Source: Lachnospiraceae bacterium
Lineage (GTDB): Bacteria; Bacillota; Clostridia; Lachnospirales; Lachnospiraceae
DNA: 64,000 nucleotides
Assembly: GCA_024681795.1 (NCBI GenBank)
Contig: JAILAD010000088.1
Location: 33,852 to 97,851 of the forward strand
Direction of reading: 5' to 3'
The position numbers and the translations under genes are program-made. Every line of letters starts with the position of its first letter. The first letter of the stretch is position 1. The notes below the pieces were generated by a model. It was given only the letters and a program-made list of their open reading frames with translations, made no database searches and was not told the origin of the DNA. Of this stretch, positions 1 to 64,000 are shown one piece after another.

Positions 1-72
1 TGTTGCCTGTGTTGTGGTTCTCAGTGTTATGGTTCTTAGTGTTATGGTTCTTTGTGTTGGGTGTTTTATTCT

Positions 73-1116
73 CTACTGCTGTTCCTCTTCCGGTTTCGGA
101 ACCTCGGGGCCTCCCTCGAAGGCATATACTTCATCCATTACATTATTGGAAACCATATTCCGCATGGCGTTATAATGAGGGCCTTCTCTCCAGCCCTGAT
201 CGACGGAGCCTGTTCCGGAAGTGATGATTTTGGCATCCGGATAAAGATCCTTTAATTCATTGATGTCCTGCCACGGAATACCCGTGTTGTAAATCCAGAG
301 TTTCTGCAGATTTTTGAAATTTTTAAACGGTTCCGCGGAATTCACGGGATTATAGCAGACATTCAAATCCTCCAGCTCGGTAAGTTCGGAAAGCACACTC
401 ATATCCGTTACGTTATTGGCAAACAGCTCCAAATAACGAAGGTGCGGACAATATTTGAGTTTTGAAATATCCGAAAGACGGACTCTCTTGGACGGGGAGT
501 CGAAATTATCGACAAGAATCAGCACACGAAGATTCGGCATATACTCCAGGAAATCCAGATTCGTGATATAGTTATGCCCCAGATCCAGCGCCACCATGTC
601 CGTGCAATATTTCAGGTATTTGCAGTCCTCATCGTCAAGTCTCGGCTGGTACTCATTTGCAAGAAGTGTGGAAAAACCGACCGAATCCGTAGGGATGGTA
701 TAAGTCTTTACCTTGATATCCCAGATAATGCGGACATCCGGATGCGCATCCTGAAGAGCCGCATAACCGTCATTGTCAAGACCGCAATCCTTCATGGTTA
801 TTTTCTTTAAATCCGTCATGGAGGAAAGAAATGCCTCCATATCGAGTTCGCTTACGTCAATTCCGGATAAATCCACTTCTTCTGCATCTGACATTACTTC
901 AAATTCATCGCCGAGTTTTACCAAAACCGGTTCGGGTTCAGGTTCCGGTTCCGAAATGCTTTCCTCTTCAGGTGCGGACGGTTCCTCCCATACAATAAGC
1001 CGTACCGATTCAGATTCCGAATTGATTTCCGTTTCCGTTTTATTACAGCCTGCAAAACATATTGCACCCGTCAGCCCAAGAACAACAACGAATACGCATA
1101 ATCTGATCTTTTTCAT
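73..1116 (-). CDS. Lipoprotein with leucine-rich-repeat-like region
   Basis: Signal peptide plus lipobox-like MKKIRLCVFVVVLGLTGAICFAGC; repeated LDLGHNYITNLDFLEYMPNLRVLIL / LRYLELFANNVTDMSVLSELTELEDLNV motifs. Start moved to the internal Met preceding KKIRLC. Confidence 0.8.
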   Translation of the reverse strand: MKKIRLCVFVVVLGLTGAICFAGCNKTETEINSESESVRLIVWEEPSAPEEESISEPEPEPEPVLVKLGDEFEVMSDAEEVDLSGIDVSELDMEAFLSSMTDLKKITMKDCGLDNDGYAALQDAHPDVRIIWDIKVKTYTIPTDSVGFSTLLANEYQPRLDDEDCKYLKYCTDMVALDLGHNYITNLDFLEYMPNLRVLILVDNFDSPSKRVRLSDISKLKYCPHLRYLELFANNVTDMSVLSELTELEDLNVCYNPVNSAEPFKNFKNLQKLWIYNTGIPWQDINELKDLYPDAKIITSGTGSVDQGWREGPHYNAMRNMVSNNVMDEVYAFEGGPEVPKPEEEQQ

Positions 1117-1141
1117 CGTTTTCTCCCTGTAAATCAATAAA

Positions 1142-1165
1142 ACTGCATCGTTTTACCGATGCAGT
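1142..1165. terminator. Hairpin between the Rpn-like gene and the LRR lipoprotein gene
   Basis: ACTGCATCG-loop-CGATGCAGT, followed on the minus strand by TTTTATT. Confidence 0.5.
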
Positions 1166-1250
1166 CCTATTATAACATACCTTATTATAAAAATCATCAA
1201 AAATCGAATATTTGTTCTGTTTTTGAGGCCAGTTTTTGAGTACCTGCTTT

Positions 1251-2105
1251 TTATTGTGTATTCTTTTCGGCAAGAAGATTTCGAAGCCGGATTATTTCCT
1301 CCTCCGCTGCTTTGGCATCCGCCTCAGCGGCATCGGCACGGGCTTTTTCTCTTTCGGTATTAAGGCGCTCTTCTTCCCTTCCTTCTTCTCTTCCTTCTTC
1401 CCTTCCTTCTTCTCTTCCTTCTTCTCTTCCTTCTTCCCTGGCATCTTCCAGAAGTATTCTCTGCCTTAAATATTCCGATCGATAAATATAATTCATCCTG
1501 TTTTCCTCCACGGCCTTCTTTAGATCTTCCGTTAAAACATCTTCCGCTTTCCCGCTTCTTACAAACTCAAAAAAATGAATCAACTCTTTTGGGATATCCG
1601 AATCTTCATACGTGCAGTTAAAGAAATAGGTTCTTCTCCCGTCATCCAGTGTCTGCGGCGGGTTTTCACCGGTTCTGTTTTGAAACTCGTAAACCGGTTT
1701 GCCTCTTCCAAAAGGATCAAAAGTGCAAATAAACACTATATTGTTTTCCGGCAGTTTTTTATAGGAACCGCTTCTGTTTAAAAAATCCACATCCAGTTCG
1801 CTCTGATAAAAGCGGCTTCTTTTCGGTAATTCCAGCTTTTCAAATGATTGATTATTGAGGTTCTGCATCTCCAAATCAAACATGGAATTTTCATCCTTGG
1901 AATAGATATCCAGCCGAATCATTTTACCGTCTTTCGTCTGCAGTAAACGTTTCTCTGATACTACTTCTTTAAGTTCTCCGATTTTTTTACCCAGCAGACA
2001 TTCCAGTACGCGTCTGCATCTGTCCTTGTCTTCCATGACTTTCCCGAACATAAATGCATCCGAAAAAGTCTGGTCCTCGTAGTTTTTCATTTTTTCATTT
2101 GCCAT
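1251..2105 (-). CDS. Rpn-family (PD-(D/E)XK nuclease/transposase-like) protein
   Basis: F-x-DAFMFGKVM...LLGKKIGELKEV...RLDIYSKD...DLEMQN motif order and an EEGREEGREEG C-terminal repeat typical of this family. Confidence 0.8.
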   Translation of the reverse strand: MANEKMKNYEDQTFSDAFMFGKVMEDKDRCRRVLECLLGKKIGELKEVVSEKRLLQTKDGKMIRLDIYSKDENSMFDLEMQNLNNQSFEKLELPKRSRFYQSELDVDFLNRSGSYKKLPENNIVFICTFDPFGRGKPVYEFQNRTGENPPQTLDDGRRTYFFNCTYEDSDIPKELIHFFEFVRSGKAEDVLTEDLKKAVEENRMNYIYRSEYLRQRILLEDAREEGREEGREEGREEGREEGREEERLNTEREKARADAAEADAKAAEEEIIRLRNLLAEKNTQ

Positions 2106-2303
2106 AAACTCTCCCTTCCTGACAGGAGATCGGCAACTCTCCCGTCAAACTGTATGAAATAATATTTGACAGGAAATTTCCGAACGGATGAAGCCTCATC
2201 CACGGTGCCGGGAATCCGGCGAAAGAATGATTCCTGACGGCGATGTTTCGCCTTTGTGAATGCATCATAACACGCAAAAAAACGCAATTCAACAGCATAA
2301 ATA

Positions 2304-2329
2304 AAAATCCGGGGAAATCCCCGGATTTT
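2304..2329. terminator. Probable bidirectional intrinsic terminator
   Basis: Near-perfect palindrome AAAATCCGGGGA-AA-TCCCCGGATTTT downstream of the ACT/paaK operon. Confidence 0.7.
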
Positions 2330-2410
2330 CTACGTATTGCACAAAGTTTTTTGTTTTTTTGCTTTGTAAAGTCTCCAAAGCCTTATAGATACTGTATTTA
2401 TCTTGTCAAT

Positions 2411-2433
2411 GTAATGGGGTCAGGCACCATTAC
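2411..2433. repeat. REP-like palindromic repeat, copy 1
   Basis: GTAATGGGGTCAGGCACCATTAC, 23 nt with GTAATGG/CCATTAC arms; identical to three other copies in the window. Confidence 0.85.
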
Positions 2434-2438
2434 ACCGC

Positions 2439-2461
2439 GTAATGGGGTCAGGCACCATTAC
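2439..2461. repeat. REP-like palindromic repeat, copy 2
   Basis: Identical 23-mer, 5 nt from copy 1. Confidence 0.85.
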
Positions 2462-2468
2462 AGAATTG

Positions 2469-2897
2469 TTACAGAGAATAAGCAGCCTGGGGATCTACCA
2501 GTTCCATTCCCGCATTCTTCACTGCTTCATACGCTTTCTCAATGTCGGAAACCTTTAAAATCATGGATCCGAACTCCTTGCTGGAGCTTAATGTATACAT
2601 ATACTCAATGTTGATATTCTCGGCTGCGAGTACCTTCGTAAGTTTGCTTACGCTGCCCGGAACCTGCTGCAGGCGTACGCCCAGGACCTCGGTAAGGCGG
2701 GAGGAATATCCCTCTTCCTTAAGGATGGCCTTTGCTCTGTCCGGATCGGATACCACAAGGCGGAGAACACCGTATTCGCTGGTGTCTGCAAGTGCAAGAC
2801 ATGCGATATTGATATCATTTTTTGCAAGAAGGTCCGTTACGCTTTCCAGTCTGCCTTCCCTGTTTTCCAAAAATACCGTCAACTGTTTTAAAAACAT
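2469..2897 (-). CDS. Tandem ACT-domain protein
   Basis: LTVFLENREGRLESVTDLLAKNDINI...VPGSVSKLTKVLAAENINIEYMYTL; located next to paaK and iorAB. Confidence 0.85.
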   Translation of the reverse strand: MFLKQLTVFLENREGRLESVTDLLAKNDINIACLALADTSEYGVLRLVVSDPDRAKAILKEEGYSSRLTEVLGVRLQQVPGSVSKLTKVLAAENINIEYMYTLSSSKEFGSMILKVSDIEKAYEAVKNAGMELVDPQAAYSL

Positions 2898-2917
2898 AAT
2901 TTCTACCCCCTTTTCCT

Positions 2918-4219
2918 TTATTCGTCAAGCACACGCTTGTCGATTACATGAACGGACTTGCCTGCGCTTCGTTCCAAAGTTCTCGGCTCCACAAGTTTTA
3001 CTTTTACGGCAATCAGAATTGCACTCTGAAGTGCCGCTGCAATCTTCTTTGTTAAATTCTCCATCTCTTTTACTTCGTCGGAGAAGAAACTTTCTTCCAC
3101 TTCCACCTGAACTTCCAGGGTGTCCAGGTTGTTCACTCTGTCCACAATCATTAAGTAATGAGGTGTGGTACCTGCGATTTCAAGAAGCGCGGTTTCCACC
3201 TGGGACGGGAATACGTTGACTCCGCGGATGATTAACATATCATCGCTTCTTCCCTTGAATCTGGAGATTCTCGGCATCGTTCTGCCGCATTCACAGGGTG
3301 TATGGTCAATGCTTGTCAAATCCTTCGTACGATAACGGATTAACGGCATTCCTTCCTTGGTAAGCGTGGTAAATACCAGTTCTCCCACGGTTCCGTCCGG
3401 TACCTGTTTTAAGGTATCGCGGTCCACGATTTCCGCATAGAAATGATCTTCCTGAACATGAAGACCTTTATGGAATTCGCAGTCGCAGGCAACACCCGGC
3501 CCGCAGATTTCGGAAAGGCCGTAAATATCGTGAGCGTGGATGTGTAATTTTTCCTCAATCTGCAGTCGCATCTTTTCGGTCCAGGGCTCTGCACCGCAGA
3601 TGGCGGTCTTTAAGCAGAGTTTGTCAAGCGCATCCATTTCCTTGATTACTTCCGCAATATGAAGCAGGTAGGAAGGTGTGCAGGCAATGGCAGTTGCCTT
3701 GAAATCCTCCATCATGGTAACGAGTCTCTTGGTATTACCGGTGGACATCGGAACCGTGGTGCAGCCTAAATTCTCTGCTCCGTAATGAAGTCCGAGACCG
3801 CCGGTGAAAAGACCGTAACCGTAAGCAACCTGGATAATATCATCCTTGGTGACGTTACACATCATCAGATCTCTTGCAACGCATTCCTGCCAGAGTTCGA
3901 TATCTTTTCTGGTGTATGCAACAACCGTTGCCTTTCCGGTGGTACCGGAGGATGCATGTACACGTACAATCTGGGACTGCGGCACTGCCAGAAGTCCGAA
4001 CGGATAATTGTCTCTTAAGTCGTTCTTTGTGGTAAACGGAAGTTTTTCGATATCTTCGATTCCTCTGATATCGCCGGGTTCAAGGCCCAGTTCCTGCATT
4101 TTCTTACGGTAAAATTCCACGTTGTGATAAACGTTGTTAACCAGTTTGCGAAGACGTGCAGACTGCATATTCTGCATCTCATCGCGGCTCATACATTCTC
4201 TTGCTTCATTCCAAATCAT
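2918..4219 (-). CDS. paaK: Phenylacetate--CoA ligase
   Basis: VHASSGTTGKATVVAYT AMP-binding motif, GLSEICGPGVACDCE, YRTKDLT; start placed at MIWNEARECM, which has an RBS (GAAAGGA). Confidence 0.92.
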   Translation of the reverse strand: MIWNEARECMSRDEMQNMQSARLRKLVNNVYHNVEFYRKKMQELGLEPGDIRGIEDIEKLPFTTKNDLRDNYPFGLLAVPQSQIVRVHASSGTTGKATVVAYTRKDIELWQECVARDLMMCNVTKDDIIQVAYGYGLFTGGLGLHYGAENLGCTTVPMSTGNTKRLVTMMEDFKATAIACTPSYLLHIAEVIKEMDALDKLCLKTAICGAEPWTEKMRLQIEEKLHIHAHDIYGLSEICGPGVACDCEFHKGLHVQEDHFYAEIVDRDTLKQVPDGTVGELVFTTLTKEGMPLIRYRTKDLTSIDHTPCECGRTMPRISRFKGRSDDMLIIRGVNVFPSQVETALLEIAGTTPHYLMIVDRVNNLDTLEVQVEVEESFFSDEVKEMENLTKKIAAALQSAILIAVKVKLVEPRTLERSAGKSVHVIDKRVLDE

Positions 4220-4390
4220 AATTATATCCTTTCCCGCGCCTGTCCCACAGTTGCGGGTTATTTCGGCGCATTTATCTTTTTCTGACGGTAACAAATCTCT
4301 TAACCGGAAAAATCCGTTTCTAAGAAGAAATGTGTCCCCTCGTTTATCGGTTACTGTTTCACGTAAATGAGTTGACGTCTTACCGTCGTG

Positions 4391-4960
4391 TCAAAAGACA
4401 AATCCTGCCTCGAATGCTTTTTTATTGATGTCAACCGTCTTTGCAGGTACCGTATTTTCGATTACCTTAAGCCAGTCTTCTTTTGCAAAATCCATATGCT
4501 TTGCCGCAACACCGACAATAATGGTATTGAAAACCCTTGTATTTCCGAGTTTCTTTGCTTCTTCCATCGCATCCAGGGAAATCACTTTGTATTTCTTCGA
4601 AAGATTCTCGATGATGCCTTCCGGATACTCTGCGGCACCCGTTACTACGGTCATCGGATCGATTCTCTGGTCGTTTACGATCAAAACCCCGTCCGGTTTT
4701 AAGAAGTGTGCATAACGGAGTGCTTCCAGACGCTCAAATGCAATTAAAACATCCGCACATCCCTCTTCCACGATGGGCTCGTTCACCTTGTCCCCGTAAC
4801 GGACAAATGTTACGACGGAACCGCCTCTCTGTGCCATTCCGTGTACCTCGGATAATTTAACGTCATAACCCGACATGGTTATGATTCCGCCTAAAATACG
4901 GCTCGTAAGCAGTGTTCCCTGTCCGCCTACGCCGACAATCATAATACTCTTTGTTTCCAT
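4391..4960 (-). CDS. iorB: Indolepyruvate:ferredoxin oxidoreductase, beta subunit
   Basis: MIVGVGGQGTLLTSRILG...SEVHGMAQRGGSVVTFVRYG motifs; adjacent to iorA. Confidence 0.92.
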   Translation of the reverse strand: METKSIMIVGVGGQGTLLTSRILGGIITMSGYDVKLSEVHGMAQRGGSVVTFVRYGDKVNEPIVEEGCADVLIAFERLEALRYAHFLKPDGVLIVNDQRIDPMTVVTGAAEYPEGIIENLSKKYKVISLDAMEEAKKLGNTRVFNTIIVGVAAKHMDFAKEDWLKVIENTVPAKTVDINKKAFEAGFVF

Positions 4961-4962
4961 TT

Positions 4963-6699
4963 TTACACCTCCCTTGACTCGATGGCGCCGAACTTGCAGC
5001 GGCTTTCACACAAACCGCATCCGTTACACATCGTCTCATCGATGCGGATGGTTCCGTCAGGGTTCTTTGTAAGTGCCGGGCATCCGGGTTTTAAGCACAT
5101 ACCGCACTTCTTGCATTTGTCGGAAAGTGCATAACATTTTTTATGAGAAATATTGGTTTTAAGAAGTGCGCAGGGCGCCTGGGAAATAATAACGGAAACC
5201 GCATCTCTTGCCACTTCTTCTTTAATTGTCGCCTTTAATTTTTCGGTATCGAATGCGTTTACGACACTGACATGCTCCACACCGAGTGCGTGACACAAAT
5301 CAACCAGATCCACTGCATAGGTTGCTTCGCCAGATAAGGTTTTTCCGGTTGCCGCATGATCCTGATGTCCCGTCATACCGGTGGTGGAATTGTCCATAAT
5401 GATTACCGTTCCGGTAGATTTGTTGTAAACCATGTTTAAAAGGGAATTGATACCGGTATGAAGGAATGTGGAATCACCGATTAAAGCAACCCAGTTTTTG
5501 ATATATTCCTTGCCTTTTGCTTTTTCCATACCGTGTAAGGTAGAAATGGAAGAGCCCATGCAAACCGTGGTATCAATTACGTTTAAGGGTGCTACCGCAC
5601 CGAGAGTATAGCAACCGATATCTCCGGCTCCGTGTATTTTTAATTCATTCAGTACCGTGAATGTGCTTCTGTGCGGGCAGCCCGGGCAGAGAATGGGCGG
5701 ACGCGCCGGAACCTTTGCGGGTTCCTCGGTCTTTACTTCCTCTTTGAGAATTGCCTTACGAAGCATATTTGCGCTGTATTCCCCCTGTACGGTGAGGATG
5801 TCTTTTCCGTGGCAGGCAATTCCCATTGCCTTAACCTGCTCTTCAATTAACGGCTCAAGTTCTTCCACGATATAGAGTGTCTCAACCTTTGAAGCGAAGT
5901 CTGCAATCAGTTTCTTCGGAAGGGGATGAACCAGTCCGAGTTTTAAGACGGATGCATTCGGGAGTGCCTCTTTTACGTACTGGTAAGGGATTCCGGAGGT
6001 AATGACACCGATTTTTTTATCATTCCATTCCACTTTGTTGTAGGATGCGGTATCGGCATCTTCGGACATGTCCTTCAGACGTTTTTCCACAAATACATGG
6101 CGGCCCTTTGCCATTGCAGGCATCATAACGTTCTTCGGAACGCTTCTTTCATAGGGCTTGTCTTCCACTTCCGCACGATCGTTTAATTCCACAACGCCCT
6201 GGCTGTGTGCGAGTCTTGTGGTGGTGCGGATCATAATCGGGCAGTCATATTTCTCCGAAAGTTCAAAAGCAAGTTTGGTGAAATCCTTTGCTTCCTGTGA
6301 ATCGGACGGTTCCAGAACAGGCACCTGCGCTACTCTGGCAACACATCTGGAATCCTGCTCATTCTGCGAAGAATAAAGACCGGGATCGTCTGCCGCAACC
6401 AGTACCAGACCGCCGTTTACACCGATGTAGGATACGGTATATAAGGGATCCGATGCAACATTGACGCCGACCATTTTCATGGATGCAAGCGCTCTTACGC
6501 CGCTCATGGATGCACCGATGGCTACCTCCATTGCTACTTTTTCGTTGGGAGACCATTCCGCGTAAATACCGTCGTACTTCACGATATTTTCACTGATCTC
6601 CGTGCTGGGTGTTCCGGGATATGCGGCAGATACTTTAACGCCTGCTTCCCATGCACCCCTGGCAATCGCTTCATTGCCGAGCATGATTTTCTTTTCCAC
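4963..6699 (-). CDS. iorA: Indolepyruvate:ferredoxin oxidoreductase, alpha subunit
   Basis: AAYPGTPSTEISE, LCPGCPHRSTF, GDIGCYTLG, GDSTFLHTGI, and a C-terminal 2[4Fe-4S] motif. GTG start at 6699 preferred (RBS AAAGGATGG); ORF is open to 6792. Confidence 0.92.
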   Translation of the reverse strand: MEKKIMLGNEAIARGAWEAGVKVSAAYPGTPSTEISENIVKYDGIYAEWSPNEKVAMEVAIGASMSGVRALASMKMVGVNVASDPLYTVSYIGVNGGLVLVAADDPGLYSSQNEQDSRCVARVAQVPVLEPSDSQEAKDFTKLAFELSEKYDCPIMIRTTTRLAHSQGVVELNDRAEVEDKPYERSVPKNVMMPAMAKGRHVFVEKRLKDMSEDADTASYNKVEWNDKKIGVITSGIPYQYVKEALPNASVLKLGLVHPLPKKLIADFASKVETLYIVEELEPLIEEQVKAMGIACHGKDILTVQGEYSANMLRKAILKEEVKTEEPAKVPARPPILCPGCPHRSTFTVLNELKIHGAGDIGCYTLGAVAPLNVIDTTVCMGSSISTLHGMEKAKGKEYIKNWVALIGDSTFLHTGINSLLNMVYNKSTGTVIIMDNSTTGMTGHQDHAATGKTLSGEATYAVDLVDLCHALGVEHVSVVNAFDTEKLKATIKEEVARDAVSVIISQAPCALLKTNISHKKCYALSDKCKKCGMCLKPGCPALTKNPDGTIRIDETMCNGCGLCESRCKFGAIESREV

Positions 6700-6797
6700 G
6701 TTTCTGTCCATCCTTTCGTTTCCGCAGATTTCGGCTGCGGTTTCATTATTGCCGTTCCTTTTTATGCAGTCAGGATTCTGCTTGTTATTCAAAATGC

Positions 6798-7130
6798 GAG
6801 TGAGACTGTAAGCCGGGTTCTGTCGTGAATGATCATCTATCTAGGAGACATGTTACCATGCCCCTCAAGCAACCTACCTGAAAGCTAACCGGGCCGGCTC
6901 AACGCTTTCTGCTTGGTCTTGCTTCGGATGGGGTTTACACAGCCACGCCTGTTACCAGTCGTGCGGTAGTCTCTTACACTGCCATTCCACCCTTACCGCT
7001 TGCGCGGCGGTTTCTTTTCTGTTGCACTATCCTTGGGGTCACCCCCACCGGACGTTATCCGGCATCCTGCCCTGCGAAGCCCGGACTTTCCTCTCCCGTA
7101 TCAATACGGCAGCGATCATTCATCTCACTC
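6798..7130 (-). ncRNA. rnpB: RNase P RNA, bacterial class A-like
   Basis: P1 pairing GAGTGAGA/TCTCACTC at the two ends, conserved GGACTTTCCTCTC (complement of GAGGAAAGTCC) and AGAACCCGGCTTACAG 3' region on the minus strand. Confidence 0.95.
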
Positions 7131-7508
7131 AAAACGTCAATGTTTATAAACCCATTAACCTAATAATTATAATAGTTTGCGGAATTTGATTCAATAAGAA
7201 ATCTCCCGTTTCACTTAAAATTCCCCGAAAAATCACAATTTTGAAGTTTTTCGTGCCTGCAGTTCGGATTTCCGTTTTTCGATTTTTTAAAAATGTTTTC
7301 CGATAAGAAATTATCGCTTTTTGAAAATTATTTATCGTTTATCGTTAAATTTTTGTTGACAAACGTTTTTGTGGATGATAAGATGCAATTGTCGGAAGGG
7401 AAATGCAAAGGCCACGCAGATCGCAAACGACACACAGTATACTGAAAACGAAACACTACACCCGGGAACGAAACAGTAACCGGCAGAACAAACATAAAGG
7501 AGAAAATC

Positions 7509-8156
7509 ATGAACGAAGAAAATATCAAATTACGAAGAGTACAGAAAAGCTGCAAAGCAGCATCCATCATTTCCAAAATATTGTTCTTCTGCTGCATGGC
7601 AGGCTGCGGACTGGCTCTCATCACCGGAATCGTGATGATCGTCAACCGTGAAAGCATCGACCGGCAAATCGAAGAAAGCGCACAACAGGCAAAAACGGAA
7701 GCAAAGCTTCCCGACGAAAAAGTCGACATTAAAATGGGCCCCGTCACGGTTGCTTCCGTTACGGCCGAAGACATTGAAAACGGAAAACTTGCGACAGCCG
7801 TTAGCGGAAGAATGACATCAGACATCCCTCAGGTTCAGGAATTTTTTAACGAAAACGAAAATTCTTTAAGCCTTGTATACGGATTATACTGCATCACAAT
7901 GTCCTTTATGATCGGCATACTGACATTTGCCCTTTATTTCATCCACTCGGCATTCGCCATTATCGTAAAAGAAGGAAACCCTTTTGCAGACAGGGTAATC
8001 AAAAGGATCCTGGTTTCCTTCATCGTAATTTCGGTGGTACTGGCCGGTACGGCAGGCTTGGGTTTCGGAGTCCTCGGCGGATTCCTGGCCTGGGTTGTAT
8101 ACACCATTATGGATTACGGCCGTACCCTGAAGATTCAGTCCGATGAAACATTATAA
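7509..8156 (+). CDS. DUF2975-like four-TM membrane protein
   Basis: Hydrophobic segments, NPFADRVIKRI motif and a directly following small Cro/C1 HTH gene, as is typical for DUF2975 pairs. Confidence 0.65.
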   Translation: MNEENIKLRRVQKSCKAASIISKILFFCCMAGCGLALITGIVMIVNRESIDRQIEESAQQAKTEAKLPDEKVDIKMGPVTVASVTAEDIENGKLATAVSGRMTSDIPQVQEFFNENENSLSLVYGLYCITMSFMIGILTFALYFIHSAFAIIVKEGNPFADRVIKRILVSFIVISVVLAGTAGLGFGVLGGFLAWVVYTIMDYGRTLKIQSDETL

Positions 8157-8167
8157 GGAGGTACGCT

Positions 8168-8401
8168 ATGGGACAGATTATCTTAAGACTTGACCGCGTC
8201 ATGGCGGATCGCAAGATGTCACTCAATGACCTCTCGGAAAAGGTCGGTGTTTCAAACGTCAATTTATCAAAAATGAAAAACGGAAAAATCTCCGCAATCC
8301 GTTTCTCCACGCTGGAAGCAATCTGCGATGCGCTGGACTGCCAGCCGGGAGACATTCTGGAATATGACAAAACCGCACCGAAAACGGATGTAACCGAATA
8401 A
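8168..8401 (+). CDS. Cro/C1-type HTH regulator (YozG-like)
   Basis: MSLNDLSEKVGVSNVNLSKMKNGKISAIRFSTLEAICDALDCQPGDILEYD. Confidence 0.9.
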   Translation: MGQIILRLDRVMADRKMSLNDLSEKVGVSNVNLSKMKNGKISAIRFSTLEAICDALDCQPGDILEYDKTAPKTDVTE

Positions 8402-8408
8402 TAAATAA

Positions 8409-8457
8409 GCCCCTGTCAGACTCCCGGTTCACCCGGTGTCCGACAGGGGCATTTTTT
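8409..8457 (+). terminator. Intrinsic terminator
   Basis: GCCCCTGTC...GACAGGGGC stem followed by ATTTTTTG. Confidence 0.85.
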
Positions 8458-8469
8458 GTTTCAAACGAC

Positions 8470-10140
8470 TTATACGTTAAAGCAGCTTCCTCCCACAAAC
8501 TCCCTCGCGATCGAGTTTGAAGGAATTTTGGATGTATCCATGCAGAGGAAGTACTCTAAAAATTTCAGTAATCTTCTCGCCTCTTTATACTCCGGAGTGC
8601 CTTCCGGAACACTGTATAAAAGCGGTTCCGCAAACGATTTCAATGCCGCGATTTCATAAATCAGTGCAGAGTTGAAAATCGCATCCGCACCTTCCTGGAA
8701 CGGAAAGATGTTTTCTTCTTCGCCCTTTCTGACATTCGGCCACATCTGGATTGTTCTCTGTGCGGAGTTTCCGCGGGTTCTGAAATCCCTGACCATACGT
8801 CTTAAAAGTCTCGCATCCGTGGTCGGAATGCGGTTGTGTTCGTCAATATTCAACGTGGTAAGTGCACTGATATAAATTTTATATTTACTGTCGTTCGGAA
8901 GCGTTTCGCTCATTTTGTCGTTCAGTGCGTGAATTCCTTCGATGACAAGAATATCGTCTTCTCCGAGCTGAAGGGTGTTTCCCCTGTATTCACGCTGTCC
9001 GGACTTGAAGTTAAACGTCGGCATTTCCACCTTTTCGCCCATCAGCAGTCTGCCCATGACATCATTGAACAGTTTTACGTCAATGGCTTCCAGACATTCA
9101 AAATCAAAATCACCTTTTTCATCTCTCGGTGTATCATCCCTGTTTACGAAGAAATCATCCACCGCAATCGGATGCGGCTTTAAACCGAGCGATCTTAACT
9201 GAATCGAAAGACGGTGCGAAAACGAAGTCTTACCGGAAGAAGAAGGTCCGGCAATCATAATGAATTTTACGCCGGATTTTTTCACGATATCCACCGCGAT
9301 TGTTGCAATTCTGCGTTCCTGCATGGCTTCCGCAACCAGAATCATATCCTCGTAATCACCGTTAACCAGATGCTCGTTCAAATCACCGACCACCTCGACT
9401 CCTATGGTCTCGCTTAACGTGGTCGCCGCCATCATCGTGCTGTAAATTTTCGGAAGCGGCCTGAACTCAGGAATCGTCATCGGTTCCTTTACGGTGGGCA
9501 GATTTAAAATAAATCCGCTCATGAACATCTGTACCTCAAACCATTTCAGCATGGCAAAATCCGGCAGCATTACGCCGTAGAAATAATCAAAATATCCGTC
9601 CACCTCGTACAGATTGATATCCCGTCCCCTGCGGAACCGGCAGGTTTTGATTTTATCCGGCATATTCTGGGATTCAAATATTTTCATAGCTTCGGAAAGC
9701 GGGAAATTATCCTTCCGGATGACGGTTTTTGCATCGACCATTTCCTTCATTCTGGCATTGATTTTTTCAACTAAAGCATCGGTAATTTTCTCATCCGCTT
9801 CGTAGGAAAAATAATAGCCGGTATTCATCGAAAATTCCAGTTTCAGGCGATGAACGCGTTCCCTTCCGACCACGTCGTAAACCGCTTTGACAAACAGTAA
9901 AACCGCGCTTCTCATATACGCGGAGTGTCCGATGGATGTGGACAGATCCAAAAATTCCACGTTTCCCGAACGGGTCACCTCACGAAACAGTTCCATCAGG
10001 TGATCGTCGTGGTTTGCTACCGCAATGCCACCCACCGCGTCTTTTTCATATTCCTTTGCAATTTCTCCGTACGTAATTCCTTCCGGATATTCTTTCTCAA
10101 TTCCGTTAATCGTTAATTTCAAGGTATTTTCCCGACTCAT
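8470..10140 (-). CDS. Nucleoside (uridine) kinase-like protein with ThrRS/TGS-like N-terminal region
   Basis: IAGPSSSGKTSFSHRLS Walker A, VDDFFVNRDDTP, VIEGIHALN; N-terminal LTINGIEKEYPEGITYGEIAKEY resembles TGS. Confidence 0.88.
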   Translation of the reverse strand: MSRENTLKLTINGIEKEYPEGITYGEIAKEYEKDAVGGIAVANHDDHLMELFREVTRSGNVEFLDLSTSIGHSAYMRSAVLLFVKAVYDVVGRERVHRLKLEFSMNTGYYFSYEADEKITDALVEKINARMKEMVDAKTVIRKDNFPLSEAMKIFESQNMPDKIKTCRFRRGRDINLYEVDGYFDYFYGVMLPDFAMLKWFEVQMFMSGFILNLPTVKEPMTIPEFRPLPKIYSTMMAATTLSETIGVEVVGDLNEHLVNGDYEDMILVAEAMQERRIATIAVDIVKKSGVKFIMIAGPSSSGKTSFSHRLSIQLRSLGLKPHPIAVDDFFVNRDDTPRDEKGDFDFECLEAIDVKLFNDVMGRLLMGEKVEMPTFNFKSGQREYRGNTLQLGEDDILVIEGIHALNDKMSETLPNDSKYKIYISALTTLNIDEHNRIPTTDARLLRRMVRDFRTRGNSAQRTIQMWPNVRKGEEENIFPFQEGADAIFNSALIYEIAALKSFAEPLLYSVPEGTPEYKEARRLLKFLEYFLCMDTSKIPSNSIAREFVGGSCFNV

Positions 10141-10193
10141 ATTTTTCTCTCCGATTGTTTTTTATTCATAAGACCGGCTTTTCCGGTGTCCGC

Positions 10194-10976
10194 CTACACA
10201 AAAGTACCGATTGCTTCCTGCGTGGAACTTACGGCAATTACCTCCCGCAGTTCACGGCCGAAGAAATCCTTCATGTACGGAATAAAGATTTTTTCGATTC
10301 CGAAATGTCCGGCATCAATTAAGTATAGCCCTTCCTGCATTGCATCGAGTGCGTTATGGTACTTAATGTCACCGGTTATCAGTACCTGACACTTGTTTTC
10401 GATTGCATTCTGAATCAAATCGCCTCCGCTGCCGCCGCAAATCGCGACTTTTTCGACGATTGCATCCCCTTCGCCGTACATGATGACACCGGGGATATTG
10501 AATTTTAATTTCACTTCTTCCGAAAGTTCTTTTAAACTCATTTCACGGGGAAGCATTCCGTAGCGGCCCAGTCCCTCTTTGGAAATATCGTCTTCAAACG
10601 TGACTTCCAGAACACGTTTGTGTTTTAAATTCAGACGGTCCGCAACCTCGTCCGCCATGCCGATTACGTCGAAATTCGTATGCATGGAAAAGACCGCTAT
10701 GTGGTGTTCGGCAAGAGTCAGAATTTTCTCCCCCAGAACATCGTCTTTCACAATCTTTTTAACCGGTGAAAAAATCATGGGATGATGGGTCAGAATCAAA
10801 TCGACCTTCAACTCGACGGCTTCTTCGATTACCTCTTTGGTCGCATCCACTGCAATCAGAACGCGGTGAATCTCGGCGTCCCGGTCTCCGATCTGAAGCC
10901 CGGAATTATCCCAGTCCATCGCAAAAGAAGCCGGTGACAGCTGTTCCAGTCTGTCCAGAATTTCTCTGAGAAGCAT
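10194..10976 (-). CDS. Nif3-like dinuclear metal center protein
   Basis: WDNSGLQIGD, ILTHHPMIFSPVKKI, FSMHTNFD, AGHFGIEK. Confidence 0.92.
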   Translation of the reverse strand: MLLREILDRLEQLSPASFAMDWDNSGLQIGDRDAEIHRVLIAVDATKEVIEEAVELKVDLILTHHPMIFSPVKKIVKDDVLGEKILTLAEHHIAVFSMHTNFDVIGMADEVADRLNLKHKRVLEVTFEDDISKEGLGRYGMLPREMSLKELSEEVKLKFNIPGVIMYGEGDAIVEKVAICGGSGGDLIQNAIENKCQVLITGDIKYHNALDAMQEGLYLIDAGHFGIEKIFIPYMKDFFGRELREVIAVSSTQEAIGTFV

Positions 10977-11026
10977 AATCGTAACCCCCCGTTTACACTT
11001 TTTTGCTTTTTGCTTTTCTCCTTTAT

Positions 11027-11806
11027 TTACCTTCCCTGAAGTTTCCATTTCGCAAGCATCAGGATATCGATTTCCTTTAAAATCTCAGCAAGACGGTCTT
11101 TATTGTCCTCCGGATTTTTCTCAAGTTTTTCCACGATTCCGAGGAGTCTTTCCTCTTCTTTTCCGAGAAAAATCGCAAGATACGGTGACCTGTCTTCCAG
11201 TAGTTTAAAACCGTAAGTACAACTACAAATGTAGTCGGAAGACTGTATTAAAAGCTGCTTTTCACAAAGATGAAGAAATGCGTCAAAATCGGAATTGTCA
11301 ATCTCTGCGGATTCATAGAATTCCTTTTTCTTCGTCGGAAACAGTTTCATAACCGGATAAAATTTCCCGTCCTCCGAAACCATACTCTCTTCCGTTGTCT
11401 CAAATCCCCAACGGTCCAGAATAAAGCGTACCAGCGGAAGTTTTGACTGAACCTGCAGGATAATCTGCTTATAATCCGCAATTTTATCCCTGCCGTCAAA
11501 CAGGATTCGCAGGGCAAGCGGACCGCCCATCCCCGCAATCACCGCACCGTCGCATTCGCCTTTTTTCACCGGCTCGAATCCGTTGCCGAGACGAATCTCA
11601 ATGCTGTCCTTAACGCCGTATAATTCAATATTCTGCTTTGCATGTTCCATGGGTCCTTTGTTGATATCGCACGCAATCACCCTGTCCGCCGTGCCCGACT
11701 GTACCAGCGCAATGCTGACAAATCCGTGATCACAGCCGATATCCGCAATGCATTTTCCCGGGCTTACCATGCCCGCAACCGCGGAAAGTCTGATTCCAAG
11801 TTCCAA
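11027..11806 (-). CDS. trmK: tRNA (adenine(22)-N(1))-methyltransferase
   Basis: ADIGCDHGFVSIALVQSG, VIAGMGGPLALRIL, LQVQSKLPLVRFIL; TTG start preferred (RBS GGGGGAGG). Confidence 0.9.
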   Translation of the reverse strand: MELGIRLSAVAGMVSPGKCIADIGCDHGFVSIALVQSGTADRVIACDINKGPMEHAKQNIELYGVKDSIEIRLGNGFEPVKKGECDGAVIAGMGGPLALRILFDGRDKIADYKQIILQVQSKLPLVRFILDRWGFETTEESMVSEDGKFYPVMKLFPTKKKEFYESAEIDNSDFDAFLHLCEKQLLIQSSDYICSCTYGFKLLEDRSPYLAIFLGKEEERLLGIVEKLEKNPEDNKDRLAEILKEIDILMLAKWKLQGR

Positions 11807-11840
11807 ATCGTATCCTCCCCCCAATTCAAATTACCGTTTC

Positions 11841-13697
11841 TTAATCTAAATAATCACGAAGTTTACGGCTTCTGGAGGGATGACGAAGTTTTCTTAATGC
11901 TTTTGCCTCAATCTGACGGATACGCTCACGGGTAACGTTGAATTCCCTTCCGACTTCTTCCAGCGTTCTCTGACGTCCGTCGTCCAGACCGAATCTTAAA
12001 CGAAGAACCTTCTGCTCTCTGTCCGTAAGGGTGGAAAGAACTTCATCAAGCTGTTCGCGAAGCAGCGTGGCTGCTGCCGCATCAGCCGGTATCGGCACGT
12101 TGTCATCCTGAATAAAATCGCCGAGATGGGAATCTTCCTCTTCACCGATCGGGGTTTCCAGGGATACCGGTTCCTGAGAAATTTTCAGAATTTCACGAAC
12201 TCTTTCTTCCGGCATTTTCAGTTCTTCCGCAATTTCTTCAGGGGACGGTTCCCTTCCGAGTTCCTGTAAAAGCTGTCTGGAAACACGGATTAATTTGTTA
12301 ATGGTTTCCACCATATGAACCGGAATACGAATGGTTCTTGCCTGATCGGCAATCGCTCTTGTAATCGCCTGACGAATCCACCAGGTTGCATATGTGGAAA
12401 ATTTATATCCTTTGCGGTAATCAAATTTCTCAACTGCTTTAATTAAACCTAAATTACCTTCCTGAATCAGATCAAGGAACAGCAGTCCTCTTCCGACATA
12501 ACGCTTTGCAATACTTACAACCAGACGTAGGTTTGCTTCGGAAAGTTTCTTCTTTGCTTCCTCGTCGCCTTCTTCCATACGCTTTGCAAGTTCAATTTCC
12601 TGCTCGGCGGAAAGAAGTTTAACTTTACCGATTTCCTTTAAGTACATACGGACGGGGTCTTCGATGTTGACACCTTCCGGAACGTCGGTGTCATCCATAT
12701 TTTCCACATCGACAAGGAATCCTTCTCTCTCATTCTCGCTTTCTTCCGCAAAAAGTGCTTCATCATCCGGCTCAAGATCGTCGTCACCGCTGATGGGAAG
12801 AATATCCACGTTGTTCTGCTCCAGAAACTCGGAAGCCTTGTCATACTGCTCTTCGTCAATATTTAAATCCGCCAGGAAAAGGGTGACTTCATTCTCATCC
12901 AGGATATTTCCCTTTTTCTTTGCGTAATCAAGAAGCTCTTTCAGTCTCTCCTCAAATTTAGCCAAAGTCTCTGCAGAATCCTTACCGGAAATGATTTCAC
13001 TTTCGAATTCTTCTTCCGGCTCCTGCAATGCTTCTTTTTTCTTTTTGGAAGCCGTTTCTTTCGCGGGCTTTGCCTCTTTTACGTTTTTTGTTTCTTTGGC
13101 GGTTTTGCTTTCTTTTGCGGTTTTGCTTTCTTTTGCGGTTTTGCTCTCTTTTGCTGCTTTGCTTTCCTTTACGGATTTTTCCGCTTTTGCATCACTTTTT
13201 GATCCGGACTTGGCGGTTTTTGCGGTTTTTTCTGCTGTTTTTTCTGCAGTCTTTGCCTCTTTCCCGGCTGTTTTTGTACCTGATTTAGCGGGACTCTTTG
13301 CATTTTTTTTCGTCTTGGTTTCCTTAACGGTACTCTCCTTTGCGCTGCTCTTTGAAGCAGTCTTTCCGGTCTTTGTCGTCTTTTCCGCGGTTTTGGATAC
13401 AGTCTTTGCTGCCTTTGTTTCTTTCGCGGCACTCTCTTTCGCACTGCTCTTTACAGCACCCTTTCCGGCCTTCGTCGTCTTCTCGGTACTCTTGGCCGTA
13501 CTCTTTGAAGTCTTTGCCTCCTTCGAAGCGGTTTCTTTTGCGCTGCTCTTTGCAGTCTTCGCAGTTTTTGTTTCCTTTGCGGTACTCTTTTCCGCTGCTT
13601 TGGCGGATTTGCTTTCTTTTCCCGCCGTCTTTGCAGCCTTGGTTTCCTTCGTTTCTTTTACTGCTTTGCCTGTTGTTTTGGTTGATTTCTGTGCCAC
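11841..13697 (-). CDS. rpoD: RNA polymerase primary sigma factor with a long Lys/Ala/Thr-rich N-terminal extension
   Basis: Full regions 1.2-4 ([95 protein letters not shown]). GTG start preferred (RBS AAAGGGG); ORF is open to 13721. Confidence 0.97.
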
Positions 13698-13834
13698 GGT
13701 TTTATCCCCTTTCATTTGCACTCATTTTCTTATTTTTTAAATCTTTTCTCTCAAATTCCTTTTCTTACGATTTTTTCAATACTCTTTTTCAAAAATTAAT
13801 TCGTTGCTTTAATGCTTTAATTAATTCATTGCTT

Positions 13835-15610
13835 TTACAGCCGGATTACGATTTTTTTCAGTTTCTCCAGCTCCTGTTTTTCCTTCAGGTCCGTCTGGAT
13901 ATCTTCCATGCTGCTGCCACGTTCCCCGGCATGCCTTTCATAACTGTTTTTTTTAATCTTATACAGGATTTCGGCAATTGCCTTCGCTTTTTCCTCCTTC
14001 CCGGATAAATCCTGTATTTGCGTCGTAAACAGGGCACAAACATTGCTTTGGTCGTCCGGATCCTCGTAATGACTGATAATATCGGCCGGGTCCGGTACTT
14101 TCCCGTTTCTTAAACTTTCAAAAACGGTTTCGGCAACTTCACGGTAAAGCTCGGTTGAAAAATCCTCCTCCCGTATATACGGCTCCACCTGTGCGAACAG
14201 TCCCTGTTCCTCTATTAAGAAGGTCAGAAGCAGCTGCTCGTTTTGCATCATATAGTCGGCCTTCTCATTTTTCTTAGGCCCCGTCTTCCGCGCTTCTTCC
14301 CATTCTTTTTTATCCGCAAGGGCAAGTGCGGCTTTGCCGACCGCCTCTCTTAAATGTTCCTTGTTGATTCCGTATTCCTTTGAAACCGCATCCAGATAAT
14401 TGTCTCTCTCAAGCGGATCCTCCATCTGTGCAAGAAACTGTGCAATTTCATGATGAAATTTGGTTTTCTCGGCATAATCGTTTGTATTAAACCCTTTTTC
14501 CGCGGTATGTACCTGGAATAACAGGCTGTCTTCCGCATTTTCCATCCGTTTTTCGAATTCTTCGGCACCGAGCCCTTTGATAAATTCGTCCGGATCCTTA
14601 TACGGTTTCATGTTGATAATCCGTCCGGTCACTTTATACTGCCTTAAAATCTCAATGGCCCGCATGGCGGCTTTCGTGCCGGCACCGTCGCTGTCGTAGG
14701 AAAGATACACGTTCGGCGAATACCTCTGCAGAATCCTTGCCTGCTCCGGAGTAAATGCGGTACCGAGGGATGCCACGGCTTCCGTAAATCCCGCCTGATG
14801 CAGGGAAATAACATCCATATATCCCTCACACAGAATAAACCGGTCTTTCTTCGAGCTTCTTGCAAAATTGAAGCCGTAAAGATTTCTTCTCTTGTTAAAA
14901 ACATCCGTTTCCTGGGAGTTTAAATACTTCGGTTCTCCGTCACCCATCACACGGCCGCCGAATCCGAGAACTTTTCCCTTGTCATCCAGAATCGGAAAAA
15001 TCACTCTGTTCCAGAACTTGCTGTAAAGTCCGTTTTTTTCCGAGAATGCGGCAATTCCGGCATCCAGCAGTTCTTGATCGGTCACACCGTTCTTTCTGCA
15101 GTAATCGATGACTCCCCTGGCATTCATCGGGGCAAACCCGAGTGCAAAATGCTTAATGGTCTCGTCCGTCAGTCCGCGCTTTTTCAGGTATTCCATCCCG
15201 GGAGTCCCGTATTTTTCGTCCCAGAGTACCTTATAGAAAAAATTGGCGGCATGACGGTTTGCCTCGTAGAGCCTCATTTTATGATTCATCCGTCTCCTGG
15301 CGTCCTCGGAATTGTCTCGTTCCGGCAACGTCACGCCGGCAATCGGTGCCAGGTATTCCATGGCCTCCGGAAAGGTCATGTTCTCGTATTTCTGAAGAAA
15401 AGTAATAACATTTCCCCCAACTCCGCAACCGAAACATTTGTAGATCTGTCTGGAAGGATTCACCGAAAAAGACGGTGTTTTCTCGTTATGAAAGGGACAG
15501 CAGCAAACATAGTTTGCACCCTTTTTCTGTAAACTGATAAAACGTGACAGTACGCTTACGATGTCAACCCTCGAGCGTACCTCCGCAACAATGTCTTCCG
15601 GATAATACAT
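13835..15610 (-). CDS. dnaG: DNA primase
   Basis: CPFHNEKTPSFSVNPSRQIYKCFGCGVGGNVITFL zinc-binding domain; LCEGYMDVISLHQAGF toprim motif. Confidence 0.96.
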   Translation of the reverse strand: MYYPEDIVAEVRSRVDIVSVLSRFISLQKKGANYVCCCPFHNEKTPSFSVNPSRQIYKCFGCGVGGNVITFLQKYENMTFPEAMEYLAPIAGVTLPERDNSEDARRRMNHKMRLYEANRHAANFFYKVLWDEKYGTPGMEYLKKRGLTDETIKHFALGFAPMNARGVIDYCRKNGVTDQELLDAGIAAFSEKNGLYSKFWNRVIFPILDDKGKVLGFGGRVMGDGEPKYLNSQETDVFNKRRNLYGFNFARSSKKDRFILCEGYMDVISLHQAGFTEAVASLGTAFTPEQARILQRYSPNVYLSYDSDGAGTKAAMRAIEILRQYKVTGRIINMKPYKDPDEFIKGLGAEEFEKRMENAEDSLLFQVHTAEKGFNTNDYAEKTKFHHEIAQFLAQMEDPLERDNYLDAVSKEYGINKEHLREAVGKAALALADKKEWEEARKTGPKKNEKADYMMQNEQLLLTFLIEEQGLFAQVEPYIREEDFSTELYREVAETVFESLRNGKVPDPADIISHYEDPDDQSNVCALFTTQIQDLSGKEEKAKAIAEILYKIKKNSYERHAGERGSSMEDIQTDLKEKQELEKLKKIVIRL

Positions 15611-15624
15611 CTATCGTTCCCCCG

Positions 15625-16629
15625 TCAGCCGTGCCAGCATTTCGGAATATAAATTTCCTCATATTTCGCAATTGCGAATCTGTCCGTCATGGCTGAAATA
15701 TAATCACAAACCAGCCGTTCCTTCGGATCTCCCTTTTCCGTAAGTTTCCTGATTTCCTCGGGAACCGCGTCAAAATGCTCCATATAATACTGATACAGTG
15801 TTTTTACCAGTGCCTCGGCTTTTCCTTCCTCACTTTTGGCAACCGGATTGTTGTAAACATGCTCAAACATGAATGCCCTGAGATCCTTCATGCCCTGCAT
15901 GATTTCGGGGCTCATGCCGATTTCGTTTTTATCTTTTGAATATGTAATGATGTCGTGAATAAAACGGTCGAGCCTCTCTCTTGCGGTGTAGCCCAAAAGC
16001 TCCCCGATTGATTTCGGAAGGTCACCTTCCTTCAGGATTCCGCCCCGTACCGCATCATCCATGTCATGGTGCATGTAGGCGATTTTATCCGAAAGTCTGA
16101 CAATTTTGCCTTCCAGCGTGGAGGGCATGGAAGATGTCTGATGATTTAAAATTCCGTCCCTCGTCTCGAATGTCAGATTCAGGCCCACGCCTTCTTTTTC
16201 CAGGACATCCACGGTACGAAGGCTCTGTTCGTTGTGTTCGAAGCCGAGCGGACAGATTTCGTTTAAGGCCCGCTCTCCCGCGTGTCCGAACGGTGTGTGC
16301 CCCAGGTCGTGTCCGAGTGCAATCGCCTCGACCAGATCCTCGTTCAGACGAAGTGCTTTTGCGATGGTTCTCGCATTCTGGGATACTTCCAGGGTATGCG
16401 TAAGTCTCGTTCTGTAGTGGTCGCCCTCCGGGGTTAAAAATACCTGCGTTTTGTCCTTCAGTCGTCGGAAGGATTTGCTGTGAAGGATTCTGTCGCGGTC
16501 CCTTTGGAAAACCGGACGGATATCACATTCCTCCTCGGGCACAAGACGGCCCTTCGATTCGCTGCTGAAAGACGCATAAGGACTGAGCAGTTCTTTTTCT
16601 TCCTGTTCAAGACGTTCCCGGATATTCAT
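15625..16629 (-). CDS. dgt: dGTP triphosphohydrolase-like HD protein
   Basis: RDRILHSKSFRRLKDKTQVF, RTRLTHTLEVSQ, ALGHDLGHTPFGHAGE; located in the dnaG/rpoD block. Confidence 0.93.
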   Translation of the reverse strand: MNIRERLEQEEKELLSPYASFSSESKGRLVPEEECDIRPVFQRDRDRILHSKSFRRLKDKTQVFLTPEGDHYRTRLTHTLEVSQNARTIAKALRLNEDLVEAIALGHDLGHTPFGHAGERALNEICPLGFEHNEQSLRTVDVLEKEGVGLNLTFETRDGILNHQTSSMPSTLEGKIVRLSDKIAYMHHDMDDAVRGGILKEGDLPKSIGELLGYTARERLDRFIHDIITYSKDKNEIGMSPEIMQGMKDLRAFMFEHVYNNPVAKSEEGKAEALVKTLYQYYMEHFDAVPEEIRKLTEKGDPKERLVCDYISAMTDRFAIAKYEEIYIPKCWHG

Positions 16630-16866
16630 AATAACCTCCATAAAAAGCCTACATAGATAGTATTCTTTCTCCTTTCCCGGTTTCCTTTTTTATTTCGTGA
16701 TTTTTTTCAAATTTATCTGCTTTTTTTCGCATTTTTGTACTTTTTTCGCTTCCGCTCACTTCATTTTATCATGTCTTTTCCGTTTTCATTAGCTGATTCT
16801 GTTTTTTTGTTAAGTTTTGATTGACTTTTCATATTGTCCTTGTTAAAATAAGTGAGTCGCAAAAAT

Positions 16867-16950
16867 GCGGGGATGCTGGAATTGGCAGACAGGCTAGACT
16901 AAGGATCTAGTGTTGGCAACGACGTGAGGGTTCAAGTCCCTTTTCCCGCA
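16867..16950 (+). tRNA. tRNA-Leu(AAG)
   Basis: Acceptor GCGGGGA/TTCCCGC; anticodon stem CTAGA/TCTAG with loop CTAAGGA, giving anticodon AAG; long variable arm; GGTTCAAGTCC T-loop. Confidence 0.92.
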
Positions 16951-16952
16951 CT

Positions 16953-16990
16953 GAGAACCCGAAAACCATAAAGGCTTTCGGGTTTCTTAG
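16953..16990 (+). terminator. Hairpin between the two tRNA-Leu genes
   Basis: GAACCCGAAA...TTTCGGGTTTC inverted repeat. Confidence 0.5.
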
Positions 16991-17012
16991 AAAAACGGCA
17001 GAATTAATGCCT

Positions 17013-17095
17013 GCAGGAGTGGCGGAATGGCAGACGCGCACGGTTCAGGTCCGTGTGAGAGCAATCTCATGAGGGTTCAAGTCCCTTCTCCTGCA
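17013..17095 (+). tRNA. tRNA-Leu(CAG)
   Basis: Acceptor GCAGGAG/CTCCTGC; anticodon stem CACGG/CCGTG with loop TTCAGGT, giving anticodon CAG; long variable arm. Confidence 0.93.
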
Positions 17096-17105
17096 TGGAT
17101 AAAAA

Positions 17106-17136
17106 AACGAAATCCGGTCGGATTTCGTTTTTTTGT
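17106..17136 (+). terminator. Intrinsic terminator after tRNA-Leu(CAG)
   Basis: ACGAAATCC-ggtc-GGATTTCGT followed by TTTTTTG. Confidence 0.8.
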
Positions 17137-17161
17137 TTCTATATTTCTTTTTTCTTCATGC

Positions 17162-17383
17162 TTATTTCTTCATGAGTCCGCGAATCAGTTCCAGATCCTC
17201 TTCCGCCACGCGCATGTTGGACTGATATACTTTTCCGTCCGACATCGTAATCGTAATGTCGATTACGCTGCCCTCGTCAATTCCTTTTCCCGCAACATCC
17301 GTAATGAATGCCGCAAATTTCGGGTGACGGGCCGTGAATTCCTCCCATTTTTTCTTAAAAGAAAGCAACATTCCAAGATCCAT
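17162..17383 (-). CDS. Small conserved-looking hypothetical protein (73 aa)
   Basis: Good RBS (GGAGAAG) and a compact acidic/basic globular composition; no recognised domain. Confidence 0.6.
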   Translation of the reverse strand: MDLGMLLSFKKKWEEFTARHPKFAAFITDVAGKGIDEGSVIDITITMSDGKVYQSNMRVAEEDLELIRGLMKK

Positions 17384-17413
17384 TTTTCTTCTCCTTCCGT
17401 AATGGGGACTTCC

Positions 17414-17436
17414 GTAATGGGGTCAGGCACCATTAC
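17414..17436. repeat. REP-like palindromic repeat, copy 3
   Basis: GTAATGGGGTCAGGCACCATTAC, identical to copies 1 and 2; preceded by a truncated half copy GTAATGGGGAC at 17399-17409. Confidence 0.85.
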
Positions 17437-17438
17437 AC

Positions 17439-17461
17439 GTAATGGGGTCAGGCACCATTAC
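17439..17461. repeat. REP-like palindromic repeat, copy 4
   Basis: Identical 23-mer, 2 nt from copy 3. Confidence 0.85.
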
Positions 17462-17468
17462 ATTTTTC

Positions 17469-18182
17469 TTATTTTTGGAAAACCGGTGCAAAATACCCGG
17501 ACTGCGAGATTTCCTCACCCTGCATCGGCAGATGTCTGGAATCTCCGAAATTCATCATCCGGAATACCGCCTGCCCGGGCTTTCGCTCTTCCGAACCCAT
17601 AATCATGATTCCGGTCGGCGGTACAAAAAATCCCTGCCATAACGCGGGCGGTGCAATCTGCGTCAGATACCCGATCATGGCAAAGGATACGCCGAGATGG
17701 CAGAAAAATACGATATTTTCATCGCTGTGTTTTTCTACCGAGAATAAACCGTTTCCTTCGGCAATGTATCCGTGACGGGCAAGTATGCCGTTCAGGCCTT
17801 CCACAACCGAATCGTAGTATTTGCCGATTTCTCCGGACTGCATGACTTTTGTCTTCGCCCAGAGATTTTTATCGTGTAAATCGTCCTGTGCCGTAAAATA
17901 ATCGGGCATAAAATCCCACGCAATCCTCTTTTCGCCGGTTACCGGGTCATCAATCCGGTAATAAAATTCCTGCAGCCATTCATATGTAACGGGCGTGATA
18001 TCCCAGTTTTTCAAAGAAAAAGAAGCAGTATCCTGCGCTCTTCCGAGGGGTGAGACGTATACTTCGTCCACGTTCCAGTCTTTCGTACGGTTTGCAAGCA
18101 TTTCGGCCTCACGAAACCCTTTTTCCGTCAGGGAATCGATTGTATAGTCCGGCTCCGCGTGTCTGATAAAAATTAAGTTCAT
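17469..18182 (-). CDS. Histidine phosphatase family protein
   Basis: LIFIRHAEPDYTIDSLTEKGFREA (RHxE variant), VYVSPLGRAQDTA, FFCHLGVSFAM. Confidence 0.88.
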   Translation of the reverse strand: MNLIFIRHAEPDYTIDSLTEKGFREAEMLANRTKDWNVDEVYVSPLGRAQDTASFSLKNWDITPVTYEWLQEFYYRIDDPVTGEKRIAWDFMPDYFTAQDDLHDKNLWAKTKVMQSGEIGKYYDSVVEGLNGILARHGYIAEGNGLFSVEKHSDENIVFFCHLGVSFAMIGYLTQIAPPALWQGFFVPPTGIMIMGSEERKPGQAVFRMMNFGDSRHLPMQGEEISQSGYFAPVFQK

Positions 18183-18379
18183 GTCGTTTTTCCTTAAAAA
18201 ATCGTTATTATTTCATTGTTTCACAAATTTTCTTCACAATTAGTCATTCTATCACAAAACTTTTCCATTATTCAACGTTATTCAACGCGCTTTCTATATG
18301 CAATTTTGATAATATATACAATTTATTGACCGAAATGATGTGCGAATCAACAAATCTCTACAATATATAGAAAAATGCT

Positions 18380-18408
18380 TTTACATCCCCAAAAAATTAC
18401 TGTATAAT
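18380..18408 (+). promoter_or_regulatory. Sigma-70/A-type promoter upstream of the DUF3048 lipoprotein gene
   Basis: TTTACA - 17 nt - TATAAT. Confidence 0.75.
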
Positions 18409-18495
18409 GTTTTAAGGAAATTCGGGAAAATTCCCGTCAGATATCGAAATATCACGAAAAAGAAAATGATAGAATGCAAAAATGCAGGAGGAAAC

Positions 18496-19698
18496 ATGAG
18501 AAAAAGTAAACTTGTAACTGGTATTTTAATCGGTGTGCTGGCCGGTGCCACGATTCTTGCATCCGGTTGTAAAGGCGGAAAAAACGGAAGCAGCGAAACT
18601 TCTTCCGAACCCGGCGTAATCAATTTGAATCCCACCACTTCCGAGGGCGGCAATACAACTCCGGATCCTTCCGTAGCAAACGCAACCGTTACCTTCCCGG
18701 AAGATGACAACGAACTTCCCGAAGGACTGAAAGAGGAAGACTGCTACAGAAGCGAGCTGACCAACCTCTGGACGGACAAGGCAATTCAGAACCAGCGTCC
18801 CTGTGCAATCATGGTGGACAACGAAATAACCGCTCTGGATCACTACGGATTAAACCAGGCAGATATTGTTTATGAAATGATGAATTCCACCGCAAACGGA
18901 CGTGTTACCCGTCTGATGGCAATCGTAAAAGACTGGCAGCATCTGGATCAGTTCGGCTCCATCCGAAGCACCCGTCCCACCAACGTTATTCTGGCAGGCG
19001 AATACAATGCAATCCTGGTACACGACGGTGGTCCTTTCTACATCAACGAATACATTGCAAAGCCTTACTGCAACCACTTAAGCGGCGGTTTCGCAAGATT
19101 TTCCAACGGTAAGGCAATGGAATTCACCGAGTATGTTACCAGTGATACCTACAACAATCCTACTACCGGCAGAAGCTATGACGGTCTGATTTCCAGAATT
19201 GAAGCCGCAGGATTTTCCAAGGATTACAACAGCTACTATCAGGGCGTTCATTTTACCTTTAACGATGAAACCTCCGGTTTACATGACCACGGCGGAGATG
19301 CGGATGCTAAAGACATTTACCTTCCTCATCCTCATAACCACTCCGAGCTTCACTACAACGAAGAAACCAGAGAATATGAGTACAGAGAGTACAACATGGA
19401 TCACATCGATCCCCTCGACGGAAACAAGGTTATGTCCTTTGACAATGTCATCTTACAGCAGACCGGTTACATGATTTACGACCCGAACGGATACATGATT
19501 TACGACGTTGTAAACGAAAGCACCGGATACTATATTACCAAAGGAAAATGCATCAATATCAAATGGAGCAAAGCCAGCGAGACCGCTCTTACCAAGTACT
19601 TTGACGTAGAGACCGGAACCGAACTGAAGTTAAATACCGGTAAGACTTATATCTCACTGATTCCGAACGATGTATGGGACGATGTAGTTTTTGAATAA
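18496..19698 (+). CDS. DUF3048 (YerB-like) lipoprotein
   Basis: Lipobox ILASGC; RPCAIMVDNE, QADIVYEMMNSTANGRVTRLMAIVKD, GSIRSTRPTNVILAGEYNAILVHDGG. Start with RBS GGAGG. Confidence 0.88.
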   Translation: MRKSKLVTGILIGVLAGATILASGCKGGKNGSSETSSEPGVINLNPTTSEGGNTTPDPSVANATVTFPEDDNELPEGLKEEDCYRSELTNLWTDKAIQNQRPCAIMVDNEITALDHYGLNQADIVYEMMNSTANGRVTRLMAIVKDWQHLDQFGSIRSTRPTNVILAGEYNAILVHDGGPFYINEYIAKPYCNHLSGGFARFSNGKAMEFTEYVTSDTYNNPTTGRSYDGLISRIEAAGFSKDYNSYYQGVHFTFNDETSGLHDHGGDADAKDIYLPHPHNHSELHYNEETREYEYREYNMDHIDPLDGNKVMSFDNVILQQTGYMIYDPNGYMIYDVVNESTGYYITKGKCINIKWSKASETALTKYFDVETGTELKLNTGKTYISLIPNDVWDDVVFE

Positions 19699-19768
19699 TT
19701 TCGGAAAAAGCGTAACACCAATTTAAAACGATTTGATTCTTATTGAAAATTGATTCTTAATATAATTA

Positions 19769-19798
19769 AAAAATCCACGGCGCGTCCGTGGATTTTTT
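19769..19798 (+). terminator. Intrinsic terminator
   Basis: AAAAATCCACGG-CGCG-CCGTGGATTTTTT. Confidence 0.85.
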
Positions 19799-19832
19799 AT
19801 GTCTCATTTTGTATCTCCGTTTTTTTAATATT

Positions 19833-20606
19833 TCATTCAAGTTTTAAATGAATCTCTCCGCTTGCAAGACGTTCCGTACTGCCGTCAGACAATGTGACCA
19901 GAAGACTTCCGTCCTCTTCGATTCCGCTTGCAAGACCGGATTTTTCCTCCTGATTCTGCTTATAATAACTCACTTTTCTGCCGATCACCAAAGATATTTT
20001 CCGGTATTCTTCAATAATCGAGGCACGATAATCTGCCGCCTCGCATTTTTCAAAAAATTCCGTAAGGCGGGTCCCCACATAATTTAGGATATTCTGCTTA
20101 ATGCCGTTTAACTCTTCTTCTTTGAAATTTCCGATGCCGGATGCGATATCCCGGATTTCCTCCGGAAAATCGGCGGTGGTTAAATTAATGCCGATTCCCA
20201 CGATAATGCCCGTTGCATCCTCCGCAACCGCGGCCTCTGCCAGGATTCCACAGACTTTTTTTCCGTTCACGTAAATATCATTCACCCATTTGATTCCGGC
20301 ATCCGCACCCGTATACTTTCTTAGTGCACCGGCCACAAAAACCGCTGCCGCGGTAGTGACAAAAATCCGATCCCTAAACTCTTCTTTCTTCCCCACGGAA
20401 TGCAGGTAGGAAAAATAAATGCCGGTATCCGCCGGGGAATAAAACGCCCTGTTGTTCCGGCCTTTGCCGGCTGTCTGTTCATCCGCCCGGAAAAGAACCG
20501 GCTTTCTTTCACCGCGATTTAGAAAAAATCGTTTTGCTTCTTCGTTTGTGGAATCGATTGAACGATAATGAATGATTTCAAAATCCCGGTTTGTACTTTC
20601 AGACAT
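19833..20606 (-). CDS. birA: Biotin--[acetyl-CoA-carboxylase] ligase
   Basis: SIDSTNEEAKRF, ADEQTAGKGRNNRAFYSP, GIKWVNDIYVNGKKVCGILAE, GIGINL. Confidence 0.9.
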   Translation of the reverse strand: MSESTNRDFEIIHYRSIDSTNEEAKRFFLNRGERKPVLFRADEQTAGKGRNNRAFYSPADTGIYFSYLHSVGKKEEFRDRIFVTTAAAVFVAGALRKYTGADAGIKWVNDIYVNGKKVCGILAEAAVAEDATGIIVGIGINLTTADFPEEIRDIASGIGNFKEEELNGIKQNILNYVGTRLTEFFEKCEAADYRASIIEEYRKISLVIGRKVSYYKQNQEEKSGLASGIEEDGSLLVTLSDGSTERLASGEIHLKLE

Positions 20607-20681
20607 GTGTGACATCTCTCTTCCTGATTTTTTTCGTTCCCGGAACGATTCCGGCATTATAACCCGGCCGTAAGGATTTTT

Positions 20682-21461
20682 TCACGATTCAAAAAAGCCG
20701 AAATCATCCATAAATTCAAGGGATTTCCGTTGCCTTTCAAGCGGCGTGGTCTCAATCAGAATCGTAGCATCCGGGAAATACTCTTTTTTCAGTTTCAAAA
20801 ATTTTTTCCAGTCGATTACGCCCTCGCCGACCGCAAGGTGCAAATCATTCTCACCGTCATTGTCGTTAATGTGTACATGACGGATAAACGGTGCAAGTTC
20901 CTTTACCCAGACGCTCACCGCGGTTCTTGAAATATAGGCGTGCGCGTAATCCAGGCAGACTCCGAAATTGTCGACATCCGCCATTCTTTCCGCCAGTTTT
21001 CTAAGCGTATCGGGTTCCTGGTCAAACATATTCTCCATATAAACGTTGATATCCGGGTATTCCTCGCAGATTTCACGGAAAAACATCTCCGTTTTAACGC
21101 TCCAGTTGTCGAGATACACCCGTGCAGTCAGGAAAGGCTCGTAATTTGTGTGAAAAATCACGCCCTGTGCATGCACTCTTTTTGCGATTTCCATACTTTC
21201 CCTGATTCGCTGCTGTGAAATGCGGACGATGTTTTCGTCTTCACTGAAGACTAAAACGTCAAAGAAATCGCCGTGCGAGGTCAGTATGTCCGGCATATCC
21301 GTTTCGTCGTACAGCTTTGCGATACGCTCACATTTTTCCTTGTTGTCCAGCATCTTCGGCGTAAAGAAATCATTAAATTCAAACCCCAGATTGTACTGTT
21401 TGGAAAGAGCAACACTTTCCTCAATGTGATGCCTGTCCGGTATGATTAAGTATTTTGACAT
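20682..21461 (-). CDS. TIM-barrel sugar phosphate isomerase/epimerase-like protein
   Basis: VYMENMFDQEPDTLRKLAERM...VCLDYAHAYISR...HVHINDNDGENDLHLAVGEGVIDW. Confidence 0.85.
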   Translation of the reverse strand: MSKYLIIPDRHHIEESVALSKQYNLGFEFNDFFTPKMLDNKEKCERIAKLYDETDMPDILTSHGDFFDVLVFSEDENIVRISQQRIRESMEIAKRVHAQGVIFHTNYEPFLTARVYLDNWSVKTEMFFREICEEYPDINVYMENMFDQEPDTLRKLAERMADVDNFGVCLDYAHAYISRTAVSVWVKELAPFIRHVHINDNDGENDLHLAVGEGVIDWKKFLKLKKEYFPDATILIETTPLERQRKSLEFMDDFGFFES

Positions 21462-21474
21462 AAGCCTTACCCCC

Positions 21475-23295
21475 CTATAGCTCATTTCCGACAGTTTCAC
21501 CGTCGATGCCGGTCAGTTCGTACACGAAGAGGCCCTTCGATTTCCCTTTCAGCGGAATCTCACCGATCGGAGTTGCGGTTACCCCTTTATCCTTTACGCG
21601 TTCGTAAAGTACCTGCGAAATCAGTACTTGTCCGGGTTTTGCATTCGCCTCAAGTCTGGCTGCGGTATTGACCGTATCTCCGATTGCCGTATAATCCATA
21701 CGGAAATCGCATCCGATATTTCCGACGACCGCAGGTCCGCAGTTGACACCGACACCGAATGTAACTTTCTTTCCGAAACGTTCCCGGCAGGACTCTTCAA
21801 GCGCTTTCGCGCCGGCCACGATATCCTTTGCGGTCCGGATTGCCTGGAGTTCATAATCCTCTAAATCAAACGGTGCATTGAAAACCGCCATGGTTGCATC
21901 GCCGATAAATTTATCAAGCGTTCCGCTGTTTTTAAAAATCGAGTTCGTGGTCAGGTTCAGATACTCGTTTAAAATCTCCACAACCTGTTCAGGCTCCAGA
22001 CTTTCGGAAAGCGGGGTAAATCCGCGGATGTCAACAAACAGAACCGCTATATCCCTTGTCTCGCCTCCGAGCTTGATTTCATATTGTCCGGATTTCATAA
22101 TCCCGTCCACCACCTGCGGCGCCACGTATTTGCGGAATACCGATGCTATTCTTCTCTTTGAAATAAATTCGGTTAAATAATTGATAATTACCGAAAGCAG
22201 GAAATCCACCGAGAGGAAAATCAGAAAATACACTACCGGCAAAATCAAATCCTGTTTCGTATAAAGGAAGATTCCGAGGAACACCGTTCCGGCAGCAAGA
22301 ACCACAAATACCGGAATGGAAACCTTTAATTTTGTTTTCCAGAACAGAATCAGAATTCCGGTCACCAGAATTCCCGTTATAAGGGAAAAAAACAATCTGT
22401 CCACGGGAAGCGGAAATGTTCTGTCCATAAAACTCTGCAGAATGTTGGCATTGATTTCCACTCCGAACATTTCGTCTGCGGAATTCGGCACGGAAAACTG
22501 GTCCTGAAGGCCGTTTGCATACGCTCCGACCAAAACGATACAGTCCGTAAACACTCTCGGATCCACATGTCCCTCGACTACGTCAACTAATGAAATTGCC
22601 TCGTAATCAAAAGGTTTTCCCGCATAATAAAGCCACTGGCTGCCTGTTTTATCAAGTGCCGACACCACCGGTTCGGTCCCTTTTCTTTCACAAAGTTTCC
22701 GGTAAACGGAATAGGAAAAGGAATACATCATATTACCGTCTGCATCAAGGTATGTCGGACGTACCCTTCTTACAATTCCGTCCGAATCGGCAGAAACATT
22801 TGCGTATCCGGTCGTAACTTCATCCCCGGTAAACGGTTTCTCCAGCATGTTGATATATGCGTCGTCAATCCGTTCTTTTCCGTCCGGACCTTTTACCACC
22901 CTGGAATCAAAATCAATGTGGGATGCAAAAACGACGTTTCCGTTTTTCAGTGCGGCCTCTTTCAGCGCCGCATCCCCTTCCGGTGTCATTTCACTCACAA
23001 ACAGAATATCAAAGCCGACAACGGCGGGATACTCACCCATGATATCGAGCAGTTTGGCATAAATGCTTCTGTCCCAGGTTCCGAAAGGTCCGTATGTATT
23101 TAATGTTTTTTCGTCGATTGCGATAATCTTGATACTCTGATTGACACCCCTGGCGCGCTGGTACAGCTTATCCTTATAAAGGTTGTCAAAAGAATAAAAA
23201 ACGTCATTATAGCAAAACAGGAAGGCCAATAATCCCAGCAGAACCGCCGCCAGCCAGACCATTCCCCTGTGTATGATTTTTTTCCAGTTTTTCAT
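21475..23295 (-). CDS. CHASE2-domain class III adenylate/guanylate cyclase
   Basis: N-terminal TM plus CHASE2 (IKIIAIDEKTLNTYGPFGTWDRSIYAKLLD), 3 TM, then AVLFVDIRGFTPLSESLEPEQVVEILNEYL and GVGVNCGPAVVGNIG. Confidence 0.92.
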   Translation of the reverse strand: MKNWKKIIHRGMVWLAAVLLGLLAFLFCYNDVFYSFDNLYKDKLYQRARGVNQSIKIIAIDEKTLNTYGPFGTWDRSIYAKLLDIMGEYPAVVGFDILFVSEMTPEGDAALKEAALKNGNVVFASHIDFDSRVVKGPDGKERIDDAYINMLEKPFTGDEVTTGYANVSADSDGIVRRVRPTYLDADGNMMYSFSYSVYRKLCERKGTEPVVSALDKTGSQWLYYAGKPFDYEAISLVDVVEGHVDPRVFTDCIVLVGAYANGLQDQFSVPNSADEMFGVEINANILQSFMDRTFPLPVDRLFFSLITGILVTGILILFWKTKLKVSIPVFVVLAAGTVFLGIFLYTKQDLILPVVYFLIFLSVDFLLSVIINYLTEFISKRRIASVFRKYVAPQVVDGIMKSGQYEIKLGGETRDIAVLFVDIRGFTPLSESLEPEQVVEILNEYLNLTTNSIFKNSGTLDKFIGDATMAVFNAPFDLEDYELQAIRTAKDIVAGAKALEESCRERFGKKVTFGVGVNCGPAVVGNIGCDFRMDYTAIGDTVNTAARLEANAKPGQVLISQVLYERVKDKGVTATPIGEIPLKGKSKGLFVYELTGIDGETVGNEL

Positions 23296-23411
23296 AGATT
23301 CCCCCACGGGTTTTCTCTCTGTTTTGAACAAAAACTCCTCTTTTATGTTATCAAAATTTCTTATTTTTGAAAAGGCACTATCAAAACCGTTTCCCGATAT
23401 GGTAAAATACC

Positions 23412-23447
23412 TTCATACGGTACCTTAATTATTACGTACGGTATGAA
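23412..23447. promoter_or_regulatory. Imperfect inverted repeat just upstream of the GAF-GGDEF gene
   Basis: TTCATACGGTAC - 12 nt - GTACGGTATGAA (one mismatch), abutting the RBS AAAGGGGA. Confidence 0.45.
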
Positions 23448-23458
23448 AGGGGAACTAT

Positions 23459-24514
23459 ATGGATCAACAGAAATACTTATCCAGCGATGAACTTTTAGAG
23501 AAAATTTTTTACTACATGTCCCGTCTTTTCGAGGAAAAAGAACTCTCCACCACTCTTTTCCTTTTAACGGACCTCGGAAAAACACTCGTAAATTCGGACC
23601 GTGCAAGCTTCTGGTTCTGGGACCGCAGAAAGCACGTTATCTGGACGCTCGCGGCACTCGGCACCGATACGATTTCCATTCCGGAAAATTCCGGCCTCGT
23701 CGGCGCTTCCATGCAGGGAAACGAAGTGTTAATCATCAACGACCCTTATAACGATCCGAGATTCAATCCCGAAGTGGATAAAAGTACCGGGTATCTTACC
23801 AAATCCATTCTGACCATGCCCGTTACCAACTCGGACGGCAAGGTTATCGGCGCCTACCAGGCAGTCAATAAAATCAATACGGACGGAAGCGACGGTCAGT
23901 TTACCGATGAAGACGTAAAACGACTTTCCCTTGCGACCGCATTCTGCGGAAGAAGTCTTGAATCCTATATGCTTTACAACGAAGCCATGGAGGATCCGCT
24001 GACCGGTCTGCGTAACCGCCGCGGTCTGCATGCACATTATGAACGACGGATTGCCACGCTTCGCATTTTTGAAAAAGCATCCATCATTATGTGTGATATC
24101 GACCATTTCAAGCGCGTCAACGATACCTACGGACACAATGCAGGCGATGAAGTGTTAAGACATGTTGCCAACACGCTTTCTTCTTCCATCCGCATTGACG
24201 ACGGAGCTTTCCGCTGGGGCGGTGAGGAATTCATTCTTCTGCTTCCGCACAGAGGCATGGAGGAAAGTACCGAATTTGCAGAAGAACTCCGTAAACAGAT
24301 TGAAGGCGATGTGATTACGTTTGAGGGAACGGATATTAAGATTACGATGAGTTTCGGTGTCAGTGAAATCAATCCGGAACTGACCACGGAAGAAAACGTG
24401 GAAGCCGTGGATGCAAAGCTTTACTATGCAAAGGAACACGGAAGAAACCGCGTCGTAAATACCATTCCGGAAGAAGATGCTAACGGCTCTTCAGAAGAGA
24501 ATGCAGAACCGTAG
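23459..24514 (+). CDS. GAF-GGDEF diguanylate cyclase
   Basis: GAF-like region followed by DPLTGLRNRRGL...IIMCDIDHFKRVNDTYGHNAGDEVLR...RWGGEEFILLLP (GGEEF active site). Confidence 0.93.
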   Translation: MDQQKYLSSDELLEKIFYYMSRLFEEKELSTTLFLLTDLGKTLVNSDRASFWFWDRRKHVIWTLAALGTDTISIPENSGLVGASMQGNEVLIINDPYNDPRFNPEVDKSTGYLTKSILTMPVTNSDGKVIGAYQAVNKINTDGSDGQFTDEDVKRLSLATAFCGRSLESYMLYNEAMEDPLTGLRNRRGLHAHYERRIATLRIFEKASIIMCDIDHFKRVNDTYGHNAGDEVLRHVANTLSSSIRIDDGAFRWGGEEFILLLPHRGMEESTEFAEELRKQIEGDVITFEGTDIKITMSFGVSEINPELTTEENVEAVDAKLYYAKEHGRNRVVNTIPEEDANGSSEENAEP

Positions 24515-25934
24515 TTTTGCAAAACAGATAAGCAATTACCATCACCACTACCATAAGGGCGCGGTAAGTAAAGAAATAATGCACGTATGCGTGATTTGAC
24601 AGAATCAGAAATCTGGCAATCGGAACCAGTGCAAGAACAAGATATGCCGGGAAGAAGGAATTTTCCTTCTTCCCTTTTTTATGATTGTCTTTTTTATGAT
24701 TGCCGGCTTTATGATTGTCGGCTTTATGATTCAGCACTTCCCTGTCACGCAGGAAAAACCATGCAATGTAAAGAACGGCCGGCGCTCCGAACAGAATCAG
24801 ACGTACCGTATTTCCCGATGTGTCGTTCGGAATCCCGTAAAGACATGCAAAATTTCTCTCAAACAAAACGGCAAGACGTGCCAGGGGACCAACCGTCTCA
24901 GACGCAAGGTTTCCGGTTTCGCGCACGGCACCGACGGTACGTTCCGCAACGGAAGAAAGTGCGATACGCACCTCCTCCGGCCCCAGAAAGGCAGCGCATA
25001 AGCCCCATTTTAACAAAAACATAAAAGCATAACCTGCAAGCCAGAAAAGTCCGGTTCGAAGAAGGAATAACCACGGTGAATCCGTATTTCCTTTCTCACC
25101 CTCTTTTCGAATCACTACAGGCTTATTTCGGCCTTTTTCGAGTAGGTACAGGGAAACAAACGCCGGAATCGTAAAAGTCGCCGTTTCGGCCGTAAGGAAG
25201 TCAAAAAAGCAGGTCAGAATTCCCGCTGCAAGGAAAACCGCTTCGGGCGCAAAAAAGTGCTCCGGTTTCTTTTCATTCCTGCTCATTATCAGGTATATCA
25301 CGAACGAAAATACGGTTACGAAAAGACAGACAAATGCGTATTCAAAACAGGTGTATCCGAACAGTATTTTTCCGGCGATGACGCCGAACAGATACGGCAC
25401 TGCAAGCATATATTCCTTCCTGATTACCAAAAATACAATCCATGCAAGATTGAGTGCGGTTCCGATTACAAAGAACAGCACCCTCATTCCGGAAACCTCG
25501 GTAAACATCAGAAGAAGCCGGATTACCGCGGCTCCTCCGTGCCAGTATCTGGAATATGTAAGATTTCCCGGTGCATCCTCACATACCGCTCTCTTAAATC
25601 CCTCGTCTGCATTTTCGAACGAATCCGTATCCTGTGTATAGCGGGCTTCCAGAATACGGATTGCCGCATTTTCCCGGGCTGATGTATTGCCGAGCTGATA
25701 GGCGATTCCGCATGAAACGACATCCGCATAGTTGTCCCTCTTTACCGCTTCCTGTTTTTTAACAAGCATTTCGAAGAGGTTCTTGGAAGTAAAATACATT
25801 GCACTCTTCTCTGCATTTTCCTTAATCCTGCTTTGCGGAATCAAAGACGACACAAGAAGGAGTCCAATGCAGCCGATGACCGCAAGGACTCCCGTAATCA
25901 GTATTTGTAAATTTTTTTTCAAACTGCTTTTCAA
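24480..25934 (-). CDS. Polytopic membrane protein of unknown function
   Basis: About 10 hydrophobic segments; His/Asn/Lys repeat NHKADNHKAGNHKKDNHKKGKK. Overlaps the convergent GGDEF gene end by 35 bp. Confidence 0.75.
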   Translation of the reverse strand: MKSSLKKNLQILITGVLAVIGCIGLLLVSSLIPQSRIKENAEKSAMYFTSKNLFEMLVKKQEAVKRDNYADVVSCGIAYQLGNTSARENAAIRILEARYTQDTDSFENADEGFKRAVCEDAPGNLTYSRYWHGGAAVIRLLLMFTEVSGMRVLFFVIGTALNLAWIVFLVIRKEYMLAVPYLFGVIAGKILFGYTCFEYAFVCLFVTVFSFVIYLIMSRNEKKPEHFFAPEAVFLAAGILTCFFDFLTAETATFTIPAFVSLYLLEKGRNKPVVIRKEGEKGNTDSPWLFLLRTGLFWLAGYAFMFLLKWGLCAAFLGPEEVRIALSSVAERTVGAVRETGNLASETVGPLARLAVLFERNFACLYGIPNDTSGNTVRLILFGAPAVLYIAWFFLRDREVLNHKADNHKAGNHKKDNHKKGKKENSFFPAYLVLALVPIARFLILSNHAYVHYFFTYRALMVVVMVIAYLFCKTTVLHSLLKSR

Positions 25935-26000
25935 AAAATGAAGCCGTTCCTTTTTCTTTGTATTTCGTATCGACCGGTGATTCTTACACCGTTTTTTCGG

Positions 26001-27017
26001 TTATTCTTCCACCCAGTAAACCAGGGTATCCGTATTAACCGGTTCTAAAAAATCAACATCCCAGTGACCGTTCTTCGTCGGTCTGAGCGAAGGTTTCGAC
26101 ACAATTTCTCCCTTTGAAACGGTCTGCGTACCGAATACGTCCGTACCGTACATAAAGGTCACCATGCAGTCCTTTTTCTCAATCAGCTGCACCTGCAAAT
26201 CTTCAACGGTTATGACCATTTTTCCGCTTCCCGTTGCAATATCCTTAAAGAATTCAATGGTAACCGCCGGGAAGGTTGCCGGATCGATTCCCGTAATCTC
26301 CTTAATAATACAACTGTCAGAGTCACTGCCGCCGATTAAAACATCGGTATTCTCGTCGAACTCTATCGGATCGCCGATCGGGTTTCCGTGTTCGTCATGA
26401 AGTGTAACCAAGACCTTTCCTTCCGTAACGGTAAGTCTGGTAATCGTATTTAAGCCCTTGATTCCGGATGCATCAAGCGTCTTTGCCATGAAGAGCATGG
26501 ACGGCTGAATTGCACTGCTTTCCAAAACCTTCTTAATGGTTTCAACATCCGTTACTTCCACACGGAAGGACGTACCGCGGACAACCATGGTAGAGTTCGG
26601 TGTATTGACTTCATACGTGGAATTTGCGCTTAAATCATTCTGAATTTCACAGGTCAGCGCACCCCTGGTCAGTTCAATCCGGCTTCTGGAGTCCTTTGCG
26701 GTTCCTTCCGCCACGATTGAAAAGTCCGTATTCTGTTCCACATATGCCAGTTTGTCCTCGTCCATCATCAGAACAAGGCTTGAGTTTCCGTCTACATGAA
26801 CCGCATCGCCGCTCTGAAGAGCCATTCCGACATATGCTTCCAAGTCGTCAATATCCCCTCTGGCAACAATACAATGCCCTTCCGCCTTCATTACCTTGAT
26901 GACACGGTAACTGTCAGTCTGTTTTCCTTTCAGGAGAAAAATTGCAGCAATAACTCCTGCAATGACCAGTATGCCTCCTGCAACTCCTCCTATGATGATT
27001 CCTGTTTTTTTGTTCAT
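26001..27017 (-). CDS. FecR-domain protein with C-terminal InlB B-repeat-like (flg_new) segment
   Basis: N-terminal TM; GMALQSGDAVHVDGNSSLVLMMDEDKLAYVEQNTDF...EVNTPNSTMVVRGTSFRVEV typical of FecR; C-terminal VTFMYGTDVFGTQTVSKGEIVSKPSLRPTKNGHWDVDFLEPV. Confidence 0.8.
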   Translation of the reverse strand: MNKKTGIIIGGVAGGILVIAGVIAAIFLLKGKQTDSYRVIKVMKAEGHCIVARGDIDDLEAYVGMALQSGDAVHVDGNSSLVLMMDEDKLAYVEQNTDFSIVAEGTAKDSRSRIELTRGALTCEIQNDLSANSTYEVNTPNSTMVVRGTSFRVEVTDVETIKKVLESSAIQPSMLFMAKTLDASGIKGLNTITRLTVTEGKVLVTLHDEHGNPIGDPIEFDENTDVLIGGSDSDSCIIKEITGIDPATFPAVTIEFFKDIATGSGKMVITVEDLQVQLIEKKDCMVTFMYGTDVFGTQTVSKGEIVSKPSLRPTKNGHWDVDFLEPVNTDTLVYWVEE

Positions 27018-27046
27018 TTTATTCCCCGTATCTTTTATAATCCGCT

Positions 27047-30000
27047 TTATTTGTTCTCATGGAAAGTGGCATCTCCCTCTTCCGAATAGAAGGATATTCC
27101 CGGCATATAAGTCGTGTCATCACCCTCTTTTGTCCATGTAGAACTTCCTGTCGGTGTTTTATATTCGGTATCTGCTTCCAGGAACAAATCTCCCTCGCGA
27201 ATAACACCTGTCTTCATCCATTCCGGTGCGGTAATGATATCCATTGAAACTTCATTTCCGGCTTTATCCACTACGGTAACTTTCACTTTCTGTTTTCTCT
27301 TTCCGGAAGGCAGATCGAACGTTACATTTCCGTTTCCGTCGGTTTCCGTCTTTATGATGTTTCCGTCCACCCGTACCTGATCCAGATTCTTATCGCTTGC
27401 GCTTCCTTTCAGCACACCCTTTTCATCGGTAAAATAAGTGCCGCCCTCTTCCATATCATGAATCTGCGGTTTCAATACATCAATCCGAAGTGCTGCAATC
27501 TGAATTGCCGCGGACTGTTCACCGGTAGCGGCATTGCGGATAAAGAAGGAACTTCCCGCATCCTCTTCGCTTAAGGTAATTGCCTGATTGGTAAAATTCT
27601 GTCTATTCTTTACGGATATCTGATATCCCGTTGCCGGAACAAGCGTTACTTCCGAAGTATACCATCCTCCCGCACCGATTGTTCCGGAAATGGTATATGC
27701 TCCTTCCGGAACCGGCATGTAGGATATAGAGAATGTACAGCTTGCGGAGCATCCGCTGTACTCGTTATTTTCAGGCAGTGAAACAACGGCCACATAGGTT
27801 CCGACTTCCGTCGGCATCGCTCCCGTAAATGCGCTGTCCGGTGCTCCGGCAGGCTTATAGGAAATGACTGCCTTCGAAGCATCGTTTGTGGAAGAAGAAA
27901 CTACAGGTGTAGGTGTATTACCTCCGTAAATTGCATTGTTAACAGAAATGGATACACTGCCCGGTTTTACCGTTACCGTATTATCTTCTTTCTTCTCATC
28001 CGGTTTCTTTGCAATTGTAACCGATACGGATGCAGGAGCAATATTGTCATAAACCTGCTTCCCGTCTATCGTGTTTCCGTTTACCTTATACCATACGGTA
28101 TAGGTTCCGGCATCCTTTCCTTTCGGGATTTCGGTACTGTAACCGTCTTTTTCCGAGAGGCTGTAAAGCAGCGTTCCGTTTTCAACCTCACCTGCCGTTA
28201 CGAGTTCCTGGTAATTTCCGTTTTCGGTCAGTTCTTTTGCGGCCGGTGCCGTCTTAATCGTCGGAAGGCTTGAGCCGATTGTAAATTTCACGGTAGCCGA
28301 AGAAGGCAGTTCATAATTGGAATTCGACAGTTTCACAGCCTTCGCCGTGTGAGTTCCGACTTCCGAAGTTTCTCCCTCAACCGTTACCCTGCAGGTATCA
28401 CCGTCTGCAACTCCGGTAAGAGTCAGTGTGGGAACATGTTTCTTTCCGTCGTATTTAAATGTCAGATCGGACCACTTCAATCCAACCGTTTTCTTTTGAA
28501 TCTCAACCTCTACCGATACCGGTTCAACGTCTTCGTAATTCCCGCCGCCGATAACTCTGCACCAGACCGTATAGGATTTGGCATCCTTACCTTCCGGTAC
28601 GGAATCGGAATAATTGCCGCTTTTTTCAAGACCATAATAAACGCTTCCGAAATCGGCTTTTACCCCGCTGACGAGAGGCTGCATTTTTCCGTTATAGGTA
28701 AGAGTGACTTTTTTCGGAACCGTCAGCGAATTGGATGCTTTTGCAATGGTCACGGTCCGTACGGAAGGTGTTACGTCGTTGTGATTCTGATCACCGTCCA
28801 CTCTTAACCATACATAATATTCCCCGGCATCCGTTTTCACCGGAATCTCGGATGAATATGCATCAGAAGAAGGCTCAATCATTTCCCCTTCCTCTTGCTG
28901 ACCGAGAGCAAACATCGGTGTACCGCCGATTACCGAAAGGCCGCCGATTAATTTCTGCCCGGATCCGTTATAAATAAGACTCTCCGAAGTCTCGCTGATG
29001 CTGCAGTCCGCTTTTGCAACCGTAAATTCGGCAGTTGCCTCTGCACCGTTGTAATTATCCGATTCGGCGATTGTCGCTCTTAATACATAATCGCCTGCGT
29101 TTGTCGTACTTGTGGGAAGTCCGGACACATAATCCGTATCTTCTCCGCCTATTAACCTGTACGCATAGGTAACCTCACCGTCTCCGAGATTGTCGAATAC
29201 GGTCGGGGTTGCGGGTGCATCGCCGTACGTCCATCCTGTTATCGAAACGGACGGTGTAATATCCGCACGTGTAATCTCAAATTCCGCGGTTGCCGAAGCT
29301 CCTTCATAATTATCGGTTTCCGCTATTTCAACTTTTACGGTATACTGTCCCGCATCGGAAGGTTTCCGGTCCGAATAGGTCGTATCCGAAGCAGCCTTGT
29401 AACGAAAAGTTTCCGTACCGTTTCCGGTATTTCCGCTTACGACCGGATCGGATGCTGTGGTTCCGTATACCCAGTCTGCCATCGTAACCGACGGACTGAT
29501 TTCCTCTTTGGAAATGCTGAAATCGGCATAGGATACAGATGCGTTATAATTGTCCGTTTCCGCAATTGTCGCTCTGACCTTATAGTCTCCCGCTTCCGTC
29601 GGAACCTCAGTGTCATAGGTACTGTCTGCCGCATCGGATGCCTTATACTCAATTGTCTCAGCACCGCCGCTTATATTATCCGTAATGACAGGTGTGGAAG
29701 GAGTTTCCCCGTACTTCCATCCCGTAATCGAAACCTGCGAATCGAAATCCGCTTTTGCTATCGTAAAATCAACTTCTGCCGTTGCGGAAGGATAATTATC
29801 TGTTTCCGCAATTGTTGCAGTCAGGGTATAATCCCCTGCCGCAGTGGTACTTCCCGGTAGCCCGGCAACGCTCTCCGTTTCCAAATCGGATTTTTTCCTG
29901 TAGGAATATGTCACTGCACCGTTTCCGGTATTTCCCGTTACAACAGGCTCATCCGGTGTTTCCCCGTAGGTGAAACCGGAAAATGCAATGCTCGGGGAAA

Positions 30001-32542
30001 TATCTGCCTTTTCAACCGTAAAGTCTGCGGTCGCTTCTCCGGCATTATAATTATCGGTTTCTCCGATGACTGCCTTTAAGGTATATTCCCCTGCAGTCAG
30101 GGTGGAGGAAGGAAGACCTGCCGTATAGGCATCTTCTCCCGCGGTTTTTAATTTATAGGAATAGGAAACCGTGCCGTTTCCGGTATTTCCGGTTAACACA
30201 GGAGTATTGGGTTCCTGTCCGTATGTCCAGTTTCCGATTCTTACGGCAGGTGTAATATCCACTTTTTCAATTGTCACGTCAACGACTCCCGTTACTGCAC
30301 AGGAGTGGTTGTCATCCAGGGATACCAGATCGTATCCGACATGATAAGTTCCCGCATTCTTACCGACCGGAATATCATACGAATATTCCGTCAGTGCCTG
30401 ACCATCTTCATCCGTAAGACGATACCGGATTTTACCGAATTCCGATGATGATACACCTGCGGTAACAAGTTCCTGTTCCGTGCCGTCATAGGTAAGGGGT
30501 TTCGCAGCAGGGTCGGTCGCAATCGTAATCTCAGCCGGATTAATGTGAAAGTCACGGGTATTCTCTGCCGGTAACTCATAATTCGAATTGGACAGAGCAG
30601 TTGCCTCGGCAGTATAAGTTCCCGCATCCGTGCCTCCTCCTTCTATGGTTACGGTGCAGACATCTCCGGTGACTACACCGGTTAATGAGGCTGAAATACA
30701 CTGTTCTTCTCCGGTATACGATAATTCCGCATCGTCCCATTCAAGACCGACGGTCTTGGGTGCAATCGTTACGGAAATTTCTTCTTCATCGGAATCCAAA
30801 TGGTTTTCATCACCGGAAACCTTTACCCGGACAACGTATGCTTCCGCAGTTTTTCCGGTCGGAACGGTTTCGGAATACTCTCCCGTTTCCGACAGCCTGT
30901 ACACAAAGGTTCCGTCGCCTGCATCTCCGCCGGATACCAGAGCCTGATTGTTTCCGTTATAAGTTAAATCATTTGCATCCGGCCATACGATATCTTCAAC
31001 ATCCGCTTTTTCAATTGTAAAATTTTTCGTATATGTTTCGCCGGAAGGCAAAGCATAATTATCATTCGTAAGACCGGTCACACCTATGGTGTAACTGCCG
31101 GCATTTTTGGCAACTCCGTCTACCGCACTTCTTCCTTCAATCGTATAAAGAGCTTCACAGCTATCTCCGGAAACCACTCCGTTTACGGTTGCTGTCGGAT
31201 GCTGTCCTTCGCCGTTGTAAACAAACTCTTCTTCAGACCATGCAATGCCGGTGATTTCTTTCGGAGCAATCGTTACCGTCTCGGATTTCGGCTCGGAATC
31301 CATCTGATATACGCCGTCTCCCAGCACTTTCCACCAGAATGTATACGTATCGGCATTTTTACCGGTCGGCTTCGCAGAAGAATACGTTCCGTCCTCGGCA
31401 TCACTGAATACTACGGAATCCTCGTAATCGGCATCCACATCGACAAGTGCCTGTTCTGCACCGTTATACTCCAGATTCTCTGCCGGAATAATTTCACCGT
31501 CTGCAATCATGCTTACAATAAACGGTTCGCTGTCAAGGGTAAATCCTTCATATCCCCTGCTTTCTATCTGACCGTCGGAATTAATCACGGTTTCGGTTTC
31601 CCCGACAGTCAGAACCGCTTTGTATTTTCCGGGTATTGTCGGATCGGAGGTACCGTGCCATGAAGTATCCGAAGGATCCTCATAGTTTTCCAGAATTACA
31701 AATTCATAATCGGAATCTCTGGTATCTCCCATGGCAACCCTCACTCCCGGGCCGCCGTCCGGAACCGATCCGTCGGGACCGAGGGTATATCCGGTCACTT
31801 CGATATCCCAGTCATTTTTCGTGTCAAGTTTTTCCGGAATCGGGTACAAATCAAGCACTCCGAGATCCAGATATTTTACAACTTCTTCAAGATCGGATTC
31901 TCGAATCGGGTTTCCTCCGAGTACGAAAAATCCTTCCGAATTGTTCATATCAATATAGGAACTGCTCGTGGCCCATCCGATATAATCCGTTTTTTCGGGT
32001 GCGGTTTTTTCCGCGAAATACACTCCGCCGCTTCCGTAGAAATACGACCAGTCTTCTGCCTCGACTTCCTCCTCTTCATCCAGATACCGAATCCGGAATC
32101 CGTCATACTGTACAAATTTGTACTGAAGCCCTCCGGTTGTATCATCCGCATTCACACTGTCAAGTTTATATACCGCCCGGAGATTCTTATCCCCGATCAG
32201 TTTGGGTGTGCCGGCAAATTCCGGAAATACAAATTCCCCGTACTGATAATATATTTCGTCTTCCCCTTTAGAATCCCCGGAATTAACAGGTTCAATCACA
32301 TAAATCCCGTCACCGAGTTCCTTTTCAACGGTATAGATAATACGGCAGAACGCTTCGTTTCCGTTAACGGTATCATCTCCCATAACCCAGGAACCGATGT
32401 CAAGACTGTCAAGGTCATACTCATCCGCATCTGCCTTTATCGGTACCAGAACGACACTGAATACCAGCAGAATGCTTAAAAACATCGCCAGGGTTTCTTT
32501 TGCTCTGCGTCTGATATTAAAATTTCTTTTTTCATTCCTCAT
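27047..32542 (-). CDS. Very large secreted repeat protein with tandem MBG-type Ig-like modules
   Basis: 1831 aa; signal peptide LAMFLSILLVFSVVLVPIKADA; repeated WTYGxxPxxPVxxGNTGNGxVxYSYK...GDYTLxATIAETDNYNxAxATAxFTVxKADI modules and (L)TYNGxxQxLV modules. Confidence 0.88.
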   Translation of the reverse strand: MRNEKRNFNIRRRAKETLAMFLSILLVFSVVLVPIKADADEYDLDSLDIGSWVMGDDTVNGNEAFCRIIYTVEKELGDGIYVIEPVNSGDSKGEDEIYYQYGEFVFPEFAGTPKLIGDKNLRAVYKLDSVNADDTTGGLQYKFVQYDGFRIRYLDEEEEVEAEDWSYFYGSGGVYFAEKTAPEKTDYIGWATSSSYIDMNNSEGFFVLGGNPIRESDLEEVVKYLDLGVLDLYPIPEKLDTKNDWDIEVTGYTLGPDGSVPDGGPGVRVAMGDTRDSDYEFVILENYEDPSDTSWHGTSDPTIPGKYKAVLTVGETETVINSDGQIESRGYEGFTLDSEPFIVSMIADGEIIPAENLEYNGAEQALVDVDADYEDSVVFSDAEDGTYSSAKPTGKNADTYTFWWKVLGDGVYQMDSEPKSETVTIAPKEITGIAWSEEEFVYNGEGQHPTATVNGVVSGDSCEALYTIEGRSAVDGVAKNAGSYTIGVTGLTNDNYALPSGETYTKNFTIEKADVEDIVWPDANDLTYNGNNQALVSGGDAGDGTFVYRLSETGEYSETVPTGKTAEAYVVRVKVSGDENHLDSDEEEISVTIAPKTVGLEWDDAELSYTGEEQCISASLTGVVTGDVCTVTIEGGGTDAGTYTAEATALSNSNYELPAENTRDFHINPAEITIATDPAAKPLTYDGTEQELVTAGVSSSEFGKIRYRLTDEDGQALTEYSYDIPVGKNAGTYHVGYDLVSLDDNHSCAVTGVVDVTIEKVDITPAVRIGNWTYGQEPNTPVLTGNTGNGTVSYSYKLKTAGEDAYTAGLPSSTLTAGEYTLKAVIGETDNYNAGEATADFTVEKADISPSIAFSGFTYGETPDEPVVTGNTGNGAVTYSYRKKSDLETESVAGLPGSTTAAGDYTLTATIAETDNYPSATAEVDFTIAKADFDSQVSITGWKYGETPSTPVITDNISGGAETIEYKASDAADSTYDTEVPTEAGDYKVRATIAETDNYNASVSYADFSISKEEISPSVTMADWVYGTTASDPVVSGNTGNGTETFRYKAASDTTYSDRKPSDAGQYTVKVEIAETDNYEGASATAEFEITRADITPSVSITGWTYGDAPATPTVFDNLGDGEVTYAYRLIGGEDTDYVSGLPTSTTNAGDYVLRATIAESDNYNGAEATAEFTVAKADCSISETSESLIYNGSGQKLIGGLSVIGGTPMFALGQQEEGEMIEPSSDAYSSEIPVKTDAGEYYVWLRVDGDQNHNDVTPSVRTVTIAKASNSLTVPKKVTLTYNGKMQPLVSGVKADFGSVYYGLEKSGNYSDSVPEGKDAKSYTVWCRVIGGGNYEDVEPVSVEVEIQKKTVGLKWSDLTFKYDGKKHVPTLTLTGVADGDTCRVTVEGETSEVGTHTAKAVKLSNSNYELPSSATVKFTIGSSLPTIKTAPAAKELTENGNYQELVTAGEVENGTLLYSLSEKDGYSTEIPKGKDAGTYTVWYKVNGNTIDGKQVYDNIAPASVSVTIAKKPDEKKEDNTVTVKPGSVSISVNNAIYGGNTPTPVVSSSTNDASKAVISYKPAGAPDSAFTGAMPTEVGTYVAVVSLPENNEYSGCSASCTFSISYMPVPEGAYTISGTIGAGGWYTSEVTLVPATGYQISVKNRQNFTNQAITLSEEDAGSSFFIRNAATGEQSAAIQIAALRIDVLKPQIHDMEEGGTYFTDEKGVLKGSASDKNLDQVRVDGNIIKTETDGNGNVTFDLPSGKRKQKVKVTVVDKAGNEVSMDIITAPEWMKTGVIREGDLFLEADTEYKTPTGSSTWTKEGDDTTYMPGISFYSEEGDATFHENK

Positions 32543-32632
32543 ACTTCAATTCCCCGTGCACCGAAGCGGCACAAATTCATAACTTCCGTATCCTTTTCCG
32601 GATACCGTCCGGATTACAATCCCCTTATAATT

Positions 32633-33733
32633 TTATAATTCCGAAACAACCTGATTCTTTCCGTTTTGTTTTCCCTTATATAACCTTGTGTCCGCAATCT
32701 CCACCAGTTTATCCACCGAAAGGCCCGGTGTGGATTCCGTAACACCGAAAGTCATGGTGATCTTAATTGTGTAACCGTGTGAAATAACCACCATGTCTTC
32801 AATCATTCCGCGGATACGTTCCGCAACATCCACGGTGACTTTCCTGTTTCCGTCAATGGCAATTAAGAACTCCTCACCGCCCCAGCGGCATACCACATCG
32901 TTGTCACGAAGGGAACTCATTAAAACTCTCGCCACGTTTACAAGCACGTCATCACCGGATTCATGCCCGAAGGTATCGTTTACCTTCTTGAAATTATCGA
33001 TATCGCAGATAATCACGCCGAAAATTCTTCCCTCTTCCTGAAGAAGGCGCATCTTCTCATCCAGTTCCTGATTCATATACCTTCTGTTGAAAAGACCGGT
33101 AAGTGCATCCCTGTTTGCTTCCTGGTTCAGAGCCTCGTTTTTGGAGGTAAGGCTTGTCGTCTTCGAGGACATATCCCAGTGCAGAAGCATCAGAAATCCG
33201 ATCATCACCATAAAGGTTACCGCCAGATTATATGCCGCAAACACAATGATTACGTAGGTTTTAACCGGAATGACCGGTTTCGGCTGGATCAGGTTATATA
33301 CGTACAAAGTCGTAAAAATCAAAATCGGTGAGAGTGACAGTAAGAAACTTGCCATCTCCTTTTTCTTGTATATACCCCAGGTAAGGGCAAAATAGAAAAT
33401 CGCGGGAATGGAGGCTATCGCCAGCATTGAAAAGCTTCCTTCCCTTCCCAGTACAACCTCGTTTACAACGGCAAAGCACCATACTTCAATGTAAACAACG
33501 TGAATGATTACTTTATATGCGCCCTTCTGGACCAGCAGTCTGAGAAGCTGGAACGTAACCGCCATTACCACGGAAAGCATTCCGAGATAACGCAGGTCGA
33601 AGGTAAAGAAAAGAATCGCATATATCGCCTTGATGACACACAATGCGTTCAGAAAAAGGTGGAGCTTGAAGGCCTCGTCAAAAAAGCCCTCTCCGTTTTT
33701 TATACCGTCAATATAATGCTTCAGATTAGACAT
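32633..33733 (-). CDS. Membrane GGDEF diguanylate cyclase
   Basis: Six or so TM segments then DALTGLFNRRYMNQ...VIICDIDNFKKVNDTFGHESGDDVL...RWGGEEFLIAID. Confidence 0.93.
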   Translation of the reverse strand: MSNLKHYIDGIKNGEGFFDEAFKLHLFLNALCVIKAIYAILFFTFDLRYLGMLSVVMAVTFQLLRLLVQKGAYKVIIHVVYIEVWCFAVVNEVVLGREGSFSMLAIASIPAIFYFALTWGIYKKKEMASFLLSLSPILIFTTLYVYNLIQPKPVIPVKTYVIIVFAAYNLAVTFMVMIGFLMLLHWDMSSKTTSLTSKNEALNQEANRDALTGLFNRRYMNQELDEKMRLLQEEGRIFGVIICDIDNFKKVNDTFGHESGDDVLVNVARVLMSSLRDNDVVCRWGGEEFLIAIDGNRKVTVDVAERIRGMIEDMVVISHGYTIKITMTFGVTESTPGLSVDKLVEIADTRLYKGKQNGKNQVVSEL

Positions 33734-33858
33734 ATATCCCCCTTAGTACAGAATAATCCATACAATGCTATATTACTCTATTTTGCAATGTTTGTCATTA
33801 TTTTCACCAAAAATACAAGACGAAAAAGATAATAAAAATTTCATACTTTTTCACACTT

Positions 33859-33901
33859 TTTTGTGGTTACTATTGAGTAAAACCACAAAATGTGGTATGC
33901 T
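33859..33901 (+). promoter_or_regulatory. Promoter with perfect 10-bp inverted repeat overlapping the -35 region
   Basis: TTTTGTGGTT - 12 nt - AACCACAAAA; TTGAGT (33873-33878) - 17 nt - TATGCT (33896-33901). Confidence 0.55.
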
Positions 33902-33922
33902 ATTGAGGAAAGTGGGGATATT

Positions 33923-34996
33923 ATGTCCAAAAAGAAGAAAAAAGCAAAGAAAAAGAATAAAATCCTTACCGCCTTCTTATGTCTGACAGCGTGGTTTTTC
34001 GGCACCGTTTTGGTGGTTTTGGGCGGTTTTTTATTCCTCTTATATCTGGTTCAGCTGGGACCGTCTCCGAGAATCCGCGATCTCTTTGTTGCATCTGCAA
34101 AAGAATCGAGCGTCGGAGGCGTTATGGTTGATTTGTTCCTCTCTCCCGAGCAGGTTGAGGAAATCATGGCCAACAATTCCACAAAAGAATTCTCCGAAAT
34201 CACCGACACCACTATGGTCAAAATAGCCTACGCCAATTCCGAAAGCGAGGATTCCTCTTCCCAGAGCAGTGTGGGAAGACTTGACAATCCCGAAGATCCG
34301 GACGGCGACGGCATTACCGTGTATGATGTACACGGTCCTACTTACCGCGGAAAAATGATGGTGGTCTTCGACCCTTCCCGTGTCAAAGTCGGCACAATCG
34401 ATCACTACGGAATCAGTTCACCGGGGCTCACTCTTCCCGAGATCGTAGAGAAATATGATGCGGTAGCCGGTATCAACGGCGGAAAATACGATGACGAAGC
34501 CGGTATCGGTACAGGCGGAATGCCGCAGGGTATTGTATTTTCCGAAGGCGTCTTAAGAATGGGCGATCCTACCAGCAATTATGCAGTATATGGTTTTGAC
34601 AATAACAACGTCCTGGTCGTAGGATACATGAGCGCCGGATATGCGGCATCCATCGGAATCCGTGATGCGGTTACTTTCGGACCTGCCCTTATCGTAAACG
34701 GCAAATCTGCCAGAATGGCAGGCTCCGGCTCGGGATTAAATCCCCGAACGGCAATCGGCCAGCGTGAAGACGGCGCGGTACTCCTTCTTGTAATCGAAGG
34801 AAGGCAGACCACTTCGCTCGGCGCTTCCATGGCAGACCTCGTGGAAATTATGGAAAATTACGGTGCGGTAAATGCAGCCAATCTCGACGGCGGAATGTCT
34901 TCTTCCATGGTTTATAACGGAGAGGAAATCGTATCCAGCTGTACCATGAGAAACCGTAAAATACCGACTGCTTTTATCGTGGAAAGGAGAGACTGA
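33923..34996 (+). CDS. Phosphodiester glycosidase (NAGPA) domain protein
   Basis: AVAGINGGKYDDEAGIGTGGMPQGIVFSEG...NPRTAIGQREDGAVLLLVIEGRQ...AANLDGGMSSSMVYNGE; N-terminal TM. Confidence 0.9.
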   Translation: MSKKKKKAKKKNKILTAFLCLTAWFFGTVLVVLGGFLFLLYLVQLGPSPRIRDLFVASAKESSVGGVMVDLFLSPEQVEEIMANNSTKEFSEITDTTMVKIAYANSESEDSSSQSSVGRLDNPEDPDGDGITVYDVHGPTYRGKMMVVFDPSRVKVGTIDHYGISSPGLTLPEIVEKYDAVAGINGGKYDDEAGIGTGGMPQGIVFSEGVLRMGDPTSNYAVYGFDNNNVLVVGYMSAGYAASIGIRDAVTFGPALIVNGKSARMAGSGSGLNPRTAIGQREDGAVLLLVIEGRQTTSLGASMADLVEIMENYGAVNAANLDGGMSSSMVYNGEEIVSSCTMRNRKIPTAFIVERRD

Positions 34997-34997
34997 A

Positions 34998-36128
34998 ATG
35001 GGTGAATACCGCTCTCCCAAAATCGTTCCCCTTTCCGAAGACAAAACGATTAAAAAGTCCCACCCTTTTTTACTGTTTGCGGGCATCTGGTTTTCCTTTC
35101 TGCTTCTGGCACTGGTTCTGTTTCTCGGCAAATTCCGTCAGTTTCTGATTTCCTATGAAACCGAATATCAGGCCTCTCTCCCGGAACACTATGCGGAAAA
35201 AATCGTCGGCATCATCGAAAAAAACGATATGCCTTCCATTTCCGCGCTTCAGACCGAGGCTCCCGAAATATCCGAATTCGAAACCGAAGAAAATCTTTAT
35301 CACTACATGACGGAACTGATAAGCAACAAAAAAATCGGTTTTTCCGAAACCGAAAATTATACGGATGATAATCCCGAATACTATATCACGGCGGATCAGT
35401 ATATCATCGCAACGCTCCGCTTAAGAAAATCCGCATCCCAGGAACGCAAGCACAGTCTTCCGGTCTGGGAAAAGGATACTTTCGAATTCTATACGGATGC
35501 GCAGCACGCGGTCCGCGTATCCTGTCCCACCTGCTATCATGTCTACGTAAACGGTGTGGAGATTCCGAACAAATACTGTTATAAGAACGATCCTTATCCC
35601 GGAGAAGACTATTTCCGCGGTACCATTGAACTGCCGCACAACAGGTTTTATCTGATTGAGAACCTCTTTGAAGAAGCAAACGTTACCGCAAAAGCAGAGG
35701 ACGGAAGTGCGGTAAAACCCGTTCTGGACACGGAGAAAGGAATGTATGTAATTCCGCTTACCATGGCGGAAGAAACCGAAACGGAAATGAAAGAATTCGG
35801 CACTGCTGCCGCACTGAATTATACGCATTATGTACAGAACGATGCCGGCATCGGTGCATGTCAGGGTTATTTCCTTGCCGGTACCAATTACCTTCAGATG
35901 GTAGAATACGGAGAATCGAGAAAATATTATCCCTGGCACAGAATACAGAGTGAGGAAACGGAAATCGTTGAATTTTTCCCTTATGACAACGACCATTTCT
36001 ATATTCAGGTAAACATCAACCAAGTACTGCTTGTCAGAGGTTCCGACGAAAAAGCGGTTACAACCGAGAACCGTTTCTTTATCATGAGAACCAACCAGGG
36101 CTTTAAAATCTGCGGACTCGAGTACTAA
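34998..36128 (+). CDS. Membrane-anchored protein of unknown function
   Basis: Single N-terminal TM then extracytoplasmic region; begins 1 nt after the preceding CDS, so likely an operon partner. Confidence 0.75.
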   Translation: MGEYRSPKIVPLSEDKTIKKSHPFLLFAGIWFSFLLLALVLFLGKFRQFLISYETEYQASLPEHYAEKIVGIIEKNDMPSISALQTEAPEISEFETEENLYHYMTELISNKKIGFSETENYTDDNPEYYITADQYIIATLRLRKSASQERKHSLPVWEKDTFEFYTDAQHAVRVSCPTCYHVYVNGVEIPNKYCYKNDPYPGEDYFRGTIELPHNRFYLIENLFEEANVTAKAEDGSAVKPVLDTEKGMYVIPLTMAEETETEMKEFGTAAALNYTHYVQNDAGIGACQGYFLAGTNYLQMVEYGESRKYYPWHRIQSEETEIVEFFPYDNDHFYIQVNINQVLLVRGSDEKAVTTENRFFIMRTNQGFKICGLEY

Positions 36129-36146
36129 AGTGCTCTTTTGGAAAAA

Positions 36147-36905
36147 ATGACGGAAATCAGCAAAAAAACAATCAACGGAAAAACGGTTTTGATCACAGGA
36201 GCTTCCCGGGGCATCGGAAAGAGCCTGGCTGAAATTTTTGCAAAAGAAGGGTATCATCTCGTGATGCTCTGCCATAATTCCCTGGACCGCATGTGGGAAG
36301 ATGCCGGAAAACTCTCCCGGGAATACAATGTAAATGTCAGCTGCTATGCCACCGATGTTTCGGATTCTGCGGAAGTCGCAAGGCTGTTCCGGGATCTGGA
36401 TTCTCATCACGTCACAATCGACATTCTGATTAACAACGCAGGGATTTCCTATGTCGGCCTTTTACAGGATATGACGGATGAGGACTGGGATGAGGTAATC
36501 AGGACGAATTTAAGCGGCGCATTTTACACCACCCGCGCGGTACTGCCCTCCATGATTGCAAGAAAGGAAGGACGTATCTTAAACATTTCCTCCGTCTGGG
36601 GAAATGTCGGAGCCTCCACGGAAGTAGCCTATTCCGCAAGCAAGGGCGGGCTGAATGCCTTTACCAGGGCTCTGGCAAAAGAGGTCGCCCCGAGCGGTAT
36701 TTCCGTCAATGCCATTGCCTGCGGCTATATCGATACCGCGATGAACAGCCATTTAAGTTACGAAGAAAAGGAATCCCTTTTCAATGAGATTCCTTCCGGA
36801 CGTCCCGGAACCCCCGATGAGGTTGCGGAATTTGTATATCAGATTGCTACTTCCTCGAAATATTTAACCGGGCAGGTTATCAGATTTGACGGCGGCTGGA
36901 TTTAA
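36147..36905 (+). CDS. SDR-family oxidoreductase (FabG-like)
   Basis: VLITGASRGIGKSLAEIFA, INNAGISY, YSASKGGLNAFTRALAKEVAP. Confidence 0.92.
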   Translation: MTEISKKTINGKTVLITGASRGIGKSLAEIFAKEGYHLVMLCHNSLDRMWEDAGKLSREYNVNVSCYATDVSDSAEVARLFRDLDSHHVTIDILINNAGISYVGLLQDMTDEDWDEVIRTNLSGAFYTTRAVLPSMIARKEGRILNISSVWGNVGASTEVAYSASKGGLNAFTRALAKEVAPSGISVNAIACGYIDTAMNSHLSYEEKESLFNEIPSGRPGTPDEVAEFVYQIATSSKYLTGQVIRFDGGWI

Positions 36906-36933
36906 ACCGCAGACCAAAAAACAAAAAATAAAA

Positions 36934-36959
36934 GACTTCCGTTCGGAAGCCTTTTTTTA
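36934..36959. terminator. Intrinsic terminator between convergent genes
   Basis: CTTCCG-TT-CGGAAG followed by CCTTTTTTTA. Confidence 0.75.
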
Positions 36960-37742
36960 TTCAATAAATCCGTCCTCAAGGTATACATAGAATTTTCTCT
37001 CATCCTCGAGTCTGATGCAGCCGAGCTGGCTGGCTTTGTTGCGAAGTGCCATACCGCAGTCGATATTCCGAATCCGGTACCCCAGAAAATCATCGTTTTC
37101 ATAAACCAGTCCGCGGCCGTACTTGTCCACACAGTCCAGACGCTGTGTAAAGGTATGGCCGTGAATGTAAATCATCTTCTTGTTCGGGAACAGTTTCTCC
37201 CCGACCACGTCCTGATACCGGAAATCATAAATACTGGTCCATACCACCTTGTAGGTTTCATTGTACGGCATGTCCATGAATTTGATTCCGCTGTCAAACT
37301 TCATTTTTGTACAGTATGCATGCGCCAGATAGTATTTCTTTTTTTCCACGGTTACTTTTTTCACAACCCACGTATTCTTCAGGTAGTCAAGTACCTTCTG
37401 TTTCTTTGCCGCAGGAAGCGCTTTGAACGCATTATACGTTGTAAGACCGCCGTTGCACGGATCCAGCCAGATATCAATATCGTCGGTATCGAGACGATTC
37501 TTGTTCTGAATCTCATATTCATTTTTTAAAGCATCCAGCATTAATAGTTCATGGTTTCCCATAAAGAGTTCTATGTTATCATGCTTCATCATATACTGGA
37601 TAATCTTGATTCCGTCGGGCCCTCTGTCAATTACATCCCCAAGGCAGTAAAGAACGTCATTTTCGCCAAATCGAATGAGGTCCAGCATCTTGAGGAAAGA
37701 CTTGTATTGTCCGTGGATATCACTGATTACGTATGTACTCAT
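36957..37742 (-). CDS. PPP-family metallophosphoesterase (Ser/Thr protein phosphatase-like)
   Basis: VISDIHGQ, LGDVIDRGPDG, FMGNHELL, IHGHTFTQ. Confidence 0.9.
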   Translation of the reverse strand: MSTYVISDIHGQYKSFLKMLDLIRFGENDVLYCLGDVIDRGPDGIKIIQYMMKHDNIELFMGNHELLMLDALKNEYEIQNKNRLDTDDIDIWLDPCNGGLTTYNAFKALPAAKKQKVLDYLKNTWVVKKVTVEKKKYYLAHAYCTKMKFDSGIKFMDMPYNETYKVVWTSIYDFRYQDVVGEKLFPNKKMIYIHGHTFTQRLDCVDKYGRGLVYENDDFLGYRIRNIDCGMALRNKASQLGCIRLEDERKFYVYLEDGFIE

Positions 37743-37753
37743 CTACGAACCCT

Positions 37754-39634
37754 CTATTCGATTTCCATGATTTCATTAACGTCTACCTGAATGATCGGGC
37801 GGATCCCCATCGGCTGGTCCACTCTCCAGTTTTTCAGGTTGCCGTTTAAAATGCACTGGCCGTCACAACTCTCACCGTATGCAAAAGTTCCTCTTCCCGC
37901 ATTCAGAGAACCGCGGGTTCTTAAGCCGTAACCCATGGGAAGGGATTCATCCACCTTCTGGGCTGCCGCATACTGGCTGATCATATTCGGGCCGGATTTG
38001 TCATTTACTTTCAGTCCGTTTCCGCCTCTTACCATCTTGTTGCCGAAGCCGCCGTTTACCTCGTCAACAGAAGGAAGGAATACACGGTCATAGGTCACTT
38101 CATCCGTAAAGGAAGAAATCGGTGTAATGACTTCGCGAATCATAATTCTCTTCTGCTCCATTTCCGTGAAAGCGGTGTGCAGAAAATCACGGTTCAGCCA
38201 TTCCCTGATCCGGCTGGTTTCCCAGGAAATACCGGTTCTGGTCTTCATGACTTCACGCTCGCTCATGTCAATAAAATCTCTCTCGTCATACATCTGGTAA
38301 TCGAGAATGTACTCGGACTGGATAATCATTTTGTTTCCGGAATGATGTAAAATCACCCAGGGAATCTCGGAAAATTCAAATACCCTGTATTTCCGGCTGT
38401 CCTCTTTCAATTTGGCAAGATTTTTATTCTTGAAATCCTTGCTCATAAGTCCGTCAAGCGGACGGAATCTCTTATACTTATTCTCTCCGACGTTTGCACA
38501 GTCCTGCAAATCGTAATTTGCATAAATAATATCCGTTGTCAGACTCGCTCCGACAACCTCATTCATCGGATAATGGCCGAACCAGATTCTCTGGTTTCTT
38601 CTGTCATACAGCATGGACTGGTCGAATGTAGGGAATACCACCACATCCTCGTTCGATTCCTTCTTGGTAACTTTAACACCGTAGAGGGACCTTGCAAGCT
38701 GTCCCATATCCTGCTGCCGGTCCTTCGGATCCATGGAAAGACCTTTCGTGATTGCATCAATAATACGCTGCTCCATCGGGATTCCGAATTCCTCAATCGG
38801 AATCAGCGGTTCGCCCTGGCTTCTCTGATAAGCGTCCGTCGGTATATCTCCGGTAATCATGCAGTATAAAGTTGCGCAGATTCCGTATACATCCGTCCAC
38901 GGTCCCTGGCCTTCGCCGAGCATCTGCTCAAGCGGTGCATAACCGAATTTACCGAAGTAAATCTGACCGGTTTTGTTGTTCAGTTTCTTGGTAGCGCCAA
39001 AGTCGATTACCTTAATGGAACCGTCGGAATCAAGCATGATATTCTCGGGAGAAATATCGCGGTGAATCAGACCGCTCTTGTGAATTTCCTCCATGGAGTG
39101 GATAACCGGCTCCATCAGGGATAATGCCTGATCTACCGGAAGTCTGCCGCCGTTGTTGTCAATAAACCGACGAAGCGTACCACCCTCCAGGAACTCCATA
39201 ATCATATATCCGCAGTTATTCGCATAGAAAAGTTCCTTGATGGAAACAATACCGGGATATTTCGAGAACTGCGCAAGAATTCTTGCCTCACGCAGATAAG
39301 ATTTCAATTCTTCTTCATACTCTTCGTTTGTCGTATCATCCGTAACGTATAAAGAACCGTCCTCGCCTCTCTGTACCATATCGGACGGGAAAAATTCCTT
39401 TACCGCCACACGATACTCCAGCAAAAGATCGAATCCGATGTATGTAATACCGAAATTACCCATTCCGAGGATATTTCCGATTAAAATTTTTCCGTTTAAA
39501 ATGGTACCCGGTTCCAGCGCTTCGCCGTAACTTTTCACTCCCCTTTTCGGCTTCCCGCAGACCGGACAGAATTCATCTTCTTTACTCATGTGCATGCAGT
39601 TTAAGCACATTTTTTTGATTTCCGAATATTCCAT
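37754..39634 (-). CDS. Ser/Thr protein kinase with N-terminal zinc ribbon and C-terminal DUF6273-like domain
   Basis: CLNCMHMSKEDEFCPVCGKPK; kinase motifs VAVKEFFPSDM, GLIHRDISPENIMLDSDGSIKVIDFG; C-terminal WETSRIREWLNRDFLHTAF...GIRPIIQVDV. Confidence 0.9.
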   Translation of the reverse strand: MEYSEIKKMCLNCMHMSKEDEFCPVCGKPKRGVKSYGEALEPGTILNGKILIGNILGMGNFGITYIGFDLLLEYRVAVKEFFPSDMVQRGEDGSLYVTDDTTNEEYEEELKSYLREARILAQFSKYPGIVSIKELFYANNCGYMIMEFLEGGTLRRFIDNNGGRLPVDQALSLMEPVIHSMEEIHKSGLIHRDISPENIMLDSDGSIKVIDFGATKKLNNKTGQIYFGKFGYAPLEQMLGEGQGPWTDVYGICATLYCMITGDIPTDAYQRSQGEPLIPIEEFGIPMEQRIIDAITKGLSMDPKDRQQDMGQLARSLYGVKVTKKESNEDVVVFPTFDQSMLYDRRNQRIWFGHYPMNEVVGASLTTDIIYANYDLQDCANVGENKYKRFRPLDGLMSKDFKNKNLAKLKEDSRKYRVFEFSEIPWVILHHSGNKMIIQSEYILDYQMYDERDFIDMSEREVMKTRTGISWETSRIREWLNRDFLHTAFTEMEQKRIMIREVITPISSFTDEVTYDRVFLPSVDEVNGGFGNKMVRGGNGLKVNDKSGPNMISQYAAAQKVDESLPMGYGLRTRGSLNAGRGTFAYGESCDGQCILNGNLKNWRVDQPMGIRPIIQVDVNEIMEIE

Positions 39635-39926
39635 AACCTTCTCCAATCAAAAATTATTTAGAAAAACAGAATATATCTGTCCCATTTTCCTAATAAAAGC
39701 ACATCCATTATACCTAAATTTGTGAGATTTTTCCATATAGTTTCCATCAAAAAAAGCCTTTTTGTGCAAAAAAACCAATTTATAGATACATATTTGTATA
39801 AAATCGAGAAAAAGAGAAAGAAAGCACCGGAAAGAAACCGTCAAAAGCCGTATTTTAAACAGGAAAATCCAAAAAGATAATCCAAAGTGATAATTCAAAA
39901 AGGAATAATAGAAAGGGAATTCTTAA

Positions 39927-39954
39927 AAGGGAATTCTTAAAAAAGAATTCCCTT
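39927..39954. terminator. Terminator hairpin overlapping the end of the radical SAM gene
   Basis: Perfect 12-bp arms AAGGGAATTCTT / AAGAATTCCCTT; the stop codon and last codons (KGILF*) lie in one arm. Confidence 0.6.
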
Positions 39955-41031
39955 AAAACATAAATTCGGCTCCATTGTATCAAAATTCCAGGAATGGAAC
40001 GCATCACCGGCGCAGAACCGGTAGTGTTCGCAATCCGCACACGGACCGCATTTTCTGTAGTCGGTCCGGTAAATGTCAAATTTATTCTCCCAGACTTCTT
40101 TAAATGAATCCCTGCGGATATTTCCCTGCACAAGTTCCGGTCTTCTTTCGATATCGAGGCATGCCGTAATATCCCCGTTATACATAACCGAGGCCACGTA
40201 GAGTCCTGCATTACAGAGAAAATACCATTTCCGGACTTCTCTCTCCAGTTCCTCTCCGAGATAATGACTGCAGCCGTAAACCACTTCCATCGGTCCCTTA
40301 AAACGGTATTCTTTTATAAAATCAAAAAGTTTCCTGTACTCTTCCCCGGAAAGCGGAAGATCAGGCTGTTCCTTCGCCCTGCCGATCGGCTCTATATTGA
40401 TGACTCTCCAGGACCGGACTCCGATTCCAGAGAATTCCTTATACATCTTCTTTAAATCCCTGATGTTTTTATGCGTGACCACGGTCGTAATCTGAACATG
40501 CGAGAAACTCCCGTTTTTAACGAGTGCCCGGATTCCCGCCACGGTTTTTTCATAACTTCCGGGGGACTGTCTGAACCACTCATGGTATTCTTTCAGCCCG
40601 TCCAGACTGACGGATATGGTACGCATACCGGCCTTTGCAAGCTTCGCGGCAACCGTATCGTCTATTAACGTTCCGTTTGACGTCATGCCCCAGTTAAAGC
40701 CGAGAGAATGGGCATATTCCATAATGTCAAACAAATCTTCCCGTAAAAGCGGTTCGCCTCCGGTGATACAGAGCCTTGTTTTCTCCGTTCCGAAATCCCG
40801 CTTTACATCATCCAGAAACCTCTTTATTTCTTCGCCGGAAAGTCTTCCTTCTTCCTTAAAATCACCGCAGTTGGATCCGCAATGTCTGCAGTGTTCGTTG
40901 CAGTTTCCGGTCATTTCAATAAAAAGAGAGCGAAGTTCCGGAGTTTTCCTCAGGGTTTCCTCACGATACTTCGCCAATTGTTCCATATGCCCGTTTTTAA
41001 TCCGATTGTTCAGTCCGGAATTTTTTCCCAT
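39937..41031 (-). CDS. Radical SAM / SPASM-domain protein
   Basis: EMTGNCNEHCRHCGSNCGDF, CITGGEPLLREDLFD, C-terminal CGPCADCEHYRFCAGDAFHSW. Confidence 0.9.
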   Translation of the reverse strand: MGKNSGLNNRIKNGHMEQLAKYREETLRKTPELRSLFIEMTGNCNEHCRHCGSNCGDFKEEGRLSGEEIKRFLDDVKRDFGTEKTRLCITGGEPLLREDLFDIMEYAHSLGFNWGMTSNGTLIDDTVAAKLAKAGMRTISVSLDGLKEYHEWFRQSPGSYEKTVAGIRALVKNGSFSHVQITTVVTHKNIRDLKKMYKEFSGIGVRSWRVINIEPIGRAKEQPDLPLSGEEYRKLFDFIKEYRFKGPMEVVYGCSHYLGEELEREVRKWYFLCNAGLYVASVMYNGDITACLDIERRPELVQGNIRRDSFKEVWENKFDIYRTDYRKCGPCADCEHYRFCAGDAFHSWNFDTMEPNLCFKGILF

Positions 41032-41051
41032 CTGTAATTCCTTTTCTTTTA

Positions 41052-41621
41052 TTATGCTTCGGGAATCGGCATCCACACAATTTTCTTTGTCATCTCCCTA
41101 CAGGCCTCATCGCCTTCAAGTGCACGCAAAACCGTAAGGCCGAAAGGAATCGCACAGCCCATGGAACGGCCGGTAATAATGTTTCCGTCCATGATTGCAG
41201 GATAATCAAACGAAACCTCCGCACCGAGGAGTTTCTCCTCAAATCCGGGATGGCAGCAGGCCTTTTTCCCCTGAAGAAGTCCGAGTTCTCCGAGGATTTT
41301 CGGAGCGGCACAGATAGCTGCAATTTTCTTTCCTTTTTCCGCAAATTCCAGAATCAGTTTCCTAAGCGGTTCATACTCCTGAAGATTATTGGTTCCCGGC
41401 ATACCGCCCGGAAGAATAATCATCTCTGTTTCGGAAAAGTCCATGTCGCCGAATACAGCATCCGCAACAATATGCACCTTGTGAGAACTGACTACATCTG
41501 TAGTTTCATTGATGGATACAAGCGTTACGTCGGAACCTGCCCGTCTTAATAAATCCGCTACGGTAAGCGCTTCAATTTCTTCACATCCGTTTGCAAGAAA
41601 AATAACTGCTTTACTTTTCAT
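41052..41621 (-). CDS. DJ-1/PfpI-family protein
   Basis: VIFLANGCEEIEALTVADLLRRAG, ILPGGMPGTNNL, IAAICAAPKILGELGLL. Confidence 0.93.
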   Translation of the reverse strand: MKSKAVIFLANGCEEIEALTVADLLRRAGSDVTLVSINETTDVVSSHKVHIVADAVFGDMDFSETEMIILPGGMPGTNNLQEYEPLRKLILEFAEKGKKIAAICAAPKILGELGLLQGKKACCHPGFEEKLLGAEVSFDYPAIMDGNIITGRSMGCAIPFGLTVLRALEGDEACREMTKKIVWMPIPEA

Positions 41622-41703
41622 CCTGATATCCTTTTCTGTGTAAACTGTATTCCTGTACTGTACTGTTCCTGTAATGTTACCTCTTCGAATTCTCTTCCCG
41701 CGC

Positions 41704-43170
41704 CTACTTGAGTCTTAAATCCACGGAGTCATCCGGTGTTTTTTCAGCCTCTGTTTCATCCGCGCCCGGGGTCTCTTCCTGCTCACCGGAGGCTTTGTTT
41801 TCCTCTGCATTCAGGGAATTGTCCGATTTTCCGGAAGCCCTGATCTCCGCCTCGGTAGAGGCAACGATACTGTCCTCGGAAGGCATGTCGAAGGCATCCT
41901 CCTCCGCAGGTTTTTCCTTTACAAAGCCGTCATCATCCGTTGCTGCATCCGAAGTTTCAGTATCCGAAGTTGCGGCATCTGAAGTTGCAGTATCCGGGGT
42001 TTCCGATTCCTCTTCAGAAGACCTCGTTTCGGACGTAAGTTCTTTCACTTCCGGCTCCGGACCGAATTCTTCCTCGATTTGTTTTTGACGCATTTCTTCG
42101 TAACGTTTCTTCCTGCGCTTCTCACGAACGGAATCGACAACCTTCTCGAAATCTTTCTTCGTAGGCTTATGATCCACTAAGAACCAGATTACGTTTACGA
42201 TAATCATGATTGCCAGAATACCTGCAATAATCCACTGGGCATGGGCCACACGCATCATTTTGCCTTCTTTGTATCTGGCTACGTTTTCCCAATACGGGAA
42301 ACCGATATCATCAGTACGCATTTCCCTTGCCTTACTCTCTTTTAAGAGTTCAAAGTAATGCACATAGGAAAAACGGTCGGAATTTTCCAGGACCTTGTAA
42401 GTATCCGCATCAAAAAGCTTGATGTCTTTTATTACATTGTAAGCGGAATGCGGAATCGGATTCGGCGCAAGCAGCTCATATACGGTAATTGCAAGATCCT
42501 CTTTGTTTGCCGCCATGGTTTCATAGTTTACGAAAACTTTCGGATCGTCGTTTCCGAATGCGAGTTTTTCAACACTGCTCTGTCCTCTTTTGTAAACACC
42601 GGCAACATATAAATCCTTTTCGCCGAACCGCACCTTCATTCCGGCCACGTCCATACTGCCGAAGAGCGTCCATGCCGCTTCCTCGTCCAGAATCACGTAG
42701 TCCTGCATGATGTTGTCATCGTCAAAATAGCAGCCGTCATACATCTGTACAGGATGGAACCGGAAAAAATCCCCGCCGACACCGATTGCGTCAAAAGTAC
42801 TCTCGTTTCGGATTTCCGAAGAAATCGTAAGCGTATCAAATGCCGCATAGCAGTCCAGAAGATTGGCAGGCGTGCCTTCGGTCGGTTCAAAAGAGGCTAC
42901 AATACTCTTCTTTTCAAATCCTTTTACAACTTCGCTGCGAAAATGCTCAATCTGTTTTTTGTCCACCTTTGCACGGGTTGAAAAATAAACCGTATTATGG
43001 GCAAAATCCTTGTCCTCAGACCAGCGGCTTGCAATATTCTGGTCTACTAAGCTTTTCTTGGCATTTAGCAGTATCAGACCGAGAATACCGACCGCAATCA
43101 GCATTACGGTTCCCGTACCGACCATGATGATTCGCGGAATATTCAATTTTCGTTTCTTTTTTTTCTTCAT
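41704..43170 (-). CDS. MacB periplasmic-core-like membrane protein with only two TM segments
   Basis: TM near the N-terminus, extracytoplasmic region with GVGGDFFRFHPVQMYDGCYFDDDNIMQDYVILDEEAAWTLFGSMDVAGMKVRFGEKDLYVAGVY, second TM, then acidic tail with TSDAATSDTETSDAAT repeats. Confidence 0.7.
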   Translation of the reverse strand: MKKKKKRKLNIPRIIMVGTGTVMLIAVGILGLILLNAKKSLVDQNIASRWSEDKDFAHNTVYFSTRAKVDKKQIEHFRSEVVKGFEKKSIVASFEPTEGTPANLLDCYAAFDTLTISSEIRNESTFDAIGVGGDFFRFHPVQMYDGCYFDDDNIMQDYVILDEEAAWTLFGSMDVAGMKVRFGEKDLYVAGVYKRGQSSVEKLAFGNDDPKVFVNYETMAANKEDLAITVYELLAPNPIPHSAYNVIKDIKLFDADTYKVLENSDRFSYVHYFELLKESKAREMRTDDIGFPYWENVARYKEGKMMRVAHAQWIIAGILAIMIIVNVIWFLVDHKPTKKDFEKVVDSVREKRRKKRYEEMRQKQIEEEFGPEPEVKELTSETRSSEEESETPDTATSDAATSDTETSDAATDDDGFVKEKPAEEDAFDMPSEDSIVASTEAEIRASGKSDNSLNAEENKASGEQEETPGADETEAEKTPDDSVDLRLK

Positions 43171-43217
43171 GAATCAAAAACTATTTCCGTTTATTTTTTC
43201 CGGCATCAGCCCGGTTA

Positions 43218-44945
43218 TTATTCGGACTGTGCAGCTTCCGTAGACAGGCGAACCTGCTGTCCTCCCGATAACGGCTTGGTGGAGTTGGTAATTACATATA
43301 CTCCGTACGGATCGATATCCGCTTCAATTGCGGAACGGGTATCGTCTTTTGCATAAATCTTTGTAACATATACTTTCTTGGCAACATAACGTTTTCCGAA
43401 AGGCACCGCTTTTTCCTGAAGAACAAGAATGAAATCACCCTTCTTGTCCTTATCGAGAGCACTGTTCGGAACGGTATAATCGTAGGATGCGCTTGCATCA
43501 CCTACGGAAACGTTCAGTGTTCTTCCGACTTCGAGATCCGGACCTGCAACATCAAATACGAGATTCTTTTTGTTCTGCGGGTCTGTCTTGTCGGGATTGA
43601 TAGCAACAAGATTTACAATGGTATCATCGGAATATCCGTAATCATCAATATGAACAACGTCTCCGACCTTAACGGTTCTGGCCTGCTTATTGTCAACAGA
43701 GAAGCTGATACGATATCCTTTTCCGTCCACGCGGAGTACTGCTACGGGGTTCTCCGGATCGGTCTTTTCGCCGGATTTCTTGTTCATGGTAATCACCTTA
43801 CCGTTAACGGGTGAGGTGATTGTACTTCCGAGCGCTTCTTTTTCGAGTTTGGCAACCTTTTCCTTTGCCTGGAGGAGTTTATTGTAATTGTCGATTGCAT
43901 CAATTTTGGTTGACATGGAATCGACATATTTTTTCTTCTTTTCTTCCACTTCCGCTTTTGCCTGCGTTGTTAAGGACTTCGCTGCGGTTTCTGCGTCAAT
44001 CTGTGCCTGAATTTCATTGATTTTCTTCGTGGTATCGGCATCTTTCGTACCGGAGATTGTTGCCTGCAGGGCAGAATTGCTCTTGGCTTCGGCTAACTGG
44101 TTTAATCTGGCCTGTGCATCATCGGCTTCTTTTTTCACATCGGGAAGTTTTTTCTCGTCCTCCGCAAGTTTCTGTTTATCCTCTTTGGTAGGATTCTCTT
44201 TGTTCTTTAACTCCTCTATTTCCTTTACAAGATTGGTATAAGCATCAATTTTATCATTAAGTCCGGGAGACTCTTTTTCATAGGTACTTGAATCAATTGC
44301 ACTCTGAATGGTCCATGCCGCGGCATCGCCCGCCTTGGTTTTATCCAGTCTGCTCTTTTCAAGTGTCAGAACCTGAATATTGGATTCACGCAAATCAAGT
44401 TCCGCCTGGAACTGTTCAATCTGTCTGTCATATGCGGCAATATTATTCTGAATCTCAATCAGATTCACACTGGCACCGGCCTGCACCTGAAGCACCTGTT
44501 CCGCGCTTAACCCGTTTGTGATAATTGCTTTCTGATAAGCGGTTTCCGCGTCTCTGACGGCTGCACGAGCGGAATCCAGTTCGGATGACTCCTCGCCTTC
44601 CAGTTCATAAAGGATGTCTCCGATTTTTACATCATCACCTTCCTTTGCATGAACCGCTTTAATCGTTCTGGTTTCTTTTACCGTCAGATTATAGGGGTCC
44701 ACCGTTTCGATTACACCCTGTCCGCGAACCTGCGTCTTAATCGTTCCGCTGCTCACCATTTCCGTGGATACCTGAGGCAGGGAATAATTCATGATGGTGT
44801 TTGAGAAGAAAGTCAGAACCAGCATGATGGAAAGGAAGATTATTGCTATATTTTTAATAATCTCTCTCTTTCTGGCGCCTTTTTCTTCTTCTCTTTCTTC
44901 GGCTTTCTGTTTTTCCTGATCTAATTTGCTGATTTCTTCGCTCAT
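43218..44945 (-). CDS. HlyD/RND-type adaptor (membrane fusion) protein
   Basis: TIKTQVRGQGVIETVDPYNLTVKETRTIKAVHAKEGDDVKIGDILYELEGEE, long coiled coil, TITSPVNGKVITMNKKSGEKTDP. Confidence 0.85.
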   Translation of the reverse strand: MSEEISKLDQEKQKAEEREEEKGARKREIIKNIAIIFLSIMLVLTFFSNTIMNYSLPQVSTEMVSSGTIKTQVRGQGVIETVDPYNLTVKETRTIKAVHAKEGDDVKIGDILYELEGEESSELDSARAAVRDAETAYQKAIITNGLSAEQVLQVQAGASVNLIEIQNNIAAYDRQIEQFQAELDLRESNIQVLTLEKSRLDKTKAGDAAAWTIQSAIDSSTYEKESPGLNDKIDAYTNLVKEIEELKNKENPTKEDKQKLAEDEKKLPDVKKEADDAQARLNQLAEAKSNSALQATISGTKDADTTKKINEIQAQIDAETAAKSLTTQAKAEVEEKKKKYVDSMSTKIDAIDNYNKLLQAKEKVAKLEKEALGSTITSPVNGKVITMNKKSGEKTDPENPVAVLRVDGKGYRISFSVDNKQARTVKVGDVVHIDDYGYSDDTIVNLVAINPDKTDPQNKKNLVFDVAGPDLEVGRTLNVSVGDASASYDYTVPNSALDKDKKGDFILVLQEKAVPFGKRYVAKKVYVTKIYAKDDTRSAIEADIDPYGVYVITNSTKPLSGGQQVRLSTEAAQSE

Positions 44946-44974
44946 GTTAACCTCCATTAACGAAATAACTGTTT

Positions 44975-45901
44975 CTATCCCTTAACACCGCCCTGTGTGG
45001 TAATACCTTCTACCAGGTAATCCTCACCATACAGGAAAAGTAAAATACACGGAATCATATATATTACCGCAACCGCAAATGCCAGTCCGATTTCACCGGC
45101 ATTGATTTTTGAAAGGAATACACTTAACGGCTGCAGTTTGTCATCCTTCAAAAGAATGAGCGGCTGCTCTACCATGTTCCAGTAATCGATGAAAATCAAA
45201 ATACCTACCGAAAATGCGGAACCCTTACAAAGCGGCATACAAATCTGTCCGAACATTCTCCATTCACTTGCACCGTCCACTCTCGCCGCTTCATATAATG
45301 CCTTCGGAATACGCTTCATGTGTTTGGTCAGAAGGTATACCGCAAACGGTGAAGAAATACCGGGTAACCAGATTGCCCATCTTGTATTTAAGATGTGAAG
45401 CCAGTCGGAAACCAGATAGTTCGGAACCAGCGTTACCTGATACGGCATCAGACAGATAATGATGTATATGAAGAACAGTACATCCTTCCATTTGCCCTCC
45501 AGTCTTGCAAACGCATAACTTGCGCCCATTGCGAGAAGAATCTGGAATAATGCAATCGGTACGGCATAAAATACGGAGTTCCAGAACTTGAACAAATAGT
45601 CCGGGCTCTTGAAAAGTACCGTTACATACTGTTCCCCCGTAACCATTTCCGGTATCAGCTTTAAGTCAACTTTCTTACCGATATAGACCTTACCGCCGGA
45701 CTGCGTCGTTGCAAAAATCTGTCCGTAGTTTGCCGCGATTTCCGATTTTGACATAAAGGAGTTCGTGAATGTCAGAATCGTAGGCAGCAGGAAGAAAATT
45801 GCAACAATAAATGATACGATTACAATAATCGTTTTCTTTATGATAATAGGAGCCCTGTTTTTCCGAACCGGGCCGTCTCTGAATTTCGATAACCTGCTCA
45901 T
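44975..45901 (-). CDS. Carbohydrate ABC transporter permease (MalG-type)
   Basis: EAA loop ALYEAARVDGASEWRMFGQICMPLCKG; about 6 TM. Confidence 0.9.
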   Translation of the reverse strand: MSRLSKFRDGPVRKNRAPIIIKKTIIVIVSFIVAIFFLLPTILTFTNSFMSKSEIAANYGQIFATTQSGGKVYIGKKVDLKLIPEMVTGEQYVTVLFKSPDYLFKFWNSVFYAVPIALFQILLAMGASYAFARLEGKWKDVLFFIYIIICLMPYQVTLVPNYLVSDWLHILNTRWAIWLPGISSPFAVYLLTKHMKRIPKALYEAARVDGASEWRMFGQICMPLCKGSAFSVGILIFIDYWNMVEQPLILLKDDKLQPLSVFLSKINAGEIGLAFAVAVIYMIPCILLFLYGEDYLVEGITTQGGVKG

Positions 45902-47040
45902 TCTTCCATATCCCGTCCGAATCTATTTTCCGCAATATACAGCCCCAGAATAATCAGTGTCATTACGATGGACATCAGAATCGCCGCAGAGGACAGTTTC
46001 TGATAATCCATACTGTCAAACATGTTATTCATATAATGCTGCAGGATATACATGGTGTGGAACGGGTAAGATCCCGTCAGCAGGTATACCTCGCGGAATG
46101 TTTTAAAGGAGTTAATCAGTGAAATAATGGTAACAAACAAAAGCGTGGGAGAAAGATAATGGATTTTGATTTTCCAGAAAATCGTCCACGCGGAGTTTGT
46201 ATCCAGATATGCTACTTCCAGGGCATCCTTCGGAATGTTTCCGAGCGCACCGAGGAACAGAATCATATTGTATCCAAGGTTTTTCCACAGGAACAATACC
46301 AAAACCACGACAGGTCCCCAGTTTGACTTCATCCAGTCAATTTTCTGAAGCCCGAAGAACTGCAGCATCTCACTTGCAACACCGTTGAAATCAAAAAGCA
46401 CCTGGAATACCAGAACAACCGAAGCCACAGGAACAACCATGGGACTTAAGTAGGAGGTTCTGAATTCACTGGCAAAAGGAATTTTATGATCCAGCATGAT
46501 TGCAAGAAGCAATGCAATAACCAGTGCCGACGGCACTGCAATAATGGAAAACCGTAACGTATTCAGGGAAGCTTCCCGGAAGGATGCATTCTTAAATACG
46601 CTTATGATATTCTGAAACCCTACAAAATTCTTGGTGATCGGGTTGTCCACAAAAGCATAGAAAATTACCACGGCAAAAGGAGCGAGGTAAAATAACAATA
46701 CCCCTGCAAGTGACGGAATCAGAAAAGGAAGCACACGCAGATTGTTTTTAAAACGACGCTTGTAGTACGATTTCAGCTGCGCCTTACTCGGTTTCGGAGG
46801 TTTGGGCGGCTTTTCCTTCTTTTTCCTTTTCTTCTTTCCTTTTTCTTCGGTTATTTCTTCGGGAGTCTCCTGATTTGCAGGTTCCTTTTCGGATTTAAAG
46901 CTTGCCAAAGCAGCGGCTGCGGTCAGGTTTTGATTCCCGCCGGCTGATTCCTCCGTGCCCGTATTCTCTGCAATCTCTACGGAACTGCTTTCGCTATGAA
47001 CTTCCTGAAGGTTAATCTCCCTTGCTTTCTTCTTTCCCAC
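45898..47040 (-). CDS. Sugar ABC transporter permease (MalF-type) with long charged N-terminal extension
   Basis: PSLAGVLLFYLAPFAVVIFYAFVDN...DALEVAYLDTNSAWTIFWKIKIHYLSPTLLFVTIISLINSFK; KGKKKRKKKEKPPKPPKPSK stretch. 4-bp overlap with the downstream permease. Confidence 0.88.
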   Translation of the reverse strand: MGKKKAREINLQEVHSESSSVEIAENTGTEESAGGNQNLTAAAALASFKSEKEPANQETPEEITEEKGKKKRKKKEKPPKPPKPSKAQLKSYYKRRFKNNLRVLPFLIPSLAGVLLFYLAPFAVVIFYAFVDNPITKNFVGFQNIISVFKNASFREASLNTLRFSIIAVPSALVIALLLAIMLDHKIPFASEFRTSYLSPMVVPVASVVLVFQVLFDFNGVASEMLQFFGLQKIDWMKSNWGPVVVLVLFLWKNLGYNMILFLGALGNIPKDALEVAYLDTNSAWTIFWKIKIHYLSPTLLFVTIISLINSFKTFREVYLLTGSYPFHTMYILQHYMNNMFDSMDYQKLSSAAILMSIVMTLIILGLYIAENRFGRDMEE

Positions 47041-47044
47041 GAAC

Positions 47045-47884
47045 CTAATTTTCCTTCTTTACAGCTTCTTTCTTTTCTTCCGTATCTGTTTTTTCCGGTT
47101 CTTTCTTTTTTTCCGGTTCTTTCTTTTTTTCCGGTTCTTTCTTTTCTTCCGGTTCTTTCTTTTCTTCCGCTTTCTTTATTTCTTTCTTATTCTCAAGCGT
47201 GTCATATACCTTAATTCTGAAACCTTCCTCTTCTTTTTCCTCCGCTTCCGCATTCTTTCCGTCTTCCCCGGCCGTTTTTTTTCTTTCGGCTTCAAGACGT
47301 GCCTTTTCTTCGGCTTCCTTCTGCTTCCGCTCGGAAATTTCGAGATCACGCTGCTTATGAACCGTCATTTGCTTATTTGTTACAAGAACATCCAGTTCCT
47401 GCTGCTTTGCCTCATAGACTTCCTTCAGTTTCCGAAGCTCATCGCTGACCTTCCTGTAATCGGAATTGAGTTCATCTTCTTTGGCGTAATAGTTCTCGAT
47501 ATTCAGTTCCTTTGCTTTTCTCTTTCCTTCTTCCGTCTGCACCACCTGATAATAGTACTTCCGGTAACTGATGAAGAAAAGAATAATGAAAACCACTGCT
47601 ACCATAGGCGCACAGGACGCAATTGCAAGTGCAGCCGCAAAATGGACAAAATGAAACTCAAAACCGACAATCAAATCCGCCGCAAACACAAACAGGCTGA
47701 ATCCGGCAATGACCAGATACATAATCGGCGGACCGCCCTCCGTATGGTTTTTCAGGGAATGTTCCTGCTTCGCTTTCCGAAGGAGGAACGCTTCATCCTC
47801 GAGAATATGTATTCTTTCCTTCAGACGAAAAACCTCATCAAACAGTTTTTTCTCTTCGTCCGAATATTCAATGGTAATGTCCAT
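47045..47884 (-). CDS. Two-TM coiled-coil membrane protein with EKKEP repeats
   Basis: Coiled-coil N-terminus, two TM segments, coiled coil, then EEKKEPEEKKEPEKKKEPEKKKEPEK tail. Confidence 0.75.
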   Translation of the reverse strand: MDITIEYSDEEKKLFDEVFRLKERIHILEDEAFLLRKAKQEHSLKNHTEGGPPIMYLVIAGFSLFVFAADLIVGFEFHFVHFAAALAIASCAPMVAVVFIILFFISYRKYYYQVVQTEEGKRKAKELNIENYYAKEDELNSDYRKVSDELRKLKEVYEAKQQELDVLVTNKQMTVHKQRDLEISERKQKEAEEKARLEAERKKTAGEDGKNAEAEEKEEEGFRIKVYDTLENKKEIKKAEEKKEPEEKKEPEKKKEPEKKKEPEKTDTEEKKEAVKKEN

Positions 47885-47930
47885 ATCGGATTCCTTAAGT
47901 CAAATATCTGCGTTCGGTTCAGGCAAAGAA

Positions 47931-49403
47931 CTAATCGAGTCTTTTCTTCAACTCATCCACCACGATGGTCAGCGCCTTGATTCTTGCGTATTTCTTGTCG
48001 ACACTTTCCAGAACATGCCACGGTGCGTAGACAGTGCTTGTCTTTTGAATCATCTCGTCAACGGCGTCTTCATAGAGGTCCCATTTTTCACGGTTTCTCC
48101 AATCCTCATCGGTAATCTTCCACTGCTTTTCCGGTGTATTCTGACGGTCCGTAAAACGAGCAAGCTGAGTATCTTTGTCAATCTGCACCCAGAATTTGAT
48201 GATGATGGCTCCCCAGTCGCTTAATTCTTTTTCAAACTCGTTAATTTCGTTATAAGCTCTCTTCCAGTCATTCTCGGAACAGAATCCTTCCAGACGTTCC
48301 ACCATGACCCTTCCGTACCAGGTTCGGTCAAAAATCGCGATATGCCCGGTTCTCGGCATTTTTGTCCAGAATCTCCAGAGGAAATGTCTGGCTTTTTCAT
48401 GCGGTTCGGGACTTGCAATCGGATGTACCTCGAAGCCTCTCGGATCCAGGCTTTCCGTAATACGCTTGATATTTCCGCCTTTTCCGGCTGCATCCCAGCC
48501 TTCATATGCAATGATTACCGGAATTTTTTTACGATAGAGTCTGTTATGAAGATCTCTTAATTCCGCCTGAAGGCTTTCCAGTTTCTCCTTATATTCTTCG
48601 TCCGTCAGTTCCTTGCCTTCCAAAGGAATATCCGCAAGTTTCTCACTCTTTGCAAGCGGGAAGACATTCTGCGGAACCGGCACCGAAAGCGATGCGTTCT
48701 GCAATGCCGTCTCAATGGACTGGTTCATCGTTTCGAGAATCTGTAATTCCGCCCATTTCTTTGACTTTGCATCAACGATATACCAAGGTGCGGAGGGAAG
48801 ATAGGAATCTTCAAAATACTTTTCAAATACTTCCGCACATTTGTCATAGTGCTTATTCTGCCAAAGGTCGTATTTTCCCACTCTCCAGTCGGTATCTCTG
48901 GAATCCTGCAGCACTTTCAAACGTTCCTTCTGTTCCTTTTCGGAAATCTGAAGGAAAAATTTCAAAACCAGATACCCGTTGTCGGTAAGGGATCTTTCAA
49001 AACGGCGAATGCTCTCAATCCGATTCTTGTATGTCTTCTCATCCAGAGAACCTTCCAGTACACCGCGGGTAACCTCGTCCATCCATCCCGAATCCAGGAA
49101 ACGGAATTTTCCCGCTTCCGGAATTTTCTCAAAATAACGATAAAGGAAAGGATATCTCTTTTCTTCCTCGGTCGGAAGTTTCAGTGTAGCGACCTTGAAA
49201 AAACGCGGGTCGATATTGTGAATGACTTCACCGATTAACGTTCCTTTTCCTGCGCTTCCCCAGCCTTCAAACAATACCAGCACCGGAAGCTTGTGCTCCT
49301 TGATTTTCATCTGCAGGGCACCGAGTTTTTCCTGCTCTTTCTTAAGGCGGGCCTTAATTTCGTCTTTTTCCGGTTTCGTTAAAAAATCGATATTGTTCAG
49401 CAT
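47931..49403 (-). CDS. pap: Polyphosphate:AMP phosphotransferase (tandem PPK2 domains, class II)
   Basis: Two Walker-type PPK2 motifs: VLFEGWGSAGKGTLIGEVI and IAYEGWDAAGKGGNIKRITESLDPRGF; FDRTWYGRVMVERLEGF. Confidence 0.92.
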   Translation of the reverse strand: MLNNIDFLTKPEKDEIKARLKKEQEKLGALQMKIKEHKLPVLVLFEGWGSAGKGTLIGEVIHNIDPRFFKVATLKLPTEEEKRYPFLYRYFEKIPEAGKFRFLDSGWMDEVTRGVLEGSLDEKTYKNRIESIRRFERSLTDNGYLVLKFFLQISEKEQKERLKVLQDSRDTDWRVGKYDLWQNKHYDKCAEVFEKYFEDSYLPSAPWYIVDAKSKKWAELQILETMNQSIETALQNASLSVPVPQNVFPLAKSEKLADIPLEGKELTDEEYKEKLESLQAELRDLHNRLYRKKIPVIIAYEGWDAAGKGGNIKRITESLDPRGFEVHPIASPEPHEKARHFLWRFWTKMPRTGHIAIFDRTWYGRVMVERLEGFCSENDWKRAYNEINEFEKELSDWGAIIIKFWVQIDKDTQLARFTDRQNTPEKQWKITDEDWRNREKWDLYEDAVDEMIQKTSTVYAPWHVLESVDKKYARIKALTIVVDELKKRLD

Positions 49404-49555
49404 AACATTGTACCCCCATACAATATTCGTTCATCTGACAAATCAACGACATTTATTGCAATAAAAATCAATACATACAACATATTGTACCCCAAAGAAG
49501 GGGTATTATCAAGCCATATCACCCATTTTCGAAAAAAACATGAGACTGATGAATT

Positions 49556-50227
49556 CTATTCTTCCGCCCCGGCGCCGTCTCCGTTTTCAGCCTTCATCTT
49601 TGCTTTTTTCTTTTCCGAAAATTTCTCTGCAAGGAAGTCATACAGTTTTGTTCCGATGACAGTTGCAACCGCTGCAAAAATCAGCGCCAATACCGCACTG
49701 ACAAAAACATCCGTCGGATAATGTATTCCGACATAAATTCTCGAAAAGCCGATGAGTGCGGCAAGAGGAATCGCCCATACCGTAATCAGTTTTTGCTTTT
49801 TTGTACTTGCCAGAAACAAGGCCACCGCAGATGCTACCGATGCAGATGTATGTCCGGACGGGAAACTGAAATCGTTGGCCCTTTTTACAATCAGTTCCAG
49901 ACCATCGATTACTTCATAAGGACGAATTCTGGCAAATGCATTTTTCAGAATCAAATTGCAGACAATTACCGAAAGAAGCAGGGAAATCGCACTGCAAAGC
50001 CCCATTTTTCTGGTTTTCGGAATGCAGAGTAAAACAACGGTTAAAATAATCCAGAAAACGCCGCCGTCTCCCAGCATGGTAACAAACTTCATAATCGGAG
50101 TCAGAATATCGTTTCTTACGACTTCCTGCACGTTTAAAAGAATTGACGCATCAAAGTTTAATATTTTCTGGTAAAAATCAGATGAGTAAAGCGCGGCTGT
50201 TCCTGCTGCCGCCATTAGATCCAACAT
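49556..50227 (-). CDS. PAP2-family phosphatase
   Basis: KNAFARIRPYE, FSFPSGHTSASVASAVAL, GFSRIYVGIHYPTDVFVSAVLAL. Confidence 0.92.
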   Translation of the reverse strand: MLDLMAAAGTAALYSSDFYQKILNFDASILLNVQEVVRNDILTPIMKFVTMLGDGGVFWIILTVVLLCIPKTRKMGLCSAISLLLSVIVCNLILKNAFARIRPYEVIDGLELIVKRANDFSFPSGHTSASVASAVALFLASTKKQKLITVWAIPLAALIGFSRIYVGIHYPTDVFVSAVLALIFAAVATVIGTKLYDFLAEKFSEKKKAKMKAENGDGAGAEE

Positions 50228-50249
50228 AATTTATCTCCTCATAAATATA

Positions 50250-51602
50250 TTAATATCCGAAATCCACGCGGAATGTTTTCCAAACGTTTGCTTCTGCATT
50301 CTTCGGATCATCCTCGGGTTTACAGTTTGAATACATCAGGTTGCAGCGGTCTTTGTCAAATACAAATCCGTAGAAAACCTCATCCCCGTACCAGTTATGG
50401 TATACACTGTATTCACATACACACAAAAAGTCCTGGCTGTATGTCAGATAAGGGAATGCATACGCATAAACCACACCGTCCTGATAACTCAAAAGAACAT
50501 ATGCAAAATGATACTCGCCGGGATTCGTCTGCTTTTTTGATGCAAGACGGATTAACATCTCATCCTGTCCGTCAAAATTCACATCCGTATAGCAGTACAC
50601 GTTCAGTTCATATTCAATGTCGGAATACCGGTCCATTACGCCTGCCTTTTTCAAATTATGGAACGGCATAAGTCCCGTTTCTCCGTCATAATACTGGTCC
50701 GAACCGACAACATATACCTCGGCATTATCGTAAAGAGCAGCCGTAATTGCCACGTCCGCATCATCTTCATCTCCGGATGCCGTCAGAACCGGAACATTCA
50801 GATACCACAGCAGAACGGAATCGTCCGTTACCGGAGCGCTCATGGGTGCTTCGGTTTCATCCCCGAGAATTTCGCTGATTGGCTTATAATCAACATCCGG
50901 TTTCCCGTTGATATCCTCTTCGTATATCGTTTTGCTGTTTACCTTTCCGTTTGCAAATCCCGAGTATTCTTCAACCCAGAGGTAACCCATATGTCCGCCG
51001 TAGGAAACCAGATTTCCGTTGGGAGCAACATAAAAAGTGCAATGTCCTGCAAAAATCTGATCCTTTCCGACCAGTTCCTCCACTTCCTCGGTATTGGGAT
51101 TATAGTCATAAATTAACAGCTGATAATCGGCCTCACAGGTTCCGGTTTTCACACAAAGTTCCGGAATATATTCGGAATAGCGGTCTTCGATGTCTGCAAG
51201 GAAATAGGACTCTATTTCCATGACATCCGGATCCGCACCACTTGCAGGAGTCAGTGTCTTCAGGAAGTCACGGTATGCCTTCTGCCACTCATTCGGATTA
51301 TGTTCATCAAAGTCAAACTGATATGCTATTTTTTTATTCTCTTTTTGGGAATCCTTTTCGGAATCTTTTTCCTTTTCGGAATCTTTTTCGGATTTTTCCT
51401 CTGAAGTCTTTCCGGAGGTGCCGGAAGGTTTCTCCCATCCACTCTCGGACAAAACTTCCGAGACAACCTCGGATGTTACGATTTCCGAGCTGAAATCTTC
51501 CGACAATTCAGGCGGTGTCAGTTTCATGGGAAGACTGCATCCGCACAAACAAACTGCGCCGAGTAAAGCCGGTACAATACCCATTTTCTTCCATTTTTTC
51601 AT
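50250..51602 (-). CDS. Lipoprotein of unknown function
   Basis: Lipobox LLGAVCLCGC; Ser/Glu/Lys-rich spacer (EKSEKDSEKEKDSEKDSQKENKK) followed by globular region with YTDVNFDGQDEMLIR. Confidence 0.75.
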   Translation of the reverse strand: MKKWKKMGIVPALLGAVCLCGCSLPMKLTPPELSEDFSSEIVTSEVVSEVLSESGWEKPSGTSGKTSEEKSEKDSEKEKDSEKDSQKENKKIAYQFDFDEHNPNEWQKAYRDFLKTLTPASGADPDVMEIESYFLADIEDRYSEYIPELCVKTGTCEADYQLLIYDYNPNTEEVEELVGKDQIFAGHCTFYVAPNGNLVSYGGHMGYLWVEEYSGFANGKVNSKTIYEEDINGKPDVDYKPISEILGDETEAPMSAPVTDDSVLLWYLNVPVLTASGDEDDADVAITAALYDNAEVYVVGSDQYYDGETGLMPFHNLKKAGVMDRYSDIEYELNVYCYTDVNFDGQDEMLIRLASKKQTNPGEYHFAYVLLSYQDGVVYAYAFPYLTYSQDFLCVCEYSVYHNWYGDEVFYGFVFDKDRCNLMYSNCKPEDDPKNAEANVWKTFRVDFGY

Positions 51603-51688
51603 TTTCTCATCCTCTTTTCTGTCTGAAACGTGTTTTTTTGCCTGTTTTCAAATCTCCGTTTTAAAGTTTTAAAATTGTTTCCTTTGAT

Positions 51689-51880
51689 TTATTTCGGTTT
51701 ATATGCCCTGCAGATTAAATTTGTCACCCGAAAACTCTGCTTGCAGCTTTTTTTGCAGTTCATGCACTGCTCCAAAAAAGCCGTTTCCCCGTCTTCCGTC
51801 CGGAAAAACTCTTCCAAATCCGGTTCCTTCTCCAGCGATGCAGGTATAAAAGCAGGATTATTCTTTTTACTCTCACTCAT
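51689..51880 (-). CDS. Small Cys-containing protein
   Basis: MSESKKNNPAFIPASLEKEPDLEEFFRTEDGETAFLEQCMNCKKSCKQSFRVTNLICRAYKPK; start overlaps the end of the upstream lysozyme-like CDS by 8 bp. Confidence 0.6.
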   Translation of the reverse strand: MSESKKNNPAFIPASLEKEPDLEEFFRTEDGETAFLEQCMNCKKSCKQSFRVTNLICRAYKPK

Positions 51881-53195
51881 TCTTCGTACTTTCCTTTCCG
51901 GAAGAAGCTTCCGGTTCATTTTCCTCCGGATTATTTATGTTTTGTGAACCGCCTTTCGTACAGAAATCCCGGATTTCTTCCGCTGCAGCCGCTCTTTTAA
52001 AGGACAGCGTATAATAATTGTCTTTATACGGATCCTTCGGAATCTCGTATTTCTTCAGCCAAATATAGCAAGCATCCACGATGGTCGGTGCATTGCTGAT
52101 TTTCTCATCCATTTTTTTATATTTCTCGGATTCAAGAAGATATACCACAAAATTCGCCTGCATTTTCGGATCTGCAATGTTAAACCGGTATTTTTCCGCG
52201 GGACCTCCCCTTGCAAACCAATCCTCCGCATAATTGTAAAGCATCTCTTTTTTATCGTATGCGGTGTACTGTGCATATCCGTAGCCGCCGTCAAGATTCA
52301 CCCAGTTATGTTCATCGTTGCGGTATCCGTTTGTAAACTCCTGATATCTGGATTCCAGAAAATCATCCCGGCTGATAAACCTTCCGTTGATTTCCTCTAA
52401 ATAGGTATCGTCATCCACATCCCAAATCTGATTATTGTAATTCTCCAGATTGGCAGCCCGAAACTCCGATTCGGCCTTTAAGTTACACATAACACCGAGG
52501 ACCGCCGTTTCATTTCCGTCATAATGCTCGTTTAAAACCTGCCAGAGATACTCCTCTTCCGTCATATCGAGAGTATCATATTCTTTCACTTCAAACTGTT
52601 CGAAGAAGGCCATCAGCGGAATCCGGTCAACAATCTCCGGTTCCTCCTCCACCTTTCTGCGAAGTAAAAACATAAGCGACGTAACAATAGCCGCAATCAG
52701 TGCAATAAACAGGATTCCGAGGCGAATCTGTTTCTTTTGGAGAAGGTTTGCGGCATCCGCTTCTATATCTGTCAACCGCCGGATAATGGCACCCTGTATA
52801 ACGGAATAAAACCGGCCGGCCCTTTTCAGAATACGAATTCTGCGATTTGATCTTCGCGTGCGGTAATTCCGGATTCTGTCATCCTGTCTGTTCCGGTAGG
52901 CACGGATTCTCTCATCCGTCCTGCTCTCCGCCTGCATGAGTTTTTCTTTTTTTCCGGCATCTCCCCTGACGTACTTTTTTTCAATCCGTTCTCTTCTGGC
53001 GGCGATTGTGCGGTCGACCCGCTCTCTGTGGTTCTCGAGTCTTCTGTCCTCCGTCCGGCGGATTTTACGTACCCGTTCATCGTTCCGCTGAAGAAACTCC
53101 GCCCGTCTTTCCTGTCCCCTGACCATCCGGTGAATACGCTTTGCAAATTTCTTCCGGGCCTTTATAATTCTTTTAAGATGCCTTCGGGTTGTCAC
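51873..53195 (-). CDS. Membrane-anchored phage-tail-tip-lysozyme-like protein with Arg-rich N-terminal region
   Basis: Single TM LGILFIALIAAIVTSLMFLL; AVLGVMCNLKAESEFRAANLENYNN...YGYAQYTAYDKKEMLYNYAE resembles the phage tail lysozyme family. GTG start overlaps the upstream stop (TAGTG). Confidence 0.75.
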   Translation of the reverse strand: MTTRRHLKRIIKARKKFAKRIHRMVRGQERRAEFLQRNDERVRKIRRTEDRRLENHRERVDRTIAARRERIEKKYVRGDAGKKEKLMQAESRTDERIRAYRNRQDDRIRNYRTRRSNRRIRILKRAGRFYSVIQGAIIRRLTDIEADAANLLQKKQIRLGILFIALIAAIVTSLMFLLRRKVEEEPEIVDRIPLMAFFEQFEVKEYDTLDMTEEEYLWQVLNEHYDGNETAVLGVMCNLKAESEFRAANLENYNNQIWDVDDDTYLEEINGRFISRDDFLESRYQEFTNGYRNDEHNWVNLDGGYGYAQYTAYDKKEMLYNYAEDWFARGGPAEKYRFNIADPKMQANFVVYLLESEKYKKMDEKISNAPTIVDACYIWLKKYEIPKDPYKDNYYTLSFKRAAAAEEIRDFCTKGGSQNINNPEENEPEASSGKESTKNE

Positions 53196-55141
53196 TATTC
53201 CGTAATTTCCTCGACCACTATCGTTTTAAAATTCATGCCGGAACTTAAACTGTCCGTCGTATCGAAATTCACGTCTTCCGGCCTGTTTGCAGTATCCTCC
53301 GCCGGAGATGCATCTGTTACGGAAGTATCCGGGGCTTCAGTGTCCGATCCTTTATATAAGAACGTAAGCATCGTAATATCGTCAAACTGTTCCGCGCCGT
53401 CCACAAATTCGTCAATATGCTCTCTGACGGTTCTGCAGACATTCTCGGGATCAGATACGTCACTTACATCAAGCGCTTCTTTCAGCCGGTCATTTTCAAA
53501 CAATTTCTTGGCATTATTGGTTGCTTCCGGAACACCGTCGGTATATACAAAAATCCGGTCGCCGGGATTCAGTTTAAACGTACGCTCTTTAAACCGGATT
53601 CCTTCCATCAGGCCAAGCGCCGGAGAATGCGGGTAAACGCGGAATTCATACTGTTTTTTGGCAGGTTTAACCGCCGGATGTTCATGTCCCGCATTCACCG
53701 ATACTCCTTCACCGGTGCGAAGGTCGATGACTGCCATCCACACGGTTACAAAATATCCCAGATCGTTTCCTTCGCAAAGCTGATTGTTTACGTCATACAA
53801 AACCTCGCTTAATGTTCCTCCGGCAAGAGCACGGCTTCGAAGCAGGGTTTTCGAAATCACCATAAATAACGCGGCCGGAACTCCCTTTCCGGACACATCG
53901 GCAATGACAAGACAGATTCGATTCTCATCAAGGAAGAAGAAATCGTAAAAATCTCCCCCGACTTCCTTCGCCGGATCCATTGTTGCAAAAAGATCAAATT
54001 CATTTCTGTCCGGGAACGGAGGAAACACACTCGGAAGCATATCTGCCTGAATCTTGGTTGCGACATTCAGCTCCGTTTCAATACGTTCTTTATCTGCTGC
54101 AATTTTCTGCACTTCAACGACGTAACGTCCAAGCTCATCCACCATGGAAGAGAAGCCTTCCGCAAGGGACTGTACTTCATTATTCGGGCAGATTGCATCC
54201 AGTTTTGCTTTTGTATCCGCACCGTCCTTTTTATTTTCGTATTCTTTTATAACTTTCTCGGTTTTCCGTAAAGGATCGGCAACCTTCAAACGGATCCTGA
54301 TATTCAGCCAGAGCGCAACAAACAGGAATACGATAACCAGAATGATAACCTCCGCAATGGATACTCTGACATTATTATAGATAACACGTCCGTTATCTAC
54401 CGCAATACCCATAATTGCCACAAATTTACCGTTTGAGAAAACGGGTGTGAAGAAGTGAACTACGGTATTATCCTCCCCCGTCGCCGAGGAACCGGTCGGA
54501 AACCCGTATTCCTCATGAGTCTCAATTACATAATCCAAACCTGCGTAGTTACCGGGTATATAGCTGTCGCGGCTGCCGAGTTCAAAAAGCATACCGCCTT
54601 CACTGACATGCTTCTCATCTTCCAGCGCACCGGTTACGAGAAAATGCATTTCATCGTCCTGTACGAAAAAACTGTACAGGTACTTCGGTCTGAAAATCCG
54701 CTTTATACGGGAAAGATCATGCGAAAGGGTTCCGTATACAACCTCCGCATACATTTTCTGTATGATCGGATCCTTTGAGCCGATATCGAGTGCGTTTACC
54801 TGTTTTAAGTCCGGCATTTCCGGCCACTCTTTACGAAGCTCGGTTTCTCTCTCTTTTAATGCTCCCGGACTGTAAATAATATCCATTTCTTCCGCATGGG
54901 TGTCCCAGTATTTGACCAGCCAGTCCAAAGACTGGTAATCTTCCATTTCCTTAGTGGCATAATGGGAAAGGTCCATGCATTCATCCACGGAATCCATAAG
55001 AAAGGTAAAGAAATTAATCATAAAAACCGTGGCGGTCGTAACAATTGCAATTGTTACGAGAATTATCAAAATCGGCCAGCTGAGCTGTGCTCTCAGACCG
55101 TAAAACGGTTTTCTTTTCTTTTTGGTTCTCATATCTTTCAT
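53195..55141 (-). CDS. Membrane SpoIIE/RsbU-type PP2C phosphatase with extracytoplasmic sensor and HAMP-like region
   Basis: Two TM flanking a ~250-aa extracytoplasmic region; ATKIQADMLPSVFPPFPDRNEFDLFATMDPAKEVGGDFYDFFFLDENRICLVIADVSGKGVPAALFMV; DRIFVYTDGVPEA. Confidence 0.93.
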   Translation of the reverse strand: MKDMRTKKKRKPFYGLRAQLSWPILIILVTIAIVTTATVFMINFFTFLMDSVDECMDLSHYATKEMEDYQSLDWLVKYWDTHAEEMDIIYSPGALKERETELRKEWPEMPDLKQVNALDIGSKDPIIQKMYAEVVYGTLSHDLSRIKRIFRPKYLYSFFVQDDEMHFLVTGALEDEKHVSEGGMLFELGSRDSYIPGNYAGLDYVIETHEEYGFPTGSSATGEDNTVVHFFTPVFSNGKFVAIMGIAVDNGRVIYNNVRVSIAEVIILVIVFLFVALWLNIRIRLKVADPLRKTEKVIKEYENKKDGADTKAKLDAICPNNEVQSLAEGFSSMVDELGRYVVEVQKIAADKERIETELNVATKIQADMLPSVFPPFPDRNEFDLFATMDPAKEVGGDFYDFFFLDENRICLVIADVSGKGVPAALFMVISKTLLRSRALAGGTLSEVLYDVNNQLCEGNDLGYFVTVWMAVIDLRTGEGVSVNAGHEHPAVKPAKKQYEFRVYPHSPALGLMEGIRFKERTFKLNPGDRIFVYTDGVPEATNNAKKLFENDRLKEALDVSDVSDPENVCRTVREHIDEFVDGAEQFDDITMLTFLYKGSDTEAPDTSVTDASPAEDTANRPEDVNFDTTDSLSSGMNFKTIVVEEITE

Positions 55142-55219
55142 AATCTTTAACCTTTTCTGTAACCTTTCATTTCAGGTGCATGTTTAACGGTGTCTGTCTG
55201 ACAGGGTAATGAATCATTT

Positions 55220-56329
55220 TCACGGATTCGATTTTTTCGATGACACAATATGACGAAAGGCTTTTTCCGCCAGATTCTGAAGTTTCCCCACAATTCCAAC
55301 CAGCAGATAAAGTGACGGGAATGTACAAACCGTAACCAGAAGGATTGTCGCCCAGGCCGGAAGACCGAGTTTCTGATAAAACAGAATGAAAAACAAGTGA
55401 GGCAACGGGAGGTTAAACAGGTACAGCAACAGATTGTGCCGGTACGTGTAATCCCAGAATTTCGTTCTGAAAATCTTTTCCATCAGTGCATGTCGTTCCA
55501 GCAAAACGGCGGTCAGGAAAATACAGAATCCGCCTGAAGCATATTTTAACCAGGAAAGCGCAAATAAATACTGCGAATACCGTTCATACAGAGGAGTTTT
55601 CGAAAAGAAAATCAATGCATTGAAAAGAATCACATTGACTCCGAAAACCACCCAGATATTGGTGCGCTTTTCCATAAAGAAACGGTAACGGTAAAAATAA
55701 CATACCATTCCCGCAAAGAAAACCCAGTTGTAAGAATCCGCCGAAAACAGCTTAAAATAAGGAATTCCGGTTACAAAATAGTGTTCCAGGACACTGACAG
55801 CGGTAATGATGACAAATACATACGGATGCAGTTTCGGCTTCCGGCAAAGCGGGAGAATCAGGCAGAAAATAAGCGATGTCCAGAACAGTCCCCACATAAA
55901 CCAGAGATGGTCGGAAAACTGACCGAGCGCCATTGTTTTATAGCCTTCCAGAAAACCTGCGTGTTCCGGACGTCCGAAACAGGGGATATCAAAAATCGTG
56001 TACATCGGAACAAGCCATATCGTTCCCACGATATAATACGGAACCAGCAGTCGCGTCAGGCGTTCCCAAATGGTCTTGCCGTAGCTTCTTTTCCCGCTAT
56101 AGGCCCCTTTCGCAAACAAGAACCCGGAACAGAAGATAAATCCCGGTACAAAAAGCCCATCAAAGAAGGGATTTACAAATTTAACAAATTCCGATGAATG
56201 TTCTGCCTGAAGCGGTACAAAAGGCGAACCCAGAAAAAACACCAGACAGTGGTATAAAGTTACACCTATGATTCCGAGTGCTTTTGCAAATGATATGTAA
56301 CTGTAACGTCCTTTTTTAGATTCTGGCAT
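55220..56329 (-). CDS. Acyltransferase-3-family membrane protein
   Basis: YSYISFAKALGIIGVTLYHCLVFFLG; many TM; HLWFMWGLFW. Confidence 0.85.
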   Translation of the reverse strand: MPESKKGRYSYISFAKALGIIGVTLYHCLVFFLGSPFVPLQAEHSSEFVKFVNPFFDGLFVPGFIFCSGFLFAKGAYSGKRSYGKTIWERLTRLLVPYYIVGTIWLVPMYTIFDIPCFGRPEHAGFLEGYKTMALGQFSDHLWFMWGLFWTSLIFCLILPLCRKPKLHPYVFVIITAVSVLEHYFVTGIPYFKLFSADSYNWVFFAGMVCYFYRYRFFMEKRTNIWVVFGVNVILFNALIFFSKTPLYERYSQYLFALSWLKYASGGFCIFLTAVLLERHALMEKIFRTKFWDYTYRHNLLLYLFNLPLPHLFFILFYQKLGLPAWATILLVTVCTFPSLYLLVGIVGKLQNLAEKAFRHIVSSKKSNP

Positions 56330-56508
56330 GGTTTTCTACCCGTAATTCCTTTTTTTTGACACAATCAATCAAGATATTATACCATATCTCATTCTGTAAT
56401 AGCCAAAAAAATCAGTTATTTCTGACGAAAAATTGCAGCGAATCAAAAAACGGACCATGCAGATTGTCACACAGTCCGTCAAATGCCGTTTGCCGCTTTC
56501 AATTCGCA

Positions 56509-56991
56509 TCATCTGTTATCCACTTTTTCAGGATAAAGATCATGCTCACTCAGTCTCTTCCAGGCCACTTCCTCCCATTTTGTACCGGGGCGGCCGTAAT
56601 TACAGTAAGGATCGATGGAAAGCCCGCCTCTGGGAAGAAATTTCCCCCATACCTCGATATATTTCGGGTTCATCAGTTTAATTAAATCCTTCATGATTAC
56701 ATTGACCACATCTTCATGGAAATCCCCGTGTTCGCGAAAGGAAAACAGGTATAATTTTAAAGATTTGCTCTCCACCATTTTTACGTCCGGAACGTATGAA
56801 ATCGTGATGGTGGCAAAATCCGGCTGTCCGGTAATCGGACAGAGGCTGGTAAATTCCGGGCAGTTGAATTTCACGAAATAGTCATTGTCCGGATGCTTGT
56901 TCTCAAAGGTCTCCAAAACCTCCGGATTATAATCGGTGCTGTATTTCGTATCCCTGCTGCCTAAATTTTTCAACCCTTCATTTTCTCTCAT
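56509..56991 (-). CDS. queF: NADPH-dependent 7-cyano-7-deazaguanine (preQ0) reductase
   Basis: [48 protein letters not shown]. Confidence 0.95.
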
Positions 56992-57012
56992 ATCCGCCTC
57001 TTTCCCGGGGAA

Positions 57013-57705
57013 TTAACCCGCAATAACATTGTATTTTTCGTCGTAATCGAAGGTGTCGATTCCTTCCGCCTTCTTTACCCGATTTACAATCAGATAGGTA
57101 ACCGGGGTGAAGAGAATCTCGTAGATTACCTTAAACAGATACTGGAAGAGAATCATCTGCAGTACCACGGATGTATCCATGGTTCCGAAAAATGCGACCA
57201 TGATAAAAATAACGGAATCAAAGCCCTCTCCGACTACCGTGGAGAGAATGGTCCGTATCCAGAGATTTTTTCCTTTTGTTGCCACTTTCAGTTTCGAAAG
57301 AATAATGGAGTTGGAAAATTCTCCGAAAAGATATCCGGCAAAAGATGCAAGCGCCACTCTCGGCGTGGTTCCGAGCACGGCTGCGTATGCGCTCTGATTT
57401 TCCCAATATCCGGGATGAGGAAGTGCAATTGTAAGCAGATAAACCATTACCGCAAAAAAGCTGCAGCCGAAGCCAAGCCAGATTACCGTTCTTGCTTTTT
57501 TAAACCCGTATACTTCGGTAAAAATATCACCGAGAATATATGTCACGGGAAATAAAATTACTGCTGCCGGAAGCGTTATTGCGCTGCTTACAGCCCATAA
57601 CTTGCCCGCTGTCAAATTGGACAAAAGCAGACAGGTTACGTAGAGAATTCCGAGAAAAAGAAATAATCCCGAATAAGTTCTCAGTTCCTTTTTGTTTTCT
57701 TTCAT
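57013..57705 (-). CDS. Queuosine precursor (preQ0/preQ1) transporter, YhhQ-type
   Basis: VTYILGDIFTEVYGFKKARTVIWLGF, GEFSNSIILSKLKVATKGKNLWIRTILSTVVGEGFDSVIF; adjacent to queF. Confidence 0.92.
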   Translation of the reverse strand: MKENKKELRTYSGLFLFLGILYVTCLLLSNLTAGKLWAVSSAITLPAAVILFPVTYILGDIFTEVYGFKKARTVIWLGFGCSFFAVMVYLLTIALPHPGYWENQSAYAAVLGTTPRVALASFAGYLFGEFSNSIILSKLKVATKGKNLWIRTILSTVVGEGFDSVIFIMVAFFGTMDTSVVLQMILFQYLFKVIYEILFTPVTYLIVNRVKKAEGIDTFDYDEKYNVIAG

Positions 57706-57750
57706 TGTCTTATCTCCTCCGATTAATTGAAAACCAGTTTAACGGAAAAT

Positions 57751-57781
57751 AAAAAAAGCTCCGTGTGCACATACACAGAGC
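57751..57781 (-). terminator. Intrinsic terminator in the leader of the queuosine transporter gene
   Basis: Minus strand GCTCTGTGT-ATGTGC-ACACGGAGC then TTTTTTT. Confidence 0.8.
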
Positions 57782-57849
57782 CGAAAATACGATATCCGCA
57801 TGTTTAGCCGGGCAAAATTCCGCCTTTGATACGCAAAAAATGTTTTTCA

Positions 57850-57894
57850 GTCCTGGTTTTTTTTAACGACAGGATGGCACTAACGAACTGTCGG
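57850..57894 (-). promoter_or_regulatory. Probable preQ1-I-type riboswitch aptamer
   Basis: Minus strand CGACAG-TTCGTTAGTGCCATCC-TGTCG-TTAAAAAAAACCAGGA: P1 stem, loop, A-rich L3 tail and a possible P2 pairing TCC/GGA, upstream of a queuosine transporter and followed by a terminator. Confidence 0.65.
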
Positions 57895-57914
57895 CATTAT
57901 GCACATGCTTGTAA

Positions 57915-57943
57915 AATGTATCATTTTAACCTTTAAAAGTCAA
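57915..57943 (-). promoter_or_regulatory. Promoter for the queuosine operon
   Basis: Minus strand TTGACT - 17 nt - TACATT. Confidence 0.6.
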
Positions 57944-57948
57944 GAGTT

Positions 57949-58710
57949 TTAACGTATGTTTCCGGCAAGGTCGTTTAGTACTTCCCCTGCAATAATCAAC
58001 CCTGCCACGGAAGGAACAAATGCTGTCGATCCCGGAATGCTTCTTCTTGCTGTACCTTTTTCGACCGTCTCCGGAGAACAGATACAATTCCGGTTAAGGC
58101 TGTCAGACATGTCCTCCAGGGGTTTTATCGGTTTTTCCTTCGAATAAACAACCTTAAGCGAGTCTATCCCCCTCTTTTTGCACTCATGCCGCATTACCTT
58201 CGCCAACGGGCATACGGAAGTATTATAAATATCATCCACTTCAAACAGGGCCGCATTCAGTTTGTTTCCCGCCCCCATGGATGATATCACCGGAACCCCG
58301 GCTGCTTTGGCCTTTTCTATAATGGCAAGTTTACCGGTAACCGTATCAATTGCATCCACGACATAATCATATTCACGGAAATCAAACAAATCCTGTGTTT
58401 CAGGCAAAAAGAACGTTTTATATGTTCTGACCACACAATCGGGGTTTATATCATGTACTCTTTCTTCGGCCACATCCACCTTATATTTTCCGATGGTTTT
58501 TCTTGTGGCAATAATCTGACGATTGAGATTGGAAAGACATACTTTATCGTCATCCGTCAGATCCAGTGCCCCAATCCCGCTTCGCGCCAAAGCTTCGACA
58601 ACATAACCGCCGACTCCGCCTATTCCGAATACGGCGACACGGGATGAAGCAAATCTCTCCATTGTTTCCGCACCGTATAATAACTGTGTTCTGGAAAACT
58701 GATTTAACAT
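57949..58710 (-). CDS. tcdA: tRNA threonylcarbamoyladenosine dehydratase (ThiF/E1 family)
   Basis: FSRTQLLYGAETMERFASSRVAVFGIGGVGGYVVEALARSGIG, DLTDDDKVCLSNLNRQI, VDAIDTVTGK. Confidence 0.92.
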   Translation of the reverse strand: MLNQFSRTQLLYGAETMERFASSRVAVFGIGGVGGYVVEALARSGIGALDLTDDDKVCLSNLNRQIIATRKTIGKYKVDVAEERVHDINPDCVVRTYKTFFLPETQDLFDFREYDYVVDAIDTVTGKLAIIEKAKAAGVPVISSMGAGNKLNAALFEVDDIYNTSVCPLAKVMRHECKKRGIDSLKVVYSKEKPIKPLEDMSDSLNRNCICSPETVEKGTARRSIPGSTAFVPSVAGLIIAGEVLNDLAGNIR

Positions 58711-58754
58711 TTGAATTCACCTTTTTGAATACGAACTGCCGAAATAAACGCTCG

Positions 58755-59128
58755 TCAGCCAAACTCCGTTATTTGATATCCGGCGGCCGCCAGTATGTTT
58801 AATGCCCGCTCATAGTTTTCTTCTTTTACCAGAATATAATCCGTATTAAACGTGGATACGGCAAAAATGCCTATTTGGTGTTCCGCAAGAATTCCGGTAA
58901 GTTTGGATAAAATACCGATCAGTGAAAAATCAAGCACCCCCTGAATACGAAACCCTCTCCATCCGTCTTCACGTTCCGTCGTCTCCTGCGGAGTATCCTC
59001 CGTCCTGCATACCAGCGACAGTTCCTCATCTGTCTTCCCGATAAAATAAAACTCCGCATTCATATTGACATCAGCTATATCCGTCACTTTACAAACCGTT
59101 AATCTATAAGGGATTTTCTTAAGTTCCA
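58755..59128 (-). CDS. ACT-domain regulatory-like protein
   Basis: FSLIGILSKLTGILAEHQIGIFAVSTFNTDYILVKEENYERALNIL; GTG start inferred at VELKKIPYRL. Confidence 0.75.
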
Positions 59129-59290
59129 CTATTTTACCTCCAGCTTTCGCGATATAAAAGTTCCGTATCCGGACAGGATATTTACTGCGGAATCCACTGA
59201 TTATGTGCCGGACAGTTATCATTATAGTAAATTCTCTTATCATTTACCATAATCAGAATTTCCGGAGTCCTGCATACCCTGTCCGTAATC

Positions 59291-60004
59291 TCACATCCTG
59301 CAAAGCATTTCATAATAATCGGGGTTAAAAGAAGTAATCAAAATCCAGGTAACCGTGGCCACATCAATCAGCGCGTGACCAATCATGACCGGAAGCGGAT
59401 TGCGCTTTTTATGATAGTATGCACAAAGAATAACGGTCAGCGGCAAAAAAGAAAGAAAACGATAAACCATAAATCTCACATCGAAAAGTGTCGGAATAAA
59501 GCTGTGCTGCAGGGCAAAGAATAATGCCGGAAGTAAAATCGATGCATATTTATTCTTCAGCCTGTTTACGCCGTATCCCAAATACAGTCCGTCCTCTGCA
59601 AACGCCGTCGATACCGGCAGCGGTATAAAGTTAAGAACAGCCAATGCTTTAGGAATCGGTGCAATCATCATCGGCGCGTTATAAGGGATTTTTCCGTAAC
59701 ACAAAAAGCCGGCCAGATACATACCGCCTGTTCCGACAGTCAGCACAATCAACGTGATAACAACGACCTCAATGATTTTGGTCTTCCCTTTCTCATAATT
59801 AATCAATTCAAAATATGTCTGCTTGTTTTTATGTGCAATAAGGATTAACAGAGCAATCGTAAAAATATTTATTACGGTTGCAAGAACGGACCAAAGATGT
59901 CCGATTTCTTCAGGCTGCTTTCCCGTCACAAGCGATATTCCTATGAATACAAGAAAAAATATCACACATCTGACCGGCAGAAGATACGGGAAGTTCTTAT
60001 TCAT
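59291..60004 (-). CDS. CPBP-type intramembrane protease-like membrane protein
   Basis: AFAEDGLYLGYG, LFFALQHSFIPT, MIGHALIDV motif order; overlaps the TetR gene by 4 bp. Confidence 0.7.
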   Translation of the reverse strand: MNKNFPYLLPVRCVIFFLVFIGISLVTGKQPEEIGHLWSVLATVINIFTIALLILIAHKNKQTYFELINYEKGKTKIIEVVVITLIVLTVGTGGMYLAGFLCYGKIPYNAPMMIAPIPKALAVLNFIPLPVSTAFAEDGLYLGYGVNRLKNKYASILLPALFFALQHSFIPTLFDVRFMVYRFLSFLPLTVILCAYYHKKRNPLPVMIGHALIDVATVTWILITSFNPDYYEMLCRM

Positions 60005-60594
60005 AAAGCGTCCCCCCCTTCTCTTAACAGAAAACATTCGGAAGCGCTTTTGATCATGGACATGATCTGTTTCTCGCCCGCATTATAAACACCGGTTGCA
60101 ATCATTGTGGCAATCCCGTGTGAATAGATAACCGTATCGCGGATACAGCGTGCGGCACCTTCCCTGGAAATGCCCGTCATTCCGGCAATTCCGTCAGCCA
60201 TCAGAACACTGTCCTTGTTGCGGGAAATATCTTTCAGATCATACGGTTTCCCAAGCGGGCTCTCGCCCAGATACAGAAACCGGAACAGATTGGGTTCCTT
60301 CATGGCCATTTTTACATAGGACCTGCCAAGGCTTTCAAATATCTCTGCCGCATTTTGTTTTTTGGCGGAAACTTTATTTTGGAATGCTTTTTTTGACGCA
60401 TACTCTGCCGCATATTCAGCCAGCGCCATTCTTAAACCCTCCATATTTTCAAAATGCCATACCAAAGGTTGCGTGGAACATCCGATTTCTTCCGCCAGTG
60501 ATTTGATATTGACCGATGCATAACCGTCACGAATCAGCATTTTCAATGCCGCATCCAGAATAATCTCTTTTGAAACCGTAACTTTGCGAGACAT
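60001..60594 (-). CDS. TetR/AcrR-family regulator
   Basis: SKEIILDAALKMLIRDGYASVNIKSLAEEIGCSTQPLVWHFENMEGL. Confidence 0.9.
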   Translation of the reverse strand: MSRKVTVSKEIILDAALKMLIRDGYASVNIKSLAEEIGCSTQPLVWHFENMEGLRMALAEYAAEYASKKAFQNKVSAKKQNAAEIFESLGRSYVKMAMKEPNLFRFLYLGESPLGKPYDLKDISRNKDSVLMADGIAGMTGISREGAARCIRDTVIYSHGIATMIATGVYNAGEKQIMSMIKSASECFLLREGGDAL

Positions 60595-60601
60595 AAAAAA
60601 C

Positions 60602-60647
60602 CTCCATAATATAAACGCATTTATATAAATCGTTTTATATTATGGAG
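60602..60647. promoter_or_regulatory. Nested 46-bp palindrome at the TetR gene start, likely an autoregulatory operator
   Basis: CTCCATAATATAAA - CGC-ATTTATATAAAT-CGT - TTTATATTATGGAG: perfect 14-bp outer arms and a perfect 12-bp inner palindrome. Confidence 0.8.
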
Positions 60648-60771
60648 ACTCTGTTTCGTTTTGTCAAGATATGAATGTTACTCATTCGATTGTGAAGCTT
60701 TCCGATATCTTTTGTCTCCTGATCAGTCAGTATTTCCATTTTGCCCTTCAGCATGACACCAGCGTACTTAA

Positions 60772-61401
60772 TCAAGCCCTTATGATAGAAGTAGATGCAG
60801 GCCTTGTATTTTTTGCTTCGAGCAGTCCCTTACCATCCGGCTTTTCCGACTCTATTTTAATTAGTGTATCTTTCAGGATTTCCTGCCGAAGTTCCTGCAA
60901 CCATTCAGAATAATCAACCACATTAAATGCATACGTCTTATTTAATTCATATTCATTCTCAGACCAAGTGTCTATAGGCGATTCATTATGTTGTATCAGA
61001 GCTTCGAGTTTATCGAGAGCTTTATAAAGCTTCGCCTCAGGAGTCTCTTGTTTTTCCATTTCTTCATAAAGCTGCGACATGGATTTTGATACTTCTTCAG
61101 GAAGGCTCTTCACCCACTCATCAAGAAGCTCATCTTCTGTCTTCCTGTCACTATCTGTTTTAATGAATGTCGGAATATCTCCCGTAAAACATTCCCCAAG
61201 ATCATGAATCAGACACATACAAATTACTTTGTCAGTATCAATCTCAGTAAACTCCTCCCTAAGCAGAAATGCCATAAGAGATACTCTCCAACTATGTTCA
61301 GCAACGCTTTCCACCCTTCTTTTGCTCGTAGTACAGTGCCGCGGAGTATCTTTAAGTCTCTCAGCCAAATGTAATATGTTCAAAAATTCTCTTGCATTCA
61401 T
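60772..61401 (-). CDS. HD-domain hydrolase (YfbR-like)
   Basis: RVESVAEHSWRVSLMAFLL, CLIHDLGECFTGDIP. Confidence 0.88.
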   Translation of the reverse strand: MNAREFLNILHLAERLKDTPRHCTTSKRRVESVAEHSWRVSLMAFLLREEFTEIDTDKVICMCLIHDLGECFTGDIPTFIKTDSDRKTEDELLDEWVKSLPEEVSKSMSQLYEEMEKQETPEAKLYKALDKLEALIQHNESPIDTWSENEYELNKTYAFNVVDYSEWLQELRQEILKDTLIKIESEKPDGKGLLEAKNTRPASTSIIRA

Positions 61402-61660
61402 ATTTTTCCCCTACAAAAAAGCGATCGTGTTTTTCAAGGAATGTGATTCCAATGACCATCTGTAATTCTTCCGCTAATTTCCCAAAAGCACAAACAAAAT
61501 CGCTGCCTGCATCGATTGCCAACGCTTCAAGTTCGGACGGCTCCTGCGGTAAAGCATAACCGTCACTCCACATTTCCGGAAACAAAGCAATATCAGCCCC
61601 ATCTCTTTGGCTTTTCTGCAGGCTTCCCTGGGCTCGGATAAAACGAATTAAACCCTTAAT
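61402..61660 (-). pseudogene. Remnant of a carbon-nitrogen hydrolase (nitrilase family) gene
   Basis: FPEMWSDGYALPQ...IDAGSDFVCAFGKLAEELQMVIGITFLEKHD; upstream CRKAKEMG is in another frame from ADIALFPEMW (apparent 1-nt deletion in GATGGGGCTGAT); the C-terminal catalytic portion is absent. Confidence 0.65.
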
Positions 61661-62094
61661 ATCTTTAAAACTTTAGCCGGTTTTATTATATCATACATGC
61701 GGAATTCATAAAGAAGATACATTATTGAGGGCAGAAGGCATCAAAATAAGAGCAGAACAACATTTTTGATGCTTTTTGTGTGTAGGAGGTATAGACCAAG
61801 CCCCTGGATTCAAGGGCTCGCATGCTTATAGAAAAAACCAGGTCGTCTGACCGGGCTTTTCTGCGAGCAGGTGATGGAGATCGAAAGTTTTTTGAAATCC
61901 CGCAAACCTAGTAAAATAGGAGGTCTGAGGCTTTTGCATCCTTCAGAACACACCTTAGAACACGGTTTTGGTGATGGGAAAACACGGTTTGGGTTTATAA
62001 ATCAAAGTGAAGATTTGTTCTATTTTTTTCTAAAACCGTAGTTCGATTAACTTCTGGTTTAACGTGCCAAGACATCAGTCAAACAAACGGTTTA

Positions 62095-62700
62095 TTATCG
62101 ATGATTTAACCAATCGTCATAATAAGTCTCTTTGTAATCAAGTGTATCAACAATGATGATTCCTCTACGTTCTTCAAGTATTGGAACTTTTCCTCCAACA
62201 ACATAGTTGATTCTGGCAAATTCCATCTGATTTTCATCCATTCTCTTATATTTATCAAATATAATCTGATTGCCTGATATAGCATATTCCTCAATTAATT
62301 CTAAGCCATCATATACGTCTACATAAGTATATGTTGGATAGAATCCACCTTCACTGGAAAAAGGAATCAAATAGGTTTTATCATCCACGTGATAACATTG
62401 ATGAATGCAATCAATTCGGCCTTTACAGTAGTTTACTATCTGAATCAATTCAGTATCATCTCTATAGATTTCCAAATAGTTTTTGCAATTTGATCTTAAC
62501 TTATCAGATTCCTTAATTTTATGTTTTTTCCGTTGAACTTGTGCAAAATAACCTTGGAAGTAGCCTACAAAGGGTATATCTTTAGCAGATAAATAAAATC
62601 TATCATACCCGTTTTCAAATAAATCCCTATATTGGACTTTTTCTCTGATTTCTTTGCATTTTTTAACCAAACCTGCAAAATCATAATCTTTTTCATTCAT
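62095..62700 (-). CDS. Hypothetical protein (201 aa)
   Basis: Intact ORF in AT-richer DNA; no recognised family. Confidence 0.6.
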   Translation of the reverse strand: MNEKDYDFAGLVKKCKEIREKVQYRDLFENGYDRFYLSAKDIPFVGYFQGYFAQVQRKKHKIKESDKLRSNCKNYLEIYRDDTELIQIVNYCKGRIDCIHQCYHVDDKTYLIPFSSEGGFYPTYTYVDVYDGLELIEEYAISGNQIIFDKYKRMDENQMEFARINYVVGGKVPILEERRGIIIVDTLDYKETYYDDWLNHR

Positions 62701-62734
62701 CTCGAGAAACTCCGATCAAAATCTATTTTTCATA

Positions 62735-63142
62735 TTATTCAGCATTATCTCGGATATTTTTCAAATTCTCTTCCGCATATTCATATACTGCAAGCCAGAA
62801 TGCATCATAATCATTATTCAAGGCCAGTTTTTCATAACACTGACTGATTTCTTCATCAGTTGATTCACTTGATAGCAGCGATAACTCAGTTGCCTCAGAA
62901 TTAATACCAATGCTTCTTAATGCTCTTATCTCTTTATCGTACGTTCTGAAATCCAGTCCCTCCATCTGAAGTTCAGTATCATAATCAATTATTGTGATAA
63001 TGTTGGCTATCCATTCCGGATAATGGCTCAGAATTTCTCTTACCGCAGTATGCGAGTATATGTCAGCCATCGCCTGAACAAAATCTTCTCCGGAAGAAAC
63101 AGATTCAAGCGCTTCATCTATAAATGTTCTTGGATTACTCAT
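62735..63142 (-). CDS. Hypothetical acidic protein (135 aa)
   Basis: Intact ORF; strongly acidic composition; no confidently recognised family. Confidence 0.6.
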   Translation of the reverse strand: MSNPRTFIDEALESVSSGEDFVQAMADIYSHTAVREILSHYPEWIANIITIIDYDTELQMEGLDFRTYDKEIRALRSIGINSEATELSLLSSESTDEEISQCYEKLALNNDYDAFWLAVYEYAEENLKNIRDNAE

Positions 63143-63163
63143 ATAATGTCCACCTTAATCTCT

Positions 63164-63775
63164 CTATACTTTTCTGCAAATAATCGTATCCATGCAGTGA
63201 TAATGTGTTATCCCGCTACTACTATCTTCAAAAATTATCTCATCAATACGCTCTATCTTCCAGTCCGCAAAATATGTAAATAGTTCACCGGATTTCCACA
63301 TTTTTTCTTCCTTATCCCAATCGGGCGGTAATTCAAGAAACGTTTTTTCTACGAATACGTTAATATAAACAATACCATTAGGCTTTATTATTTTTTTTAA
63401 CTTCTCAAAGAAACCCGTTTTATTCTCTTCAAAAAGATATTGAACTGTTCCGGTGGAATAAATGATATCAAACTGCTTATCTGTCTCAAATGTATTAATA
63501 TCATCTGCATATGCATTAATCTTTACGCCTCTATTCTTGGCTAACGCTATGGTCTTTTTGATGCCATTTTCAGTTAGATCAAAAGCAGTAACATCATATC
63601 CTTTTTGAGCCATATAGACAGCATCTTTACCCTCACCGCAACCAATATCAAGAACCCTTCTGTTTTCTGCAGGCGGGCATAAGTCAATCAGTTCGTCTAG
63701 AAAACTTCCAGGTTCTAAACCCCAGTAATATTCTTCTCCTTCATACCATTTCTCGTAGTTTGTCCTTATACTCAT
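63164..63775 (-). CDS. Class I SAM-dependent methyltransferase
   Basis: RVLDIGCGEGKDAVYMAQKGYDVTAFDLTENGI, FDIIYSTGTVQYLFEENKTGFFEKLKKIIKPNGIVYINVF. Confidence 0.9.
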   Translation of the reverse strand: MSIRTNYEKWYEGEEYYWGLEPGSFLDELIDLCPPAENRRVLDIGCGEGKDAVYMAQKGYDVTAFDLTENGIKKTIALAKNRGVKINAYADDINTFETDKQFDIIYSTGTVQYLFEENKTGFFEKLKKIIKPNGIVYINVFVEKTFLELPPDWDKEEKMWKSGELFTYFADWKIERIDEIIFEDSSSGITHYHCMDTIICRKV

Positions 63776-64000
63776 CTAATCATTCCCCTTGTGAATTGGA
63801 CGTATAAATATGCACGATTATATACATCCGCTACAAGCCCTTCTCCGATTTTATCTTTGGGTTTAATCGACTAGACAGGGGCAAATTAAACTGCCCTTTT
63901 TCCTTACCATTCACAATTCATTCATAAAACTATTTCCCCATTATAACATAGAACCGAATGCAAAACGTGCATGCAATCATATTCTGTTTTCAAATAATCA

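Follow-up and report, generated by a model that had tools for sequence, protein, structure and literature searches.

Do MalF- and MalG-type sugar permeases that share an operon with an HlyD-type adaptor and a MacB-like protein form one transport system, and does it work as an importer or as an exporter? The question is raised by a locus in a Lachnospiraceae bacterium (GCA_024681795.1). The stretch analysed, hereafter the window, comprises 64,000 nt and corresponds to positions 33,852 to 97,851 on the forward strand of contig JAILAD010000088.1. Work on transport in Butyrivibrio reports many genes for solute-binding proteins (SBPs) and permeases, and the passages of that report at hand make no mention of adaptors (PMC6344614). 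A combination of HlyD/MacB-type parts with an SBP and MalG was not described in the literature searched, most subscription journals and all of bioRxiv lying outside its scope.

Organization of the locus

The ORF list of the window contains five minus-strand ORFs between positions 41704 and 47884, which are given below in transcription order together with an operon neighbour.

47045..47884, minus strand: 2-TM protein with a cytoplasmic coiled coil, 279 aa; no Pfam family, two hydrophobic segments
45898..47040, minus strand: MalF-type permease, 380 aa; PF00528 (BPD_transp_1), 47.9 bits; family alignment A2
44975..45901, minus strand: MalG-type permease, 308 aa; PF00528 (BPD_transp_1), 46.5 bits; family alignment A1
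43218..44957, minus strand: HlyD/MacA-type adaptor, 579 aa; HlyD_3, 23.1 bits; profile matches to HlyD, EmrA and MacA structures
41704..43170, minus strand: MacB-ectodomain protein, here called MacBx, 488 aa; MacB_PCD, 33.7 bits; AlphaFold and Foldseek
41052..41621, minus strand: DJ-1/PfpI protein, operon neighbour; DJ-1 family

The intergenic distances within the five-gene locus are 4, -4 (an overlap), 17 and 47 bp, in agreement with the short gaps and overlaps described in the original prediction. The protein types that it had assigned (2-TM coiled-coil protein, MalF, MalG, adaptor and 2-TM MacB-like protein) were confirmed by Pfam, hydropathy and AlphaFold/Foldseek. It had also been stated correctly that the locus encodes no ATPase, SBP or full FtsX-type permease: ORFs and Pfam revealed neither an SBP nor an ATPase gene among the five genes, and the Pfam search of the five proteins detected neither an FtsX C-terminal domain nor an ABC ATPase. 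Scans for promoters and terminators yielded counts near or modestly above those of shuffled sequences, and the operon ends are not settled thereby. The DJ-1/PfpI protein is probably a bystander, yet a marker of operon history.

Permeases, adaptor and MacBx

The MalG-type permease has an intact, canonical EAA coupling motif (EAARVDGA), and its closest solved proteins are SugB, AlgM2 and MalG. MalG identities range from 58 to 97% across genera (alignment A1). The EAA loop of MalF is without its glycine in most family members (alignment A2).

The adaptor possesses one TM segment at its N-terminus (hydropathy), followed by lipoyl halves that flank a coiled coil. Its HlyD_3 score lies barely above the cut-off of 22.2 bits and its RND_mfp score of 51.9 bits is under the cut-off of that family; the profile of the adaptor family matches the structures listed above.

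MacBx exceeds the MacB_PCD cut-off of 27 bits and is arranged as TM1, a MacB-type ectodomain, TM2 and an acidic cytoplasmic tail, the latter being restricted to the closest relatives. Predicted structures were built on 18-20 sequences and gave a pLDDT of ~90 for the ectodomain, with MacB, YknZ, Spr0694-0695 and LolE as top Foldseek matches (E 1e-11 to 1e-6) and BceB also among the structural matches. According to Pfam, hydropathy and AlphaFold, MacBx has two TM segments only, TM3-TM4 and the FtsX domain (PF02687) being absent, and Pfam detected no ATPase domain. Two candidate MacBx fusions were rejected. In G053, readthrough of an in-frame TAG would lead into an unrelated multi-TM protein, and the 1423-aa protein behind the adaptor of L160 is by inspection an unrelated activase-like protein rather than a MacBx-SBP fusion.

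A conserved four-gene core

A single scan of species genomes showed that at least 535 relatives of MalG are encoded. The adaptor gene adjoins 98 of the 101 distinct MalGs scoring at least 400 bits, and the remaining three are located at contig ends. It is also adjacent to 19 of 20 more divergent MalGs, and within the order this divergent form of the quartet extends to some ten further families. None of three conventional MalGs (83-99 bits) had an adjacent adaptor. The MalF gene lies directly upstream of MalG in 74 of 76 loci. Since the core of MalF, MalG, adaptor and MacBx is syntenic at ~100 independent loci, the synteny is far beyond chance, and judged by gene order the four genes are one inherited unit, a fixed module. 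The near-absolute linkage bears out the view that importer permeases and HlyD/MacB-type parts belong to one module. Conservation of all five genes had been proposed as well, which held for the four-gene core but not for the 279-aa protein with its two TM segments predicted from hydropathy. Its homologues, sited upstream of the quartet, are confined to the genus of the window and close kin, and it is a lineage-specific accessory; the conserved core comprises four genes, not five.

Individual loci have further neighbours. A canonical MacAB-type cluster is located just downstream of the quartet in G198 (L144), a histidine-kinase-like gene adjoins the operon at L164, and at L109 and L122 a GntR-like regulator was found by inspection directly upstream of the operon.

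Binding proteins

A large SBP is encoded downstream of the quartet in 61 of 77 loci and upstream in 44 of 77, and some quartet loci are without any SBP nearby. Most relatives carry one or two large SBPs within the operon. These large SBPs are lipoproteins with an N-terminal β-propeller of ~300 residues and a C-terminal SBP domain that resembles CbpC, a sugar-binding protein, in both sequence (2e-41) and fold. The propeller signal first appeared as a match to CylK and held with an N-terminal-only profile (CylK 1.6e-9, TRIM3 2.5e-6). Five large SBPs are present in the window genome, all in trans and away from the locus; the stretches read around them contained no MalF/MalG-like genes. In a sample of 250 genomes, about one per genus, a large SBP occurred in 25 of 25 MacBx-positive versus 6 of 225 MacBx-negative genomes (Fisher p = 4e-29, uncorrected for phylogeny). 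MacBx does not exceed one copy per genome and never occurs without large SBPs. Two sister species (L088 and L090) carry a natural MacBx::SBP fusion, representing one event. The DJ-1 gene follows the SBP in one clade; in the clade of the window it comes immediately after MacBx, and in a third clade (G003/G005) it lies beside an in-trans SBP.

This genome evidence supports the large SBPs as binding proteins of the quartet that would have left the operon in the lineage of the window, and from family membership and co-occurrence we infer that the five in-trans SBPs pair with the core in the window. In the original prediction, the lack of SBP and ATPase genes at the locus itself had been read as a possible hybrid envelope complex that recruits a shared ATPase. 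Of the refuting condition set there, an SBP and an ATPase routinely encoded in the operon of related genomes, the SBP part applies. With SBPs in the operon of most relatives and in trans in the window genome, and with the complete co-occurrence of MacBx and large SBPs, the notion of a machine devoid of a binding protein fails, and such a reading of the hybrid complex, already disfavoured, is hardly tenable.

The operon could also encode two devices, a normal importer and an ATPase-less MacA/MacB-like pair which, for example, stabilises the wall or regulates another MacB-type transporter. This would suit the missing parts for ATPase coupling in MacBx and the MacAB-type cluster next to the quartet of G198. 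We consider it unlikely in view of the adaptor's almost absolute linkage to MalGs of this subfamily in about ten families, the restriction of single-copy MacBx to genomes with large SBPs, and the MacBx-SBP fusion.

The ATPase

The window genome contains one OB_MalK ATPase, an orphan encoded far from the locus. A MalK-type ATPase is present in 28 of 29 other quartet genomes, mostly as exactly one copy. In three other families (f55, f17 and f16) the operon ends with MalK, and in the three f55 genomes this is the sole OB_MalK ATPase. MalK genes near quartets were counted only above 400 bits; the many weaker matches by quartets (about 30-120 bits) were other ABC ATPases and not counted. Three MalFG-type pairs occur in the window genome (C4, C60 and C77), with no MalK-type ATPase beside them in the stretches read. 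The MalK/UgpC-type ATPase of CUT1 importers may be encoded apart and serve several permeases (PMC7658222). The genome evidence supports a MalK/UgpC-type ATPase as the motor of the quartet, here the single orphan copy, which presumably is shared among permeases like MsmX. The shared MsmX-like ATPase of the original prediction, encoded away from the locus, is thus probable; in the three families named above, MalK belongs to the operon.

Known machines for export or extrusion contain HlyD adaptors and MacB ectodomains (PMC5985334, PMC5768738), and a MalK-powered MalFG might move a glycan or peptide outward through an exit tube of adaptor and MacBx, as in MacAB or YknXYZ, while the SBPs retrieve or sense it. 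However, the permeases belong to the importer class, SugB and MalG being their nearest structures, SBPs with the fold of sugar-binding proteins flank the quartet at most loci, and two species have MacBx joined to an SBP in one protein. The ATPase of complete operons is moreover of the MalK/UgpC and not of the MacB/LolD type. Export is therefore quite improbable.

Another proposal is a sensor that transports little: SBP, MacBx and adaptor would perceive sugars outside the cell and pass on a signal, much as BceAB modules act together with two-component systems. The BceB match and the regulatory genes at L164, L109 and L122 are in line with such a sensor, but regulators beside sugar importers are common, no signalling partner is conserved over the loci, the coupling motif of MalG is kept and MalK is present. 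We regard a sensor as very improbable.

Proposed function

The preferred reading of the locus is a CUT1-type (MalFGK2-like) ABC importer core for oligosaccharides with a built-in MacAB-like extracytoplasmic module, to which we assign a probability of roughly two in three. It is supported by the gene linkage, the flanking and co-occurring SBPs, the MacBx::SBP fusion, the DJ-1 history, MalK within operons, the EAA motif of MalG and the likeness to CbpC. The glycine lost from the MalF loop in most members and the quartet loci with no SBP close by speak against it. The quartet probably represents a widespread sugar-uptake pump that has apparently not been described before, with which a very large number of gut clostridia would join parts of the export and mechanotransmission type to an importer instead.

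Adaptor and MacBx may contact MalFG and not merely be co-transcribed with them. MacBx, without its own ATPase and TM3-TM4, would be a passive bracket beside MalFG, on which the adaptor assembles a ring or tube like MacA on MacB. This tower may span the inner-wall zone, dock SBPs and guide the freed oligosaccharide to MalFG, while MalK would power ordinary alternating-access import. A single core would then serve several SBPs. It is a tentative extension of the importer reading that the quartet constitutes a new ABC architecture, a type I importer with a MacA/MacB-like wall-spanning import duct and docking hub, in which one core and a shared ATPase serve unlinked propeller-bearing SBPs. To our knowledge, it would be the first case of an HlyD-type adaptor used in import. 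If the parts form one complex, this is relevant to the way in which oligosaccharides and large SBPs reach a permease beneath a thick wall, to how one core can serve many SBPs and to why many SBPs of Lachnospiraceae look orphaned. Adaptor and MacBx are likely labelled as efflux or macrolide-export parts in annotations, despite their sugar-uptake operon.

Comparison with known systems

CbpC of Clostridium thermocellum (PDB 7x0o) is the nearest solved protein to the SBP domain by sequence and fold; its chain of 438 aa is without the propeller extension, unlike the large SBPs. Tethering of an SBP to its own transporter is known from GlnPQ-type fusions. In the fusion of L088 and L090 an SBP is likewise anchored to a subunit in the membrane, which is MacB-like and not the permease. 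With MacAB, YknXYZ and Spr0693-0694-0695 the quartet shares an HlyD/MacA adaptor gene just before the gene for a MacB-fold protein of the order TM1-ectodomain-TM2, but it has no MacB/LolD-type ATPase, TM3-TM4 or FtsX domain, and its partners are MalFG. The CUT1 importers MalEFGK2, SugABC-LpqY, MsmEFGK and AraNPQ-MsmX resemble the quartet in the MalF/MalG-type permeases with the EAA loop of MalG, the family-1 lipoprotein SBP and the MalK/UgpC-type ATPase. The quartet differs from them in that its permease genes are almost invariably linked to those for an adaptor of the HlyD/MacA type and a MacB-ectodomain protein, and in SBPs that carry a propeller, occur in several copies per core and are often unlinked.

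The operon and its proteins

Features of the window discussed here:
41704-47884, minus strand: five ORFs, of which four encode MalF, MalG, an HlyD/MacA-type adaptor and MacBx (together the quartet) and the fifth a 279-aa coiled-coil protein with two transmembrane (TM) segments
41704-43170, minus strand: MacBx, 488 aa, with two TM segments and a MacB-type ectodomain
Upstream of the operon: PPK2-type kinase and PAP2 phosphatase
Downstream of the operon: DJ-1, a radical-SAM protein and a Ser/Thr-kinase-like protein
37754-39646: one protein with a protein-kinase domain followed by DUF6273, also adjoining the quartet in sister genomes
27047-32542: 1831-aa protein with MBG domains, likely a giant surface protein

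The five ORFs, their strands and their spacings (gaps of 4, -4, 17 and 47 bp) agreed with the original prediction. Pfam likewise detected neither an ATPase nor an FtsX domain in them, and assigned two BPD_transp_1 domains, one MacB_PCD and one HlyD_3, the latter barely above the cut-off. MalG is the most conserved part of the quartet and retains EAA..DGA; MalF retains E.A and has mostly lost the glycine. The adaptor family profile matched structures of HlyD, EmrA and MacA, and the predicted length of apparently complete adaptors ranged from ~460 to 713 aa across loci. In one genome (G004, locus L027:9049-10142) a frameshift, caused by decay or assembly error, splits MacBx into two ORFs with the other quartet genes intact.

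Distribution and synteny of the quartet

Of 30 genomes from the genus, 29 encode MacBx; G020, 74% complete, lacks both MacBx and the large solute-binding protein (SBP) described below. A scan of genome contigs with the MalG alignment matched at least 597 stretches, and relatives are encoded in at least 535. Lachnospiraceae account for almost all of the 80 best of these at least 597 loci, with carriers in Butyrivibrio, Kineothrix alysoides, Parablautia muri, Acetatifactor and Roseburia. Many compared genomes are MAGs. MalG was called in 77 loci. MalF lay directly upstream of it in 74/76, the adaptor came next after MalG in 71 and MacBx followed in 65. A large SBP was encoded downstream of the quartet in 61/77 loci and upstream in 44/77. 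Contig ends or ORF-calling losses explain many of the misses.

Some loci occur in both genome collections, and adaptor-adjacency and tree counts were de-duplicated. The adaptor adjoined 98 of the 101 MalGs scoring at least 400 bits, the other three loci (L057, L071, L074) reaching a contig edge. In a divergent set of 20 MalGs (209-285 bits), drawn from some Lachnospiraceae and from further families of the order, 19 have it. No adaptor adjoined any of the three MalGs of conventional type that were scored (83-99 bits). An adjacent adaptor thus characterises this MalG subfamily. A MacBx-like protein follows in many divergent loci with weak scores (14-53 bits), and these proteins therefore form a looser group. 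In a MalG tree all 101 fell into one clade, its node weakly supported (0.35); the node uniting them with ten divergent members had a support of 0.997.

Several loci carried further genes. A gene for a GntR-like regulator (L109:8289-8660, L122:7604-7984) shares 4 bp with the start of MalF. One clade (L059, L060, L062, L074) has no upstream SBP, and its MalF is preceded by a ~200-aa lipoprotein-like and a ~222-aa one-TM protein. At L144 in genome G198 the quartet is immediately followed by a canonical MacAB-type cluster (ABC ATPase, HlyD, MacB-like).

Large solute-binding proteins

The proteins flanking the quartet comprise 740-900 aa, carry SBP_bac_1/8 in the C-terminal half and resemble lipoproteins, the first hydrophobic segment ending in a lipobox. 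A window-genome representative of 843 aa was modelled from a shallow alignment (mean pLDDT 80); its SBP domain matches CbpC and its N-terminal part (residues ~63-411) is all-beta. A profile of the N-terminal part only matched regions of CylK (1.6e-9) and TRIM3/TRIM2, which we take to be beta-propellers, making a beta-propeller likely here by profile, not by fold match.

In 250 family genomes (>=90% complete, about one per genus), a large SBP was present in 25/25 MacBx-positive and 6/225 MacBx-negative genomes, in statistics that ignore phylogeny; five of the latter six were weaker matches. Each positive genome held one MacBx and 1-4 large SBPs at threshold, among up to four candidates scored per genome. 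MacBx and SBP are fused into a single ORF in two sister species (L088, 1078 aa; L090, 1093 aa).

The window genome (2.75 Mb, 93% complete) encodes five large SBPs on contigs C40 (two), C86 (one) and C67 (two), with no MalF/MalG-like gene in the surrounding stretches read; the scores of its two remaining MalFG pairs (C4, C77) are those of conventional ones. The C86 protein adjoins pheST, a position that looks retained in sister genomes. On C40 (L049:7834-17619) the two SBP genes stand in tandem, and genes for an ABC ATPase and for a 1094-aa protein with an FtsX domain come after them. In G003 and G005, and likewise in several further genomes of the genus, a single large SBP is encoded apart from the quartet. 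In G003 and G005 it adjoins DJ-1, elsewhere the gene after the in-operon SBP, and this arrangement reads as a split operon. In part of the genus (L025:13047-14948, L026, L028, L030) the downstream SBP is separated from DJ-1 by two SPFH/Band-7 (HflK/HflC-like) genes; Butyrivibrio loci have one SPFH gene downstream.

The ATPase

A shared ATPase had been proposed originally. The window genome contains one OB_MalK-domain ATPase, on contig C54, scoring above the UgpC subfamily cut-off. Of 29 other quartet genomes, 28 encode such an ATPase (24 exactly one), never on the quartet contig, and no Lachnospiraceae locus among those compared had a true MalK beside the quartet. The operon order in family f55, labelled as the same phylum and another class, is SBP-MalF-MalG-adaptor-MacBx-MalK (G453, G608, G695; the G608 adaptor was hidden in ORF calling by an overlapping opposite-strand ORF), and this MalK is the sole OB_MalK gene in all three genomes. 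An f17 genome (G837) shares this order and clusters with f55 (support 0.98), and MalK is again last in a divergent operon version of f16 (G719). Closing these operons, MalK is the predicted natural motor of the quartet. Lachnospiraceae quartets very probably use the orphan MalK by analogy with Bacillus subtilis, which uses the ATPase MsmX (PMC7658222).

Proposed mechanism and comparison with known systems

The genome evidence establishes the quartet as one inherited module with an SBP partner, a MalK-type motor and a MacB-like fold; we infer how the parts assemble and the direction of transport. Import is favoured over export because of the permease class, the SBPs in most loci, the MacBx-SBP fusion and the ATPase type. 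MalFG would be the motor-coupled part and MacBx a passive bracket, and the adaptor/MacBx assembly would serve as docking tower and duct for the SBPs.

The MacBx model, built from a shallow alignment of 20 sequences (mean pLDDT 76, ectodomain ~90), matched MacB, YknZ, Spr0694-0695 and LolE in the PDB (Foldseek). In MacB the stalk rests on TM1 and TM2, the segment linking TM2 to TM3 contains the major coupling helix, and TM3-TM4 are packed peripherally (PMC5985334). MacBx has its ectodomain between TM1 and TM2, followed by a cytoplasmic helix; unlike MacB, it has neither TM3-TM4 nor an NBD. The adaptor may sit on MacBx in a geometry like that of Spr0693-0694-0695, where it forms a hexameric tube atop MacB-like ectodomains, ~154 A above the membrane, a height matching the inner-wall zone (PMC5768738).
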